Shown here piece by piece: positions 1-64,000 of a stretch of 64,000 nucleotides of DNA. The position numbers and the translations under genes were made by a program. The DNA comes from Kutzneria kofuensis (lineage in GTDB: Bacteria; Actinomycetota; Actinomycetes; Mycobacteriales; Pseudonocardiaceae): NCBI RefSeq assembly GCF_014203355.1, contig NZ_JACHIR010000001.1:5086038-5150037 (forward strand), read 5' to 3'. Below the pieces are notes generated by a model. It was not told the origin of the DNA. It searched no databases and saw only the letters and a program-made list of their open reading frames with translations. Every line of letters starts with the position of its first letter. The stretch's first letter is position 1.

Positions 1-999
1 CTGGAGATCAGCCGGCTCGACGCCGGCGTCGACGAGCTCACCGCCGACCTCGTCGACGTGCGCGGCATCGTCGAGCGCGCCGTCGCCGCCGTCGGTCCCG
101 TCGCCGCCAGCTCCGGCAGTGCCGTCGAGATGTACCTGCCCGACGTCGAGGTGCCCGCCGAGGTCGACGCCCGGCGGGTCGAACGGGTTCTGCGCAACCT
201 GCTCAACAACGCCGTCGACCACGGCGAGGGCCTGCCCGTGCGGGTCCGCGTCGCCGCCGACGAGAACGCCGTCGCCATCGTCGTCCGGGACTTCGGCGTC
301 GGCCTTCGCGAGGGGGAGGCCGAGCTGGTGTTCAACCGGTTCTGGCGGGCCGACCCGTCCCGCAACCGCCGCACCGGCGGCACCGGCCTCGGGCTGGCGA
401 TCAGCGTCGAGGACGCCCGGCTGCACGGCGGTTGGCTCGAGGCGTGGGGCGAGCCCGGCCAGGGCGCCTGCTTCCGGCTGACGCTGCCGCGTCGGCAGGG
501 CTGGGAGCTCACGGACAGCCCCCTGGCCCTGCCGCCCGAGGAGGAGCGGCCGGTCCGCGAGGACGAGGAGGCCGAGGTCAGCCCCCTGGTCGTCGCCGAG
601 GTCGACGCCGACGCGGAGGTCGAGGAGATCATCACCTGGCAGCCCGCCGAGTCGGTGGAGCTGGACGAGTCCGGCGCCGAGCCGTCGATCGCCTGGCACC
701 CGGCCGACGACGACACCGCGCCCGCGGTGGAACGCGGCACGATCGGCCCCGACCCAGAGCTGGACGGCGTGCCCGGGCAGGCCGAGCCGGCAGCCTCGAA
801 CGACCGCGATCCCGAACTCGACGACGTGCCGGGCCGGGTCGATCCCGAGTTCGACCACCTGCCTGGCCGGGCCGAATCGGCGTCCGCCGGCTCCGATCGG
901 GAACGCGACGGCGTGTCGGACCGGCCCGGTGGCCGGCCACGCGAGTCCGGGGCCGCCGAATCCGAGTTCGCCTCGAAGTCCGCGGGGGAGGCCCGGTGA
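1..999 (+). CDS. mtrB: MtrB sensor histidine kinase, C-terminal part (5' end outside window)
   Basis: This is the 3' part of the membrane sensor kinase of the MtrAB two-component system, which controls cell-wall and division genes in actinobacteria. The frame is open from base 1. It begins in the dimerisation/phosphoacceptor region (LEISRLDAG) and continues through the ATPase domain: N box [14 protein letters not shown]1 box VRDFGVGL and G2 box GGTGLGLAI. After the kinase core there is an acidic, low-complexity tail of roughly 160 residues with imperfect repeats of the type DPELDxVPG. The stop overlaps the lpqB start by 4 bp (GTGA), which is the expected mtrAB-lpqB order. Identity rests on the kinase motifs plus lpqB directly downstream. 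Confidence 0.9.
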
Positions 1000-2753
1000 T
1001 CCGGCGGTCCCGGCCGATGCTGCTGTTGATCGCGCTGCTCACGGCGCTCGCGACGGTCACGGGGTGCGCGGCCATTCCGGACGAGACGCCGGCGCAGGGC
1101 ATCGCCGCCGGCGACGCCGGCGGCAAGGCGGCGCCGGTGCCCGACCCGGCGCCCGGCCTGCAACCGGCCGACCTGGTGCGGGCGTTCCTGGAGGCCAACG
1201 CCGACCCGACCAGCAGCTACGCCGCCGGCCGGCCGTACCTGACCAAGGCGGCGCAGGCCAAGTGGCAGCCGGCCTCCTCGATCACGATCATCCAGAACAC
1301 CTACAACACGCTGCCGGACCAGACCAAGCCCGACCACGCGAAGGTCCTGCTGACCACGCAGATCATCGGCCGCCTCGGCGCCGACTACGCGTTCGTGCCG
1401 GCGTCCGCGCCCAACGCGCTGACCATCGAGCTGGACAAGCAGGACGGCCAGTGGCGGATCAGCTCGCCGCCGCCGGGCGTGTACATGACGCTCGACCGGT
1501 TCAACGAGGTGTACCGGCAGACCCGGGTGTACTTCCTGGACCCGCAGAAGCGCGTGCTCGTGCCCGACCTGCGCTACATCGTGGCGCAGCCGGCCAGCAC
1601 CCTGCCGGGCCGGGTGATCGACCTCCTGCTCGCCGGGCCGTCCGACGCCATGCAGGGCGCGGTCACCAGTGCGCTCGGCCGTGACGCCGCGCTGGAGACC
1701 GGCGGCAACGAGACCGGCGACGGCGCGGTGCTGGTCAACCTCAGCCGCCCCGGCGACACGGGCTCACCGGGCAACGTGAAGTTGATGATCGCCCAGATCG
1801 TGCAGTCGTTGGCGGTGGTCACCAACAACCGCATCCGCGTCGAGGTGGAGGGCACCGCCCTGTCGCCGGAGCGCCTGGACTGGCGGGTCGGCGACCTGCC
1901 GGCCTACGACATCGGCACCAGCCCCGGCCCCGACCTGACCGGCCTGCTCGTGCAGGACGGCCGGATCAAGCAGCTCGCCGACGGCAAGCCGCTGAACGGG
2001 CCGGCCGGCAACGGCAGCTACGTGGTGCAGACCGCCGCCCAGTCGATCGACGGCACCGAGCTGGCCACCGTCAGCAAGCCCGGGGCCAACGCCGAGTTGC
2101 GGGTCGGCGGCCTCACCCAGTCCGCGCCGGTGGTCGACCTGACCGCGACCACCCTGACCCGGCCCACCTGGGTCTCGGCCGACTCGGCGACCGACCCCAG
2201 CAACGAGGTGTGGACCGTCGCCGACGGCAGCCGGGTGGCCCGCGTGGTCAAGTCCGCCGACGGCACCTGGGTGGCGCGCCCGGTCAACAGCAACGACCTG
2301 AGCCAGTTCGGCCAGATCACCGACCTGCGGCTGTCCCGGGACGGCACCCGGGCGGCCGTGATCGCGAATTCGCAGCTCATCGTCTGCGCGGTCGTCCGCA
2401 CGCCCAACTCGGACACGGTGGCGCTGCGCTCGCCCCGGCTGCTGCTGCCGGACACGCTGACCAGCGTGGTCGGCGTGGACTGGCTGCTGCAGGACCAGCT
2501 GGTGGTGGCCACCTCGTCGCCGGCGTCGCCGGTCGTGCAGGTCGCCGCCGACGGCGACCCGGTGTTCAACCGCTACAACGCGGCCAACCTGACCGCGCCG
2601 GTCACGGCCGTCACGGCGGCGCCGAGCCGTCCGGTGATCGTGGTGGACGCCGGCGGTATGTGGACCTCCTCGGACTCGGGTTCGGTGTGGCGGGTGCAGG
2701 GGGGCGTCAACGTCGGCCGCGGTTCCTCGGCTGTGCCCTTCTACCCGGGCTGA
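996..2753 (+). CDS. lpqB: LpqB, MtrB-associated lipoprotein
   Basis: A 585-residue extracytoplasmic lipoprotein that in mycobacteria modulates MtrB signalling. The N-terminus has a positively charged start, a hydrophobic stretch and the lipobox TGC (LATVTGC), so export and lipidation are expected. A GerMN-like domain occupies the middle (about residues 190-320) and a beta-propeller-like LpqB C-terminal domain follows. I chose GTG at 996 because it forms a 4-bp overlap with the mtrB stop and has GGGGGAG just upstream; ATG 1017 is the alternative. The frame is open far upstream, but that region encodes mtrB in another frame and is not part of this protein. Length fits the family. Confidence 0.95.
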
Positions 2754-2793
2754 GTTCGTGCCGCGCGTTCCGCGCGGGGTGTGGTCGCATCGG

Positions 2794-3456
2794 TCAGTTG
2801 GTGCTGGTCAGGGCCAGGACGGCGGTCACCTCCAACCCGGCCGCCTTGAGCACCTCATGGCACGCGGCGGCCGTCGCGCCGGTGGTGATGACGTCGTCGA
2901 GCAGCACGACCGGGGTGCCGCTGGGCGGCGACGCCCGCGACCGGATCCGCACCCGTCCGGCCAGGTTGGCGGCTCGGGCCGCCGGGTCCAGTCCGACCGA
3001 GTCGGTGACCGAGCGGGCCAGCTCCAGCATCGGGGCCACCGCGACGCCGTGACCGGCCCCGGCCAGCTCGGTCGCGCACCAGCGGGCCAGGTTGGTCATG
3101 TGCTCGCCGCCGCGCAGCCGGGACGACCGCCGGCGTGACGGGGCCGGCACCAGCCACCACACACCGTCCGGATCCGGCCGCGCCTCGGGCACCCACGGCA
3201 GCGCCTTGGCCACTGCCACCCCCAGCGGCTCGGCCAGCTCGCGTCTGCCGCGCTCCTTGTACGCCAGGACCGCGTCCCTGGCCGCGCCGCGATAGGCGGC
3301 GAGGGCGTAGGCCAAAGGCCCGTCCGCGAGCGCGGCCCGACGCACCGGAATCGGGCCTCCGAATTCACCCTCGCAGGTCTCGCACCACAACCGACCATTC
3401 GTTCGGCAACCGACACACCGGACCGGCAGGACAAGATCGAGCAGTTTCGTCGTCAT
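2794..3456 (-). CDS. ComF family phosphoribosyltransferase-like protein
   Basis: A protein of about 220 residues of the ComF/GntX family. The N-terminus carries a four-cysteine zinc-ribbon pattern (CVGC then CETC), followed by a phosphoribosyltransferase fold with the PRPP-binding loop VVLLDDVITTGATA near the C-terminus. In competent bacteria ComF supports DNA uptake; in actinobacteria the role is not established. A gene of this type lies between lpqB and hpf in many actinobacteria. Here it is on the opposite strand, convergent with lpqB. Start choice is uncertain: ATG 3456 gives MTTKLLDL; a GTG at 3471 would add five residues. Neither has a strong ribosome site. Confidence 0.88.
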   Translation of the reverse strand: MTTKLLDLVLPVRCVGCRTNGRLWCETCEGEFGGPIPVRRAALADGPLAYALAAYRGAARDAVLAYKERGRRELAEPLGVAVAKALPWVPEARPDPDGVWWLVPAPSRRRSSRLRGGEHMTNLARWCATELAGAGHGVAVAPMLELARSVTDSVGLDPAARAANLAGRVRIRSRASPPSGTPVVLLDDVITTGATAAACHEVLKAAGLEVTAVLALTSTN

Positions 3457-3471
3457 GCGTCCACCATGCAC

Positions 3472-4203
3472 CTCGAACCTGACAGTCTCGGCCGCCCGTG
3501 TTTATTACTCGCGAGTTCGGGTATCGCCCCGAACCTGAAGAGTTTTCGCATGAGTGAGGGAACCTCACACCGTCACCTGGGGGTGGACGTGAAGCGAATG
3601 TCGAGTTTTTGGCCACGGCCTTCGGGGCGGATGACCGAGAGATACCACCCACACGGGTGAACTTGGTCCGAGGGTCTCGATCACCGTCCCCGGTTCCGGC
3701 CGGTCCGGCCAAGATCGGGGCCGTCCGGTGGCCGCGCATCGCCACTACCACCATCGGGGCGACCCGATGCGGTGGCGGCAACTCGCACACGTGACCGGGA
3801 ACCCCGAGCTGGACTGGCACGTTGCTCCGATATGAGGCCCTTGCTCAGCCCGTTCGCCGCAGTGCCAAGGCGACCGCGGCCGACCGGGGTCCTGCGCCGT
3901 CGGAGTGAAGCGGGCTCCACCCGTTCGGTGCGCCCCGTGCGGTGGGGGCGCCATCGGCGCGCGCCCACGACATGTTCGGTCACGGAACGTGGTGGCTTGA
4001 ACTCCCCTGCAACGGGGTCTGTCGCAACGGCGAATCCGGGGCTAACGTGCTCCGCTATCAGCAATCCCGGCCCGCGGGGAGGAGGCGAACAGCCCATGAC
4101 CCTGGCGCCGGCGAGCAGCGGCATCTGAGCCGCCTCGGTCACCACCCGGCGCTGAACACCATCCCCAGCATTGATGTTCTCGCAGCAGCGAGGGAGGTCG
4201 TGT
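3472..4203. other. Intergenic region between comF and hpf
   Basis: About 730 bp with no convincing large gene. It holds a hairpin at 3515-3534 (arms GTTCGGG/CCCGAAC), a 15-bp dyad GTGAGGGAACCTCAC at 3554-3568, and near its 3' end a 10-codon reading frame with a strong Shine-Dalgarno site (4096-4128). Open frames such as 3772-4128 lack a ribosome site and homology that I can recognise. It probably contains the promoters of comF and hpf. Confidence 0.6.
4096..4128 (+). CDS. Possible 10-codon leader peptide upstream of hpf
   Basis: ATG at 4096 opens a frame encoding MTLAPASSGI followed by TGA. It is preceded by an unusually strong ribosome site, GGGGAGGAGGC at 4076-4086, about 9-10 bases before the ATG. 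It ends 75 bp before the hpf start. There are no clustered regulatory codons and no clear terminator/antiterminator pair, so an attenuation role is only a suggestion. It could be a chance frame behind a purine-rich stretch. Confidence 0.3.
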   Translation: MTLAPASSGI

Positions 4204-4872
4204 ATGGACATCGTCGTGAAGGGCCGCAACGTCGAGGTGCCCGATCACTACCGGGTGCACGTGGCCGACAAGCTGGCCCGTCTTGAGCGCTACGACAAGA
4301 AGGTCATCCGATTCGACGTGGAACTGTTCCACGAGCCCAACCGCCGCCAGTCCAAGAACTGCCAGCGGGTCGAGATCACAGCCAAGGGGCGGGGCCCCGT
4401 GGTGCGTGCCGAGGCATGCGCCGGCGACTTCTACGGAGCGCTCGACTGCGCGGTGACGAAGCTGGAGAACCGGCTGCGCAAGATGCATGATCGTCGCCGC
4501 GTGCACTACGGCCGTCGCAGTCCCGCGTCGGTCGCCGAGGCCACTGGCGCTATCGGCGCCCTGGCTTCCCCCTTGGAAGACGGCGCCCGGACGGCCGCGA
4601 CGGCCGTGCTGGAGATGGCTCCCGCCTACGACCCGGGCATGGCCGAGGTGCCTGCTCAGCGCTGGGACGAAGACGCCGTCGACGAATCGCTCCCCGGACA
4701 GGTCGTCCGCGAGAAGGAGCACCCCGCCAAGCCGATGACCGTCGACCAGGCCCTCTACGAGATGGAACTGGTCGGACACGACTTCTACCTCTTCCATGAT
4801 GCCGACAAGCAGTGTGCGAGCGTCGTCTACCGCAGGAAGGGATTCGACTACGGCGTGATCAGGCTGGGCTGA
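4204..4872 (+). CDS. hpf: Long-form ribosome hibernation promoting factor
   Basis: A 222-residue HPF/RaiA protein that binds idle 30S subunits and promotes 100S ribosome formation or stabilisation in stationary phase. The N-terminal domain (MDIVVKGRNVEVPDHYRVHV to about residue 100) is the ribosome-binding fold. The C-terminal dimerisation domain of the long form is seen near the end (MTVDQALYEMELVGHDFYLF, then VVYRRKGFDYGVIRLG). ATG 4204 is preferred over upstream in-frame starts because GGGAGGT lies 6-7 bases before it. It lies directly before secA, as in mycobacteria (Rv3241c-Rv3240c). Confidence 0.96.
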   Translation: MDIVVKGRNVEVPDHYRVHVADKLARLERYDKKVIRFDVELFHEPNRRQSKNCQRVEITAKGRGPVVRAEACAGDFYGALDCAVTKLENRLRKMHDRRRVHYGRRSPASVAEATGAIGALASPLEDGARTAATAVLEMAPAYDPGMAEVPAQRWDEDAVDESLPGQVVREKEHPAKPMTVDQALYEMELVGHDFYLFHDADKQCASVVYRRKGFDYGVIRLG

Positions 4873-4889
4873 CGCGCACGGGAACCTCG

Positions 4890-4925
4890 ACGGCCGGCTT
4901 CCACGTTGTAGTGGGGGCCGGCCGT
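4890..4925 (+). terminator. Hairpin between hpf and secA
   Basis: Perfect 9-bp arms ACGGCCGGC and GCCGGCCGT separated by 18 bases, starting 18 bases after the hpf stop. There is no U-tract, so it may be a weak terminator or a processing structure. A possible secA -10 element, TACGAT at 4949-4954, follows it. Confidence 0.4.
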
Positions 4926-5016
4926 TACCCCTTGTCGGTCGAGCCGCCTACGATGACGGAAAAGGGCGTCCGCACCCAGGGCGCGTGACGAGAACCCGAC
5001 GAGCGAGGTCCCCCGG

Positions 5017-7827
<2,811 letters not shown>

Positions 7828-7840
7828 GCCTTGGTCAGGG

Positions 7841-7873
7841 AACGGGGCGTGCCCTTCGGGCACGCCCCGTTTT
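7841..7873 (+). terminator. Rho-independent terminator of secA
   Basis: Perfect 14-bp stem (7841-7854 with 7858-7871) around a TTC loop, ending in TTTT. It starts 13 bases after the secA stop and just before the end of the convergent Rv3235-family gene, so it may act in both directions. Confidence 0.9.
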
Positions 7874-7876
7874 CCG

Positions 7877-8329
7877 TCACAGCACGCGGAACACACTGCA
7901 GCGCAACGCTTCCCGTACCTCGAAGCGGGCGGCGATGGCCCGCGGCCGCGCGTCGATCTCGGCCAGTCCGCACGCCTCGACGACGCCGGCCGTCGGCTGT
8001 CGGGCGTGCAGGCGCCGCAGCCGGCTGCGGTTCGGCGTGGCCCGGCCGCGTGATCTCGTCTGGATCGCGGAGTACGCCGTCGGCGTGAAGTGCGGCCGGA
8101 GCTGGCCGACCGGGCGGCGGCCGTCGATCGCCTCCAGCACCTGGTTGACCAGGTGGCGGATCCGGTCGACCAGCGCCGCCGGCACCTCGTCCGCCGCCGG
8201 TGGCTGCGGCGGCAGGTCCTCAACCAGCCGCAGCCGTCGCCGGGTGATCCTCTGCGCCCGCAGCGGGCTCGTCTTCGGTTCGTATCCGGGCAGTGCCCGC
8301 ACGACGATCGGTTCCTCGATCGTGGTCAT
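7877..8329 (-). CDS. Rv3235 family protein
   Basis: A protein of about 150 residues, resembling the small conserved actinobacterial Rv3235 family, which often lies downstream of secA. The N-terminal third is charged and probably flexible. The conserved core has GRRPVGQLRPHFTP followed by a basic stretch and a C-terminal beta-rich part ending EALRCSVFRVL. No catalytic motif is visible and the molecular function is unknown. It is convergent with secA. ATG 8329 (MTTIEEP) is chosen; a GTG at 8347 would add six residues. Confidence 0.75.
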   Translation of the reverse strand: MTTIEEPIVVRALPGYEPKTSPLRAQRITRRRLRLVEDLPPQPPAADEVPAALVDRIRHLVNQVLEAIDGRRPVGQLRPHFTPTAYSAIQTRSRGRATPNRSRLRRLHARQPTAGVVEACGLAEIDARPRAIAARFEVREALRCSVFRVL

Positions 8330-8414
8330 CCGCCATGGCTGACCCAATGTCGCCCCCGTCTTCTCGCTCCCCCATGCCGAACAGAGCAGCGAGCGGGCCG
8401 GCTGCGGACATGCT

Positions 8415-8420
8415 TAACCT
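8415..8420 (+). promoter_or_regulatory. -10 element for a leaderless HAD transcript
   Basis: TAACCT lies exactly six bases before the GTG start at 8427, the spacing expected when transcription begins at the start codon. No clear -35 hexamer is seen. Confidence 0.45.
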
Positions 8421-8426
8421 GATCGG

Positions 8427-8855
8427 GTGATGAAAGGCCTGATCGTCGACTTCGGCGGCGTGCTCACCGACCGCGGGCCCGACGGCGTCGGCGAGCCGCC
8501 GCTGATCGGCGCCGTGCTGGCCGCCCGCGAGGCCGGCATCCGCACCGCGCTGCTGTCCAACGCGGACGGTCCCGGCGAGCCGATTCCGTGGCTGGACCGC
8601 CTTTTCCAGGTGCTCGTGTTCTCCGGCGACGTCGGCGTGGCCAAGCCGGACGCGGCCATCTACCGGCTGGCCGTCGAACGTCTCGGGCTGGAGCCGGGGG
8701 AGTGCGTCTTCGTCGACGACCTCGCCGTCAACGTCCGCGGCGCCGTCGCCGCCGGCCTGGTCGGCGTGCACCACACCTCGATCCCGTCCACCTTGGCCGA
8801 ACTCGCCGTCCTCCTCGGTGTCGATTTCGCCGGGGGTCGTTCGTGTAACGGGTGA
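8427..8855 (+). CDS. HAD-superfamily hydrolase
   Basis: A 142-residue haloacid-dehalogenase-like phosphatase. Motif I is visible as VDFGGVLTD, in which the usual second aspartate is G-G (DxGGV, as in many IA-type HADs). Motif II may be LLSNAD, and motifs III/IV are K in VAKPDAA and FVDDLAVNVRGA. It is short and lacks a large cap domain. Substrate unknown. GTG 8427 and ATG 8430 are adjacent possible starts; the upstream TAACCT with six-base spacing supports GTG as the first base of a leaderless mRNA. Confidence 0.82.
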   Translation: MMKGLIVDFGGVLTDRGPDGVGEPPLIGAVLAAREAGIRTALLSNADGPGEPIPWLDRLFQVLVFSGDVGVAKPDAAIYRLAVERLGLEPGECVFVDDLAVNVRGAVAAGLVGVHHTSIPSTLAELAVLLGVDFAGGRSCNG

Positions 8856-8896
8856 GCGGGCCGCGCCGGGCGGCCCTCCCCGGAAGGAACACGACC

Positions 8897-9481
8897 GTGC
8901 GTTCGATCAACAGCACGATGTTCGTCAGCCTGGACGGCGTCGTTCAGGGCCTGGGCCGGCCCGACGAGGACACCCGCGGCGGCTTCGCCCACGGCGGCTG
9001 GGGGCCTCGCTACAACGACGAGGTCATGGGCCGCGAGCTCGGCCGGGGCATGGCCAAGTCCGGTGACATGCTGTTCGGCCGTCGGACCTGGGAGGACTTC
9101 ATCGCCGCATGGAGTCGGTCGACCGACGGCAACCCCTTCACCGCGCACATGAACGCCGCCACCAAGTACGTCGTGTCGCGGACGCTGCCCGATGCCGACG
9201 CCTGGCAGAACTCCATCCTGCTGCGTGGCGACGCCGTCGAGACCGTCGCCTCGCTCAAGGCCCAGCCCGGCAACGACCTCTCCATCAACGGCAGCGTCTC
9301 GCTGGTCCGCAGCCTGCACGCCGCCGGACTCATCGACACCTACACGCTGCTCATCCACCCGCTGACCCTCGGCTCCGGCGCCCGCCTGTTCGAGGGCGCC
9401 GCCCCGCTGACCGAGTTCGAGCTCACCGGCAGCGTCACCACTACCAAGGGCGTGATCATCGCCCACTACGCCCGCCGCTGA
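8897..9481 (+). CDS. Dihydrofolate reductase family protein (RibD C-terminal-like)
   Basis: A 194-residue protein with the RibD_C/DHFR-like Rossmann fold. Typical features are the start RSINSTMFVSLDGVVQG, the motif MLFGRRTWEDF, and the NADPH-site pattern LSINGSVSLVRSLHAAGLIDTYTLLIHP. Such proteins are predicted NADPH-dependent reductases; most are not folate enzymes and the substrate is unknown. GTG 8897 is chosen because GGAAGGA lies about 10 bases upstream; the frame is open back to 8852. It follows the HAD gene on the same strand with a 41-bp gap. Confidence 0.85.
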   Translation: MRSINSTMFVSLDGVVQGLGRPDEDTRGGFAHGGWGPRYNDEVMGRELGRGMAKSGDMLFGRRTWEDFIAAWSRSTDGNPFTAHMNAATKYVVSRTLPDADAWQNSILLRGDAVETVASLKAQPGNDLSINGSVSLVRSLHAAGLIDTYTLLIHPLTLGSGARLFEGAAPLTEFELTGSVTTTKGVIIAHYARR

Positions 9482-9597
9482 GGACCATGATCAGGGGGCC
9501 ATTGCCAACTGAAGCCGCCGCCCACCACTCCCCGGGGGGCGTTCCCTGGGCCAGTCTACCAGCGGCGGGGTGGTGATGATCTTGTAAAGGGGGCGCC

Positions 9598-9606
9598 TGT
9601 GGATAA
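9598..9606 (-). promoter_or_regulatory. Single consensus DnaA box
   Basis: TTATCCACA on the minus strand (TGTGGATAA on plus), matching the canonical DnaA box, in the 189-bp intergenic stretch after the DHFR-like gene. No second box or AT-rich unwinding region is near, so this is not an origin. Confidence 0.35.
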
Positions 9607-9670
9607 CTCTGTCGCTCGGTCGGGGGAAGGATCGGCCGGTGGGCGAGCGGCGGCGCTAGCGTCCGAAGGC

Positions 9671-9889
9671 ATGGATGCACTGGCGCTGGCCTGCGCTTTT
9701 ACGTTTACGACGACTGCTCACGGCCAGTCCGTGACGGCGGTGTGCCCGATGCCGGTGTACCGGGTGCTGGCGCAGTGCGAGGGGAAGCACGGGCAGTGGC
9801 AGGTGTGGGGGCCGCCGGCGGACAAGGACGGGTCGACGGCCCGGTGCAGGGAGGGGAAGATCATCGACTACCGGGTCGAGACCGCCTGA
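9671..9889 (+). CDS. Small cysteine-containing hypothetical protein
   Basis: A possible 72-residue protein starting MDALALACAFTF and containing four cysteines (one in the hydrophobic N-terminus, then AVC, AQC and ARC). Its third-codon positions are strongly G/C, like real genes here. The hydrophobic N-terminus may be a short signal or lipoprotein sequence, but it lacks a proper charged start. TAGCGT at 9657-9662, eight bases before the ATG, fits a leaderless promoter. The 3' end overlaps the convergent methyltransferase gene by 29 bp. I recognise no family. Confidence 0.45.
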   Translation: MDALALACAFTFTTTAHGQSVTAVCPMPVYRVLAQCEGKHGQWQVWGPPADKDGSTARCREGKIIDYRVETA

Positions 9890-10643
9890 CCAGCTCGAAG
9901 CAGAGGACGGCGGCGGCGCTGGCGACGTTGAGGGACTCGACGCCGCCGGACATGGGGATGGAGACCCAGCGGTTGATCAGGGGCCGCACGCCGTCGGTGA
10001 TGCCGGAGGTCTCGCTGCCGAGGACGAAGGCGACCTTGGCGGGGAAGTCGGCGGTGAAGACGGTGTTGCGAGCACCGGCGTCCATGGCGATGAGGGTGTA
10101 GCCGGCGTCCCGCAGCAGCCCGGCGGCCTCGTCGGCGGTGTAGCAGCGCAGCACGGGGGCGGTGAAGGCGACGCCGGCGGAGGCCTTGACGACGAGGGGA
10201 TCGATGGTGGCGACGCCCTTGCGCGGCACGACGATGCCCTCGAGCCCGGCGGCGGTGGCGGTGCGCAGGATCATGCCGACGTTGGCGGGGGTGGTGATGC
10301 CGTCGAGCAGGAGCACGGACGCGGGCGGGCGGCGGTCCCCCAGGGCGGAAACGAGGGTGCGCATCCGGGGCGCGACGACGTCGGCCAGCACGCCCTGGTC
10401 CTGCTTGCCGTTGCCGGCGAGCACCTTCACCCGCTGCGCGGAAGCCCGCTGGACCTGCACGCCACGGGCCCGGGCGGCGTCGAGGATCTCCCGCGCGGCG
10501 GGCCCGCGGGCGCTGTCGGCGAGCACGACCTTGTCGACGGACAGCCCGTCGTCGGCCAGGGCCTCCAGCACCGGTTTGCGCCCGTAGACCGTGACGAATC
10601 GATCCTTGGGGGACACATTGTCGACACCGGGGGCCTCACGCAC
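9861..10643 (-). CDS. TrmH/SpoU family RNA 2'-O-methyltransferase
   Basis: A protein of about 260 residues with the RNA-binding substrate domain at the N-terminus (VTVYGRKPVLEAL) and a SPOUT methyltransferase domain. Motifs: LLLDGITTPANVGMILRTA (motif 1), FVLGSETSGI (motif 2) and IPMSGGVESLNVASAAAVLCFEL (motif 3, knot). The target is probably rRNA or tRNA; which nucleotide cannot be told. I chose GTG 10643 because it lies seven bases after a -10-like CATCCT and keeps the gene clear of the divergent acyltransferase; upstream in-frame codons exist. Confidence 0.87.
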   Translation of the reverse strand: MREAPGVDNVSPKDRFVTVYGRKPVLEALADDGLSVDKVVLADSARGPAAREILDAARARGVQVQRASAQRVKVLAGNGKQDQGVLADVVAPRMRTLVSALGDRRPPASVLLLDGITTPANVGMILRTATAAGLEGIVVPRKGVATIDPLVVKASAGVAFTAPVLRCYTADEAAGLLRDAGYTLIAMDAGARNTVFTADFPAKVAFVLGSETSGITDGVRPLINRWVSIPMSGGVESLNVASAAAVLCFELVRRSRPGSR

Positions 10644-10654
10644 GCCAAGCAGGA

Positions 10655-10678
10655 TGGCACAGCGGTACGGATGTGCCA
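10655..10678. promoter_or_regulatory. Dyad in the divergent promoter region
   Basis: Perfect 7-bp arms TGGCACA and TGTGCCA with a 10-bp spacer, located in the 46-bp gap between the TrmH-type methyltransferase (start 10643) and the acyltransferase (start 10690). Each gene has a CANNNT element seven bases before its start codon, so the dyad would overlap both promoters. It is a candidate operator for an unknown regulator. Confidence 0.4.
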
Positions 10679-10689
10679 GGATCGGCACC

Positions 10690-12087
10690 ATGCCGGACCG
10701 TCTCTCGGCGCTGGACGCGTCGTTCCTGTACCTGGAAGACCAGACGACCCCGATGCACGTCGGCGGGATCGCGGTCTTCCGCAAGCCCCGGACCGGCTTC
10801 GACTACGACGGCCTGGTCGCGCTGATCGAGCAGCGCCTGTCGTTGGTCCCCCGCTACCGGCAGAAGGTGGTCCAGGTGCCGGGCCGGCTGGCCCGCCCGG
10901 TCTGGGCCGACGACCCCGACTTCGACGTCACGTACCACGTGCGCCGCTCCGCGCTGCCCAAGCCGGGCAGCGACGAGCAGCTCAACGACCTGGCGGCGCG
11001 GCTGATGTCCCGGCCGCTGGACCACAGCCGCCCGCTGTGGGAGACGTACCTGGTCGAGGGCCTGGAGCGGAACCGGATCGCGGTGATCACCAAGACCCAC
11101 CACGCGATGGTCGACGGCATCGGCGCGGTCGAGCTGGGCCAGGTGATCCTGGACGTGTCGCCGACGCCGCGGCCGCCGGCGGAGAGCCTGTGGATGCCGC
11201 AGCCCGCGCCGGGCATCACGCAGCTCGTCTTCGACGCCGTCGCCGAGATGGTGCAGCGGCCCGGCGAGCTGGTGGAGAACGCCCGCTCGGCGGCGCTGGA
11301 CGCGGCGGCCACGGTGCAGAAGGTCGCTGAGGCGGTCACGGGCATCGTGTCGGCGGCGAAGGCCGCCGCCCGCCCGGCGCCGGGCAGCCCGCTGAACGTC
11401 CGGATCTCACACCAGCGCCGCTTCGCCACGGCGCGCACCAAGCTGGACGACTTCCGGGCCGTCCGCAAGGCGCACGGCGGCACGGTCAACGACGCGGTGC
11501 TGGCGACGGTGTCGGGTGCCCTCAGGAATTGGCTGCTGTCGCGCGGCGAGGCCGTCAACTCGTACGCGACGATCCGCGCGCTGGTGCCGCTGTCGGTGCG
11601 CGACACCGAGTCGGAGAACGGCGTCGGCAGCAAGGTGCAGGCGTACCTGGTCGACCTGCCGGTGGGTGAGTCGAACCCGGTGGTGCGGCTGCACCACATC
11701 AGCCACGCCATGCGCGCGCACAAGGAGTCCGGTCAGTCGGTGGCCGCGGACACGCTGGTCCGGGTCGGCGGCATCACGCCGCCGACGCTGCACGCGTTAG
11801 GCGCGCGGGCGGCGAGCTCGTTCTCCCGCCGCATCTTCAACGTGGTGGTGACGAACGTGCCGGGCCCGCAGGTCCCGCTGTACGCGGCCGGTGCGAAGAT
11901 GATCGAGATGTTCCCGATCGTCCCGCTGGCCAAGAACCAGGCGCTGTCCATCGGGGTCACCTCCTACGACGGGGGTGTCTACTTCGGACTGAACGCGGAC
12001 CGGGACGCGATGTCCGATGTGGACGTCGTGGCCGGGATGGTCGAGGAGTCGTTGGAAGAACTCGTGGGAACGGTGGCCACGTCATGA
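10690..12087 (+). CDS. Wax ester synthase / diacylglycerol acyltransferase (WS/DGAT family)
   Basis: A 465-residue acyl-CoA:alcohol/diacylglycerol O-acyltransferase family protein; members make triacylglycerol or wax ester storage lipid at the membrane. The catalytic motif HHxxxDG is present as THHAMVDG (about residue 138). The start PDRLSALDASFLYLEDQTTPMHVGG is typical, and the C-terminal part has the family motif NVVVTNVPGPQVPLYAAGA. ATG 10690 is the conserved start. Its stop overlaps the next gene's ATG by 4 bp. It lies divergent from the TrmH gene across a 46-bp gap. Confidence 0.92.
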   Translation: MPDRLSALDASFLYLEDQTTPMHVGGIAVFRKPRTGFDYDGLVALIEQRLSLVPRYRQKVVQVPGRLARPVWADDPDFDVTYHVRRSALPKPGSDEQLNDLAARLMSRPLDHSRPLWETYLVEGLERNRIAVITKTHHAMVDGIGAVELGQVILDVSPTPRPPAESLWMPQPAPGITQLVFDAVAEMVQRPGELVENARSAALDAAATVQKVAEAVTGIVSAAKAAARPAPGSPLNVRISHQRRFATARTKLDDFRAVRKAHGGTVNDAVLATVSGALRNWLLSRGEAVNSYATIRALVPLSVRDTESENGVGSKVQAYLVDLPVGESNPVVRLHHISHAMRAHKESGQSVAADTLVRVGGITPPTLHALGARAASSFSRRIFNVVVTNVPGPQVPLYAAGAKMIEMFPIVPLAKNQALSIGVTSYDGGVYFGLNADRDAMSDVDVVAGMVEESLEELVGTVATS

Positions 12088-12587
12088 GGGTGTTCCTGCC
12101 CGCCACGCTCGGCATGCTGCACCAGCTGGTGTCCGACGAGGAGTTCCGGCCGGTCGGCGGCACCGCCTTCGCGCTGACCCCGGCGCTGCGCGAGTCCTAC
12201 GCCTCGGGCGACACCGAGGACATGGAGTACATCGCGATGCTGGACGCGGCCCGCGCCTCGCTGCGGCTGCTGGCCGCGGAGCTGTCGGAGAACCCGGAGG
12301 CGCTGCCCCGGCGCGCGGTGATCGCCGCGGACGTCGACGACGTGAAGCTGCGGCCGGATCTGGACTACTCGGTGGTCAAAGTGCCCGGCACGGTGTCGAT
12401 GAAGGCGATCGCCTCCGTGCACGTGGACACCTCGGAGGCCGAGCCCGCCGTGCGGGCCGCGTCGGCGGTGGTGGACGCAGCCGATCTCGGCGACCCGGAC
12501 GCGGAGTTCACCGTCGGCAGCGCCGAGGACCATGCCCTTGCCTGGTACGCGCCACAGGAGTTGCCATTCCTGCTGGAGCTGATGTGA
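12084..12587 (+). CDS. DUF6912 family protein
   Basis: A 167-residue protein that begins MRVFLPATLGMLHQLV and ends with an acidic, hydrophobic C-terminus. It resembles a conserved actinobacterial family of unknown function (DUF6912). No signal peptide, membrane segment or catalytic motif is apparent. The ATG overlaps the stop of the acyltransferase by 4 bp, which implies translational coupling and possibly a linked role. The family assignment is from memory of the pattern and should be checked by profile search. Confidence 0.7.
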   Translation: MRVFLPATLGMLHQLVSDEEFRPVGGTAFALTPALRESYASGDTEDMEYIAMLDAARASLRLLAAELSENPEALPRRAVIAADVDDVKLRPDLDYSVVKVPGTVSMKAIASVHVDTSEAEPAVRAASAVVDAADLGDPDAEFTVGSAEDHALAWYAPQELPFLLELM

Positions 12588-12594
12588 TGGGGGC

Positions 12595-14223
12595 ATGGAC
12601 GCGGTCACCTCGGTACCTCAGCCGTACAACGAGCCGGTTCGCTCCTACGCCCCCGGCAGCGCCGAACGCGAGTCGCTGCAGCGACGCATCGCGGACCTGG
12701 AAGGCGCCAAGCACGAACTGACCATGACGATCGGGGGCCGCCGGCGGATGGCCGGCGGCGAGCCGATCGACGTGGTGCAGCCGCACGATCACGCCCACGT
12801 GCTGGGCGTGTCGGCGCAGGCGAACAAGGACGACGTCGCCGACGCGGTGCAGGCGGCCAAGGACGCCGCGCCGGCCTGGCGCGAGCTGCCGTTCGACGAG
12901 CGTGCGGCGGTGCTGCTGCGCGCCGCCGACCTGCTCGCCGGGCCGTGGCGGGACACGCTCAACGCGGCGACGATCCTCGGCCAGTCGAAGTCCGTGCAGC
13001 AGGCGGAGATCGACTCGGCCTGCGAGCTGATCGACTTCTTGCGGTTCAACGCGTACTTCGCGCGGCAGCTGATCGCCGAACAGCCGCAGTCCAGCCCCGG
13101 TGTCTGGAACCGGTTCGACCACCGGCCGCTGGACGGTTTCGTCGTCGCGATCACGCCGTTCAACTTCACCGCCATCGCCGGGAACCTGCCGCTGTCGCCG
13201 GCGCTGATGGGCAACACGGTGGTGTGGAAGCCGTCGCCGACGCAGCAGCTGGCGGCGCACTTCACCATGCAGCTGCTGGAAGCGGCCGGCCTGCCGCCGG
13301 GGGTGGTCAACATGGTCACCGGCGACGGCGCCGCCGTCAGCGAGGTCGCGTTGGCCGACCGGGACTTCGCCGGGCTGCACTTCACCGGCTCCACCGCGAC
13401 GTTCAAGCGGCTGTGGCGGACCATGGCCGACAACCTCGACCACTACTGGTCGTACCCGCGGATCGTCGGCGAGACCGGCGGCAAGGACTTCGTCGTCGCG
13501 CACCCGTCCGCCGAGCCGGATGCGCTGGTGACGGCGCTGGTCCGGGGTGCGTTCGAGTACCAGGGTCAGAAGTGCTCGGCGGCGTCACGCGCCTACATCG
13601 CCCGGTCGCTGTGGGACGGCGGCGTGCGCGACCAGCTCGCCGACGTGACGCGGAGCCTCAGCTTCGGCGACGTCACCGACTTCTCGCACTTCGGCGGGGC
13701 CGTCATCGACTCGCGGGCGTTCGGCAAGCACAGCGAATTGTTCGAACGGGTGCGCAACGAGCGGCTCGTCGACATCCTCGTCGGCGGCGTGGCCGACGAC
13801 CGCGTCGGCTACTTCGTGCAGCCGACCGTGCTGGTCGGTGAGGACCCGCGGCACGACGTGTTCACCACCGAGTTCTTCGGGCCGATCCTGTCCGTGCACG
13901 TCTACGAGGACAGCCACTACGCCTCGATCCTCGACGTGGTGGACACCTCCACCCCGTACGCGCTGACCGGCGCGGTGTTCGCCACCGACCGCGCCGCCAT
14001 CGAGCAGGCGCACCGGGCGCTGCGGTTCTCCGCCGGCAACTTCTACGTCAACGACAAGCCGACGGGCGCCGTGGTCGGGCAGCAGCCGTTCGGCGGCAGC
14101 CGGTCCTCGGGCACCAACGACAAGGCCGGGTCGATCCTGAACCTGATCCGATGGACGAGTCCCCGCTCGGTCAAGGAGACGCTCGTGCCCCCGACGAACC
14201 ACACCTACCCGCACATGGCGTGA
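12595..14223 (+). CDS. pruA: L-glutamate gamma-semialdehyde (1-pyrroline-5-carboxylate) dehydrogenase
   Basis: A 542-residue aldehyde dehydrogenase of the P5CDH type, oxidising glutamate semialdehyde to glutamate with NAD+ in proline catabolism. Family features: ITPFNFTAIAGNLP (cofactor binding), FTGSTATFKRLW, ETGGKDFVVAHPSAE, and the catalytic cysteine in FEYQGQKCSAASRAY. The C-terminus has QQPFGGSRSSGTNDKAG. The start ATG 12595 is seven bases after the DUF6912 stop. No proline dehydrogenase gene is in the window, so its partner must lie elsewhere. Confidence 0.95.
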   Translation: MDAVTSVPQPYNEPVRSYAPGSAERESLQRRIADLEGAKHELTMTIGGRRRMAGGEPIDVVQPHDHAHVLGVSAQANKDDVADAVQAAKDAAPAWRELPFDERAAVLLRAADLLAGPWRDTLNAATILGQSKSVQQAEIDSACELIDFLRFNAYFARQLIAEQPQSSPGVWNRFDHRPLDGFVVAITPFNFTAIAGNLPLSPALMGNTVVWKPSPTQQLAAHFTMQLLEAAGLPPGVVNMVTGDGAAVSEVALADRDFAGLHFTGSTATFKRLWRTMADNLDHYWSYPRIVGETGGKDFVVAHPSAEPDALVTALVRGAFEYQGQKCSAASRAYIARSLWDGGVRDQLADVTRSLSFGDVTDFSHFGGAVIDSRAFGKHSELFERVRNERLVDILVGGVADDRVGYFVQPTVLVGEDPRHDVFTTEFFGPILSVHVYEDSHYASILDVVDTSTPYALTGAVFATDRAAIEQAHRALRFSAGNFYVNDKPTGAVVGQQPFGGSRSSGTNDKAGSILNLIRWTSPRSVKETLVPPTNHTYPHMA

Positions 14224-14237
14224 AACGTCAAGTCCGG

Positions 14238-14294
14238 AAGTTCGGAACGGACCATTCCTCAACTCCGAGTTGAGGAATGGTCCGTTCCGAACTT
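14238..14294. repeat. 57-bp near-perfect palindrome between convergent genes
   Basis: Two perfect 28-base arms (14238-14265 and 14267-14294) flank a single base. It begins 15 bases after the pruA stop and ends 10 bases before the stop of the convergent lipoprotein gene. RNA from either strand would fold into a very long hairpin. There is no T-tract, so it is either a bidirectional terminator of the hairpin-only kind or an intergenic palindromic element. Confidence 0.85.
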
Positions 14295-14304
14295 GGGAAG
14301 GGGG

Positions 14305-15135
14305 TCAGCCGCCCGCTGGCGGGGGTGAGAGTTGGCTGTCGGGGGGTACCGGGACGTCGACCGGTTGGCCCCAGGCGGTGTAGGTGCGGCTGACGGTCAG
14401 CGTGCCTTTCGTGGCGGGCACGTCGAGCTTGGACTCGGACCGCAGCGGCACGTTGCCGTTGCCGACCCACAGCTCGTCGACCATGGCGCCGAGCTTGGCC
14501 TCCAGCAGCGTCGTGTCCTTCAACGGCCCGTCGGGCAGGGACTTGGCCACGGCCGTCAGGTCCGTCTTCAAGGCGTAGTGCCGCGCCGGCGTCAGCCCGA
14601 CCGGCTGCAGGTCGGAGCCGACGATGGTGGTGGTCGCGGGATCCAGCGGCATCGCCAGCGGAGACAGCGTCGCCTGCTTCAACGACGCGAACAGCGGCGC
14701 GAACTCCTGGGAGAACGCGTCCGTGCCGTTCTCGGTGGCCCGCACCCACGGCTTGTCGGCCGGCAGCTTCTGGTCGGCGGGCGGCCGCACGTAGACGGCG
14801 CTCGGCGTCAGCACGAACGACAGCGTGGTGGTGTCCGGGGACTTCACGGTCATCGTCGCCGTCATCCACAGACCCTGGTCGTCGCGGCGGAACGCGCCGG
14901 TCACCGAGGTGACGGTGTGCGCGTCGAGCAGTTCGGTCGTGGAGTCGACCGTGAACTTCGCGGAACCGCTGCCGGTCAGCTTCGCGGTCACGGCTTTGGA
15001 CAGGTCTGCCAGCGTGGCTTGCGCGGGTGGGACAACCGTTGGATCGGACGAGCCGGTACCGGCGACGCTCGACGTGCACGCTGCGAGTCCGAGCACCGCG
15101 ACCGCGGCGACGGCAGCCCTGGCGACCACGCTCAC
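14305..15135 (-). CDS. Secreted lipoprotein, possibly LppX/LprAFG-like
   Basis: A 276-residue lipoprotein. The N-terminus SVVARAAVAAVAVLGLAAC ends in the lipobox cysteine, followed by a short Ser/Thr-rich linker. The mature part (sequences such as TGSGSAKFTVDS and LWMTATMTVKSPD) looks like the antiparallel beta-sheet fold of the LolA/LppX type that carries lipids, but this is inferred from composition and layout only. GTG 15135 overlaps the stop of the upstream methyltransferase gene by 4 bp, so it is the last gene of the aroA operon. Confidence 0.75.
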   Translation of the reverse strand: MSVVARAAVAAVAVLGLAACTSSVAGTGSSDPTVVPPAQATLADLSKAVTAKLTGSGSAKFTVDSTTELLDAHTVTSVTGAFRRDDQGLWMTATMTVKSPDTTTLSFVLTPSAVYVRPPADQKLPADKPWVRATENGTDAFSQEFAPLFASLKQATLSPLAMPLDPATTTIVGSDLQPVGLTPARHYALKTDLTAVAKSLPDGPLKDTTLLEAKLGAMVDELWVGNGNVPLRSESKLDVPATKGTLTVSRTYTAWGQPVDVPVPPDSQLSPPPAGG

Positions 15136-15938
15136 TTCTGAACCACGTAGACCAGTTCGTTGCCGAACTCGAGTTCCTCGACCTGCCACGGCCGGCCCTC
15201 GGCGTGCGCCGTGAAGCCGTTGGAGTACGTCCGGTACATGCCCTTGGACCGCTGCCCGAGCGACTTCGTCGGGAAGCTGACTACGACCACCGGCGAGTTG
15301 ATGGCGTCGATCAGGCTCCAGCCCAGCTGCTTCTGCTGCGTCTCGATGCACGGCACGGCCTTGAGCAGCAGCGTCACGTCGGCGGGCTGGGGATCGGGGC
15401 CGGTCAGCAGGTCGTGCACGGCGACCTCGTGCGACACGCCCAGCACGGACAGCGCCTCGTCCAGGAACGCCATCAGCCGGCTGTCGATGTCCGACGCGCG
15501 GTACAGCACGTCCTCGCCGACCGGCATCCACTCCACGGTCAGCGGGTTCATGCCGCACGCGAGGTCGGCGATCACCCGCGGCGGAGCCGGCAGCCGCTCG
15601 AAGATGGCCCCGTAGAACTCCTCCAGGATGGGCAGGCGCTCCTTGGTGGACGCGTGCGAGGACATCGTCCGCGACAGGGCGTCCCGGACCTGGTCGCGGT
15701 CCTGGGCGTCGCGCAGCAGGCCGAGCATCTTGTCGTACCGGGGCGTGCTCGGCAGGTACGCGCCGAAGATCTCGTGCAGCCCGCGTTTGGTGCGCTTCAC
15801 GGCGTCGTTGACGTCGCCGCGCGCCGCGGCCAGCGAGGCCGTGGCGATGCGGCGCACGGTGTCGTCGGCGACGCTTTGGTAGCGGGAACTGTCCCGCACG
15901 GCCACCAGCACCTTCGCCAGCTTCTCGTCTTCCACCAC
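15132..15938 (-). CDS. Rmt-family 16S rRNA (guanine-1405-N7)-methyltransferase
   Basis: A 268-residue protein that closely resembles the aminoglycoside-resistance methyltransferases of producer actinomycetes (Sgm, GrmA, FmrO) and the related ArmA/Rmt enzymes. These methylate G1405 of 16S rRNA in the 30S subunit and block 4,6-linked aminoglycosides. Visible family motifs: ARGDVNDAVKRTKRGLHEIFGA (the N-terminal rRNA-binding region; residues about 40-60), the SAM loop DLACGMNPL (125-133), ASDIDSRLMAFLDEAL, LLLKAVPCIETQQ, SFPTKSLGQRSKGM (221-234) and the C-terminus FGNELVYVVQK. GTG 15938 overlaps the rsgA stop by one base (TAGTG). No aminoglycoside biosynthesis gene is seen in the window. Confidence 0.93.
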   Translation of the reverse strand: MVEDEKLAKVLVAVRDSSRYQSVADDTVRRIATASLAAARGDVNDAVKRTKRGLHEIFGAYLPSTPRYDKMLGLLRDAQDRDQVRDALSRTMSSHASTKERLPILEEFYGAIFERLPAPPRVIADLACGMNPLTVEWMPVGEDVLYRASDIDSRLMAFLDEALSVLGVSHEVAVHDLLTGPDPQPADVTLLLKAVPCIETQQKQLGWSLIDAINSPVVVVSFPTKSLGQRSKGMYRTYSNGFTAHAEGRPWQVEELEFGNELVYVVQK

Positions 15939-16945
15939 TACTCCTCGGCCAGCCCCGCCCGCGAGGCCAGCAGCCTACGCAGCGAGCGCAGCCTGCCCTC
16001 GGTCGCCAGCCCCTCGGCGACCACCGTGTCCAGCATGCAGTCCGGATCCTCGGGTGGCCCGAGGTGCCCGCAGCCGGACGGGCACTCCTCGGCGGCCTCG
16101 GCCATGCCGGGGAACGCCGCCACGATGTCGTCCGGCGTGATGTGCGCCAGGCCGAACGACCGGATGCCGGGGGTGTCCACCACCCAGCCGCCGGCCGGCA
16201 GCGGGAACGCCACCGCCGAGGTCGAGGTGTGCCGGCCCTTGCCGATGCCGCTGACCTCGCCGGTGGCCCGCTCCGCCGCCGGCACGAGCTTGTTCACCAG
16301 CGTGGACTTGCCGACGCCGGAGTGGCCGATCAGCGCGGACACCCGACCGTCAAGACGTTCGGCGAGGGTGTTGGGTTCGCGGTCCGATCGGGTGACGACC
16401 ACCGGCAGGTCCAGCTCGGCGTACACGGCCAGGATCTCGTCCGGCGGCGCGAGGTCGGACTTGGTCAGGCACAGCACCGGCGTCAGGCCGCCCGCGTACG
16501 CGGCGACCAGGCAGCGGTCGATGAAGCCGGTGCGCGGCGGCGGGTCGGCCAGCGCGGACACGATGATCAGCTGCTCGGCGTTGGCGACCACCACCCGCTC
16601 GTACGGGTCGGTGTCGTCGGCGGTGCGCCGCAGCACGCTGCTGCGGGCCTGGCGGCGCACGATCCGCGCGAGAGTGTCCGGCGCCCCGGACACGTCGCCG
16701 ACCAGGTCCACCTCGTCGCCGATGACGACCGAGGTGCGGCCCATCTCCCGGGCCCGCATGGCGATCACCTTGCGCTCCGGGTCGCCGTCCAGCGCGCACG
16801 TCCAGCGGCCGCGGTCGACGCCGACCACCATCGCCGTCTCGGCGTCGGCGTGGTCCGGCCGCTTCTTGCTGCGGGGGCGGGAGCCCTTGCCCGGCCGGAC
16901 CTTGACGTCGGACTCGTCGAGCCGACGCCAGTCGCCGCGGCTCAC
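15938..16945 (-). CDS. rsgA: Ribosome small subunit-dependent GTPase A
   Basis: A 335-residue circularly permuted GTPase that assists late 30S maturation. The permuted order is seen: N-terminal OB-fold, then G4 (CLTKSDL), G1/P-loop (GHSGVGKST) and G3 (DTPG), and a C-terminal zinc site (C, then CPSGCGH and C). GTG 16945 overlaps the aroA stop by 4 bp; the frame is open further upstream within aroA but that is a shadow. The aroA-rsgA pair is conserved in actinobacteria (Rv3227-Rv3228). Confidence 0.95.
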
Positions 16946-18216
16946 ACCCGCTCCGCCAGCTGGAGCATGGCCGCCCACATGCCGGGGAAGTCCGGGATGG
17001 TCTTGGTGGTGGTGTTGATGTCGTCGACCGAGACGCCGGGCACCTTCAGGCCGATGATCGCGCCGGCGGTGGCCATCCGGTGGTCGGCGTAGGCGTGCCA
17101 GAGGCCGCCGGTCGGCTGCGACGGCCGGATGATCAGGCCGTCGTCGGTCTCGTCGGCGTCGCCGCCGATGCCGCGGATCTCCGTGGTCAGCGCGGCGAGG
17201 CGGTCCGTCTCGTGGCCGCGGATGTGCGCGACGCCGCTGATGTGCGTGGGGCTGTCGGCCAGCACGGCCATGGCCGCGACGGTCGGCGTCAGCTCCGAGA
17301 AGTCGTGCAGGTCGATCTCGATGCCGTTGAGGCGCTCCGGGCCCTTGACGGTCAGGCCGTTGTCCGACAGCGACACGTCGCAACCCATCTGCGCCAGGAT
17401 GTCGCGCATGGCGTCGCCGGGCTGCGTGGTGGCCAGCGGCCAGTCCGGGATGGTGATCGCGCCGCCCGTGACGGCCCCGGCGGCGAGGAAGGCGGCCGCG
17501 TTGGACAGGTCAGGCTCGATCCGCCAGTCCCTGGCCGCGATGGCTCCCGGCGCGACCCGCCACCGGTTCGGCTCGCTGTCGTCCACCTCGACGCCGACCG
17601 CCCGCAGCATCTCGATGGTCATCTCGATGTGCGGCAGCGACGGCACCGGCTTGCCGTCGTGCAGCACGGTGACGCCCTGCTCGTAGCGGGCGCCGGACAG
17701 CAGCAGCGCCGAGACGAACTGCGAGGAGCCGGACGCGTCGATGGTGACGCTGCCGCCGCGCACCGAGCCCGTGCCGTGCAGCGTGAACGGCAGCGAGTCG
17801 CCGTCGATCGACGCCCCGAGCGAGCGCAGCGCGTCCAGCACGGTGTTCATCGGGCGGACGCGGGCCTGCTCGTCACCGTCGAAGCGGACGTCGCCGTCGG
17901 CCAGCGCCGCGGCCGGCGGCATGAAGCGCATGACGGTGCCGGCGAGGCCGCAGTCCAGGTCGGCGTCGCCGCGCAGCGGACCCGGCGTGACCTCCCACGA
18001 CCCCTGGTTCCCGTCGGCGATGCGCACGCCCAGCGAGCGCAGCGCCGCGGCCATCAGCTGGGTGTCCCGGCTGCGCAGCGGCAGGTGCACGGTGGAGGGG
18101 CCGTCGGCGAGGGCGGCGAGCAACAGGGCACGATTGGTGATCGACTTGGAACCGGGCACGGGCACGGTCGCGCGCACGGGCTCGGTGACGGACGGGGTGG
18201 GCCACGGCTGCGTCAT
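16942..18216 (-). CDS. aroA: 3-phosphoshikimate 1-carboxyvinyltransferase (EPSP synthase)
   Basis: A 424-residue enzyme of the shikimate pathway that joins shikimate-3-phosphate and PEP. The N-terminal substrate motif is [19 protein letters not shown]; the catalytic region includes [16 protein letters not shown] and the C-terminal [14 protein letters not shown]. It is the first gene of a four-gene minus-strand unit in which every junction overlaps by 1 to 4 bp (rsgA, Rmt methyltransferase, lipoprotein). It is divergent from the SRAP gene across an 84-bp gap, as in mycobacteria. Confidence 0.97.
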
Positions 18217-18300
18217 GGGGGTGATGATTCCCTACTCGGCCGCTCGTGTTCCCCCTTGGGGGCCGTGACGTGCGACGATGGAATTCGGAGGTGGTCAGGG

Positions 18301-19053
18301 GTGTGCGGCAGGTATGCCTCCGCGAAGGACCCGGCGCAGCTGGCCGTCGAGTTCGACGCGCTGGACGCGACCGGGACGGAGCGGCCCGGCGCGGACTACA
18401 ACGTCGCGCCGACCAAGCCCGTGCTGGCCATCGTGGCGCGCCATCCCCGTGACGAGGAGGGGCGGCCCGACCCGGACAGCGTCGAGCGCACCATCCGGGT
18501 GATGCGCTGGGGGCTGGTCCCGACCTGGTCCCAGGACCGGAACGTGGGCGTCAAGATGATCAACGCCCGCTCCGAGACGGCCGCCGTGAAGCCGGCCTAC
18601 CGGGACTCGATGGCCCGGCGGCGCTGCATCCTGCCGGCCGACGGCTGGTTCGAGTGGAAGCGCGACGGCGGCGCCAAGGAGCCGTACTACGTCACCAATC
18701 CGGATGATTCCAGCCTGGCCATGGCCGGGTTGTGGACGGCGTGGCGGGACCCCGACCAGCCCGAGTCGCCGTGGCTGGTGACGTGTGCCGTGTTGACCAC
18801 CGACGCGTTCGGGCCGTTGGCCGAGATCCACGAGCGGATGCCCCTCGTGCTGCCGCGGTCGTCGTTCGAGCAGTGGCTCGCCCCCGACAAGGGCAGCGAC
18901 GACGTGGCCGACCTGCTTCGGCCGTCGGAGGAGATCGTGTCGCGGTTCGAGCTGCGGCCCGTGTCGACCGCCGTGAACAGCATTCGCAACAACGGCCCCG
19001 AGTTGCTGGCTCGGGCCGAGCCCGAGCCCGTCGAGCTGGACCTGTTCTCGTGA
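18301..19053 (+). CDS. SOS response-associated peptidase (SRAP/HMCES family)
   Basis: A 250-residue protein that crosslinks to abasic sites in single-stranded DNA to protect them. The N-terminal MCGRYAS exposes the catalytic Cys2 after methionine removal. Other conserved features are NARSETAA, the region RRRCILPADGWFEWK and the histidine in EIHERMPLVLP. GTG 18301 is required to place Cys at position 2 and has GGAGG nine bases upstream. Its 3' end overlaps the next gene by 4 bp. Confidence 0.93.
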   Translation: MCGRYASAKDPAQLAVEFDALDATGTERPGADYNVAPTKPVLAIVARHPRDEEGRPDPDSVERTIRVMRWGLVPTWSQDRNVGVKMINARSETAAVKPAYRDSMARRRCILPADGWFEWKRDGGAKEPYYVTNPDDSSLAMAGLWTAWRDPDQPESPWLVTCAVLTTDAFGPLAEIHERMPLVLPRSSFEQWLAPDKGSDDVADLLRPSEEIVSRFELRPVSTAVNSIRNNGPELLARAEPEPVELDLFS

Positions 19054-19664
19054 CCAGGACCCAGGTCGAGACGCCCTTCGGCCCCGCCCGGGCCGAGTTG
19101 CACTGCGCCGCCGAGAGCCGGGCCGCGCTGCTGCTCGGGCACGGCGCCGGCGGTGGCATCGAGGCCCCCGACCTCGTCGCCGCCACTCGCGCCGCCACCG
19201 CCGCCGGCGTGCATGTGGCGTTGGTCGAGCAGCCCTACCGCGTCGCCGGCCGGCGCGCCCCCGCACCGGCCAAGCAACTCGACGCCGCTTGGCTCGCCGT
19301 CGTCGAGGACCTCGGGGAGCGGTGGTTCGAGGGGCTGCCCCTGGTGTTCGGCGGCCGTTCCAGCGGGGCCCGCGTCGCCTGCCGTACCAGCGCCGACGGA
19401 CAGGCGGTTGCCGTCCTGTGCCTGGCCTTTCCCGTGCATCCGCCGGGCAAGCCCGACAAGACCCGGATGCCCGAGCTCGACGGAGTCGAGGTGCCGACCC
19501 TCGTCGTGCAGGGCTCTCGGGACCCCTTCGGCATGCCGGAGCCGGCGCACCGCCGCGAGGTCGTCACGCTGACCGGCGACCATTCCCTGAAAGCCGACGT
19601 CAATGGCGTGACCAAGGCCGTGACCGAGTGGCTGAACCGGGTTCTCCACACCCTCGACGTCTGA
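19050..19664 (+). CDS. Alpha/beta hydrolase family protein (KANL3/Tex30-like)
   Basis: A 204-residue small alpha/beta hydrolase. The nucleophile elbow is GGRSSGA (Ser about residue 109); the acid and histidine are likely in VQGSRDPFG and GDHSLK. The oxyanion loop LLLGHGAGGG near the N-terminus is typical of the Tex30-like group. The substrate is unknown. The GTG start overlaps the SRAP stop by 4 bp, so the two are translationally coupled. Confidence 0.82.
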   Translation: MTRTQVETPFGPARAELHCAAESRAALLLGHGAGGGIEAPDLVAATRAATAAGVHVALVEQPYRVAGRRAPAPAKQLDAAWLAVVEDLGERWFEGLPLVFGGRSSGARVACRTSADGQAVAVLCLAFPVHPPGKPDKTRMPELDGVEVPTLVVQGSRDPFGMPEPAHRREVVTLTGDHSLKADVNGVTKAVTEWLNRVLHTLDV

Positions 19665-19680
19665 GGAGAATTCGGGAGCT

Positions 19681-20157
19681 TCAGCCGGCGATCGGAGCGA
19701 CGACGGCGCCGGTGAGCTCGGCCAGGGCGGCGGGAGTCAGCTCGACCTCCAGGCCCCGCCGGCCGGCGGAGCAGAAGACCGTGTCGAAACCCTGAGCCGA
19801 GGCGTCGATCACGACGGGCAGGCGCTTCTTCTGGCCCAGCGGCGAGATGCCGCCGGCGACGTAGCCGGTGGCCCGCTCGGCGGCGGCGACCTCGGCCATG
19901 CGGGCCTTCTTGCCCTTCAGGGCGGCGGCCAGCGCCTTCAGGTCCAGCTGACCGGTGACGGGGACGACGCCGACGGCCAGCTTGCCGTCGACCTCGGCGA
20001 CGAGGGTCTTGAACACCCGGGCGGCCTCGATGCCGAGGGCCTCGGCGGCCTCCAGGCCGTACGACTCGTGCCGGGGGTCGTGGTCGTAGCTGTGCAGCGT
20101 GTACGGCACCTTGCGCTTGGCCAGCAGCGCGGTCGCCGGGGTTCCCTGTCCCGCCAT
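19681..20157 (-). CDS. ybaK: Cys-tRNA(Pro) deacylase YbaK/EbsC
   Basis: A 158-residue trans-editing enzyme that hydrolyses mischarged Cys-tRNA(Pro). Features: start [23 protein letters not shown], then [19 protein letters not shown], the lysine-bearing [21 protein letters not shown], and [18 protein letters not shown] 20157 is supported by homology to the family N-terminus. It is convergent with the hydrolase gene and divergent from sigH. Confidence 0.93.
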
Positions 20158-20189
20158 GGGAACAGACCCTATGACCCGGCTCTCACCCC

Positions 20190-20215
20190 GGAATGCGCAC
20201 GGGGGCGGTCGTGTT
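20190..20215 (+). promoter_or_regulatory. SigH/SigR-type promoter of sigH
   Basis: GGAAT (20190-20194), an 18-base spacer, then GTT (20213-20215). This matches the known SigR/SigH promoter consensus GGAAT-N18-GTT and predicts transcription from about 20222-20225, which would make sigH autoregulated. Confidence 0.82.
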
Positions 20216-20356
20216 GAACCCCACGTGGCTACTTCAAGCGCTGTGCTCGGCCGGTCCTCGGCCCGACGCGTATCCTCAGGGGCGAACGACACGCTTCCCA
20301 CCAGGGGAGCGTCGACAGCGTCCGCCCGGCTCGCCCGCCGGCGGGGAGGGAGCCAG

Positions 20357-20998
20357 GTGCCGGGTAGCTCCGCCCAGGTCAACGACAACAACACCGTCGA
20401 GCAGGAGACTGCCGAGCAGCGGGCCGCGCGCTTCGAGCGCGACGCCATGCCGCTGCTCGACCAGCTGTACTCGGCCGCGTTGCGGATGACCCGCAACCCC
20501 GCGGACGCCGAGGACCTGGTGCAGGAGACCTACTTGAAGGCTTACAGCGCCTTCGAGTCCTTCACCAGCGGGACGAACCTCAAGGCCTGGCTGTACCGCA
20601 TCCTGACGAACACCTACATCAACGGCTATCGACGCAAGCAGCGACAGCCGATCCAGACCTCCGCCGACGAGATCACCGACTGGCAGATCGCGGCCGCGGA
20701 GAGCCACACCTCCTCGGGCCTGCGCTCGGCCGAGGTGGAGGCGATGGACCGGCTCCCCGACGACGACGTCAAGCAGGCGTTGCAGCAGCTGCCCGAGGAG
20801 TTCCGCATCGCGGTCTACCTCGCCGACGTCGAGGGCTTCGCGTACAAGGAGATCGCCGAGATCATGGGCACCCCGATCGGGACCGTGATGTCCCGCCTGC
20901 ATCGCGGCCGCCGCCAGCTCAAGGACCTGCTCACCGACGTCGCCCGGGACCGTGGCTTCCTGCGCTCCTCCCGCGAGCGGGAGGTGACCGGGTCGTGA
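20357..20998 (+). CDS. sigH: ECF sigma factor SigH/SigR (thiol-oxidative and heat stress)
   Basis: A 213-residue group IV sigma factor. Region 2 is seen as [31 protein letters not shown] with the -10 recognition part [17 protein letters not shown]; region 4 has [23 protein letters not shown] and [18 protein letters not shown]. The rsrA anti-sigma gene follows with a 4-bp overlap, which identifies the redox-controlled SigR/SigH pair. GTG 20357 is preceded by GGGGAGGGAG at good spacing. The frame stays open to 20099, and an in-frame GTG at 20225 coincides with the predicted start of the SigH-dependent transcript, so a form with 44 extra residues is possible. Confidence 0.95.
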
Positions 20999-21282
20999 GC
21001 GCCGACGAATCGCACGCCAACAAGGCCGGCTGCCGCGAGGTGCTCTCCGAGGTCTGGGCGTTCCTGGACAACGAGTGCGACCAGAAGCAGCGCGAGATCC
21101 TGCGCCAGCACCTCGACGAGTGCAGCCCGTGCCTGGAGCAGTACGGCATCGAGGAGCACCTGAAGATCCTGCTGGCCCGCAAGTGCGGTGGCGACCACGC
21201 CTCGGCCGAGTTCAAGGAGCGGCTGCGGGCGTGCATCAAGGAGAAGGTGCTCGAGCGGACGCAGGCCAAGGCCGAGCAGTAA
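20995..21282 (+). CDS. rsrA: Zinc-dependent redox anti-sigma factor (RsrA/RshA)
   Basis: A 95-residue ZAS-family anti-sigma factor that holds SigH inactive until its thiols are oxidised. It has the zinc motif H39-x3-C43-x2-C46 (HLDECSPC), with additional cysteines at 13 and 28, the N-terminal one being positioned for redox disulfide formation. It is cytoplasmic with no membrane segment. GTG 20995 overlaps the sigH stop by 4 bp. A strong terminator follows at 21300. Confidence 0.94.
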
Positions 21283-21299
21283 CTCCAGCAGAACGTGCG

Positions 21300-21334
21300 A
21301 AGGCCCCGGTGACCGCAGGTCACCGGGGCCTTTT
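21300..21334 (+). terminator. Terminator of sigH-rsrA
   Basis: Perfect 15-bp stem (21300-21314 with 21318-21332), loop GCA, ending TTTT. It also lies just downstream of the convergent bL37 gene, so it may serve both. Confidence 0.92.
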
Positions 21335-21354
21335 GTCGCGCTCACGCACGGGTC

Positions 21355-21429
21355 TCAGGCGTTGGGCCGCTTCCCGTGGTTGGCGCCGCCCTTCTTGCGG
21401 TCGCGGCGCTTGCGGGCACGCTTGGACAT
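21355..21429 (-). CDS. 50S ribosomal protein bL37 (24 residues)
   Basis: A 24-codon gene starting MSKRARKRRDRKKG and ending ANHGKRPNA. This matches the very small, basic, actinobacteria-specific large-subunit protein bL37 found in mycobacterial ribosome structures. ATG 21429 has a good ribosome site (AGGAGA about 7 bases upstream on the minus strand). It is easily missed because of its length. It is convergent with rsrA and shares the terminator region at 21300-21334. Confidence 0.9.
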   Translation of the reverse strand: MSKRARKRRDRKKGGANHGKRPNA

Positions 21430-21541
21430 AGCTGTCTCCTGAATCTTCGGCCAGACGTCTGTCCCCCGATTGTCGCACGTCCCGAGCGCGCTCCCGAATC
21501 CGTGGTTCCATAGCGGGGAGCGGCGTCGAGAGGGGTCGGGC

Positions 21542-21757
21542 ATGACCGAGGAGATCCGGGCCGAGATGGTGGCCAACGTGAGCAAGGTCGTGGCCAAGGA
21601 GGGCGACGCCGTCGCGGACGGGGCGGAGATCGTCATCCTGGAGTCGATGAAGATGGAGATCCCCGCGGTCGCCCACCACGCCGGCCGGGTGACCAAGGTC
21701 GCGGTCGCTGAGGGTGACGTCGTGCAGGAAGGCGACCTCATCGCCGTCGTCGAGTAA
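21542..21757 (+). CDS. Biotin/lipoyl carrier protein (TB7.3-like)
   Basis: A 71-residue single-domain biotinyl carrier. The modification motif is ESMKMEIP with the lysine in MKM, set between two beta-strand halves (AEMVANVSKVVAKEGDAV and GRVTKVAVAEGDVVQEGD). It resembles M. tuberculosis TB7.3 in length and in its position next to pdtaS and sigH-rsrA. Which carboxylase it serves is not shown here. ATG 21542 is the only sensible start. Confidence 0.9.
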   Translation: MTEEIRAEMVANVSKVVAKEGDAVADGAEIVILESMKMEIPAVAHHAGRVTKVAVAEGDVVQEGDLIAVVE

Positions 21758-21767
21758 CCCGACCGAC

Positions 21768-21773
21768 TAGCGT
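21768..21773 (+). promoter_or_regulatory. -10 element for leaderless pdtaS
   Basis: TAGCGT, followed by exactly seven bases and then the GTG start of pdtaS at 21781. The spacing suggests that transcription starts at the G of the start codon. Confidence 0.5.
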
Positions 21774-21780
21774 CGGTGCC

Positions 21781-23274
21781 GTGTCCACACTCACCGACCT
21801 GCTCGCCGAGCACACCGGCCTGCCCGGCGCCGCCGTCGACCACCTGCAGATGGTGGCCGCCGAGTGGCAACTGCTGTCGGACCTGGCCTTCGCCGACTTC
21901 GTCCTGTGGGTGCCGCTGGACGACGCCCAGGACCCGGACGGCAAGTTCCTCTGCGTAGCGCAGGCCAGGCCGACGACGGGGCCGACCGCCCACCCCGACG
22001 ACATGGTGGGCAGCACCGTCACCGCGGACGACCACCCGCAGCTGCGCCGCGCCCTGGTCGAGGGCCGGATCTGCCGCGAGGAGGACCCGCGCTGGCACCT
22101 GGGCGTGCCGGTCCGTCGGGAGACCATCCCGGTCCGCTTCAACGGCGACACGATCGCGGTGCTGTCCCGGGACACCAACCTGGCGGTGCCGCGGGTGCCG
22201 AGTCCGCTGGAGATCGCCTACCTCGGCAGCGCCGCCGACCTGTGCCAGATGATCTCGGACGGCACCTTCCCGGCCATCGAGCCGTCCGCGGACGTGCACA
22301 CCAGCCCCCGCGTCGGCGACGGGCTGATCCGCATCGACAGCTCCGGCGCGGTGGTGTTCGCCAGCCCCAACGCGCTGTCGGCGTACCACCGGATGGGCCA
22401 CGCCGCCGACCTGGTCGGCGTGCACCTGGCCCCGCTGACCAGGTCGCTGGTGGCCGATCCGTTCGACGCGACGGAGGTCGCGCAGCGGATCCGGACCGCG
22501 CTGGACGGCAACCCGAGCATGCGCATCGAGGCGGAGTCCCGTCGCGGCGCGGCCGTGCTGTTCCGGGCGCTGCCGCTGCGGCCGCTGGGCAAGGCAGCCG
22601 GCGCGCTGGTGCTGGTTCGCGACGTCACGGAGGTGAAGCGCCGGGACCGGGCGCTGCTGTCCAAGGACGCCACGATCCGCGAGATCCACCACCGCGTGAA
22701 GAACAACCTGCAAACCGTCGCGGCGCTGCTGCGGCTGCAGGCCCGGCGTACGAACAACGCCGAGGCCCGGGACGTGCTCCAGGAGTCGGTGCGCCGGGTG
22801 ACCTCGATCGCGCTCGTGCACGAGACGCTGTCGATGTCGGTGGACGAGCGGGCCAACCTGGACGACGTGCTGGACCAGGTGTTCCCGATGCTGTCGGACG
22901 TGGCGACCGCGGAGACCGGCATTGCCGTCCGCAAGGAGGGCAAGCTCGGCGTGGTGTCGGCGGAACTGGCGACGCCGCTGGTCATGGTGCTCACCGAGCT
23001 CGTGCAGAACGCTCTGGAGCACGCCTATCCGGCCGGCGACTCCGGCGAGGTCGTGGTGCGCGCCGAGCGGTCCGCCAAGTACCTGGACGTCGTGGTGTCC
23101 GACGAGGGCAGGGGCCTGCCGCCCGGCTTCTCCCTGGAGCGCACCGAGCGGCTGGGCCTGCAGATCGTGCGCACGCTGGTGGAGTCGGAGTTGCGCGGCT
23201 CGCTGTCGCTGCGCCGGCGCGACCAGCGGGGAACCGAGGCGGTGCTGCGGGTGCCCCTGCGGCGCAGCCGCTAG
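21781..23274 (+). CDS. pdtaS: Cytosolic sensor histidine kinase PdtaS
   Basis: A 497-residue two-component kinase of the HisKA_2/HWE-like type, resembling Rv3220c. In mycobacteria PdtaS phosphorylates the ANTAR antiterminator PdtaR. N-terminal GAF-like region (about 1-150), a PAS region (about 180-290), then the phosphoacceptor EIHHRVKNNLQTVAALLRLQ (about 300) and a HATPase domain with ELVQNALEHAYP and VSDEGRGLPPGF. No transmembrane segments are seen. GTG 21781 fits both the family start and a leaderless transcript. The last codons fall in a short tandem repeat. No pdtaR is in the window. Confidence 0.92.
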   Translation: MSTLTDLLAEHTGLPGAAVDHLQMVAAEWQLLSDLAFADFVLWVPLDDAQDPDGKFLCVAQARPTTGPTAHPDDMVGSTVTADDHPQLRRALVEGRICREEDPRWHLGVPVRRETIPVRFNGDTIAVLSRDTNLAVPRVPSPLEIAYLGSAADLCQMISDGTFPAIEPSADVHTSPRVGDGLIRIDSSGAVVFASPNALSAYHRMGHAADLVGVHLAPLTRSLVADPFDATEVAQRIRTALDGNPSMRIEAESRRGAAVLFRALPLRPLGKAAGALVLVRDVTEVKRRDRALLSKDATIREIHHRVKNNLQTVAALLRLQARRTNNAEARDVLQESVRRVTSIALVHETLSMSVDERANLDDVLDQVFPMLSDVATAETGIAVRKEGKLGVVSAELATPLVMVLTELVQNALEHAYPAGDSGEVVVRAERSAKYLDVVVSDEGRGLPPGFSLERTERLGLQIVRTLVESELRGSLSLRRRDQRGTEAVLRVPLRRSR

Positions 23275-23312
23275 ATCCAGCACCGCGGCGCAGCCGCTAG
23301 GTCGTGCACCGT
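23261..23312 (+). repeat. 26-bp tandem duplication at the 3' end of pdtaS
   Basis: Two copies (23261-23286 and 23287-23312) share the first 14 bases, GGCGCAGCCGCTAG, and most of the rest; a degenerate third piece is seen around 23329. The first copy contains the last pdtaS codons and its TAG stop, and the second repeats that stop downstream. Confidence 0.7.
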
Positions 23313-23362
23313 GGCTGATCCGGCACTGCGGCGTAGTCGATGAGTTTAATCGTGAAAACGTA

Positions 23363-23403
23363 CAAGGGGCCCGGAACCTCGGGGGAAGGTTCCAGGCCCC
23401 TTG
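23363..23403 (-). terminator. Terminator between pdtaS and whiB1
   Basis: 17-base arms (23363-23379 and 23387-23403) with a single mismatch and a 7-base loop. On the minus strand it lies 33 bases after the whiB1 stop; it can serve the convergent pdtaS as well. Confidence 0.75.
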
Positions 23404-23435
23404 CGCGATGAGAAATTGAAAAAGAAATGCTCTCG

Positions 23436-23690
23436 TCAGGCGTTGCTACGAGCGCGGGTACGAGCGTTGCGACGCTTCAGCGCACGCCTCTCGTCCTCGC
23501 TCATCCCGCCCCACACGCCGGCGTCCTGCCCGCTCTCCAGTGCCCACGACAGGCAACCGGACACCACCGGGCAGCGGCGGCAGACGGTCTTCGCCTCGGC
23601 GATCTGCAGCAACGCCGGACCGCTGTTCCCAACGGGGAAGAACAGCTCGGGGTCCTCGTCACGGCAGGCCGCGCGGTGGCGCCAGTCCAT
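23436..23690 (-). CDS. whiB1: WhiB1, iron-sulfur transcription regulator
   Basis: An 84-residue Wbl protein carrying a 4Fe-4S cluster that reacts with nitric oxide in mycobacteria and binds the housekeeping sigma factor. Cysteines are at 9, 37, 40 and 46 (C..CRRCPVVSGC). The GVWGG turn is followed by a basic tail (RRALKRRNARTRARS). Start MDWRHRAAC. Position next to pdtaS and the lipid kinase matches Rv3219. Its 250-bp upstream region holds a CRP-like palindrome at 23805. Confidence 0.95.
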   Translation of the reverse strand: MDWRHRAACRDEDPELFFPVGNSGPALLQIAEAKTVCRRCPVVSGCLSWALESGQDAGVWGGMSEDERRALKRRNARTRARSNA

Positions 23691-23804
23691 TTCTCTAGCT
23701 CCTCGCTAAGCGCGCTACGAGCGCGCTGTTGTCGTCAGCGGTCGTCGGGGTGCTTGTGAATGCTTTCACGAACTTCGGGGATGTCAAGAGGTCGGCTCCG
23801 ACTC

Positions 23805-23820
23805 GGTGAGAGAACTCACC
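23805..23820 (-). promoter_or_regulatory. CRP-like site upstream of whiB1
   Basis: GGTGAGAGAACTCACC is a perfect palindrome with GTGA-N6-TCAC spacing, about 115 bp upstream of the whiB1 start. The cAMP receptor protein is known to regulate whiB1 in M. tuberculosis from sites of this kind. Confidence 0.55.
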
Positions 23821-23941
23821 CGATAGATCGGCGTGCTCGACCCCTGGTTCCGGTCCGTGACCAGCCATGATGCCGGAAGCCACAGCTTCGCAACCAGCAT
23901 ATTACGCTCCGGTCACGAACGCAGCGCGAAGCCTGGGGCTC

Positions 23942-24871
23942 TCAGACCGCGACCCGCAGCGCCTTCGGCACTGACGTGAACTTTACCTGACGGTGTTCAC
24001 CCAGGTCGTCGCCGTCCACCTGAAGCCGCACCGGCCGCTCGGCGGTCACCCTGACCTCGTCAACATCGTCGAGCCGCAGCAAATTCCCCCCGGAGGGTGG
24101 TCCCAGCGGCAGCAGGATCTGCGACAGCGTGCGCGCGATGGTCGGCGGGGCCAGGCTGCGCAGCGCGAACAGGCCCAGGCCGCCGTCGAACGAGCAGTCC
24201 GGATTCATGTGGATGGGCTTGGCGCCCAGATAGGTCCACGGATCGGTGTTGGAGACGAAGGCCAGCCGGGTCTTCTCCCGGGTGCCGTCCGGCAGCTCGA
24301 CCAGCAGGTCCGTGGCCGTGAGCATCTGCTTGACGTAGTTGGCCAGCGCGATCGACGCGTACAGCAGCGGGCTGGCGGTCTTGTCGCGGCGGCGCTCGAC
24401 CTCGGCCACCACATCGGCGTCCCAGCCCAGGCCGGCGTTGAACGTGAACCAGCGGCTGTCGCTGTCGGCCGGCTCGACCAGGCCCAGCCCGACCTGGCGG
24501 CGGCTGCCCGACTCGATCGCCACCAGCAGCCGGTGGGTCGCCTCCACCGGGTCCCTCGGCAGTCCCAGCGCCCGGGCGAACACGTTCGCCGAGCCGCCGG
24601 GCACCACGCCCAGCGCGGGCGTGTCCACCGGGTCCGGACACTTCGCCAGCAGGCCGTTGACCACCTCGTTGACGGTGCCGTCACCACCGTGGGCGACCAC
24701 CAGGTCGATCCCGTCGGCCACCGCGCGCGCGGCGGCGTCGGCCGCGTGCCCTCGGTAGCTGGTCTCCACGATCTCCAGCTGCACGTCGCTGGCCAGCGCG
24801 TGGGCCAGCACGTCCCGGCCGGCGGCGGAGGTCGCCGTCGCCTGTGGGTTGACCACGAGAAGGGCACGCAC
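23942..24871 (-). CDS. Diacylglycerol/lipid kinase family protein
   Basis: A 309-residue DagK/YegS-type lipid kinase. The N-terminal nucleotide-binding part has VVNPQATATS, the glycine-rich VAHGGDGTVNEV and GVVPGGSANVFARALGLP; the C-terminal beta-rich domain contains NPDCSFDGGLGLFA. It probably phosphorylates diacylglycerol or a polyprenyl-type lipid; the substrate is not determinable. GTG 24871 is chosen: it fits the family N-terminus and sits six bases after a minus-strand TACTCT (-10), suggesting a leaderless mRNA. Context matches Rv3218 beside whiB1. Confidence 0.88.
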   Translation of the reverse strand: MRALLVVNPQATATSAAGRDVLAHALASDVQLEIVETSYRGHAADAAARAVADGIDLVVAHGGDGTVNEVVNGLLAKCPDPVDTPALGVVPGGSANVFARALGLPRDPVEATHRLLVAIESGSRRQVGLGLVEPADSDSRWFTFNAGLGWDADVVAEVERRRDKTASPLLYASIALANYVKQMLTATDLLVELPDGTREKTRLAFVSNTDPWTYLGAKPIHMNPDCSFDGGLGLFALRSLAPPTIARTLSQILLPLGPPSGGNLLRLDDVDEVRVTAERPVRLQVDGDDLGEHRQVKFTSVPKALRVAV

Positions 24872-25148
24872 CCCAGCAGAGTAGGACAGACCGTGACCAA
24901 CGACCGGCCGTCCATCCCCGTACGGGTGGCTGTGGCTCATCGAAAGTGAGGGAGGTCTCCTTCCGTACCCGACGCTCCGGTTCCTTCGCGTTGCCAGCGA
25001 GTGCACCCAGACGACCCGTCTGCTCGACGACAACACCCGAATCCTCCCCCCTGCGTCGGCGCCGCGGGACCGGCCGTCCGGGTGGCCTACGATCGGGTCT
25101 GCGCACGGATCGTGATGTGCGCTGGTAGCAGGTCGAGGAAGGTGTCCG
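24872..25148. other. Intergenic region between lipid kinase and membrane protein
   Basis: 277 bp holding a minus-strand -10 element (TACTCT, 24883-24878) for the lipid kinase, a 10-bp palindrome CCCGTACGGG (24917-24926) and TACGAT at about 25087 as a possible -10 for the plus-strand gene. Nothing else is supported. Confidence 0.4.
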
Positions 25149-25556
25149 TTGTCACGCGAAATCGCCGCTCCCGGACCCGTTCGCGCCGCCGGCGCGCTGG
25201 TCGCCGTCCAGGGCGCCGCCGCGCTCGTGGTCGCGGTGATCACCCTGGTGCTCGGCCTGTCCGGCGGCGCCCCCGCCCTCGTCGCGTTCGGTGAGGCCGG
25301 CGTCTACCTGGTGATCGCCGCCGCGTTCCTGGCGCCCGGCGTGCTGCTGTGGCGCGGTGTCCGTGGCGCCCGCAACGGCGCGGTGTTCCTGCAGCTGCTG
25401 GTGCTGGGCGGCATCTGGTGGGGATTCGACCCCATCGACTCGATCCTGGTGGACGTCCTGTTCACCGCCTACTGCCTCGCGGTGCTCGTCCTGCTGCTCT
25501 TCCTCGCCTCCTCGCGGGAGTGGGCGATGGGGCTCAAGGAGGACCAGGCCGGCTGA
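25149..25556 (+). CDS. Small integral membrane protein
   Basis: A 135-residue protein with four hydrophobic segments (about residues 12-37, 45-66, 75-93 and 101-120) and a charged C-terminus (SREWAMGLKEDQAG). It sits where Rv3217c lies in M. tuberculosis. The function is unknown. The start is a TTG at 25149, supported by AGGAAGGTG just upstream; no ATG or GTG in frame would keep the first membrane segment. Confidence 0.75.
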   Translation: MSREIAAPGPVRAAGALVAVQGAAALVVAVITLVLGLSGGAPALVAFGEAGVYLVIAAAFLAPGVLLWRGVRGARNGAVFLQLLVLGGIWWGFDPIDSILVDVLFTAYCLAVLVLLLFLASSREWAMGLKEDQAG

Positions 25557-25615
25557 GACGCGCGTTCGGTCCGGTCGCCACCCTCGGGGCTGCCGGCGTC
25601 GGTCGTCGCGCTGGT

Positions 25616-25641
25616 GGCGAACGTGGCGTGCCCCGTTCGCC
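25616..25641. terminator. Hairpin between convergent genes
   Basis: 8-bp arms GGCGAACG and CGTTCGCC with a 10-base loop, between the membrane protein stop and the GNAT stop. No T-tract. Confidence 0.4.
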
Positions 25642-25658
25642 GACCCGGACCCGTGCTT

Positions 25659-26138
25659 CTAGCCCTCGGCGCGGGCCGCGGCCTTGGCCAGCGGCTCGTC
25701 GGCCAGGCGGTAGCGGTACCAGTCGGTGACCCTGGCCGCGCCCATCGCCTCGTAGAACTCGATCGCCGGCTGGTTCCAGTCCAGCACCGACCACTCGAAC
25801 CGACCGAGGCCGCGGTCGGCGCATTCCTTGGCCAGCGCCAGGAACAGTGCCCGGCCGAGGCCGCTGCCGCGGTGCTCCGGGCGCACGTACAGGTCCTCGA
25901 GGTAGATGCCGTGCGTGCCGGTCCAGGTGGAGAAGCTGAGGAACCACAAGGACATTCCGACGACCTCGCCGTCCACCTCGGCCACGTGGCCGTACAGGGC
26001 GGGCGAGGGGCCGAACAGGGCGGCGTGCAGCTGCTCGGCCGTCAGATGGCATTCCTGCGGCGCCCGCTCGTACTCGGCCAGGTCGTGCACGAGCCGCACG
26101 ACCGCGTCGACATCGGACTCGCGGACGCCGCGGATCAT
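25659..26138 (-). CDS. GNAT family N-acetyltransferase (diamine-acetyltransferase-like)
   Basis: A 159-residue acetyltransferase. The acetyl-CoA loop is VRPEHRGSGLGRALF, preceded by IYLEDLYV, and the C-terminal part WSVLDWNQPAIEFYEAMGA resembles the spermidine/spermine (SSAT) group, so a polyamine or diamine substrate is possible. Its ATG overlaps the stop of the upstream phosphatase gene (TGATG), so the two are coupled. Position matches Rv3216. Confidence 0.87.
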   Translation of the reverse strand: MIRGVRESDVDAVVRLVHDLAEYERAPQECHLTAEQLHAALFGPSPALYGHVAEVDGEVVGMSLWFLSFSTWTGTHGIYLEDLYVRPEHRGSGLGRALFLALAKECADRGLGRFEWSVLDWNQPAIEFYEAMGAARVTDWYRYRLADEPLAKAAARAEG

Positions 26139-26734
26139 CAGATCTCCCCCAGCGGTGGCACGTTCAGGCGGCGGATCTGCGCCTGGCCTCGCTCGTCACC
26201 CAACACCGAGATGCCCGCCGGGTCCAACCCGATTCGCACGCCGGCGGCCGGGTCCAGGCCCAGCCAGCGGACCACCAGCACGCGGCTGAAGTGGCCGTGG
26301 CCGATCAGCACCACGTCGCCGCGGTCCAGCTCCTTGCGGGCCCGGGCCAGCACCGCGTCCGCGCGGTCGCCGACCTCCTTGGCCGTCTCGCCGCCCGGGA
26401 TCTCGTGCGTCCACACCGTCCAGTCCGGCGCGGACTCGCGGATCTGTTCCGTGGTCAGGCCCTCGTAGTCGCCGTAGTCCCACTCGGCCAGGTCCTCGGT
26501 CACCTCGTCCACCGCCAGGCCGGCCAGCTGCGCCGTGCGGCCGGCGCGCGTGCGCGGGCTGGCGAGGACGAGTCTTGGGGGGACGGTGGTGCCGCGCAGT
26601 TCGGCCAGTACGGCGCCGGCCTTTCGGGCCTGTTGCTCGCCGTGGGCCGTGAGCGGGACGTCCGTGCGACCGGTGTGCTGGCCGGTCAGCGACCACTCGG
26701 TTTCCCCGTGCCTGATGACGTACACGTCTGCCAC
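26138..26734 (-). CDS. Histidine phosphatase family protein
   Basis: A 198-residue phosphoglycerate-mutase-like phosphatase. The catalytic motif is VIRHGETEWSLTGQHTGRTDVPL with the second arginine in ASPRTRAGRTA and the second histidine in LIGHGHFSRVL. It resembles the Rv3214 (gpm2) acid phosphatase in position. GTG 26734 is seven bases after a minus-strand TACGAT, so the mRNA is probably leaderless. It overlaps the GNAT gene downstream by one base. Confidence 0.9.
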   Translation of the reverse strand: MADVYVIRHGETEWSLTGQHTGRTDVPLTAHGEQQARKAGAVLAELRGTTVPPRLVLASPRTRAGRTAQLAGLAVDEVTEDLAEWDYGDYEGLTTEQIRESAPDWTVWTHEIPGGETAKEVGDRADAVLARARKELDRGDVVLIGHGHFSRVLVVRWLGLDPAAGVRIGLDPAGISVLGDERGQAQIRRLNVPPLGEI

Positions 26735-26828
26735 CCAGCGGATCGTAGCCCCGCGCCGCCGCCGCAGCGGGTCCTGTGACCCATCGCACTGCGTCGAACA
26801 GGCGATCGAACAATGAGCCTGGATGAGG

Positions 26829-26834
26829 TAAAAT
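26829..26834 (+). promoter_or_regulatory. Promoter of the unknown gene at 26861
   Basis: TAAAAT as -10, with TCGAAC 17 bases upstream as a weak -35. The TCGAACA heptamer occurs twice, at 26794-26800 and 26806-26812. The stretch is unusually A/T-rich for this DNA. Confidence 0.5.
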
Positions 26835-26860
26835 TTGGAGGTAGTCCAGGGGAGAGGACG

Positions 26861-27484
26861 GTGTCGTCGGTGCGTCATCCAAAACTCGGTGTTGTGGTGG
26901 ACTTCGCCAACTGCCTGCCCGGCTCGCAGACCAGGATCGTGTCCGACCAACGGCGGATGTACCTCGACGAGGGACGGCAGCCGTGGGCGTACTACGGGCC
27001 GATGGTCGCGGCCATCCGCCGGGCCCTGGCCGATCCGTCGCCCGAGGCCGCGCTGGAACTGGCCGTCGCCAAGGTCGAGGATTCCGCCAAGCACGCGCAC
27101 TTCGTCGAGCTGCAGAAGGGTTTCCTGCGCTGGCACGAGGGTTTCGCCGGCAGTCTCGTGCCCGTCGGCACCGGCACCTGGGTCGGCTCCGACGCCGTCT
27201 TCGACGTCGCGCCGCAGCTCGGCCTCCGGCCCGCCAAGGGCCCCAAACTCGCCGTCCAGCTCTACATGAAGGAACCCGAGCTGCGTCCCGACGCCGCCGC
27301 CGTCCCGCTGCACATGATGCGGTCCGTCATGGACCAGGTCCTCCCCGACGGCGTCCCCGCGATTTTCGACGTACGGCGCGGAAAACTCCTGTTGCCCTCC
27401 CGCCGTCGCAGCGACAAGCGCCTCGACGCCGACGTCGCCGGCGTCGTCGCCCACTGGTCCGCGATCTGGCGCGCCATCGCCTGA
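26861..27484 (+). CDS. Conserved-looking hypothetical protein
   Basis: A protein of about 207 residues that I do not recognise. The N-terminal part (VRHPKLGVVVDFANCLPGSQ) is followed by a helical region rich in alanine and acidic residues (LADPSPEAALELAVAKVEDSAKHAHFVELQKG) and a beta-rich C-terminal half ending in a basic stretch and VVAHWSAIWRAIA. No signal peptide or membrane segment. I chose GTG 26861 because GGGGAGAGG lies just upstream; an ATG at 26813 would sit before the predicted promoter. It ends one base before the convergent lipoprotein gene. Confidence 0.7.
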   Translation: MSSVRHPKLGVVVDFANCLPGSQTRIVSDQRRMYLDEGRQPWAYYGPMVAAIRRALADPSPEAALELAVAKVEDSAKHAHFVELQKGFLRWHEGFAGSLVPVGTGTWVGSDAVFDVAPQLGLRPAKGPKLAVQLYMKEPELRPDAAAVPLHMMRSVMDQVLPDGVPAIFDVRRGKLLLPSRRRSDKRLDADVAGVVAHWSAIWRAIA

Positions 27485-27847
27485 TCAGTGGTTCTGGGTG
27501 AGGAAGGCGATGCCGTTCTTGTCGCAGCCGACCTGGGGCGCGTTGTGGGAGTCGGTGTCGGACTCGCAGGTCCAGCCGTTGACGACGAGGCGGCGGGCGG
27601 TGCCCTGGGCCTTGCGGGGAGCGTCGCGGTAGTAGGAGTGCAGGACGTCGATGGCCTCGGCGCAGGCGGCGGTGCCGGCGGGAAGCGCCGGTGAGATGAG
27701 GGAGCGCTTGCCGGCGGGGCCGGTGATGGCGCCGCAGTCGACGGGAGGGGTGTAGCCGGGGTCGGCGGGAGGCAGCGCGTGGGTGGGGCCGGTGCCGCAG
27801 GCGGTGAGCAGCACGAGGCCGAGAAGGGCCGGCAGCCAACGCCCCAT
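27485..27847 (-). CDS. Small secreted lipoprotein
   Basis: A 120-residue protein with a lipoprotein signal (GRWLPALLGLVLLTAC, lipobox LTAC at Cys17) and five further cysteines in the mature part (VDCGAI, TAACAEA, WTCESD, VGCDK), which suggests disulfides outside the cell. The C-terminal part WTCESDTDSHNAPQVGCDKNG looks like a small extracellular domain. ATG 27847 has GGAGGAACG immediately upstream. It is 56 bp downstream of the lyase homologue on the same strand. Function unknown. Confidence 0.78.
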   Translation of the reverse strand: MGRWLPALLGLVLLTACGTGPTHALPPADPGYTPPVDCGAITGPAGKRSLISPALPAGTAACAEAIDVLHSYYRDAPRKAQGTARRLVVNGWTCESDTDSHNAPQVGCDKNGIAFLTQNH

Positions 27848-27903
27848 CGTTCCTCCGTCCAGGTGAACTTGCTGCCCATTGGACGCGCACGGGGTGGCTG
27901 GGT

Positions 27904-29322
27904 TCACCCGTCGGCGAATTTGGCCCGGAGACGGTCGATGTCGGGCCCGAGAGGACGGTCGACGAGGACGGGAGGAACGGTCTCGGTGATCCACGCGTAG
28001 GCGCCACGAAGGCGGGGAGCGCCGGGAAGGCCGCGAAGGTGGTGCGCCTGGGCGATGCCGATGAGCTCGCAGGCGGTGATGGCCAGCAGATGGTCGATCA
28101 CCTGCCGAAGCTGCTCGCCGGCGGCCCAGGCGTGCGCCTGCACGTCCTCCTGGCCGGCGGAGGTGTCGAGGGAACCGAGCGTGGCGGGAGCGGCGAGCCG
28201 GCGGATCTCGTGCAGCTCGCCGGCGGCCCGCTTGTGGATGGGGGAGAGGCCGGCCTGAGGACCGGGATCGACGGCCAACTGGGCGTTGAGGCCGGTGAAC
28301 TGGGTGTCCATGAACCGGTGCAGCCGCTGCACGCTGATCTCGGCGAGATGGGTGAGCGCGGCGGTCACGGCGTCGAGGCGAAGCCCGACGGTGACGGCGT
28401 GGTAGCCGGCGGTGGAGGTGAAGCGGCCGTCCAGGAAGGACGGGGAATCCGTCGGCGCGGCAAGGAGAAGGTCTCGGGCGGCGGCGAGGTCGTCGAGGGT
28501 GCGCTGCGCGTGGGCGATGGCCTGCGGGGCGACGCGGAACGACACGGGGGCCTGCACGAGGTCGGACCGCGTCGCGGAATCCGTTGTACGGGAGCGGATG
28601 TCGTCGAGCACGGCGGCGAGGACGGTGTCGGGCCCGGCGAGCGAGGGGTGGTAGATCGAGCGGGGCGCGCCGAGCACGTCGACGGCCATGGCGGCGGCGA
28701 GCGTCTGGAGTTCGAGGGCCTGAACGGCCTCGGCGCCGCGCATGAAGGCGTGTGCGATGGCCAGCGGCGAACCCTGGATCAGGCTGGCGCCTTCCTTGGG
28801 CCCCAACGGAAACGGCTTGGCCTTGCGGCGCTTGAGGGCGTCGGCGGCGGGCTTCTCGACGCCATCCTCCAACACCGTGCCGACGCCGACGAAGGTCTGG
28901 AAGGCGTGCGACAGAGGGATGATCTCGCCGGCACTGCCCAGCGCCAACCGGGGCACGGCCGGAACGAAGCCGTCGTTGAGCCGATCGGCGAGGAACTTGA
29001 CGAGTTCGGGGCTGGCGGCGGTGGTGGGCGCGAGCAGGCCGTGCAGCTTCACCGCCAGCAACGCCCGGACGTCCGGCTCGGGCAGCCACGGCGGCCCGCC
29101 GACGGCCCGGCCGATGAGCAGGTTCCGTTGGTGCGTGGCCTGTTGCTCGGCGTCGAGGGCGACCCCGGCCAGCCGGCCCATACCGGTGTTGACGCCGTAC
29201 ACGGGCTTGTCGGCGGCCTCCAACGCGGCCAGCATCGCCCGCCGGTTGGCGGCGACGTCGTCGAGCGGCCCGAGGTCGACCCGCTGCCCCCTGGCGACGG
29301 CCAGGACGTCCAGTTCCCTCAT
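27904..29322 (-). CDS. Aromatic amino acid ammonia-lyase homologue with altered MIO site
   Basis: A 472-residue member of the histidine/phenylalanine ammonia-lyase family. Conserved landmarks are VYGVNTGMGRL (usually NTGFG), the RNLLIGRAVG region, PLGPKEGASLIQGSPL, the arginine in VSFRVAPQA and SAGQEDVQAHA. The MIO-forming tripeptide, Ala-Ser-Gly in most relatives, is Ser130-Ala131-Gly132 here (GSAGEIIPLSH), so the serine that is dehydrated to make MIO is missing. It may be catalytically different or inactive as an ammonia-lyase. Its ATG overlaps the stop of the cyclodeaminase homologue by 4 bp. True hutH is a separate gene at 43111. Confidence 0.82.
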   Translation of the reverse strand: MRELDVLAVARGQRVDLGPLDDVAANRRAMLAALEAADKPVYGVNTGMGRLAGVALDAEQQATHQRNLLIGRAVGGPPWLPEPDVRALLAVKLHGLLAPTTAASPELVKFLADRLNDGFVPAVPRLALGSAGEIIPLSHAFQTFVGVGTVLEDGVEKPAADALKRRKAKPFPLGPKEGASLIQGSPLAIAHAFMRGAEAVQALELQTLAAAMAVDVLGAPRSIYHPSLAGPDTVLAAVLDDIRSRTTDSATRSDLVQAPVSFRVAPQAIAHAQRTLDDLAAARDLLLAAPTDSPSFLDGRFTSTAGYHAVTVGLRLDAVTAALTHLAEISVQRLHRFMDTQFTGLNAQLAVDPGPQAGLSPIHKRAAGELHEIRRLAAPATLGSLDTSAGQEDVQAHAWAAGEQLRQVIDHLLAITACELIGIAQAHHLRGLPGAPRLRGAYAWITETVPPVLVDRPLGPDIDRLRAKFADG

Positions 29323-30326
29323 CGGTACGGCAGCATCGTGCCGACGTCGTTCGCCTCGGCGCGACGCAGGATCATGCCGGCCACCGCGAGGTCCGTCGTG
29401 GACAGTCCCCGGTGCCAGAACAGGGTTCGCTCGGCGTCGTCCTCGCGGCCCGGCTTGAGGCCGGCGACGATCTGGCCGATCTCGGCGTGGATCCGCTCCT
29501 CGGTCAGCAGGCCGGCGTTCAGGTGTGGGCGCAGCGCCCCGAAGCGTGGGTCGCCGGAGCGGGACTCCCGCCAGTTGTCCACGACGATCTTGTCCACGTC
29601 GTCGAGCAGGTCCAGCGCCAGCGCGCTGATCGTCCCGTACGGCACGAGGAAGCTCCCGGGCCGGAGGAACTCCTTGCGCAGCAACGGTTCCGGCTCGGTC
29701 AGCCGGGACGCCTCGACCAGCACGTCGGCCCCGTCGAGCGTCTCCTCCCAGCTGGCGCGGACCTGCACCGGCTTGCCCAGCCGCTCCGCCAACCGTTCGG
29801 CGAACGGCTCCCGGGACTCCGGCCGGCGGCTGGTCACGCGGATCTCGGCGAAGTCGAACACCGAGTCCAGCAGCACCACGTTCCACCAGGCGGTGCCGCG
29901 TGCGCCGACGTGCCCGAGCACCTTGGCGTCCCGGCGGGCCAGGTACTTCGCCCCGACCGCCGTCATCGCCCCGGTCCGCGCCTCGGTGATCATCGTGCCG
30001 TCCACGATCGCCTTCGGCATGCCCGTCTCCGGGTCGAACAGGCTGATCAGGGCCATCTCGCTGGGCAGGCCGCGCTCGTAGTTGCCGACGAAGTCGCCGA
30101 CCACCTTCACCCCGCTGACGCCCTTGTCGGTCAGGCTGCCGCGGAGCACGTTGAAGTGGCCCTTGCCGCCGTTGTCCGGAACCAGGTGCGTGCGCGGCTC
30201 GAAGACCACCCGGTCGTTGCCGTGGTCGGCGAGCACGTCCTCCACCGCCGCCACGATGTCCGCGTCGGTGACGCCGAGCGACTCGATGTCCGCGCCGGAC
30301 AGGTAGCGCATCCAGACCGTCGTCAC
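29319..30326 (-). CDS. Ornithine cyclodeaminase / mu-crystallin family protein
   Basis: A 335-residue NAD(P)-dependent enzyme family that includes ornithine cyclodeaminase, alanine dehydrogenase and opine or ketimine reductases. Typical parts: GHFNVLRGS, VSGVKVVGDFVGNYERGLPS, DGTMITEARTGAMTAVGAKYLA and the dinucleotide loop VLGHVGARGTAW. The precise substrate cannot be assigned. GTG 30326 lies six bases after TAGGCT on the minus strand (a -10 that overlaps the preceding gene's stop), so a leaderless transcript covering this gene and the lyase homologue is likely. The pair may form one small pathway. Confidence 0.85.
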   Translation of the reverse strand: MTTVWMRYLSGADIESLGVTDADIVAAVEDVLADHGNDRVVFEPRTHLVPDNGGKGHFNVLRGSLTDKGVSGVKVVGDFVGNYERGLPSEMALISLFDPETGMPKAIVDGTMITEARTGAMTAVGAKYLARRDAKVLGHVGARGTAWWNVVLLDSVFDFAEIRVTSRRPESREPFAERLAERLGKPVQVRASWEETLDGADVLVEASRLTEPEPLLRKEFLRPGSFLVPYGTISALALDLLDDVDKIVVDNWRESRSGDPRFGALRPHLNAGLLTEERIHAEIGQIVAGLKPGREDDAERTLFWHRGLSTTDLAVAGMILRRAEANDVGTMLPYR

Positions 30327-30335
30327 GCCACCAGC

Positions 30336-30701
30336 CTAGATCGTCTGCCCCGTCCAGGCCGCGCCGTTCCAGTAGCGCCGCACGCCCACGGCGTCCGGGT
30401 ACCAGCCGGGCGGCGGCGTCGTGTTCAGCACGTCGACCTGCACCGGAGCCGCCACCACCGGGTCCGCCATGCACGCCATGACCAGCGCCGCGACCCAGCC
30501 GATGACCGTCCATCCGAGTAGGAGGTCGAGCACCGCGATCGGGGCGGCGTTCGACTTCCGCCTGGTCGCCGCGATCGCCCACGGCAGCATGTAGCCGACC
30601 GTCAGGGCCGTCACCACCCACGCGAACGCCACGTGCCCGTCGGAGACCGGCTGCGGGTACGTCGCGGGCACGGCGGCGCGACCGGGCACTGGATACGACA
30701 T
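30336..30701 (-). CDS. Superinfection-immunity-like (Imm) membrane protein with DUF2510
   Basis: A 121-residue membrane protein. The middle part has two hydrophobic segments with the pattern AFAWVVTALTVGYMLPWAIAA, then LLLGWTVIGWVAALVMAC, which resembles the T4 Imm superinfection-immunity fold. The C-terminus PPPGWYPD..RRYWNGAAWTGQTI is a DUF2510 motif, common in actinobacterial membrane proteins. The N-terminus is a short Pro-rich stretch. A phage-exclusion role is only a family-name inference; many such proteins are uncharacterised. Confidence 0.8.
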   Translation of the reverse strand: MSYPVPGRAAVPATYPQPVSDGHVAFAWVVTALTVGYMLPWAIAATRRKSNAAPIAVLDLLLGWTVIGWVAALVMACMADPVVAAPVQVDVLNTTPPPGWYPDAVGVRRYWNGAAWTGQTI

Positions 30702-30822
30702 GGTGGCTCTCCTGCGACTCGACCGAATGGCCGTACGCAGAGCATTCGCCGCCGAGGTGGAGATCGTTAGCGTCCCGGTCGCCGGACCTGGACGCCGGGA
30801 CCCACGCGGTCGGGCAGACGAA

Positions 30823-30865
30823 ACGGCGCCGACCGGCGGAACGCGTCTCCGCTGGTCGGCGCCGT
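30823..30865 (-). terminator. Terminator of sodN
   Basis: 12-bp arms (30823-30834 and 30854-30865) extended by an inner 5-bp stem (30836-30840 with 30848-30852), loop 7 bases. On the minus strand it lies 15 bases after the sodN stop and is followed by TTTCGTC. Confidence 0.75.
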
Positions 30866-30880
30866 CCCAGGGCGTCTACC

Positions 30881-31288
30881 TCAGCCCTGCTTGGTCTCCC
30901 AGAAGATCTTGTCGATCTCGGCGATCAGGTCCAGCAGCTCCTGACCCTTGGCCGGGTCCATGGAGCCCTTGGCGCCGGCCGCGCCGGCGGCCTTGGTGGC
31001 CTTGTTGAACAGGGTGTGCAGCTCCGGGTACTTCTCGAAGTGCGGGGCCTTGAAGTAGTCCGTCCACAGCACCCACAGGTGGTGCTTGACCAGCTCGGCG
31101 CGCTGCTCCTTGATCTGGATGGCGCGGGTACGGAACTCGGGGTCCTCGTTGCCCTGGTACTTCTCCTGGATCGCCTTGACGGACTCGGCTTCGATCCGGG
31201 CCTGGGCGGGGTCGTAGACGCCGCACGGAAGGTCGCAGTGCGCCGTCGCCTCGAGGCGCGGGCCGAGGATGCGCGACAGCAGTCGCAT
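30881..31288 (-). CDS. sodN: Nickel superoxide dismutase
   Basis: A 135-residue NiSOD precursor. After the 16-residue propeptide (MRLLSRILGPRLEATA) comes the nickel hook HCDLPCGVY (His17, Cys18, Cys22), in which the new N-terminal histidine and both cysteines bind nickel after cleavage. The rest is the four-helix bundle. ATG 31288 has GGGAGGA directly upstream, and TAGGGT at 31330-31325 is a possible -10. It is divergent from the maturation protease gene, as in Streptomyces. Confidence 0.97.
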   Translation of the reverse strand: MRLLSRILGPRLEATAHCDLPCGVYDPAQARIEAESVKAIQEKYQGNEDPEFRTRAIQIKEQRAELVKHHLWVLWTDYFKAPHFEKYPELHTLFNKATKAAGAAGAKGSMDPAKGQELLDLIAEIDKIFWETKQG

Positions 31289-31366
31289 GGGTCCTCCCTG
31301 ACAGTGAATGCTCCGACGTGCGGAACCCTACTCCGGACGGCCGGAGCGGGCAGGCGGAGGTGATCG

Positions 31367-31687
31367 TTGGCACCGGTGGGAATAGATCGTTGGCCGCTGC
31401 GCAGGCTGCGCGTGCGCGGCCCGTCGATGGCGCCGACCCTCAAGGACGGGGACGTGCTGCTGGTCAGCTTCCGGCGGAAAGCCACGCCGGGGGCGATCGT
31501 GCTGGTGAGATGGCCGGCGCGACCCGATCAGCTGTCGGTCAAGCGCGCGGTGGAACGGCGCGGCGAGCAGTGGTTCGTGGTCGGGGACAACCAGTTCGGG
31601 TCGACGGACTCGCGGGACCTCGGCCCGGCGGACGTGCTGGGCGTGGCCACGTTCCGGCTGTGGCCACGCCCACGCAGGCTCAGCTGA
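31367..31687 (+). CDS. sodX: NiSOD maturation protease SodX (S26 family)
   Basis: A 106-residue signal-peptidase-like protease that is associated with removal of the SodN propeptide. The serine/lysine dyad is in VRGPSMAPTLKDGD and SVKRAVER, and VVGDNQFGSTDSRDLGP is the third conserved box. There is no membrane anchor, unlike ordinary signal peptidases. The start is TTG 31367: a complete 10-base anti-SD match (GGAGGTGATC, 31356-31365) ends just before it. The 3' end overlaps the convergent epimerase by 8 bp. Confidence 0.92.
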   Translation: MAPVGIDRWPLRRLRVRGPSMAPTLKDGDVLLVSFRRKATPGAIVLVRWPARPDQLSVKRAVERRGEQWFVVGDNQFGSTDSRDLGPADVLGVATFRLWPRPRRLS

Positions 31688-32285
31688 GGCCGCGCAGCTT
31701 GTCCCGGTAGGCGACGCAGTCGGAGTAGCTGGGCAGCAGCCCGGCGGCCTCGGCCTCGGCCAGGGTCGGCGCGTCGCGGTCCTTGTCGGACAGGATCGGC
31801 TCGATGTCCGACGGCCAGGGCAGCCCGAGCGCGGGGTCCATCGGCGTGATGCCGTGCTCGGCGCTCGGGTTGAACGGCTCGGAGCAGAAGTAGGACATCG
31901 CGGTGTTGTCGGCCAGCGCGATGAACGAGTGGCCCAGGCCCTCGGACACGTAGAGGGCGTTGAACTTCTCCGAGTCCAGCACCACGGACGTCCACTGGCC
32001 GAAGGTGGGCGACCCGACCCGGATGTCCACGATCACGTCCAGCAGCGCCCCGTACGGGCAGTAGACGTACTTGGCCTGGCTGGGCGGCACGTCGGCGAAG
32101 TGCACGCCGCGGATGGTGCCCCGCCGGGACACGCTGTGGTTGGTCTGCGCCAGCCGCATCGGGTGACCGACCGCCTCGACGAACGCCTGCTCCTGGAACG
32201 GCGCCGCGAACAGGCCCCGGTGATCCGGAAAGGCCGGTGGAGTGAATTCCCAAGAACCTGCGATGTCGAGCTCACGAACCTGCAT
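31680..32285 (-). CDS. dTDP-4-dehydrorhamnose 3,5-epimerase family protein
   Basis: A 201-residue RmlC-type cupin epimerase acting on dTDP-4-keto-6-deoxyhexoses. Visible motifs: FPDHRGLFAAPF, QTNHSVSRRGTIRGVHF with the catalytic histidine region, KYVYCPYGALLDVIVDIRVGSPTFG, and YVSEGLGHSFIAL. It is not next to rmlA, B or D, so it may serve cell-wall rhamnose or a specialised sugar; deoxysugar epimerases for natural products look alike. TAACCT on the minus strand eight bases before ATG 32285 suggests a leaderless transcript. Confidence 0.88.
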   Translation of the reverse strand: MQVRELDIAGSWEFTPPAFPDHRGLFAAPFQEQAFVEAVGHPMRLAQTNHSVSRRGTIRGVHFADVPPSQAKYVYCPYGALLDVIVDIRVGSPTFGQWTSVVLDSEKFNALYVSEGLGHSFIALADNTAMSYFCSEPFNPSAEHGITPMDPALGLPWPSDIEPILSDKDRDAPTLAEAEAAGLLPSYSDCVAYRDKLRGLS

Positions 32286-32593
32286 GGCGTCGCAGGTTAG
32301 CCGCTTGACCGATCGTGAACCGAACTGCCTGCGGAAACTGACCGGTCAGTGCAAGCAATTCGTACGGTCGTCTTGCTAAACCGCCTCTGAGCTGGGCAAA
32401 GAATGTGATCCCCGCCGCAGACAGACCGGTGGTCGGCTGTCACACTGTGCGAACCCCAGCGTCGCTTCGACCGCTGTTTCGATACCCGGAACGCGATGGT
32501 CGGCCCGACTGCAAGGCGTGCAGTGACCGACGCGACAGCGTCGGTCGCGCCCCGCGCGCCCGCCACGCCGCCGTGTCACTGATGAGGGACCCC
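32286..32593. other. Divergent intergenic region (epimerase / malic enzyme)
   Basis: About 308 bp holding the epimerase -10 (32299-32294 on minus), the 14-bp palindrome at 32337, and the upstream region of malic enzyme. Nothing resembling a gene is supported. Confidence 0.5.
32337..32350. promoter_or_regulatory. 14-bp perfect palindrome, candidate operator
   Basis: ACTGACCGGTCAGT, 52 bp upstream of the epimerase start and about 245 bp upstream of malic enzyme. The shape resembles TetR-type operators, but no regulator gene is adjacent. Confidence 0.45.
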
Positions 32594-33772
32594 GTGACCG
32601 CTGTGAACGAATCCGCCGCCGATCTGACCGACACCGAGATATTCGCCGCCCATGAGGGAGGCAAGCTGGGCACCGCCGTGACGGCCCCGCTGGCCGACCC
32701 GAAGGCGCTCTCGATCGCCTACACACCCGGGGTGGCGCGGGTCAGCCGCGCCATCGCCGAGGACCCCGCGCTCGCCGCCCGCTACACCTGGGCGCACCGC
32801 CTGGTGGCGGTCGTCAGCGACGGGACCGCCGTACTGGGCCTGGGCGACATCGGTCCGAGCGCGTCGCTGCCCGTCATGGAGGGCAAGTCCGCGCTGTTCA
32901 AGAAGTTCGGCGGACTAGACTCCATCCCGCTGGTGCTGGACACCACCGATGTCGACGAGATCGTGGAGACACTGGTCCGCCTGCGCCCCTCGTTCGGCGC
33001 GGTGAACCTGGAGGACATCTCCGCCCCGCGCTGCTTCGAGCTGGAGGCGAAGCTGATCGAGGCGCTGGACTGCCCGGTCATGCACGACGACCAGCACGGC
33101 ACCGCGATCGTGGTGCTGGCCGCGCTGCGCGGCGCCACCACCGTGCTCGATCGCAGCCCCGCCGACCTGCGCGTTGTCGTGGCCGGCGCCGGCGCGTCCG
33201 GCGTGGCCTGCGCGAACATCCTGATGGCCGGCGGCGTCGGCGAGGTGACCGTGCTGGACTCGCGCGGCATCGTGCACGCCGACCGGGACGACCTGAACCC
33301 GATCAAGCGTGAGCTGGCCGGCCGCACCAACGCCTCGGGCCTGCGCGGCGGCGTCGCGGAGGCGCTGCGCGGCGCGGACGGGTTCCTGGGCCTGTCCGGT
33401 TCCACGGTGCCGGAGGAGCTGATCGCGACCATGGCGCCGAAGGGCATCGTGTTCGCGCTGTCCAACCCGGACCCGGAGATCCACCCGGTGGTCGCCGCCC
33501 GGCACGCCGCGGTGGTGGCCACCGGTCGCAGCGACTTCCCGAACCAGATCAACAACGTGCTGGCGTTCCCGGGCGTGTTCCGCGGCGCGCTGGACGCCGG
33601 GGCCCGCCGGATCACCGAGAACATGAAGCTGGCCGCGGCCGACGCGATCTTCCAGGTCGCCACGGACGACCTGGCGGTGGACCGGATCGTGCCCAGCGCG
33701 CTGGACCCGCGGGTGTCCGTCGAGGTCGCGCGGGCCGTCGCGGCGGCCGCTGCGGCAGATGGAGTAGCGTAG
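32594..33772 (+). CDS. NAD(P)-dependent malic enzyme
   Basis: A protein of about 392 residues that decarboxylates malate to pyruvate. It is the short bacterial form without a phosphotransacetylase domain. Motifs: LSIAYTPGVARVSRAI with the catalytic tyrosine, VSDGTAVLGLGDIGPSASLPVMEGKSALFK with the lysine, PVMHDDQHGTAIVVLAAL with metal-binding aspartates, and the Rossmann loop VVVAGAGASGVACA. GTG 32594 is chosen because GAGGG lies at good spacing; ATG 32582 is four codons upstream. A T-rich hairpin follows. Confidence 0.94.
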   Translation: MTAVNESAADLTDTEIFAAHEGGKLGTAVTAPLADPKALSIAYTPGVARVSRAIAEDPALAARYTWAHRLVAVVSDGTAVLGLGDIGPSASLPVMEGKSALFKKFGGLDSIPLVLDTTDVDEIVETLVRLRPSFGAVNLEDISAPRCFELEAKLIEALDCPVMHDDQHGTAIVVLAALRGATTVLDRSPADLRVVVAGAGASGVACANILMAGGVGEVTVLDSRGIVHADRDDLNPIKRELAGRTNASGLRGGVAEALRGADGFLGLSGSTVPEELIATMAPKGIVFALSNPDPEIHPVVAARHAAVVATGRSDFPNQINNVLAFPGVFRGALDAGARRITENMKLAAADAIFQVATDDLAVDRIVPSALDPRVSVEVARAVAAAAAADGVA

Positions 33773-33780
33773 GCGCCGAC

Positions 33781-33813
33781 GCGGACCCGCTCGGCCGGCC
33801 GATCCGCTTTTTT
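33781..33813 (+). terminator. Terminator of malic enzyme
   Basis: GCGGA (33781-33785) pairs with TCCGC (33803-33807), with an inner CGG/CCG pairing, followed directly by six T residues. Confidence 0.65.
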
Positions 33814-33892
33814 CATACGTCGCCAGGATATTGGCGGGGACGGCTGTGAGTTCTGCGGTGGACGCGATACCGTCGCTGGCGTCAGGTGCTCC

Positions 33893-33924
33893 CCGGGGGT
33901 GCGTCGTGACCGACGCACCCCCGG
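33893..33924 (+). promoter_or_regulatory. Stable hairpin upstream of the PAS-GGDEF-EAL gene
   Basis: Perfect 14-bp GC-rich stem (33893-33906 with 33911-33924) and a four-base TGAC loop, 70 bp before the start codon at 33995. There is no T-tract. It may be part of the 5' untranslated region. Confidence 0.55.
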
Positions 33925-33994
33925 CGCACTGTGATGCAGTCGCCGGCTTGGCCCACCCACGCCGCCCCGGTGGCCGACACGGAAGGGCGGAGCC

Positions 33995-36900
33995 GTGGCT
34001 GAGCGCAGCGGGCAGGCGGGAAGCGCACCTGTCACGCTCGGTGGTGCCCGGCTGCCGAACGCCCGCCGCGGCCCGGTCGAGCTGGGCGGCCTGACGCTGT
34101 CCGAGCCGCCGACCCTTCGGGTCGACCCGAAGGGCGTGGTCATGCAGGCCAACGCCGCCGCGGCGGCGATGATCGGCGCGACCGACCCCGACCGGCTCGG
34201 CGGCACCGTCCTGCGCGACCTGTTCGCCGGGCAGGAGCCCGACCTCCGGCTGCGTCGGCTGGACGGCACCGAGCTACCCGTCCGTGTGGTGCAGACGCCG
34301 GTGCCCGGCACCGGGTTGCACGCCATCGTCCTGGTGGACGTCTCCGACCTCGCCTCCGCGGCCGCCGAGCTGCGCGAGGAGCAGCGCCGGCTGACCGACG
34401 TGCAGCACGTCGCCGGCATCGCGTCCTGGGAGTTCGACCCGGCCACCGGCAAGACCGTGTGGTCGGACAGCCACTACGAGATCCTCGGCATCGAGCGCGG
34501 CTCGGTGGAGCCGGGCGCGGAGGCCGTGCTGGACCTGGTGCACCCCGAGGACGTCGAGATGGTGCGCGACTACTGGCGCAACCACCAGTTCTCCGGCGAG
34601 CCCATCGACATCGAGTACCGCATCGTCCGGCCGGACGGCGACGTGCGCTGGCTGCGCGGCGAGGCCAAGTCCACGGTCGGCGCGGACGGCCGGATCGGCC
34701 TGGTCACCGGCTACATCAGGGACATCACCGAGCGGAACCGCACCAACGACGAGCTGGCCCACGAGCGGGCCCGGCTGGTCGAGGCCCAGCGGATGGCCCG
34801 CATCGGCAGCTGGACGCTGGACGTGCAGACCGGCTACACCTACCGCAGCGAGGTGCTGCGGGAGATGTACGAGCAGGTCGGCGGCTCGAGCACGGACGCG
34901 AGCTTCATGCCCGGCGTGCATCCCGACGACCAGCAGCTGATCACCGAGATGCTGGACAAGTTGCGCGCGGCGCAGACCACCGAGCCGCTGGAGGTGGAGC
35001 TCCGCGACGTCACCGGCGAGCGGGTGTACATCTGCCGCGCCCGGGCCCAGCTGTCGGCCACCGGCAAGGTCGAGCAGCTGCTGGGCACCATCCAGGACGT
35101 CACCGAGCAGCGGGCGCTGGAGCGGGACCTGCGTGACGAGCGCCGCCGGCTGTCGGACGCGCAGCGGGTGGCCAGCCTGGGCACCTGGGAGTGGAACACC
35201 GCCACGGACGACTGCGTCTGGTCGGGGATGATGCGCGAGCTGCTCGGCGTGGACGAGCAGGAACGGGCCACCTACCAGCGTTACCTGAGCCTGGTGCACG
35301 CCGACGACCGCGGCTGGGTGGACGAGCTGTGGCAGCAGCTGGCGATCAACCGTGAGCCGGTGGAGTGCGAGCACCGCATCGTCCGCCCGGACGGCCTGGT
35401 GCGGGTGCTGCGCTGTCACGGCGCGTCGGTGCAGGGCACCGGCCCGGTGCTGGTGGGCACCGCGCAGGACGTCACCGCGCAGCGCACCGCCGAGGCCCGC
35501 ATGAAGCTGTCCAGCCAGCGGTTCACCGACCTGGTCGCGGTCACGCCGGTCGGCATCGGCCTGTTCGACGAGGCGGAGCGGCTGGTCGACGCCAACGACG
35601 CGCTGTGCGACCTGCTCGGCATCGACCTGGAGCAACTGCGCGGCATGACCGCCAGCAGCCTGACGCACCCGGACGAGCCGGTCGGCTGGCTGTCGTCGGC
35701 GGCTCGGCTGACCGCGGAGCGCGAGGGCGGTTTCAAGGTGCCGCAACGCATTCTGCTTCGCCCGGACGGCGAGCTGGTGTACTGCGAGCTGCACATCGCG
35801 ATCTCCGTGCAGGACGACGGCCGCCGGTTCTGGCTGGTGGTGTTCCAGGACATCACCGAGCGCCGCCGGGTCGCGGAAGCCTTGCGGCATCAGGCAAACC
35901 ACGACGAGCTGACCGGGTTGCCCAACCGCGCGGCGGTCAAGGAGACGCTGACCCGGCTGCTGGCCGGCGACGGCGCCGAGAAGATCGCGGTGCTGTTCTG
36001 CGACATCGACAACTTCAAGCGGGTCAACGACTCCCTCGGCCATGACGCCGGCGACGAGCTGCTGGTGGCGCTGGCCCGGCGGCTGGAGGGCGGGCTGCCG
36101 GCCGGCTGCACGGCGGCGCGGATGTCCGGCGACGAGTACGTGATCATCTGCGAGGACATCGACGCGGCCGGCGGGGTCGAGGCGCTGGGCACCCGGGTGG
36201 CGAGCCTGCTGCGGGCGGCGGTGCCGGTGCACGGCCAGCTGGTGCGGGTGTCGGCGTCGATCGGTGCGGCCATCCCCAACGGCTCCCGGTCCACCGGCGT
36301 CGACCTGCTGCGCTTCGCCGACGCCGCCATGTTCGAGGCCAAGCGGCGTGGCGCCGGTCGGGTCTCGCTGGCGTCGGCGGCGCTGATCGCGTCCGCGGAC
36401 CGGCAGGTGCACCTGGAAGGGCAGCTGCGCGAGGCGCTGGCCAAGGACGGGCTGACGCTGCACTTCCAGCCCGTGGTGGGCGTGGACGGCACCGTGCAGA
36501 CGGCCGAGGCGCTGGTGCGCTGGCCGCACCCGGACCGCGGGATGCTGGCGCCGGACGCGTTCCTGCCGGTGGCCGAGCAGGGCGACCTGATGCGTGAGCT
36601 GGACAGATGGGTGCTGCGCACCGCGCTGCGCGAAGCATCCACGTGGCCGGTGCCGAACGGGAAGCCCGTCGCCGTCGCTGTAAACCTTTCCGGCCTTGTT
36701 CCAGGTGACCCCGACTTCGTGGACGCGGTGTCCAACGCCGTCGCCGAGTCCGGCATCGCCTGGGACCGGGTGGTGCTGGAGCTGGTCGAGACGGCGCTGG
36801 TCGACCTGCCGTGCAAGACCATGCAGCAGATGGACATCCTGGTGGCGAAGGGCGTCCGGTTCGCGGTGGACGACTTCGGCACCGGCTACTCGTCGCTGGC

Positions 36901-37189
36901 CCGGCTCAAGGACCTGCCGGCGCAGATCATCAAGGTGGACCGGCGGTTCGTGTCCGGCGTCGGCAACGACCCGTCCGACTTCGCGGTGGCCCGCGCGGTG
37001 GTGGACATGGCGCGGGCGATGGGCCGCAGCTGCGTCGCCGAGGGCGTGGAGACCGCGACCCAGTTCCACGTGCTGCACGGCGTCGGCGTGGACGCGTACC
37101 AGGGCTGGCTGTTCTCCCGGCCGGTGCCGCCGCGCGAGTTCCGGGCCGTGCTGGCCCTCGGCCCGCTCCACGTCCCCCGCGCCGGCTGA
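33995..37189 (+). CDS. Multi-PAS GGDEF-EAL cyclic-di-GMP protein
   Basis: A 1064-residue soluble signalling protein. Five PAS/PAC regions span about residues 35-630, each ending in the PAC-type DITERN/DVTEQR motif. The diguanylate cyclase domain (about 631-795) has HDELTGLPNRAAVKE and CDIDNFKRVND, but its signature is SGDEY (from residue 711) instead of GGDEF, and no RxxD inhibitory site is clear. The EAL domain (about 805-1055) is intact: EALVRW, AVNLSG, ELVETALVDL, VDDFGTGYSSLARLK, KVDRRFV and EGVET. So phosphodiesterase activity is likely and cyclase activity uncertain. There are no membrane segments. GTG 33995 has GGGCGGAG upstream. Confidence 0.92.
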   Translation: MAERSGQAGSAPVTLGGARLPNARRGPVELGGLTLSEPPTLRVDPKGVVMQANAAAAAMIGATDPDRLGGTVLRDLFAGQEPDLRLRRLDGTELPVRVVQTPVPGTGLHAIVLVDVSDLASAAAELREEQRRLTDVQHVAGIASWEFDPATGKTVWSDSHYEILGIERGSVEPGAEAVLDLVHPEDVEMVRDYWRNHQFSGEPIDIEYRIVRPDGDVRWLRGEAKSTVGADGRIGLVTGYIRDITERNRTNDELAHERARLVEAQRMARIGSWTLDVQTGYTYRSEVLREMYEQVGGSSTDASFMPGVHPDDQQLITEMLDKLRAAQTTEPLEVELRDVTGERVYICRARAQLSATGKVEQLLGTIQDVTEQRALERDLRDERRRLSDAQRVASLGTWEWNTATDDCVWSGMMRELLGVDEQERATYQRYLSLVHADDRGWVDELWQQLAINREPVECEHRIVRPDGLVRVLRCHGASVQGTGPVLVGTAQDVTAQRTAEARMKLSSQRFTDLVAVTPVGIGLFDEAERLVDANDALCDLLGIDLEQLRGMTASSLTHPDEPVGWLSSAARLTAEREGGFKVPQRILLRPDGELVYCELHIAISVQDDGRRFWLVVFQDITERRRVAEALRHQANHDELTGLPNRAAVKETLTRLLAGDGAEKIAVLFCDIDNFKRVNDSLGHDAGDELLVALARRLEGGLPAGCTAARMSGDEYVIICEDIDAAGGVEALGTRVASLLRAAVPVHGQLVRVSASIGAAIPNGSRSTGVDLLRFADAAMFEAKRRGAGRVSLASAALIASADRQVHLEGQLREALAKDGLTLHFQPVVGVDGTVQTAEALVRWPHPDRGMLAPDAFLPVAEQGDLMRELDRWVLRTALREASTWPVPNGKPVAVAVNLSGLVPGDPDFVDAVSNAVAESGIAWDRVVLELVETALVDLPCKTMQQMDILVAKGVRFAVDDFGTGYSSLARLKDLPAQIIKVDRRFVSGVGNDPSDFAVARAVVDMARAMGRSCVAEGVETATQFHVLHGVGVDAYQGWLFSRPVPPREFRAVLALGPLHVPRAG

Positions 37190-37194
37190 ACCCC

Positions 37195-37237
37195 GCGAGT
37201 CACGCTCTCAGGCAGGGCGAGTCACGCTCTCAGGCAG
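37195..37237 (-). repeat. Two direct copies of a 21-bp intergenic repeat
   Basis: GCGAGTCACGCTCTCAGGCA plus G occurs at 37195-37215 and again at 37217-37237, six bases after the stop of the PAS-GGDEF-EAL gene. The second copy provides the TGA stop of the convergent gene at 37230. The same word forms the outer arms of the hairpin at 42150-42237. Confidence 0.85.
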
Positions 37238-38675
37238 ATCCGACGATCGCCTCGATCCGGTGGCGCGGAAGGTCGATCAGCCGCAGGTCCGTCTCGCCGG
37301 GGATCTTCGCCGCGACGAGCTCCCTGGCTTCACGCTTCGTCAACGTGCCGCCGGATTCGGCGATCATGGTTTCCCGCAGTATGTTGCCGAGCTTGCCGTG
37401 CACACGGTCCAGCAACCCCGTTCCGGTGCGAGTGGCCACCACAACGGCGTGCTTGCCGTCCGGTGTGCTGCGGTGGAACCGTAGCCGGTACTTCGAAGCG
37501 ACCACAGTGGACAGTGACTTCTGCCCCCGCTCGTCGCGGACGTCGACGTGGTTGTTGGGAACGAGAACCGACAGCTTCTCCGCGTTGCACGCCAACAGGA
37601 TCCGTAGCAGCCACGGCCCGGGGTCGGCCGAGGCGTCGATGGTGAGCGAACGTCCGGTGATCGGCTGGGTCCAATCCGGCTGCTGCGCAGCGGAATCACC
37701 GGTGAACGCCAGCAGCGCCGAAGAGTCCACAGTGGATGATGACTCGATGGACTGCGGTCCGTGCGTGTAGATGCCGGTGCGCTGCGCGGCCTTCCGGCCA
37801 CGCGACGTCGCCTGGCACACGTAGAGATCGGCGGCGCTGCCGATGGCCTGCGCCCCGTCGAACCGGTGGAAGCCCGGCAGGATCGCCTCGAACACCAGCC
37901 CGATGCCGAGCAGTTCCTGCTGCACCTTCTGACCCAGCGCTGGCGTCCGGTCGCTGAACCCGTACGCCAGCAGCAGCCGGCCGGACCCGGTGTCCCGCAG
38001 CGCCTCCACGCCGCGACCGGCGAAAAGCGCCATCCCTTCCGGCGTGTAGGGCGGGTCGCTGAACACCAGATCTGACGATTCCATTACCGTCGGCGGCAGT
38101 CCGAAGCGCAGATCCGCGTGCAGGCAGCGGATGTTGAGGCCCCGCTCCCGCGCGCGGGTGTCGATGTGGGCCAGCACGCGGTCGTCCAGATCCACGACGA
38201 TCACCTCGACGTCCGGGTTGACCGCGGCCACCGCGAGCGAGGTCAGGTCGTGGTCGCCGAGGCACAGCAGGGTGTTTCCGGACAGTTCGTACTGCTCGTT
38301 CAGCCACTTCGCCCGCCGCGCGACGGTCTCCGGCGTGGCCTGTACGTGGTCGAGCGCGGCCAGTGGCGGCGGCACGGCGTCCACATCGGAGCGGATGACG
38401 TCGAGGTCCGGCTCCATCCGCGGCGGAACCGTGAAAGCCTCGGTGTACGACGCGATCGCGGCGGCCCGGATCTCATATGTGTCACGGTTGCGCACCAGGT
38501 CGCCGTCCAGTGCGGACAGCAACTCCTCGACCCCGCGCCGTGGCACGGCGGACTCGCGGACCAGCTCTGCCAGCGTGTGGGGGCCGTCGCACAGCATGCC
38601 GATCACGCGCCGTGCCGGCCCGGTGCGCGCTCCGTGGCGGGAAACGACCGCGCGGGCCTGGTCCAGTGGGGTCAC
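37230..38675 (-). CDS. Bis-aminopropyl spermidine synthase (BpsA)-like protein
   Basis: A 481-residue protein. The N-terminal winged-helix-like part (LAELVRESAVPRRGVEELLSAL) precedes a Rossmann aminopropyltransferase fold with GDHDLTSLA (140-148), VVDLDDRVLAHID and SDPPYTPEGM (206-215). This layout is that of the branched-chain polyamine synthase of hyperthermophiles, where the corresponding acidic motif is GDDDL. A C-terminal region of about 170 residues extends beyond the usual archaeal length and has no motif I know. The donor would be decarboxylated SAM and the acceptor a polyamine, but a methyltransferase activity cannot be excluded. GTG start at 38675. Confidence 0.75.
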   Translation of the reverse strand: MTPLDQARAVVSRHGARTGPARRVIGMLCDGPHTLAELVRESAVPRRGVEELLSALDGDLVRNRDTYEIRAAAIASYTEAFTVPPRMEPDLDVIRSDVDAVPPPLAALDHVQATPETVARRAKWLNEQYELSGNTLLCLGDHDLTSLAVAAVNPDVEVIVVDLDDRVLAHIDTRARERGLNIRCLHADLRFGLPPTVMESSDLVFSDPPYTPEGMALFAGRGVEALRDTGSGRLLLAYGFSDRTPALGQKVQQELLGIGLVFEAILPGFHRFDGAQAIGSAADLYVCQATSRGRKAAQRTGIYTHGPQSIESSSTVDSSALLAFTGDSAAQQPDWTQPITGRSLTIDASADPGPWLLRILLACNAEKLSVLVPNNHVDVRDERGQKSLSTVVASKYRLRFHRSTPDGKHAVVVATRTGTGLLDRVHGKLGNILRETMIAESGGTLTKREARELVAAKIPGETDLRLIDLPRHRIEAIVGSA

Positions 38676-38779
38676 AATCGGGTAAGCGTACTGGTTCGCA
38701 CATGCTGGAACGGAGTGCCGTTGTCGGTGGTTGCGGCTACTGTCGTCCGCACTACCGCGACGACCGGAGGGACCTCGGG

Positions 38780-39904
38780 GTGATCGAGTTCCAGGCCGTG
38801 ACCAAGCGGTTCGATGACGGCACCGTCGCCGTCGACGAACTGGACCTGACCGTGGATCCTGGCCGGATCACGGTGTTCGTCGGACCATCGGGCTGCGGCA
38901 AGACGACCTCCCTGCGCATGATCAACCGGATGATCGACGCCACCTCGGGCGCCATCCTGGTCGACGGGAAGGACGTGCGCCAGTCGGACCCGCCGCTGCT
39001 GCGGCGGGGCATCGGCTACGTGATCCAGCAGGCCGGGCTGTTCCCGCACCGCACCGTGCTGGACAACATCGCCACCGTGCCGCTGCTGGCCGGCTGGGGC
39101 CGGGCCAAGTCCCGCAAGCGGGCCGAGGAGCTGCTGGAGACGGTCGGCCTGCCGGCCAGCATGGGCAGCCGGTACCCGGCGCAGCTGTCCGGCGGCCAGC
39201 AGCAGCGCGTCGGCGTGGCCCGGGCCCTGGCCGTGGACCCGCCGGTGCTGCTGATGGACGAGCCGTTCAGCGCGGTCGACCCGGTGGTCCGCGAGGGCCT
39301 GCAGGACGAGCTGCTGCGGCTGCAGGGCGAGCTGGACAAGACGATCGTCTTCGTCACGCACGACATCGACGAGGCGATCAAGCTGGGCGACAAGGTCGCG
39401 GTGTTCCGCACCGGCGGCATCCTGGCCCAGTACGACACCCCCGCGGAGCTGCTGGCCCGGCCGGCGGACGACTTCGTGAGCAACTTCGTCGGCCGCGACC
39501 GGGGCTACCGGGCGCTGGGCTTCCTCGCCGCGAGCGGGCTGACCGTCGGCGAGCTGGCCAGCGTCCAGCTCGGTGACACCGCCGGCGAGGCGCGGCGAAA
39601 GCTGAGCGACGGCTGGGTTGTCGTCGTCGACGAGCGCAAGCACCCGTGCGGCTGGCTGTCCGCCGATCGTCTGTCCGATGTGGACGAAGCGGCCACCGTC
39701 GACACGGATCTGGTGCAGTCCGGCGGATCCCTCTACGACACCGAGCACGGCTCGCTGCGCAGCGCGCTGGACGCCGCGCTGAGTTCGCCCTCCGCGCTGG
39801 GCGTCGCCGTCAACGGCAGCGGCGAGCTGGTCGGCTCCGTGACGGCCGACGAGGTGCTGCGCGCACTGGCCGCCGCGCGCACCGCCGGCGAGGTCCCCCG
39901 ATGA
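38780..39904 (+). CDS. OpuB/ProU-type ABC importer, ATP-binding protein
   Basis: A 374-residue ATPase for uptake of quaternary amines (glycine betaine, choline, carnitine). Walker A GPSGCGKTT, Q-loop region YVIQQAGLFPHRTV, signature LSGGQQQR, Walker B VLLMDEPFSAVD and H-loop THDIDEA are all present. The C-terminal 120 residues resemble a degenerate CBS pair, the usual osmosensing part of this family. GTG 38780 has GGAGGGA seven bases upstream; the longer frame upstream is rejected. It is the first gene of a four-gene operon. Confidence 0.92.
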   Translation: MIEFQAVTKRFDDGTVAVDELDLTVDPGRITVFVGPSGCGKTTSLRMINRMIDATSGAILVDGKDVRQSDPPLLRRGIGYVIQQAGLFPHRTVLDNIATVPLLAGWGRAKSRKRAEELLETVGLPASMGSRYPAQLSGGQQQRVGVARALAVDPPVLLMDEPFSAVDPVVREGLQDELLRLQGELDKTIVFVTHDIDEAIKLGDKVAVFRTGGILAQYDTPAELLARPADDFVSNFVGRDRGYRALGFLAASGLTVGELASVQLGDTAGEARRKLSDGWVVVVDERKHPCGWLSADRLSDVDEAATVDTDLVQSGGSLYDTEHGSLRSALDAALSSPSALGVAVNGSGELVGSVTADEVLRALAAARTAGEVPR

Positions 39905-40539
39905 CGTGGGTGTTCGACCACCTGGGGTTGCTCGGCGACCTCACGGTGACGCACGTCTACCTGTCGGTGCTGCCCGTGGTGCTGGGGCTGATCATCGCCA
40001 TCCCGCTGGGCTGGGCGGCCAGCCGGTGGCGGCCGGCGCGGGCGTTCCTGCTCACCGTCAGCGGCCTGCTCTACACGATCCCGTCGCTGGCGCTGATCGT
40101 GATCCTGCCGGCGATCATCAGCACCAAGACGCTCGACCCGCTCAACGTGATCATCACGCTCACCGTGTACACGATCGCGCTGCTGGTCCGCTCCATCGCC
40201 GACGCGCTGTCCGCGGTGCCGCCGACGATCGTCGCGGCCGCCACCGCCATCGGCTACCGGCCGTTCAAGCGCTTCGTCGGCGTCGAGTTCCCGCTGGCCA
40301 TCCCCGTCGTCGTGGCCGGACTGCGGGTGGCGATGGTGTCCAACATCAGCCTGGTCAGCGTCGGCGCGCTGATCGGCATCGCCGGCTACGGGCAGCTGTT
40401 CACCAACGGCTTCCAGCTCCAGTTCGTCACCGAGATCGTCACCGGCATCGTCGCGACGCTGCTGCTGGCGCTGGTCGCGGACCTGGTGCTGCAGCTGATC
40501 GGACGACTCGTGACGCCGTGGACCAGGGTGGGGAGGTAG
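39901..40539 (+). CDS. OpuB-type ABC importer permease 1
   Basis: A 212-residue inner-membrane permease of the QAT family with about five or six membrane helices. The EAA-type cytoplasmic loop is seen in AAATAIGYRPFKRFVGVEFPLAIPVVVAGLR. ATG 39901 overlaps the ATPase stop by 4 bp. It pairs with the second permease downstream to form the channel. Confidence 0.9.
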   Translation: MTWVFDHLGLLGDLTVTHVYLSVLPVVLGLIIAIPLGWAASRWRPARAFLLTVSGLLYTIPSLALIVILPAIISTKTLDPLNVIITLTVYTIALLVRSIADALSAVPPTIVAAATAIGYRPFKRFVGVEFPLAIPVVVAGLRVAMVSNISLVSVGALIGIAGYGQLFTNGFQLQFVTEIVTGIVATLLLALVADLVLQLIGRLVTPWTRVGR

Positions 40540-40542
40540 GCC

Positions 40543-41223
40543 GTGAACCTGTTGACGAGCTGGCTGTTCGACCCCGCCAACTGGAGCGGCTCGACCGGCG
40601 TGCCGGCGCGGCTGCTGGAGCACCTCTGGTACACCGCGCTGGCGCTGGTCATCGCCATCGTGATCGGCTTCCCGCTCGGCGCGCTGGTCGGGCACACCAA
40701 GCGCGGCGGCTTCGCGCTGGTCGGCGCGGCCAACGTGCTGCGCGCGCTGCCGACCGTCGGCGTGCTGACGCTGGTTGTGCTGCTGGCCGGCATCGGCCTG
40801 GTGCCGCCGATCGCCGCGCTCACCCTGCTGGCCATCCCGCCGATCATGGCCGGCGCGTACGCCGGCATCCAGGCCGTCGAGCCGGTCGTGGTGGACGCGG
40901 CGCGCGGCGTGGGCATGCGGGAGAGCGAGATCCTGTTCCAGGTCGAGATCCCCAACGCGATGCCGCTGATCTTCGGCGGCGTGCGCAGCGCCGCGCTGCA
41001 GGTGGTGGCCACCGCGACCATCGCCGCGTACGTGGGGCTCGGCGGCTTCGGACGATACGTGTTCGACGGCCTCGCCCTGCACGACTATCCCCAGATGGCG
41101 GGCGGCGCGATCCTGGTCGCCGTGCTCGCGGTGCTGGTCGAGCTGGTGCTCACCGGCGTGCAACGGCTGGTTGTCTCACCCGGGCTGCGCCCGGTGAGGA
41201 CGAGTGGAGGAATCCAGAGATGA
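40543..41223 (+). CDS. OpuB-type ABC importer permease 2
   Basis: A 226-residue permease with six likely helices and the coupling loop VDAARGVGMRESEILFQVEIPNAMPLI. It starts at GTG 40543, three bases after the first permease. Together with permease 1, the ATPase and the binding protein it makes a complete importer. Its stop overlaps the ATG of the binding-protein gene. Confidence 0.9.
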   Translation: MNLLTSWLFDPANWSGSTGVPARLLEHLWYTALALVIAIVIGFPLGALVGHTKRGGFALVGAANVLRALPTVGVLTLVVLLAGIGLVPPIAALTLLAIPPIMAGAYAGIQAVEPVVVDAARGVGMRESEILFQVEIPNAMPLIFGGVRSAALQVVATATIAAYVGLGGFGRYVFDGLALHDYPQMAGGAILVAVLAVLVELVLTGVQRLVVSPGLRPVRTSGGIQR

Positions 41224-42143
41224 AGCGAACCGTAGCCGGCCTGGTCACCGTCCTGGTGGCGGCGCTGGGCCTGACCGCGTGTGGTGGGGGCTCCGGTGGC
41301 GACCCGCTCGCGGGCAACAACAGCGGCTCCCAGTCCCCGTCGGACACGATCACCATCGGGTCGGCCAACTTCCCGGAGAGCCAGCTGCTGGCCGAGATCT
41401 ACGCCGCCGCGCTGGCCAAGGCCGGGGTGAAGGTCAGCAAGAAGCTGAACATCGGCAGCCGGGAGACCTACATCCCGGCGCTCAAGGACGGGTCGATCGA
41501 CCTGATCCCGGAGTACAGCGGCGTGCTGCTGCAGTACTTCGACAAGAACGCCACCGCCACCAGCGCCGGCGACGTCTACTCCGCGCTGCAGAAGGCGCTG
41601 CCCAGCGGCCTGTCCGTGTTGGACAAGTCGGCCGCCGAGGACAAGGACGCCATCGTCGTCACCAAGGAGACCGCGGACAAGTACAACGCGAAGTCGCTGT
41701 CCGACATCGCGGCGCACTGCGGCGACCTGGTGCTTGGCGCCGCGCCTGAGTTCCAGAAGCGGCCGGACGGCGTGCCGGGCCTGCAGAAGAACTACAACTG
41801 CACGTTCAAGGACTTCAAGTCGCTCGACGCCGACGGTCCGCTGACCGTGGCCGCGCTGCAGCAGGGCACCGTGCAGGCCGCGGACATGTTCACCACCGAC
41901 AGCACCATCGAGAAGAACGGCTGGGTCGTGCTGGAGGACCCGAAGTTCAACTTCGCCGCGCAGAACGTGCTGCCGCTGATCAACACCAGCAAGGCCAGCG
42001 ACAAGGTGAAGAAGACTCTCAACGCCATCTCGGCCAAGCTCGACACCAAGACGTTGACCGAGCTCAACACCAAGCTGGCGGCGCCGGACAAGCCCGACGC
42101 CTCCAAGGTCGCCAGCGACTGGCTCGCCACCGCCGGCCTCTGA
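41220..42143 (+). CDS. Glycine betaine/choline/carnitine-type substrate-binding lipoprotein
   Basis: A 307-residue OpuAC-family binding protein. It has a lipoprotein signal (VLVAALGLTAC, then GGGSGG) and mature motifs IGSANFPESQLLAEIYAAAL, NIGSRETYIPAL and SIDLIPEYSGVLLQYF. The tyrosines and aromatic residues here usually form the cage for the quaternary ammonium group. ATG 41220 overlaps the permease stop by 4 bp. The transcript ends against the large hairpin at 42150. Confidence 0.92.
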   Translation: MKRTVAGLVTVLVAALGLTACGGGSGGDPLAGNNSGSQSPSDTITIGSANFPESQLLAEIYAAALAKAGVKVSKKLNIGSRETYIPALKDGSIDLIPEYSGVLLQYFDKNATATSAGDVYSALQKALPSGLSVLDKSAAEDKDAIVVTKETADKYNAKSLSDIAAHCGDLVLGAAPEFQKRPDGVPGLQKNYNCTFKDFKSLDADGPLTVAALQQGTVQAADMFTTDSTIEKNGWVVLEDPKFNFAAQNVLPLINTSKASDKVKKTLNAISAKLDTKTLTELNTKLAAPDKPDASKVASDWLATAGL

Positions 42144-42149
42144 AACCCC

Positions 42150-42237
42150 GGCGAGTCACGCTCTCGGGCACACCGAATGTAGGTCTCGGGCACATGCCCG
42201 AGACCTACATTCGCGCTGCCTGAGAGCGTGACTCGCC
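42150..42237. repeat. 88-bp nested inverted repeat between convergent genes
   Basis: Outer 21-base arms (42150-42170 and 42217-42237) pair fully except one G-T; inner 19-base arms (42174-42192, CGAATGTAGGTCTCGGGCA, and 42195-42213) pair perfectly, leaving three-base internal loops on each side and a two-base apex. The outer arm is the same word that occurs at 37195-37237. It starts six bases after the binding-protein stop and ends three bases before the IclR-gene stop. Confidence 0.9.
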
Positions 42238-42240
42238 GTT

Positions 42241-43023
42241 TTACTTGTGGCCGCCGATTCTCAGGGTCAGCTCGTCGGCGGAGCGGCGGACCTCCGCCGC
42301 GATCTCGGGCCAGTCCTGGCCGCATGGGTTCGCGTCGGGGCAGACGTGCCGGAACGTGGTGCTGATGGCGGCGATGGGCCGGCCGCCGTGGTCGAAGACG
42401 GGAGCGGCGACCGAGGCGAAGTCGGCGGTCACGAACCCGTCCTCGACGAACCAGCCGCGCTGCCGTTCGAACGACAGGAGCCGGCGCAGGGACGGCAGGT
42501 CCCGAGGGCCCCGGCCGGTGCGGTCGACGAAGCTGCCCACGCCGGGGAAGAGGGCCCGGACCTGCGCCGGCAGCAAATGAGCCAGCATCGCGCGCCCGGA
42601 AGCCGGCAGATGAGCCGGTAGCCGCACGCCGACGTCGGAGACGAGGGTGTTGGGCTGCCGGGGCTGCTCCCGCAGCAGGTAGAGCGCCTCCGCGCCGTGC
42701 AGGACGCCTAGGTGCGCGGTGGCGCCGACCCGGTCGACGAGCCGCCGCAGCAGCGGCCGCGCGAGGCGCTCCAGGGGGTCGTGCCGCAGGTACGCCGATC
42801 CCAGCTCGAAGGCGGCGACCCCGAGCCCGTAGCGGCGCTCCTCGGGCAGGTGCGTGACGAAACCGGCGTCGGCCAGCTCGCCGAGCAGGTGGTACGTCGT
42901 CGACCTGGGCAGATCCAACTCGCGGGCGATCATGGCGGCCGACATCGGGCCCGGCCGGCCGGACAGCAGGCGCAGCACGGCCAGGCCGCGGCGCAGGGCC
43001 GGCACGTCACTGCTGCTACCCAC
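42241..43023 (-). CDS. hutR: IclR family regulator, probable HutR
   Basis: A 260-residue IclR-type regulator: N-terminal winged helix (ALRRGLAVLRLLSG, MIARELDLPRSTTYHLLGELADAGFV) and a C-terminal effector domain (AHLGVLHGAEALYLLREQPRQPN, LPASGRAMLAHLLP, then DFASVAAPVFDHGGRPIAAIS). It is divergent from hutH across an 87-bp gap that contains a palindrome like the HutR site known in corynebacteria, so control of histidine use is very likely. The effector cannot be read from sequence. GTG start at 43023 with GAGG upstream. Confidence 0.85.
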   Translation of the reverse strand: MGSSSDVPALRRGLAVLRLLSGRPGPMSAAMIARELDLPRSTTYHLLGELADAGFVTHLPEERRYGLGVAAFELGSAYLRHDPLERLARPLLRRLVDRVGATAHLGVLHGAEALYLLREQPRQPNTLVSDVGVRLPAHLPASGRAMLAHLLPAQVRALFPGVGSFVDRTGRGPRDLPSLRRLLSFERQRGWFVEDGFVTADFASVAAPVFDHGGRPIAAISTTFRHVCPDANPCGQDWPEIAAEVRRSADELTLRIGGHK

Positions 43024-43038
43024 GGGTACACCTCGGCA

Positions 43039-43056
43039 TGTCTGGTATCCCAGACA
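43039..43056. promoter_or_regulatory. Probable HutR operator
   Basis: TGTCTGG-TATC-CCAGACA: 7-bp arms with a four-base centre, between hutR and hutH. The core TCTGGTATCCCAGA resembles the published Corynebacterium HutR motif, TCTG, four or five A/T-biased bases, CCAGA. Confidence 0.75.
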
Positions 43057-43110
43057 CTCTCACCCGTCCCGGACTCGTGCAAGCGGCCGCCACCAGCTGT
43101 GATGGGACCC

Positions 43111-44645
43111 ATGGCACACCCGGAGGCAGTGCAGCTCGGCGCGAAGCCGCTGCGGCGTGACGAGGTCGTCGCGGTCGCCCGCGACGGCGTGGCGGTCGAG
43201 CTGGAACCGGCCGCGGTCGAGGCCGTCAGCACGGCCCGGGCGCACATCGAGGAGCTGGCCAACGCGACGACGCCCACCTACGGCGTGTCGACCGGCTTCG
43301 GGGCGCTGGCCGTCCGGCACATCCCGCCGGACCGGCGTGCGCAGCTGCAGCGCTCGCTGATCCGTTCGCACGCGGCGGGTGCGGGCCCGGAGGTCGAGCG
43401 GGAGGTTGTTCGTGCGCTGGCCCTGCTGCGGCTGCGCACCCTGGCCACCGGCCACACCGGCGTCCGCCCGTCCACTGTGGACGCGATGGTCCGCATGCTC
43501 AACGCCGGCATCACGCCCGTCGTCCACGAGTACGGGAGCCTCGGCTGCTCCGGCGACCTGGCTCCGCTGTCCTCGGTCGCGCTGGCGCTGATCGGCGAGG
43601 GCCAGGTCCGGGACGCCCAGGGCGTGCTGCGGCCGGCCGCCGAGGCGTTGGCGGAGGCCGGCATCGAGCCGGTGGCGCTGGCCGAGAAGGAGGGCCTCGC
43701 CATGATCAACGGCACCGACGGCATGCTCGGCATGCTGGTGCTGGCGATCACCGACCTGGCCCGGCTGCTGGACATCGCCGACCTGACCGCGGCGATGAGC
43801 GTGGAGGCCCTGCTGGGCACCGACCGCGTCTTCGCGCCCGACCTGCAGGCCCTGCGCCCGCATCCCGGCCAGGCGCGGTCGGCCGCCCGCATGACGAAGA
43901 TCTTGGCCGGCTCGGAGATCATGGCGAGCCATCGCGGCCCGGACTGCACCCGCGTGCAGGACGCGTACTCGCTGCGCTGCTCGCCGCAGGTGCACGGCGC
44001 CGCCCGCGACACCCTGGCGCACGCCGAGCTGGTCGCCGACCGCGAACTGGACTCCGCCATCGACAACCCGGCCGTGCTGGCCGACGGTCGCGTGGAGTCC
44101 AACGGCAACTTCCACGGCGCGCCCGTCGCGTACGTGCTGGACTTCCTGGCGATTCCGGTCGCGGACGTGGCCAGCATGGCCGAGCGCCGCACCGACCGGA
44201 TGCTGGACGTGGCCCGCTCGCACGGCCTGCCGCCGTTCCTGGCGGACGACCCGGGCGTCGACTCCGGCCACATGATCGCGCACTACACGCAGGCCGCGGT
44301 GGTGTCGGAGCTGAAGCGCCTGGCTGTGCCGGCCTCGGTCGACTCCATCCCGTCCAGCGCCATGCAGGAGGACCACGTCTCGATGGGCTGGTCCGCGGCC
44401 CGCAAGCTGCGCAAGGCCGTCGACGGCCTGACCACCGTGCTGTCCATCGAGCTGCTCACCGCGGCCCGCGCGCTGGACCTGCGCGCCCCGCTCAAGCCGG
44501 CGCCCGCCACCGCGGCCGTCGTCGCCCTGCTCCGGGAGCACGTTCAGGGCCCCGGACCCGACCGCCACCTGGCCCCGGAGATCGCGGCCACCGAAGCGCT
44601 CGTCCGAAGTGGACTGATCGCCCGCATCGTCGAGGAGAACTCCTG

Positions 44646-44646
<1 letters not shown>
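43111..44646 (+). CDS. hutH: Histidine ammonia-lyase
   Basis: A 511-residue enzyme converting histidine to urocanate and ammonia. The MIO-forming tripeptide is Cys146-Ser147-Gly148 ([13 protein letters not shown]), a variant also seen in other actinobacterial HutH, with the essential serine kept. Other landmarks: [49 protein letters not shown] and [12 protein letters not shown] 43111 is preferred; an ATG at 43102 is possible. First gene of the hut operon; its stop overlaps the hutU ATG. Confidence 0.96.
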
Positions 44647-46294
<1,648 letters not shown>

Positions 46295-46295
<1 letters not shown>

Positions 46296-47485
46296 TGACG
46301 GCTACGGCCACCGGCCTGCTGGCGGCGATCGCCGACGTCGGCGCGGACCGCACCCGTGGCGGGTACTCCCGCCACGGGTTCGACCGGGTCGAGCTGGAGC
46401 TGCGCGAGTGGTTCACGGCCGAGGCGTCGAAGCGCGGCCTGGCCGTGGAGACCGACCGCAACGGCAACATCTGGGCGTGGTGGGGAAATCCCGGTCCGGA
46501 CGCCGTGATCACCGGCAGCCACCTGGACTCCGTGCCCGGCGGCGGCGCGTTCGACGGGCCGCTCGGCGTCGTGTCCTCGCTGGCGGCGGTGGATGTGCTG
46601 CGGGCCAAGGGCTTCACGCCGCGCAGGCCGCTGGCCGTGGTGGTCTTCGTCGAGGAGGAGGGCGGTCGGTTCGGTGTGCCCTGCCTCGGCTCTCGGCTGA
46701 TGACGGGCGCGATCGACGCCGACAAGGCGCGGTCGCTGCTCGACCCGGACGGGGTGTCGCTGGCGGACGCGATCAAGCGTTCCGGCGCGGATCCGTCGAC
46801 CCTCGGGCCGGACGAGGAAGCGTTGGCGCGCATCGGATGCTTCGTCGAGCTGCACGTGGAACAGGGCCGTGGGCTGACCGTCCCGGTCGGCGTGGCGTCA
46901 TCGATCCTGGCGCACGGCCGGTGGCGGTTCACCTTCACCGGTGAGGGAAACCATGCCGGGGCAACGCTGATGGAGGATCGCCGCGACCCGATGGTGCCGG
47001 CCGCTTCGCTGGTGTTGGCCGCCCGCAAGGCGGCCGTCGGCGGTGCGCGGGCGACCGTGGGCCGGGTGGTGCCGGTTCCCGGTGGTACCAACGTGATCGC
47101 GTCCGAGGTGAACGTCTGGCTGGACGCCCGTGCGGCAGACGATGCCGCCACGAAGTCGGTCGTCGCCGAGATTCAGGCGATGGCCCGGCAGGCGGCCGCC
47201 GAGGAGGGCTGCGGGGTCCGGGTCACGCAGGAGTCGTACGGCGACACCGTTGTGTTCGACCAGGTTCTCCGTGACGATCTGTCCACTGTGCTCGGTGGTG
47301 TGCCGGCGCTGCCGACCGGCGCCGGGCATGACGCCGGCATCCTGGCCAGCCGGGTGCCGACCGCGATGTTGTTCGTGCGCAACCCGACCGGCGTCAGCCA
47401 CGCGCCGGAGGAGTACGCGGAGCCGGACGACTGCGAGGCCGGGGTTGCCGCGCTGGCGACGACGCTGGAGCATCTGGCGTCGTGA
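46295..47485 (+). CDS. M20-family amidohydrolase (AmaB/allantoate-amidohydrolase-like) in the hut operon
   Basis: A 396-residue binuclear metal amidohydrolase of the N-carbamoyl-L-amino-acid hydrolase/allantoate amidohydrolase group. Metal ligands are in TGSHLDSVPGGGAFDG, FVEEEGGRFGVPCLGSR, ELHVEQG and the C-terminal SGAGHDA-equivalent PTGAGHDAGILA; NVIASEVNVWLDARA is the dimerisation-lid region. It lies between hutU and hutF with overlapping stops and starts, and no HutG is present. Hydrolysis of N-formylglutamate is therefore the likely role (inference). Confidence 0.85.
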
Positions 47486-48789
47486 TCTACTGGTGTGAAC
47501 GGGCCTGGCTGCCCGACGGTGTGGTCGCCGGCGTGCTCGTGCACGTCGGCGACGACGGTCGGATCGCGTCAGTGTCCACTTCGGACTCTCCGCCGCCCGG
47601 TGCCCAGCGCCTGAACGGAATCGTGCTGCCGGGGTTCGCCAACGCGCACTCGCACGCGTTCCACCGGGCCCTGCGTGGCCGTACGCACGCCGACGGCGGC
47701 ACGTTCTGGACCTGGCGGCAGGCGATGTACCAGCTCGCCGAGCGGCTCACGCCGGAGAGCTACCTGAAACTGGCGACCGCCGTCTACGCCGAGATGGCCG
47801 TCGCCGGTATCGCGTGCGTCGGTGAATTCCACTACCTGCACCACGGTCCCGGCGGCACCCCGTACGCCGACCCCAACGAGATGGGCCACGTGCTGCGGGA
47901 AGCCGCCGCCACGGCCGGAATCCGCATCACGTTGCTCGACACCTGTTACGTGGCAGGGGGAATCGGCACCGAACTTACCGGCACCCAGCTCCGGTTCAGC
48001 GACGGTGACGCAACCCGTTGGGCAGCACGCGTTTCCGGGCTGAAGTCGGACAATGTGATGCGGGTCGGCGCGGCCATCCACTCCGTGCGCGGCGTTCCCC
48101 GTGAGCAGCTGGCGGACGTCGCCGCGGTCGACGGGCCGCTGCACGTCCACCTCTCCGAGCAGCCGGCGGAGAACGAGGCTTGCCTTGCCGCGTACGGAAT
48201 GACGCCGACCGCGCTGCTGGCCGAGGCCGGCGTGCTGTCGCCCCGGACGACCGCCGTGCACGCCACGCACCTCACCGAGGCCGACCGCAAGCTGCTCGGC
48301 GACAGCACCACCACTGCGTGCTTCTGCCCGACTACGGAGGCGGACCTCGCCGACGGCATCGGGCCGGCGCGGGAGCTCGTCGACGCCGGTAGCCCGCTTT
48401 CCCTTGGCAGTGACCAACATGTCGTGATCGACCCACTGGTGGAGACGCGGGCGCTCGAACACGGCGAGCGGCTGCGCACCGGCCGGCGCGGCCGGTTCAG
48501 TCCCGAGGAGCTGCTTGCCGCCGCAACCGCCGCCGGTCACGCCTGCCTCGGCTGGCCCGACGCCGGCCGCATCGCCGCCGGCGCGCCGGCGGACCTGGTC
48601 GCGATCGGTCTGGATTCAGTACGAACGGCGGGTAGCCGTCCCGAACAGGTTCTGCTTGCCGCGAATTCGTCCGATGTGGACACGGTAGTAGTCGGAGGGC
48701 GGGTTGTGGCCACCCAGGGCCGCCATGCGACGCTAGGGGAGGTAGGACCTCTTCTCGCGGACGTGATGGGGGAACTGTGGCAGTCCTGA
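47482..48789 (+). CDS. hutF: Formimidoylglutamate deiminase
   Basis: A 435-residue amidohydrolase-superfamily enzyme converting N-formimidoyl-L-glutamate to N-formyl-L-glutamate and ammonia. Metal and substrate motifs: [18 protein letters not shown], the [13 protein letters not shown] box, [36 protein letters not shown] and [16 protein letters not shown]. The presence of hutF rather than hutG/hutE alone shows the two-step route with release of ammonia and formate. GTG 47482 overlaps the preceding stop by 4 bp. Confidence 0.95.
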
Positions 48790-49922
48790 TCACCGGCATC
48801 GCCGAGCTGACCACGAACGACGGCGAGCTGGGCAAGCTGACCGACGCCGCCCTGGTGGTGGACGGCGACCGGGTGGCCTGGGTCGGAGCCGCCGCCGATG
48901 CCCCGGATGCCGACGAGCGCGTCGACGTCGAGGGCCGCGCCGTGCTGCCGGGCTGGGTCGACAGCCACACCCACCTGGTCTTCGCCGGCGACCGGACCGC
49001 CGAGTTCGGGGCCCGGATGTCCGGCCAGCCCTACGCCGCCGGCGGCATCGCCGTCACCGTCGACGCGACCCGTGCCGCCAGCGACAAGCAGCTCGCCGCC
49101 GGCCTTCGCCGGCACGTCGACGAGGCCGTTTGCCAAGGCACCACGTACATCGAGACCAAGACCGGCTACGGCCTGACCGTCGCCGACGAACTCCGCTCGG
49201 CCGTGCTGGCCGGCCAGTACGCCGACGAGGTCACGTTTCTCGGCGCGCACCTCGTGCCGCCGGGAGCGAAGGCCGACGAGTACGTGGACCTCGTGTGCGG
49301 ACCGATGCTCGACGCCGTCGCCCCACACGTGACCTGGGCCGACGTGTTCTGCGAGACCGGCGCGTTCGACGAGGACCAGTCGCGCACGGTGCTGACCGCC
49401 GCCGGCAAGAAGGGCCTCGGGCTGCGGGTGCACGGCAACCAGCTCGGCCCCGGGCCCGGCGTGCGGCTGGCCGTGGAGATGGGCGCCGCGAGCGTCGACC
49501 ACTGCACCTACCTGACGCCCGCCGACGTCGCCGCGCTGGCCGACTCCGACACCGTCGCCACGCTGCTGCCCGCCTGCGACCTGTCCACCCGGCAGCCGTT
49601 GCCCGAGGTGCGAGCACTGCTCGACGCCGGCGTCACCGTCGCGCTGGCGTCCAACTGCAATCCCGGCTCGTCGTACACGTCCTCGATGGCGTTCTGCGTG
49701 ACCACCGCCGTGCTGCAGATGCGGATGACCGTCGAGGAGGCCGTGCGCGCCGCCACGCTCGGCGGCGCGCAGGCCCTTCGTCGGGACGATATCGGCGTGC
49801 TACGACCCGGTTCGCGGGCGGACGTGCACGTGCTCAACGCTCCGTCCACCACGCATCTCGCCTACCGGCCCGGGGTGCCGCTCACCTGGGCGGTGTGGCG
49901 CGCGGGCGTTCGACAGCGGTGA
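48777..49922 (+). CDS. hutI: Imidazolonepropionase
   Basis: A 381-residue amidohydrolase that opens the imidazolone ring to formimidoylglutamate. Motifs: [85 protein letters not shown] and [21 protein letters not shown] 48777 lies inside the last codons of hutF (13-bp overlap) with GGGGGA upstream. It ends the operon and its 3' end overlaps the convergent surE by 41 bp. Confidence 0.96.
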
Positions 49923-50634
49923 CCGACTGGAGTTCGGTGACAGTGGCGTAGCCGGCGTCCAGCAGCGCCGCGTCCGAACCCGGCTCCACCTCGTCGTCCA
50001 GCTCGACCGTGGTCAGCTCGATCATCTCGTCGTCCTGGTGGGTGACCCGGCTCTGCACCCGCCCGTACGCCGTGAGCGTCGCCCACTGCAGCGGGCCCGG
50101 GTCCGGCCGGTTCGGCACGTTCAGGTTGAGGACCGTGCCCGGTTCGATGAAGCCCAGCACGTCCTTCACGTACGGGTCGACCACGTCCCACAGCGGCACC
50201 TCCGTCGGGTCCAGGCCGACGCCCAGCGACACCGCCAGCGCCGTCACGCCGTTGATGTGCGCCGTCAGCGCTGCCCCCACCGTGCCCGAGTGGATGACCG
50301 CCCGGCCGATGTTCGGGCCCAGGTTCACGCCCGACAGCACCAGGTCCGGGCGGCCGCCGAAGGCTCCTCGGCAGCCGATCAGGGCGATCAGGCCCGGGTG
50401 CGCCTCGACCGCGTACGCCGGCACTTCCGGCAGCTCCTTCAGCGTTCGGCGCTCGACCGCCGCGCTTCGGTTGCCCGCGGACGCCGTCAGCCCGGCGCCC
50501 GTCCCGCTCGCCTCCACCCGAGGCGCCGCGATGATCGTCTCGTGGCCCAGCTCCACCGCACAGCGCGCCAGTGCCGCCAGCCCGGGGGAGTCGATGCCGT
50601 CGTCGTTGGTGACCAGAACGCGGAGTGAGTTCAC
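49882..50634 (-). CDS. surE: 5'/3'-nucleotidase SurE
   Basis: A 250-residue metal-dependent nucleotidase used in stress survival and nucleotide salvage. The metal site begins with [12 protein letters not shown] (Asp-Asp), continues with [14 protein letters not shown] and [25 protein letters not shown]. The C-terminal 30 residues, overlapping hutI on the other strand, are probably less constrained. GTG start at 50634. Confidence 0.93.
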
Positions 50635-50695
50635 CCCTCAGTGGTACCCGCTGACCCGCTTGAGATCTACCCGGTGTGCTTGCCGCGACGGCAAC

Positions 50696-50804
50696 CCACA
50701 TGTGCTTCTCATGTGGCATCAGTGCGCGAGTAGGAAGCGCATGTGGCGTCGCCGGTGTGCCCGAAACCGACATTCGGTGTGACGCTGGGCGGGACTCGCC
50801 GGGG
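50696..50804. repeat. Degenerate palindromic elements between surE and DUF6104
   Basis: The 173-bp intergenic stretch has a hairpin at 50696-50716 (CCACATG-N7-CATGTGG) and then 50759-50777, which matches 17 of 19 bases of the inner arm of the 42150 hairpin (TGCCCGA-A-ACC-G-ACATTCG), ending in GACTCGCC as that element does. It looks like a decayed half of the same repeat. Confidence 0.55.
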
Positions 50805-50807
50805 TCG

Positions 50808-50990
50808 TCAGTCGTCGATGTCGTCGGAGTCGTCGCGGGCCAGGAAGGTGGCCAGGCGTTCGACGGCGGTCTCGAACTCGGGGTTGAGGTCGACGAAGGC
50901 GCGCAGGCGGTCGGCGACCCAGGCGAGGGTGACCTCCTCCTCGCCGCGCCGGTCCTCCAGCTCCTCGATGCCACGGTCGGTGAAGTACAC
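50808..50990 (-). CDS. DUF6104 family small protein
   Basis: A 60-residue acidic protein, MYFTDRGIEELEDRRGEEEV at the start and ending in an Asp-rich tail. Its pattern matches a small conserved actinobacterial family (DUF6104) that tends to lie beside kgd. It is probably soluble and helical. It is 62 bp downstream of kgd on the same strand, beyond a terminator hairpin. Function unknown. Confidence 0.78.
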   Translation of the reverse strand: MYFTDRGIEELEDRRGEEEVTLAWVADRLRAFVDLNPEFETAVERLATFLARDDSDDIDD

Positions 50991-51009
50991 AGCAGCTCCT
51001 CAGAACAAC

Positions 51010-51039
51010 GATGGCCGGACCCCGAGGGGCCCGGCCATC
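51010..51039 (-). terminator. Terminator of kgd
   Basis: 9-bp arms GATGGCCGG/CCGGCCATC, with an inner CCCC/GGGG stem and a GA loop, 13 bases after the kgd stop on the minus strand; followed by a T-containing CGTTGTTCTG. Confidence 0.7.
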
Positions 51040-51052
51040 GCAAACTACAGCC

Positions 51053-54000
51053 TTACGCGAACGCCTTGGTGACCACGGCGCGCTGCTCGACCTCGTGGAC
51101 CTTGCTGAAGCCGGAGGCGGGCGCGGCCATGGGGCGGCGGGACACGCGGGTGAGCTTGCCCTGCACCTGGGGCAGCGCCTCGGGGATCACCAGGCCCAGG
51201 TGCGGCCAGGCGCCCTGGTTGGCCGGCTCCTCCTGCACCCAGCGGATGTCCTTCACGTTGGAGTACCGGTCGAGCACGGCGGCCAGCTTGCGCTCGGGCA
51301 GCGGGTAGAGCTGCTCGATGCGGGCGATGGCGACGTTGTGCGCGCCCAGCTTCTCCTTCTCGGCGGCGAGCTCGTAGTAGATCTTGCCGGTGCACAGCAG
51401 CAGCCGGTCGACCTGCTCCGGGTTCGGCTGCGTCGGGTCGTCGATGACGGACATGAACCGCCCGGTGGTGAAGTCCTCGACGGAGCTGGCGGCGGCCTTG
51501 AGGCGCAGCATGGACTTCGGCGTGAAGACCACCATCGGCCGCTTCACACCGTCGAGCGCGTGCCGGCGCAGCAGGTGGAAGTAGTTGGCCGGGGTGGACG
51601 GCACGGCGACGGTCATCGACCCCTCGGCGCACAGCTGCAGGAACCGCTCGATACGGCCGGAGCTGTGGTCGGGGCCCTGCCCCTCCAGGCCGTGCGGCAG
51701 CAGCAGCACGACATTGCCGCGCTGGCCCCACTTGGCCTCGCCGGAGGAGATGAACTCGTCGATGATCGACTGGGCGCCGTTGACGAAGTCGCCGAACTGC
51801 GCCTCCCACAGCACGAGCGCGTCGGGGTTGGCCACGGAGTAGCCGTACTCGAAGCCGAGCGCGGCGAACTCGGACAGCGCCGAGTCGTACACCATGAACT
51901 TGCCCTGGTTCTCGGCCAGGTTCTGCAGCGGCGTGTACTCGGCGCTGGTCTTGCGGTCGATCACGACGGAGTGCCGCTGGCCGAAGGTGCCGCGCTGGGA
52001 GTCCTGGCCGGACAGCCGGACGGTCTTGCCCTCCATCACCAGTGAGCCGAAGGCGAGCAGCTCGCCGAAGCCCCAGTCGATGCCGCCCTCGTGCGCCATC
52101 TGGGCCCGGCGCTCCAGCACCGGCTTGACCCGCGGGTGGGCGTTGAAGCCCTCGGGCAGCTCGATCTGCGCCTGGCCGATGCGAGCCACCACGTCGGCGG
52201 AGATGGCGGTCGGCACCTTGGCCGGCACCTGCTGCTCGGACTCGACCGAGTTGGTCGGCTTGATCGGGTGCTTCTCCAGCTCACGCACCTCGTTGAAGAC
52301 GTGCTCCAGCTGGCTGGCGTAGTCGCGCAGCGCCTTCTCGGCCTCGTCCACGGAGATGTCGCCGCGGCCGATCAGCGACTCGGTGTAGGTCTTCCGCACC
52401 GAGCGCTTGGTGTCGATGATGTCGTACATCGCCGGCTGGGTCATCGACGGGTCATCACCCTCGTTGTGACCGCGGCGGCGGTAGCAGATCATGTCGATGA
52501 CGACGTCCTTGTGGAACGCCTGCCGGTAGTCGACGGCCAGCTTGGCCACCCAGTAGCAGGCCTCCGGGTCGTCGCCGTTGACGTGGAAGACCGGCGCGCC
52601 GATCATCTTCGCCACGTCGGTGCAGTACTTGGACGACCGCGAGTGCTCCGGGTTGGTGGTGAAGCCGACCTGGTTGTTCACCACGACGTGCACGGTGCCG
52701 CCGGTGCGGTAGCCGCGCAGCAGCGCCAGGTTCAGCGTCTCGGCGACCACGCCCTGGCCGGCGAACGCGGCGTCGCCGTGCATCGCCACGGGCAGCACGG
52801 TGTAGCCCTCGCCGCCCTTGTCCAGCAGGTCCTGCTTGGCCCGGACGACACCCTCCAGCACCGGGTCCACGGCCTCCAGGTGGGACGGGTTGGAGGCCAG
52901 CGACACCTTGGTCTCGCCGTCGCCGAACATCCGGAAGTACTTGCCCTCGGCGCCGAGGTGGTACTTCACGTCGCCGGAGCCGTGGGCCTGGCCCGGGTCG
53001 AGGTTGCCCTCGAACTCGCGGAAGATCTGCGAGATCGGCTTGCCCACGATGTTGGCCAGCACGTTGAGGCGGCCGCGGTGCGGCATGCCGATGACGACCT
53101 CGTCCAGCTCGTGCTCGGCGGCCTTGTCCAGCACGGCGTCCAACAGCGGGATCAGCGTCTCGCCGCCCTCGAGGGAGAACCGCCGCTGACCGACGTACTT
53201 GGTCTGCAGGAAGGTCTCGAACGCCTCGGCCGCGTTCAGCTTGGACAGGATGTACTTCTGCACGGTGGCCGGCGGCTTGTCGTGCACGACCTCGACCCGC
53301 TCCTGCAGCCAGCGCCGCTCGGCGGGCTCCAGGATGTGCGTGTACTCGACGCCGACGGTGCGGCAGTAGGAGTTGCGCAGCACGCCCAGGATGTCGCGCA
53401 GCTTCATCTTCTCCTGGCCGGCGAAGCCGCCCACGGCGAACTCGCGGTCCAGGTCCCACAGGGTCAGGCCGTGCGAGAGGACGTCGAGGTCCTCGTGCCG
53501 GCGCTGCCGGTAGTTCAGCGGGTCGGTGTCGGCCATCAGGTGGCCGCGCGAGCGGAACGCGTCGATCAGCTCGATCACCCGGGCGGTCTTGTCGACCGAG
53601 CCCTCGGGCAGGTCCTCCACCCAGCGGATCGGCTCGTACGGCAGCCGCAGCGAGGTGAAGATGTCGTCGTAGAAGCCGTCCTCGCCGAGCAGCAGCTGGT
53701 GGATGCGGCGCAGGAACTCGCCGGACTCGGCGCCCTGGATGATGCGGTGGTCGTAGGTCGAGGTCAGCGTCATGATCTTGCTGACGCCCATCTCGACCAG
53801 GGCCTTCTCGCTGGTGCCCTGGAAGTGCGCCGGGTACTCCATCGCGCCGACGCCGACGATCGCGCCCTGGCCGGCGGTCAGCCGCGGCACCGAGTGGTTG
53901 GTGCCGATGGTGCCCGGGTTGGTCAGCTGGATGGTGCTGCCGGCGAAGTCGTCCGCGGTCAGGCCGCCGCTGCGGGCCTTGCGGATCAGGTCCTCGTAGG

Positions 54001-54748
54001 CCTGCCAGAACTGCGTGAACGTCATCGACTCGCAGTTCTTGATGGCCGCGACCACCAGCGAGCGCTGGCCGTTCTTGCCGGGCAGGTCGATGGCCAGGCC
54101 CAGGTTCACGTGCTCCGGCGTGATGATCGAGGGCTTGCCGTCGACCACGCCGTAGGAGTTGTTCATGTTCGGGTACGACTCGAGCGCCCGGACCAGCGCG
54201 TACCCGATGATGTGGGTGAAGGAGACCTTGCCGCCGCGGGTCCGCTTCAGGTGGTTGTTGATGACGATGCGGTTGTCCGCCAGCAGCTTGGCCGGGACCG
54301 CGCGGACGCTGGTCGCGGTCGGCACGGTCAGCGAGGCGTCCATGTTGCGGGCGATCGCCGCGGCGGCGCCGCGCAGGGGCTTCACGTCGGAGCCGGCGGC
54401 CGGCTTCACGGGCGCGGCGGTGGCCGCGGCGGCCGGCGTCGGCTTGGTGCTCGGCAGCGTGGTCTGAGCCGGCGTCGGGGTGGCGGCCGGTGCGGAGGCG
54501 GCCGGCGGCGTCGCGGCGCGGCCGTTGGCCGGCGGGGGCGCGGTGGTGGTGGTCGCCGTCGCGGTGGCGGCGGTGCTGCCGTTGACGGCGGTGGTGCCGG
54601 CGGCCGTGCGCTGCGTCGCCTTGTAGTCGGCGAAGAAGTCATGCCACGCCGGGTCGACGGATGACGGGTCGGCGAGGAACTGGTCGTACATCTCCTCGAC
54701 CAGCCACTCGTTCGGGCCGAACTGCGACGCAGAGCTGGAGCTGGACAC
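51053..54748 (-). CDS. kgd: Multifunctional 2-oxoglutarate dehydrogenase/decarboxylase (Kgd)
   Basis: A 1231-residue actinobacterial E1 component fused to an E2-type acyltransferase. Start [24 protein letters not shown] is the typical E1 N-terminus, followed by a long Ala/Pro/Thr-rich linker (about 50-120). The acyltransferase domain (about 130-360) has [13 protein letters not shown] and [14 protein letters not shown]. The TPP-dependent part (about 400-1231) has the region [44 protein letters not shown] and [18 protein letters not shown]. It feeds succinyl-CoA or succinic semialdehyde metabolism. In mycobacteria its activity is controlled by the FHA protein GarA; no garA is in the window. Confidence 0.97.
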
Positions 54749-55093
54749 GGCTGGCGCTCGCCTCTATCTATCTCGCTATTTGTACTGACTCACTCCGCCA
54801 GCAAGGCTAGTCCTCCGCGCAGGTCGCTTCACACACAGCCGAGCCGGCACAACGTCAGGTGGATCACATGATCAATCCAGATCATCCCACCGACTTGGGC
54901 TTCTGACCGGCTCTGTTGAGCAGGGCTTAGGGAACTGGATCGTTTCAGTCCTGCACTTGCACGGGAAACGATTGTGGCCGGAACCACGTTTGGTGTTGCC
55001 TCACGCGCCCGCACGTGCAGTTACCTGCGCCGCGTGCCGCGGCGGGCTCGGCCCCTTCGGGGCCGGCGCCTCGCACTCTCCTGTGTCGGCGGG
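54749..55093. other. Intergenic region upstream of kgd
   Basis: About 345 bp. It should hold the kgd promoter. I see a short CTAT-rich stretch at about 54765-54778, clustered GATCA words at about 54855-54885, and a 7-bp hairpin CGGCCCC-TTC-GGGGCCG at 55049-55065 that may end the minus-strand ABC exporter transcript. No gene is supported. Confidence 0.5.
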
Positions 55094-58000
55094 TCAGGCG
55101 GCGTCGTCGATATGGGCTCCGGTTCGCCACATCTCCGCGTACCGGCCGCCGGCCTCCAGCAACTCCGCGTGCGTGCCCTGCTCGACGATCCGGCCCTGCT
55201 CCAGCACCACGATGCGGTCCGCACGGGCGGCGGTCGCGAGCCGGTGCGCGACGACGAACGTGGTCCGGCGGCCGGCGAGGCGCTCGCTGGCGGCGAGCAC
55301 CGTGGCCTCGGTCGCCGGATCCAGCGCGGCGGTGGCTTCGTCGAGGAGCAGCACGGCCGGGTCGACCAGTTCCGCACGGGCCAACGCCACCAGCTGGCGC
55401 TGGCCGGCGGACAGCGCCTGCCCGCGTTCGCCAACCTGCTGGTGCATCGCGTGCTGCAGCCCGGCGACCTGCCGCAGCGCCCCGACCGCCCGCACGGCGG
55501 CCGTCACCTCATCGCGTGAAGCCGTCGGGCGGCCGTAGCGGACGTTGTCGGCGACGTCGCCGACGAACAGGTGCGCCTCCTGCGGCACGACGCCGAGCCG
55601 GCCGCGGTAGCCGTCCAGGTCGTACTGGCGTACGTCGACGCCGTCCACGAGCACGGCGCCGTCGGTCACGTCGTAGAACCGCGCGACGAGCTTCACCAGC
55701 GTCGACTTGCCCGCGCCGGTGCGGCCGACGAGTGCGACGGTCTCGCCGGCGCGGACATGCAGGCTCACGCGATCGAGTGCCGGCGTCGCCGCACCCTCGT
55801 AGCGGAACGTCACGTCACGCAGCTCGATCTCGCCGCGCAGCGTCGACGGCACCGGCACGGGCGTCGACGGCGGCACGATCGAGGACCGTGTGTTCAGCAG
55901 CTCACCGATGCGCTTCAAGCCGACCATCGCCTGCTGGTAGCCGTCGAACACGCCGGACAGCTGCTGCACCGGCGCGAAGAACAGCCCCAGGTACAGCTGG
56001 AACGCCAGCAGCGCGCCGGCGCTCAGGTCGCCGCTCGCCACGCGGTACGCGCCGACCGCGAGCACGGCCGCCTGCGCCACGCCGGAAAGCAGCGCCACGA
56101 ACGGGAAGTACGTGGCGATGTAGCGCTGTGCCCGCAGCCGTGACGTCCGATACGCGAGGCTGCGCTCCCCGAACTCCCGTGCCGAGTACTGCTCGCGCGT
56201 GAACGCCTGCGTGACGCGCAGCCCCGACACGTTCTCCTGGAGGTCGGCGTTCACGACGCTGACCCGCTCGCGCGCCTGGGCGTACGCCTCGGACGACGCC
56301 TTGCGGAAGAAGTACGTCGCCACCGCCAGGATCGGGATCGCCGCCATCGCGACCAGGGCCAGCCCGATGTCCGTGACCAGCAACGCCACCGCGATGCCCA
56401 CGATGGTCAGCGCGCTCACCGCCGCCGTGACCAGGCCGGTCTGGAGGAACGTGGACAGCGCGTCGACGTCCGTGGTCATCCGGGTCATGATCCGGCCGGC
56501 GAGCTCGCGCTCGTAGTAGTCGAGTCCGAGCCGTTGCAGGTGCGCGAAGCTCCGCACGCGCAGCACGTACAGAAGGCGCTCGCCCACGCGAGCCGTCAGC
56601 ACCGTCTCCACGCGTGTGTTGAGCCAGTTGACGACGACGATGCCGGCACCGAGGCCCGTCGCCACCCACAGCGCGCCCATGGTGCCGCGCGTGACGCCGT
56701 CGTCGACGCCGTAGCGCACCAGCGCCGGCAGCGCCATGGAGCTGAGGGCGTCGATCGTGACCAGCGCGCCGACGAGCAGCAGTGCCCAACGCACCGGCCG
56801 TAGCAGCGACACCAACCCGAACTTGCGGGCGGTGGCACCGGTATCGGGGCTCAGGTTCGGCTGTTCGGTCGCCTCGGGGAGCGGCACGAGGTCGGGCACG
56901 TCCGGCTCCTCCGGCGTGACCGCCGGCCACAGCTCCGCCGACGCGACGTCGATGTGCGCCGTCGCGTCCTCGATCGCCTCACCTGGGCCGGCCAGCAGCT
57001 CCCGGAACAGCGTGCAGCGCTCGTTCAGCTCCTCCTCGGTGCCGACGTCGACGACCTTGCCGCCGTCCAGCACCGCGATGCGGTCCGCCAGCGCGAGCGT
57101 GGAACGCCGGTGCGCGACGAGGAGCGTGGTGCGCTGCGCGGTGACGGCCTTGAGCGTGTCGTGGATCGCCGCCTCGGTCACGGCGTCGACCGCCGACGTC
57201 GCGTCGTCCAGCACGAGCACGCGCGGCGCCGACAGCAGCGCCCGTGCCAGGGCGATGCGCTGCCGCTGGCCGCCGGACAGCGTGAGGCCGCGTTCACCGA
57301 CCTTCGTCTCGTAGCCCTCGGGCAAAGCCGTGACGAACTCGTGCGCCTCGGCCGCGCGCGCCGCCTCCTCGACCTCCGCGTCCGTGGCGTCCGGGCGGCC
57401 GTAGGCGATGTTGGCGCGGATGGTGTCGGAGAACAGGAACGCCTCCTCGAACACCACCCCCACCGCGTTGCGCAGCGAATGCAGCCGCAGTTGCCGCACG
57501 TCCACGCCGCCGACGCGGATCGCGCCCTGGTGCACGTCGTAGAAGCGGGGCAGCAGCAGCGACACGGTCGACTTGCCGGAACCGGCGGTGCCCACCAGCG
57601 CCAGCGTCTCGCCTGGCTCCACGCGCAGGCTCACGCGATCCAGCACCGGCTCGCTGCGCGCGTACCCGAACGTGATGTCGTCCAGTTCGACGGCCAGCGG
57701 GCCGTCGGGCACGTCCTCGCTGCCGTCCTTCACGTCCGGCTGCGAGTCGATGAGTTCGTTGACCCGGTTCACGCTCGCCTTCGTCACCTGCGCGGTGACC
57801 ATCGCCGCCGCGAGGAAGCGGGCCGGTCCGAGCAGGCCCGTCACGTAGCTGGCGAACGCGAGGAAGGTGCCCAGCGTCACCTGGCCGTTCAGCGCCAACC
57901 AGCCGCCGAGGCCCAGCACCGCGATCTGCCCGAACAGCGGCATCGCGCCCAGCGTCGCCGTCGGCGGTGCGGTCAGCTTGGCGGCACGCATCCGTAACGA

Positions 58001-58693
58001 GAACAGCCGCCGGGCCCGCCCCTCCAGGCCGGCGATCTCTCGTGTCTCCTGGCCGAAGCCCTTCACCACGCGGACGCCCGTGACCGTCTCCTCGACGTGC
58101 TGCGCCACGTCCGCCGCCTGCTGCTGCGCGTGCCAGGTTGCCGAGAACACTGTCTTGCGGCTGCGCAGCGCGACGTACACGACGGCCGGCACCACGATGA
58201 GGGCGATCACCGTCAGCAACGGCGACAGCCACAGCATCGCCCCGACGGCGACCAGCACGAACGCGATGTTGCCCAGCGCGTACGGGACCATCGAGATCAG
58301 GCCCTGCACCTGGTTCAGGTCACTGATCGAGCGGGACACCACCTGGCCGGTGCGCAGCTCGTCCTGCTTGCCGCCGTCCAGCCGCTGCATCGCCGCGAAC
58401 ACCTGGCCACGCATGTCGTGCTGCACGTCCAGGGCGAGACGTCCGCCCAGGTAGCGGCGCAGGAACGCGGTGACGAAGGTCAACACCTCGATGCCGGCCA
58501 GCGACCCGATCAGCCACCCGAGGCGGTTCGTCGTGCCCGCCACCGCGTCGTCCACCGCCAGCCGCACCACCAGCGGCGCCACCGCCTGCTGGCCCACGCC
58601 CAGGACGGCGGCCCCGAGCGACAACACCACCACGACCGGATGCCGCCAGCACGCCGCCGACAGCCGCCGCACCCACCCCGTTCGTTCGGACAC
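55094..58693 (-). CDS. Fused heterodimer-type ABC exporter
   Basis: A 1199-residue polypeptide with two complete exporter halves in one chain: TMD1 (about 15-320), NBD1 (about 340-570), a linker, TMD2 (about 640-940) and NBD2 (about 955-1190). NBD1 has Walker A GTAGSGKST, signature LSGGQRQR and Walker B VLVLDDATSAVD, in which the catalytic glutamate is Asp. NBD2 has GRTGAGKST, a modified signature LSAGQRQ and an intact VLLLDEATAALD. This asymmetry is typical of heterodimeric exporters with one degenerate site. The halves resemble the adjacent mycobacterial pair Rv1273c/Rv1272c. GTG start at 58693, six bases after TAAGTT on the minus strand. Substrate unknown. Confidence 0.9.
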   Translation of the reverse strand: MSERTGWVRRLSAACWRHPVVVVLSLGAAVLGVGQQAVAPLVVRLAVDDAVAGTTNRLGWLIGSLAGIEVLTFVTAFLRRYLGGRLALDVQHDMRGQVFAAMQRLDGGKQDELRTGQVVSRSISDLNQVQGLISMVPYALGNIAFVLVAVGAMLWLSPLLTVIALIVVPAVVYVALRSRKTVFSATWHAQQQAADVAQHVEETVTGVRVVKGFGQETREIAGLEGRARRLFSLRMRAAKLTAPPTATLGAMPLFGQIAVLGLGGWLALNGQVTLGTFLAFASYVTGLLGPARFLAAAMVTAQVTKASVNRVNELIDSQPDVKDGSEDVPDGPLAVELDDITFGYARSEPVLDRVSLRVEPGETLALVGTAGSGKSTVSLLLPRFYDVHQGAIRVGGVDVRQLRLHSLRNAVGVVFEEAFLFSDTIRANIAYGRPDATDAEVEEAARAAEAHEFVTALPEGYETKVGERGLTLSGGQRQRIALARALLSAPRVLVLDDATSAVDAVTEAAIHDTLKAVTAQRTTLLVAHRRSTLALADRIAVLDGGKVVDVGTEEELNERCTLFRELLAGPGEAIEDATAHIDVASAELWPAVTPEEPDVPDLVPLPEATEQPNLSPDTGATARKFGLVSLLRPVRWALLLVGALVTIDALSSMALPALVRYGVDDGVTRGTMGALWVATGLGAGIVVVNWLNTRVETVLTARVGERLLYVLRVRSFAHLQRLGLDYYERELAGRIMTRMTTDVDALSTFLQTGLVTAAVSALTIVGIAVALLVTDIGLALVAMAAIPILAVATYFFRKASSEAYAQARERVSVVNADLQENVSGLRVTQAFTREQYSAREFGERSLAYRTSRLRAQRYIATYFPFVALLSGVAQAAVLAVGAYRVASGDLSAGALLAFQLYLGLFFAPVQQLSGVFDGYQQAMVGLKRIGELLNTRSSIVPPSTPVPVPSTLRGEIELRDVTFRYEGAATPALDRVSLHVRAGETVALVGRTGAGKSTLVKLVARFYDVTDGAVLVDGVDVRQYDLDGYRGRLGVVPQEAHLFVGDVADNVRYGRPTASRDEVTAAVRAVGALRQVAGLQHAMHQQVGERGQALSAGQRQLVALARAELVDPAVLLLDEATAALDPATEATVLAASERLAGRRTTFVVAHRLATAARADRIVVLEQGRIVEQGTHAELLEAGGRYAEMWRTGAHIDDAA

Positions 58694-58746
58694 AGAAGTA
58701 ACTTACGGTGCCCGAGCTTGATCATGCTCGGCCCATATTTTGGGTT

Positions 58747-58793
58747 ACCTGAGTGGCTCAGGTGGCGCTCAAGCGAAAATGAGCCACTCAGGT
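58747..58793. repeat. 14-bp-arm inverted repeat upstream of the fused exporter
   Basis: ACCTGAGTGGCTCA (58747-58760) pairs perfectly with 58780-58793; loop 19 bases. The left arm also belongs to its own palindrome, ACCTGAG-TGG-CTCAGGT (58747-58763), so alternative structures are possible. It lies between the permease stop (58816) and the exporter start (58693), both on the minus strand. Confidence 0.75.
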
Positions 58794-58815
58794 GCCCCCA
58801 AAAGGGGTGGCTACC

Positions 58816-59691
58816 TCAGGTGATGTCGCGGGTTTTGCTCATCAGCCAGCCGCCGACCGCGAACACGGCCGTCCAGGCGGCGAAGATCAGGCCGCTGATC
58901 CACCAGTCGAAGGCGCCGCGGGCGCCGGCGGCCGCCCGGATGAGGTCCGAGAACAGCTCCTGGGCCTCGCCGGTCATCAGCCCGCCGATGTTGGGCACCT
59001 GGGCGACCACCAGCTGCGAGGCCACCGAGCCGGTGAGGCCGTCGGCGGAGCCGTTGATCAGGATGCCGGGCCAGTTGTACGGCAGCAGCGAGCCGATCAG
59101 GTTCTCCACCAGCAGCGTGTACAGCAGCAGCGAGATGATCGACGCGATGGGGCTGCCGAACAGGGCCCCGACGCCCATGCCGAGCAGCGTCCACAGCATG
59201 CACGAGACGATCCCGGACGCGGCGATCTCCAGCCAGCTGACGGCGTCGGGCAGCTGCTCGGGCCGCGACGCGATGGCCATGCCGATGCTGGCCACGCCGG
59301 AGATGACCACACCGAAGCCGAGTCCCCAGACGGCGTACGTGATCAGCTTGGCCGACAGCAGGCTGCCGCGGTTGGGCGCGGTCAGGTAGCTGGTGGTGAT
59401 GGTCCGCCGGTTGATCTCGCTGGACAGCGCCAGCGCCCCGAACACGATGGGGAAGATGGCGCTGATGTTGACGGTCCGCGCGAAGATCAGCGTGGACCAG
59501 GGCAGCCGGTTGAAGTCCAGCCGCAGCTGGGTGACGATGACGTTGCTGTTGACCTGGTCGAGCACGGCGCCGATCAGGGCGTTGCCGGCGATGCTCCACA
59601 GCGCGGCCAGCGCCACGGTGGGAATCAGCAGCGCCCACCACATCTTGGTGGTGAGGATCTTGCGGAACTCGGCGGAGACGAGCCGGCCCAT
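58816..59691 (-). CDS. ABC-2 type permease
   Basis: A 291-residue membrane protein with about six helices. The N-terminus MGRLVSAEFRKILTTKMWWALLIP is the cytoplasmic entry and first helix typical of ABC-2/YdbA permeases, and TTSYLTAPNRGSLLSAKLITYAVWG is the conserved loop before helix 3. It works with the ATPase encoded just upstream; its ATG overlaps the ATPase stop by one base (TGATG). The transported substrate is unknown. Confidence 0.88.
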   Translation of the reverse strand: MGRLVSAEFRKILTTKMWWALLIPTVALAALWSIAGNALIGAVLDQVNSNVIVTQLRLDFNRLPWSTLIFARTVNISAIFPIVFGALALSSEINRRTITTSYLTAPNRGSLLSAKLITYAVWGLGFGVVISGVASIGMAIASRPEQLPDAVSWLEIAASGIVSCMLWTLLGMGVGALFGSPIASIISLLLYTLLVENLIGSLLPYNWPGILINGSADGLTGSVASQLVVAQVPNIGGLMTGEAQELFSDLIRAAAGARGAFDWWISGLIFAAWTAVFAVGGWLMSKTRDIT

Positions 59692-61019
59692 CAGGCGTTA
59701 CCTCCCCAACCGCCACCCGGCGGCTGCTCCGGCGGCGGGGCCGCCTGCTGCTGGTCCTGCGGCGGCGCATAGGGCTGGCCGCCGTACTGCTGCTGGCCGG
59801 GCGGTGGCGCGTAGGAGGCGTACTGCTGGCCGGTCTGCTGCTGGTACTGCTGAGGATCGACGGGCGGCGCGTACCCCTGCGGCGGCGTGCCTTGGGGCGG
59901 CGCATAACCCTGCGGCGGCGCATAGCCCTGGGGCGGCGTGCCCTGCGGGGGGTAGCCCTGCGGCTGCTGGTACTGCTGCGGGTCGACCGGCGGCGCGTAG
60001 CCCTGCGGGGGCGTGCCCTGCGGCGGGGCGGCGAAGCCCTGCGACGGCGGTCCGTAGCCGCCACCGGGCGGCGGGCCCCAGCCCGGCGGGGCACCGTAGC
60101 CGGGCTGCTGGCCGGTGTACTGCCCCTGCGTCAGCCGGAAGAACAGCTGCTCAAGGTCGACGGTCTCCTGCTGGATGTCGTACAGCGCGATGCCGGCGGC
60201 CATGGCCAGGTCGGCGACGGTCTTCCGGTCCACGCCGGTGATCGCGAGCCGCCCGTCCTGCGTCTGCTCGATGGCGTTGACGCCGGCCTCCTGCAGCTTG
60301 ACCACCAGCGCCTGCGGGTCGGCGGCCTGCACGAGCACCCGGCTCTGCTGCGACTGCCGCAGGTAGTCCAGCGACCCGTAGTACACGGTCTGCCCGCGGC
60401 TGATGATCACGACCTGGTCCACGGTCTGCTCGACCTCGGCCAGCAGGTGGCTGGAGATCAGCACGGTGCGGCCGGTGCGGGCGAAGGACTGCAGGAACGC
60501 CCGCAGCCAGGCGATGCCCTCCGGGTCGAGGCCGTTGGCGGGCTCGTCGAGCACCAGCACCTGCGGGTCGCCGAGCAGCGCGGTGGCCAGCGCCAGCCGC
60601 TGCTTCATGCCGAGCGAGAACCCGCCGGCGGCGCGCCGACCGGCCTCGGACAGCCCGACGAGTTCCAGCACCTGATCGGCGCGCTGGTCCGGCACGCCCA
60701 TCGCGGCGGCGTACACGCGGAGGTGGTTGCGCGCCGAGCGGGTCGGGTGGAAGCCCTGCGCCTCCAGCACGGCGCCGACGACCCGGCCCGGGTTGCCCAG
60801 CTGGTCGAACGGCAGGCCGTTGATGGTGGACGTGCCGGCGGTCGGCCGGACCAGGCCCAGCAGCATGCGCAGGGTGGTGGTCTTGCCGGCCCCGTTCGGA
60901 CCGAGGAAGCCGGTGACCGAGCCCGGTTCCACGGTGAAACTGAGGTTGTTGACCGCGATGATCGGGCCGAACTGCTTGCTCAGGCCCTGCACCACGATGC
61001 GGCCACTGCCGTCGTGCAC
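59691..61019 (-). CDS. ABC-2 transporter ATPase with a Pro/Gln-rich repetitive tail
   Basis: A 442-residue protein. Residues 1-300 are a standard ABC ATPase: GPNGAGKTT, signature FSLGMKQR, Walker B VLVLDEPANGLDPEG and H-loop SSHLLAEVEQ, followed by the usual C-terminal region. From about residue 303 there is a tail of about 140 residues made of Gly, Pro, Gln and Tyr, with repeats such as PPQGYAP, PPQGTPPQG and VDPQQYQQ. Such tails are rare on ABC ATPases and are probably disordered. GTG 61019 has GGGAGGAAC upstream, and TAGGGT at 61060-61055 is a possible -10. Confidence 0.9.
   Translation of the reverse strand: MHDGSGRIVVQGLSKQFGPIIAVNNLSFTVEPGSVTGFLGPNGAGKTTTLRMLLGLVRPTAGTSTINGLPFDQLGNPGRVVGAVLEAQGFHPTRSARNHLRVYAAAMGVPDQRADQVLELVGLSEAGRRAAGGFSLGMKQRLALATALLGDPQVLVLDEPANGLDPEGIAWLRAFLQSFARTGRTVLISSHLLAEVEQTVDQVVIISRGQTVYYGSLDYLRQSQQSRVLVQAADPQALVVKLQEAGVNAIEQTQDGRLAITGVDRKTVADLAMAAGIALYDIQQETVDLEQLFFRLTQGQYTGQQPGYGAPPGWGPPPGGGYGPPSQGFAAPPQGTPPQGYAPPVDPQQYQQPQGYPPQGTPPQGYAPPQGYAPPQGTPPQGYAPPVDPQQYQQQTGQQYASYAPPPGQQQYGGQPYAPPQDQQQAAPPPEQPPGGGWGGNA
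59694..60113 (-). repeat. In-frame DNA repeats coding the Pro/Gln/Gly/Tyr tail
   Basis: Repeated blocks code for PPQGYAPPVDPQQYQQ twice and PPQGYAP or PPQGTPPQG several times. The repeats stay in frame and continue to the stop codon. Confidence 0.8.
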
Positions 61020-61057
61020 GTGTTCCTCCCGGTGCCGGTGCGTGCCCTGGTCATACC

Positions 61058-61933
61058 CTATTCGCCGGCTTCGCGCCGTCGGATCGCGAGCTGATCCAGC
61101 AGATATGTGACGACGCTGTCATCGTCGTTGGTTCCCGTCACGACCGACGCGGTCGCCCGGACTTCCGGCTGGGCGTTGGCCGGCGCGATCCGGCGGTCGG
61201 CGACGGCGAACATCGGCAGGTCGTTCACGTGGTCGCCGCACACGGTGATCTCGCCGTCCAGGTCCAGCCGCTGCCGCAGCTCCAGGATGGCCGCGCCCTT
61301 GGTGGCCAGCGGGCTCTGCAGCACGACCTCGGACCAGCCCGGGCTGTACGAGTTCAGCGCCGCCCACACCCGCGCGCCGTCGCCGACGGCGGCCTGCACG
61401 GCCGCGGCGACACCCGGGGCGTCGTCGTCCGGCACGTACGAGCACAGCATGACGACCTGTTCCCGGTCGGCGACCGTGCGCAGGTCGGCCGTCTCGGTCA
61501 GCCGTGGGTCCCGGTACCGGAGCTTCTCGCCGATGAACCAGCCGGCTCCGGGGTTGAGGTCCACGCTGAAGTGCACCCGGTCCCGGGAACCGTCCCAGCT
61601 GGTGACGATCGGGTCGCCGAGCAGGTCGATGGCCTTGCCGGCGGTCGCCGGGTCCAGCGCGTTGGTGACGAGGTGCTCGCCGGTGCGCAGGTCGGAGATG
61701 TACGCCCCGTTGTGCTCGATCACCGGCAGCCGCAGGTCGACGCCGGGCAGCATCGGCCGCATCGCGGCGGTGCTGCGCGCACTGGCCACGGTCAGCGCGA
61801 CGCCGGCCGCGACGAGGCGGTTCAGCCCGTCGCGGGCGGCGTCGGACAGGGAAGTGTCGGATCGCAGCAGCGTCCCGTCGAGGTCGCAGACGAGCAGATG
61901 TCCCGGTGACGTCAGCCAGCTCACCGGTCCCAT
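61058..61933 (-). CDS. HAD-IIB (Cof-type) phosphatase
   Basis: A 291-residue HAD phosphatase with a large cap. Motif I is VCDLDGTLLRSD, motif II VASARS, motif III the lysine in LATKGAAILELRQRL and motif IV CGDHVNDLPMFAVAD. Cof-type enzymes act on sugar phosphates or nucleotides such as FMN; the substrate is not clear here. It lies upstream of the ABC-2 ATPase gene with a 38-bp gap. ATG 61933 chosen. Confidence 0.88.
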   Translation of the reverse strand: MGPVSWLTSPGHLLVCDLDGTLLRSDTSLSDAARDGLNRLVAAGVALTVASARSTAAMRPMLPGVDLRLPVIEHNGAYISDLRTGEHLVTNALDPATAGKAIDLLGDPIVTSWDGSRDRVHFSVDLNPGAGWFIGEKLRYRDPRLTETADLRTVADREQVVMLCSYVPDDDAPGVAAAVQAAVGDGARVWAALNSYSPGWSEVVLQSPLATKGAAILELRQRLDLDGEITVCGDHVNDLPMFAVADRRIAPANAQPEVRATASVVTGTNDDDSVVTYLLDQLAIRRREAGE

Positions 61934-61945
61934 CCTGCCCGCCGG

Positions 61946-62779
61946 CTAGTTCGCGGCCGGCGACCCCTGCCAGTAGTCCTCGAGCACCCGGCGCATCTCC
62001 TCGGTCTCCGCGTCGGGCTCGCCGAGCAGCTCGAACCGGGGCGGCACCACCTCGGACACCATGGTGTCCTCCAGCGGCTCGGTCGGCGGCGCGGCCGGTT
62101 CCGGCTCCGGCGGCGGCGCGGGCAGCACGCCGCCGAACGCGCCGATCGGGTCCAGGCTGGCCAGCGCCGGGGTGTCCGGCCGGTCCGCGTACTCGCTGGG
62201 CGCGGGCCAGGTCGGGTCGTCCACGATGGCGAACGGGCCGGAGCTGGCGATCGCCGGCGGCGGCGGGCTGACCGGCGTGATCGGCGTGTAGCTCGGCGCC
62301 GGGGGCAGGGCGGCCCGCAGCACCGGCAGTTCCACCGTCATCTCGGACGGCACCTCGGGCGGGATCACGGTGGTGCGCCGCATTTCCGACGGCAGCGGCC
62401 GGGTGCGCACGCCCTGCACGGCGGTGCCGTCGGCCTGCTTGCTGTGCCGGCCGTTGCGCCGGAACAGACCACGCAGCCCGCGACGCTGCTGCCGCGGTTC
62501 CGGCGTGGTGCCGCCGCCGATCAGGTGCTGGTGCGCGAGCAGCCACACCTTGCACGGCCAGCGCCGCTTGCGCAGCCGGCCGGGGCAGGCGCGGCAGCGG
62601 CCGTCCTCGTCGGCGGTGTGCACCTCCAGCAGCAGCCGCCAGCCGTCGGCCAGCCGCTGCAGCTCGGCGCGGGCCAGCGGGGCCAGGGTGCCGCCCGCGT
62701 TGGTCTGCTCGGCGGCCTGGTCCAGCGCGGCCAGTCGGCGCAGCACGGCCCGCCGCATCCCGTCGTCGACGGCGCTCAT
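61946..62779 (-). CDS. Hypothetical protein with a cysteine cluster and disordered tail
   Basis: A 277-residue protein. The N-terminal 90 residues are helical and end in CRACPGRLRKRRWPCKVWLLAHQHL, a CxxC-x10-C-x6-H pattern that could bind zinc. Residues 95-277 are rich in Pro, Ser and Glu, without fold signatures, and end in an acidic helix (EEMRRVLEDYW). I do not recognise it. Its ATG overlaps the stop of the 64-residue gene upstream by 4 bp, so they are coupled. It lies just upstream of the HAD gene on the same strand. Confidence 0.72.
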   Translation of the reverse strand: MSAVDDGMRRAVLRRLAALDQAAEQTNAGGTLAPLARAELQRLADGWRLLLEVHTADEDGRCRACPGRLRKRRWPCKVWLLAHQHLIGGGTTPEPRQQRRGLRGLFRRNGRHSKQADGTAVQGVRTRPLPSEMRRTTVIPPEVPSEMTVELPVLRAALPPAPSYTPITPVSPPPPAIASSGPFAIVDDPTWPAPSEYADRPDTPALASLDPIGAFGGVLPAPPPEPEPAAPPTEPLEDTMVSEVVPPRFELLGEPDAETEEMRRVLEDYWQGSPAAN

Positions 62780-62970
62780 TCGCTCAACCCCAGATCGCCG
62801 GCGGCGCGGTCGAGGGCGTGGTGCAGCCGCCGGGTCTGCTGCGGGGACAGCACGGCGGTCTGACCGGGCGGCGCGACCAGCACCACACGGCCGTGCTCCA
62901 CGAGCACCGTCATGGACCGGTCCCGGCCGAACGGGTCGAGGCAGTCCACCCACCAACGGGGTTCACTCAT
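62776..62970 (-). CDS. Small conserved-looking hypothetical protein
   Basis: A 64-residue protein, MSEPRWWVDCLDPFGRDRSM at the start, then a beta-like VLVEHGRVVLVAPPGQTAVL and a helix ending LGLSE. It overlaps the next gene's ATG by 4 bp and is the first of that unit. It has no signal peptide. The family is not recognised; this could be a partner or regulator of the cysteine-cluster protein. Confidence 0.68.
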   Translation of the reverse strand: MSEPRWWVDCLDPFGRDRSMTVLVEHGRVVLVAPPGQTAVLSPQQTRRLHHALDRAAGDLGLSE

Positions 62971-63084
62971 CAGGCATCTCCGTCAGGCTCCACGGCGTGC
63001 CACACCGGAGCGCGCAGGGCTGGCGGCACACACCCGTCTCACATCGGCCGATCGGGCCAGCTCACACAGTCCGCGAGGCAGGGT

Positions 63085-63114
63085 TTCACCCGTTTGCACG
63101 CCTGTTCACCCGTT
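63085..63114. repeat. Two direct repeats of TTCACCCGTT with 20-bp period
   Basis: Copies at 63085-63094 and 63105-63114 lie two helical turns apart, 115-145 bp upstream of the minus-strand unit. The spacing suggests cooperative binding of a regulator. Confidence 0.45.
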
Positions 63115-63197
63115 CGAGTGGCGGCACACAAGATTTTTTCGACGGATCTCGCCCAAACATGAGGCAAATCGGGGTCGGAGACCCTAAGCTGTTGTTG

Positions 63198-63247
63198 GCG
63201 GCCCGCTCCCAGTGACCCCCAGGCTGGTTGAGCGGGCCGCTCTTTAC
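63198..63247 (+). terminator. Orphan terminator-like hairpin
   Basis: 11-bp arms GCGGCCCGCTC (63198-63208) and GAGCGGGCCGC (63230-63240), with an inner CCAG/CTGG pairing, followed by TCTTTACT. No plus-strand gene ends before it, so it may end an unannotated short RNA. Confidence 0.55.
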
Positions 63248-63355
63248 TGTCCAGGGTCCGTGGCCCGGCTCACTCCCGCAACCTCCTCGACGTGACCTTC
63301 CCTTGCCCGCTAAATTGTGGGTAGTTCCCATCTCTTTCATTGTGGGGGGTTCCTG

Positions 63356-64000
63356 ATGAGGGTTCTGGTCACGGCCTCGCCCGGCCTCGGGCACATGCTG
63401 CCGATGGTGCCGATCTCGTGGGCGCTGCGCGCCGCCGGCCACGAGGTGCTGCTGGCCATGGCCGGCCGCAGCGCCGAGCACGTGCCGATGCTCGCCGCGT
63501 CCGGCCTGCACGTCGTGCAGACGTGCGGGCACGAGCAGTTCGTGCGGCTGATGAACGCCGCCCGCGGCTCGATGGACGTCAAGGCGTGGCAGCAGAAGAT
63601 CAAGGAGGCGTCCCGGTCCGGCGAGTTCGACCGGCTCACCTCGGTCGCGATCGGGCTGTTCGTCCCGCAGTCCGACGCGGTCGCGGACGCCGTCGTCGAC
63701 ATCGCCGACAACTGGCGGCCCGACCTGGTGCTGCACTCGCCGATGGAGGGCGCCGGCCCGCTCGCCGCCGCCAAGCTCGGCGTGCCCGCGGTCGAGCAGT
63801 CGTTCGGCCTGTTCAACCCGGTGAACCGGGTGCTGATGATGGCCGAGGCGCTGGCCGACGCCTACCGCCGGCACGGCGTCGACGGCCCGCCCGAGCGGCG
63901 CGGCCTGCTCAACGTGTCACCGCCGAGCATGGGCATGCCGGACACCGGCTGGTCGATGCGGTACGTCCCGTACAACGGTGGTGACCAGCTGCCGGACTGG
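63356..64000 (+). CDS. GT1-type glycosyltransferase (MGT-like), 5' part
   Basis: The first 215 codons of a glycosyltransferase; it runs off the window end with no stop. The N-terminus MRVLVTASPGLGHMLPMVPI and the pattern ALRAAGHEVLLAM are those of GT-B enzymes that decorate macrolides, aglycones and glycolipids. The acceptor-binding domain runs to the end; the sugar-nucleotide domain is not visible. ATG 63356 is preceded by GGGGGGTTCCTG. The first base of the gene follows a TAAATT -10 at 63311. It may open a specialised-metabolite cluster, but nothing else in the window shows one. Confidence 0.85.
   Translation, partial: MRVLVTASPGLGHMLPMVPISWALRAAGHEVLLAMAGRSAEHVPMLAASGLHVVQTCGHEQFVRLMNAARGSMDVKAWQQKIKEASRSGEFDRLTSVAIGLFVPQSDAVADAVVDIADNWRPDLVLHSPMEGAGPLAAAKLGVPAVEQSFGLFNPVNRVLMMAEALADAYRRHGVDGPPERRGLLNVSPPSMGMPDTGWSMRYVPYNGGDQLPDW

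Follow-up and report, generated by a model that had tools for sequence, protein, structure and literature searches.

The sisomicin-gentamicin resistance methylase Sgm (PDB 3lcu, 3lcv) is the product of a gene by which an antibiotic producer protects itself, according to the accessible part of the source (PMC12406665). Methylation of 16S rRNA at N7 of G1405 blocks the 4,6-disubstituted deoxystreptamine aminoglycosides, as described in the available sections of another report (PMC12933310). The homologous methyltransferase described here, from Kutzneria kofuensis, resembles Sgm in family, clade and motifs and finds in it its best PDB match (3lcu), which extends over the full length with an E value (1e-89) far beyond chance. 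Unlike Sgm, however, it is encoded in a string with aroA and rsgA, in a genus whose sampled genomes hold no gene resembling 2-deoxy-scyllo-inosose synthase (DOI synthase), which catalyses the first step of 2-deoxystreptamine biosynthesis. The closest relatives outside Kutzneria, at 63-64% identity, are the Kgm-type methyltransferases of Streptoalloteichus tenebrarius and Streptoalloteichus hindustanus, which we take to be KgmB; in contrast to the Kutzneria gene, theirs is followed by an RsmI-like gene and not preceded by rsgA, and the hosts possess DOI-synthase-like genes. The plasmid enzymes ArmA, RmtB, RmtF and other Rmt types share the Pfam family and the core residues with the Kutzneria enzyme (26.6-32.1% identity by tblastn) but, unlike it, are mobile and occur in clinical Gram-negatives. 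Finally, FmrO homologues of the same family from Chloroflexota (about 35-45% identity) adjoin 16S rRNA modification genes, usually with a Tgt paralog and sometimes with a second FmrO copy, whereas the genome studied here has neither.

The window, that is, the whole stretch of 64,000 nucleotides analysed, belongs to a genome of 10.4 Mb. Four minus-strand genes form a string in which successive genes overlap by 4, 1 and 4 bases. The first is aroA (16942..18216; TIGR01356 at 399.5 bits, cut-off 287; Pfam EPSP synthase at 1.2e-111), followed by rsgA for the small ribosomal subunit biogenesis GTPase (15938..16945; PF03193 at 1.5e-46; TIGR00157 at 145 bits, cut-off 100), the gene for the FmrO/Sgm-type 16S rRNA (m7G1405) methyltransferase (15132..15938; GTG start, 268 aa), and a lipoprotein-like gene that also starts with GTG and has no Pfam family (14305..15135). 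Base 15938 belongs both to the rsgA stop codon TAG and to the methyltransferase start codon GTG, and the resulting TAGTG (15936..15940, minus strand) may serve as a site of translational coupling. The preliminary description had given the 268-aa frame and rsgA with these limits, had noted the one-base overlap and had placed the gene in a housekeeping operon; the frames, the gene order and the shared base agree with it in all of these respects. Among seven Kutzneria genomes, the window and K. buriramensis share the one-base overlap, and in the remaining five the methyltransferase homology begins 1, 12, 18, 21 and 25 bases past the rsgA stop. The lipoprotein-like gene lies behind the methyltransferase gene in six of the seven; it was sought and not found at that place in a Kutzneria MAG (L025, after 6454). 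Two copies of it follow the methyltransferase gene in K. viridogrisea (L029 6527-8118).

Pfam assigns the protein to PF07091 (FmrO) with 254.1 bits (E = 1.8e-75; cut-off 27) across positions 2-255 of 255, and its AlphaFold model is of high confidence, with a pLDDT of 88.8 and a pTM of 0.86. A residue comparison was based on 11 enzymes from outside Kutzneria, comprising eight of actinomycetes, including Sgm, and the three plasmid enzymes RmtB2, RmtF1 and ArmA. The 23 positions invariant in these rows were chosen without the Kutzneria sequences, and the test is therefore a fair one; the window enzyme and each of the other six Kutzneria rows retain all 23, which bears out the earlier claim of a full set of Sgm/FmrO/ArmA-like motifs. 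At the positions invariant in Sgm and the three plasmid enzymes, the window enzyme agrees in 29 of 32. In a quick 100-row family tree, rooted at the midpoint and with ArmA on a long branch, the seven Kutzneria proteins cluster together (SH-aLRT 100) within a 15-row actinomycete clade that contains Sgm (SH-aLRT 100), and the two Streptoalloteichus proteins are their nearest kin (SH-aLRT 93). A phylogeny with known enzymes had been proposed as a check on the Rmt-clade reading, which this supported placement with Sgm leaves standing. Three 16S genes were found in the window genome, and since the one copy read contains the usual GCCCGTCAC, G1405 and A1408 are present in it. Judged by its sequence, the window protein is an Sgm/Kgm-clade enzyme of known type in an unusual, genus-wide setting.

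The general Rmt model of NCBI gives the window enzyme 236.8 bits, below the curated equivalog cut-off of 250, which is a threshold for naming and not a property of the enzyme. Three other Kutzneria proteins score 238.3, 228.4 and 231.2 bits, so that all four tested fall below 250, as do the proteins of Microtetraspora (240.9) and Chloroflexus (233.4); Sgm reaches 300.1, and the scores of the two Streptoalloteichus proteins are 254 and 250. Therefore, the window enzyme is filed as an FmrO/Sgm-family protein with putative G1405 activity. These scores could be read as signs of a protein that modifies another base or is inactive, and the family does diverge elsewhere, as in the second copies of Chloroflexota, where P196 is kept in 1 of 14, G233 in 1 of 14 and M234 in none of 14. 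For the Kutzneria enzymes we regard such a change as very improbable, because P196, G233 and M234 are among the invariant residues that they keep and because the gene is under purifying selection.

This selection is seen across the genus sample of seven genomes, which includes K. buriramensis, Kutzneria sp. CA-103260, Kutzneria sp. 744, K. viridogrisea and the MAG. Each genome has one copy of the methyltransferase gene, 93 to 68% identical to that of the window in the other six, and the order SRAP gene, aroA, rsgA, methyltransferase gene is the same in all seven. Comparisons of the window with the six other genomes gave dN/dS values of 0.17-0.39 for the methyltransferase gene, 0.19-0.38 for aroA and 0.09-0.23 for rsgA; the Kutzneria methyltransferase is under purifying selection. 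The five closest Kutzneria are separated from K. viridogrisea and the MAG both in the tree of aroA with rsgA (support 100) and in that of the methyltransferase (99), in which the shallow Kutzneria branches are not resolved (1-56). A recent mobile insertion was considered and rejected on account of the identical place in seven of seven genomes and the agreement of the deep genus split with aroA and rsgA. None of the 1462 plasmid records matched by tblastn is at least 60% identical to the window methyltransferase; the gene thus shows neither the variable location nor the close mobile copies of a mobile resistance gene.

Outside Kutzneria, the FmrO family is rare in actinomycetes. It was found in 23 of 297 genomes of the window's family (the seven Kutzneria included; 19 above the Pfam cut-off) and in 3 of 396 genomes of its phylum (the window's own included; 2 above the cut-off). 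At none of the other actinomycete loci examined does the methyltransferase gene lie beside rsgA. The literature covered, mostly open-access and available as partial texts, contained no announcement of a G1405 enzyme beside rsgA or of an FmrO-Tgt-RsmI link, which is weak evidence of absence, and no data on the antibiotic susceptibility of Kutzneria.

Candidates for DOI synthase were taken as PF01761 matches and typed by blastp against Streptoalloteichus references; three proteins (two from Kutzneria, one from the control) were also typed against the PDB, because no NCBIfam DOI-synthase model separated the classes. The seven Kutzneria genomes contain ten PF01761 genes in total, seven of which are 75-84% identical to a Streptoalloteichus AroB; two others are an AroB-like pair and one matches a sugar-phosphate cyclase. 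The pair consists of a second AroB-like gene in each of two genomes (L043 and L138; 71% identical to each other), and the cyclase gene belongs to genome G126 (L141). None of the ten is DOI-synthase-like, a result that covers DOI-synthase-dependent pathways; fortimicin-type aminoglycoside routes do not use this enzyme. In the control, the two Streptoalloteichus genomes, seven PF01761 genes were resolved into two AroB and five DOI-synthase-like genes. A hidden DOI synthase was rejected by this typing of all ten genes. The earlier description had seen no aminoglycoside cluster; in the window's genome and the six other Kutzneria, the DOI-synthase-dependent 2-deoxystreptamine pathway that would mark a self-protecting producer was not found either.

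From the same data one may picture an aminoglycoside-making ancestor common to Kutzneria and Streptoalloteichus, whose pathway was lost in Kutzneria while the protection gene survived behind rsgA. The rank of Streptoalloteichus as nearest kin and the five DOI-synthase-like genes in its genomes are consistent with such a history, which nevertheless seems improbable: the dN/dS range of the methyltransferase gene means that selection continues, the PF01761 search yielded no remnant of a pathway, and both Streptoalloteichus methyltransferase genes (on contigs C9 and C8) lie off the contigs that carry the DOI-synthase-like genes.

Because methylation at N7 of G1405 blocks drugs of the 4,6-type, the plain reading is intrinsic protection from the drugs of others. 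We consider it probable, from comparative sequence evidence, that the gene encodes an active, genus-fixed G1405-N7 methyltransferase that confers intrinsic resistance to 4,6-aminoglycosides and has been kept since before the sampled Kutzneria split. An Sgm/Kgm-type gene would have arrived behind rsgA before these lineages diverged and would have been retained since. Presumably co-transcribed with aroA and rsgA, it would be expressed at housekeeping levels, and its product would bind to 30S subunits and modify the predicted target base, G1405, at N7. Ribosomes so modified would be constitutively protected against the 4,6-disubstituted deoxystreptamine aminoglycosides of soil neighbours, the presumed selective reason for keeping the gene. 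The preliminary description had offered two readings, a chromosomal reservoir of resistance and an intrinsic modification; given the Sgm/Kgm clade, the housekeeping operon, the long retention and the PF01761 result, both are reasonable.

A different emphasis would make m7G1405 a native, constitutive mark of the decoding site that is added, in concert with RsgA, as 30S assembly nears its end and is retained because it serves the ribosome, not because of drugs. The coupling to rsgA in all seven Kutzneria genomes agrees with this, as do the DOI synthase result and the relatives, which adjoin RsmI, RsmF or the Tgt paralog in 65 of 80 loci. Operon membership by itself, however, is no proof of function, and the closest kin, Streptoalloteichus, has DOI-synthase-like genes. 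In addition, enzymes of this kind carry a fitness cost in laboratory E. coli, smallest for Sgm, according to the accessible part of PMC12406665. A native mark of this kind appears unlikely, although a role in 30S maturation is possible from the one co-location and the family pattern. Intrinsic drug protection remains our preferred explanation for Kutzneria, and it is the family at large that offers the more surprising lead.

A scan of named genomes yielded 224 relatives, the nearest 80 of which were kept: 12 from actinomycetes, 65 from Chloroflexota and 3 labelled as other phyla. In a Chloroflexota sample, 57 of 301 genomes, the centre genome included, carry the FmrO family. The statement that producer clusters and plasmids are the normal home of these genes was thus too narrow: most of the nearest 80 of the 224 relatives are chromosomal or contig-borne Chloroflexota genes, and with this prevalence the family extends beyond producers and plasmids. 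By tblastn, a Tgt-like gene was detected in 59 of the 80 loci, namely in Microtetraspora and in 58 of the 68 non-actinomycete loci (L062-L129; for example, L062 6884-8002 and L105 6778-8001). An RsmI-like gene was detected in 28 (24 non-actinomycete, 4 actinomycete), an RsmF-like gene in 16 (all non-actinomycete) and RsgA in 5, all Kutzneria. Another 15 is the number of loci with two FmrO genes; in this count an overlapping match hid the FmrO gene of L107. None of Tgt, RsmI, RsmF and RsgA was found by tblastn in 10 of the 80 loci, some of them on short contigs. The fullest order, rsmI, Tgt-like gene, fmrO, fmrO2, rsmF, is complete in L086, L123 and L129. This FmrO-Tgt-RsmI/RsmF module, which belongs to relatives and not to the window, stands out as the most unusual finding of the analysis.

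RsmI and RsmF are named for methylation at C1402 and C1407. ArmA prevents RsmI from acting at C1402, and RsmF meets interference at C1407 from Sgm and RmtC, according to the available text of PMC12406665; given such interference, partner copies of RsmI and RsmF would make sense. In both Streptoalloteichus genomes an RsmI-like gene directly follows the methyltransferase gene (L055 8888-9583; L056 8886-9608; TIGR00096 at 183 bits, above the cut-off), and a weaker RsmI match lies elsewhere. In Actinokineospora bangkokensis, the only RsmI match, a divergent one, adjoins the methyltransferase gene. The second FmrO copies of the Chloroflexota loci (L077, L081, L084, L086, L091, L097, L109, L115, L117, L120, L123, L127 and L129) form one tree group (100) in which G59, P196, G233 and M234 are lost in all or all but one, and on account of these losses they may have another target. 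The window genome, by comparison, has a single FmrO gene, no PF01702 or Tgt-family match, and a sole RsmI match away from the methyltransferase gene. Of Tgt, RsmI, RsmF and RsgA, the Kutzneria loci carry RsgA only (seven of seven), which sets them apart from the Chloroflexota module. An extra RsmI copy in Kutzneria was rejected as well, since six genomes have one match each and the two matches of G057 are adjacent pieces in two frames.

The Tgt genes beside fmrO are paralogs. In four Chloroflexota genomes tested, a strong Tgt elsewhere scores 463-525 bits and the fmrO-side paralog 301-321 bits; in Microtetraspora sp. NBRC 13810 the paralog (279 bits) is the only Tgt match, and no Tgt match was obtained in four other Pseudonocardiaceae tested besides the window genome. 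Fifty-seven of the 59 paralogs entered the alignment, from which a copy with stops and a fragment were omitted. At the position of Ala232 in Zymomonas Tgt, all 57 have proline and the four strong Tgts of the same genomes have serine; Leu231 gives way to Trp in 55 paralogs and to Tyr in the other 2. Two paralogs retain Glu235, which one of the four strong Tgts lacks too. All 57 retain Asp156 and Asp280, and the 56 that extend to the position of Asp102 have this residue as well. The Leu231/Ala232 peptide flips with Glu235 between guanine and preQ1 binding, according to the accessible portion of PMC3660597; with these base-selecting residues altered, the paralog probably differs in the way it handles its base.

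In Microtetraspora (L059 5025-13803), two FmrO genes, RsmI, a QueD-family (PTPS) gene, QueC and QueF surround the Tgt paralog, and the position of QueE is taken by a radical-SAM protein under the Pfam cut-off. The cluster adjoins genes for a B12 radical SAM protein, a GMC oxidoreductase and a zinc dehydrogenase, which could be biosynthetic, and an IS4 transposase. In another instance, genomes G250 and G235 (congeners of A. bangkokensis and A. pegani) have a divergent Tgt-family gene with an FmrO homologue, likewise divergent (57-64 bits), immediately after it. In G250 (L038), QueC is divergently adjacent to the pair; in G235, whose Tgt is seen by tblastn only, a radical-SAM gene lies nearby. 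Pairs are present by tblastn also in G243 and G166, so the pairing recurs in separate lineages (L038 4054-6767; L193 4711-8062; L039; L194). In L193, a 230-aa ORF lies beside the Tgt gene. No QueC match was obtained in the genome of Chloroflexus islandicus, which would thus need another source of the base.

A wider proposal sees in the FmrO family a system that originally serves native modification of the decoding site and not antibiotic resistance. The Tgt paralog of Chloroflexota and Microtetraspora would insert a preQ1-like 7-deazaguanine into 16S rRNA near G1405 by base exchange, alongside suited RsmI and RsmF copies; producers and plasmids would have drawn from this stock, and Kutzneria would have kept only the methyltransferase, tied to RsgA, with m7G1405 constitutive. 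Taken as a whole, this proposal is speculative and rather unlikely.

In Kutzneria, the operon setting and the failure to detect a key gene for making such antibiotics together suggest a built-in ribosome modification. A G1405 methyltransferase that is linked to a gene of 30S assembly throughout the sampled genus, where no 2-deoxystreptamine synthase was detected, raises the question of what m7G1405 does for a ribosome in the absence of a self-made drug. Because the Kutzneria enzyme scores under the standard annotation cut-off, resistome surveys may miss such genes. Moreover, relatives that lie among genes for C1402 and C1407 methylation, together with a Tgt paralog that bears the proline in 57 of 57 cases, make the origin of the G1405 enzymes testable.
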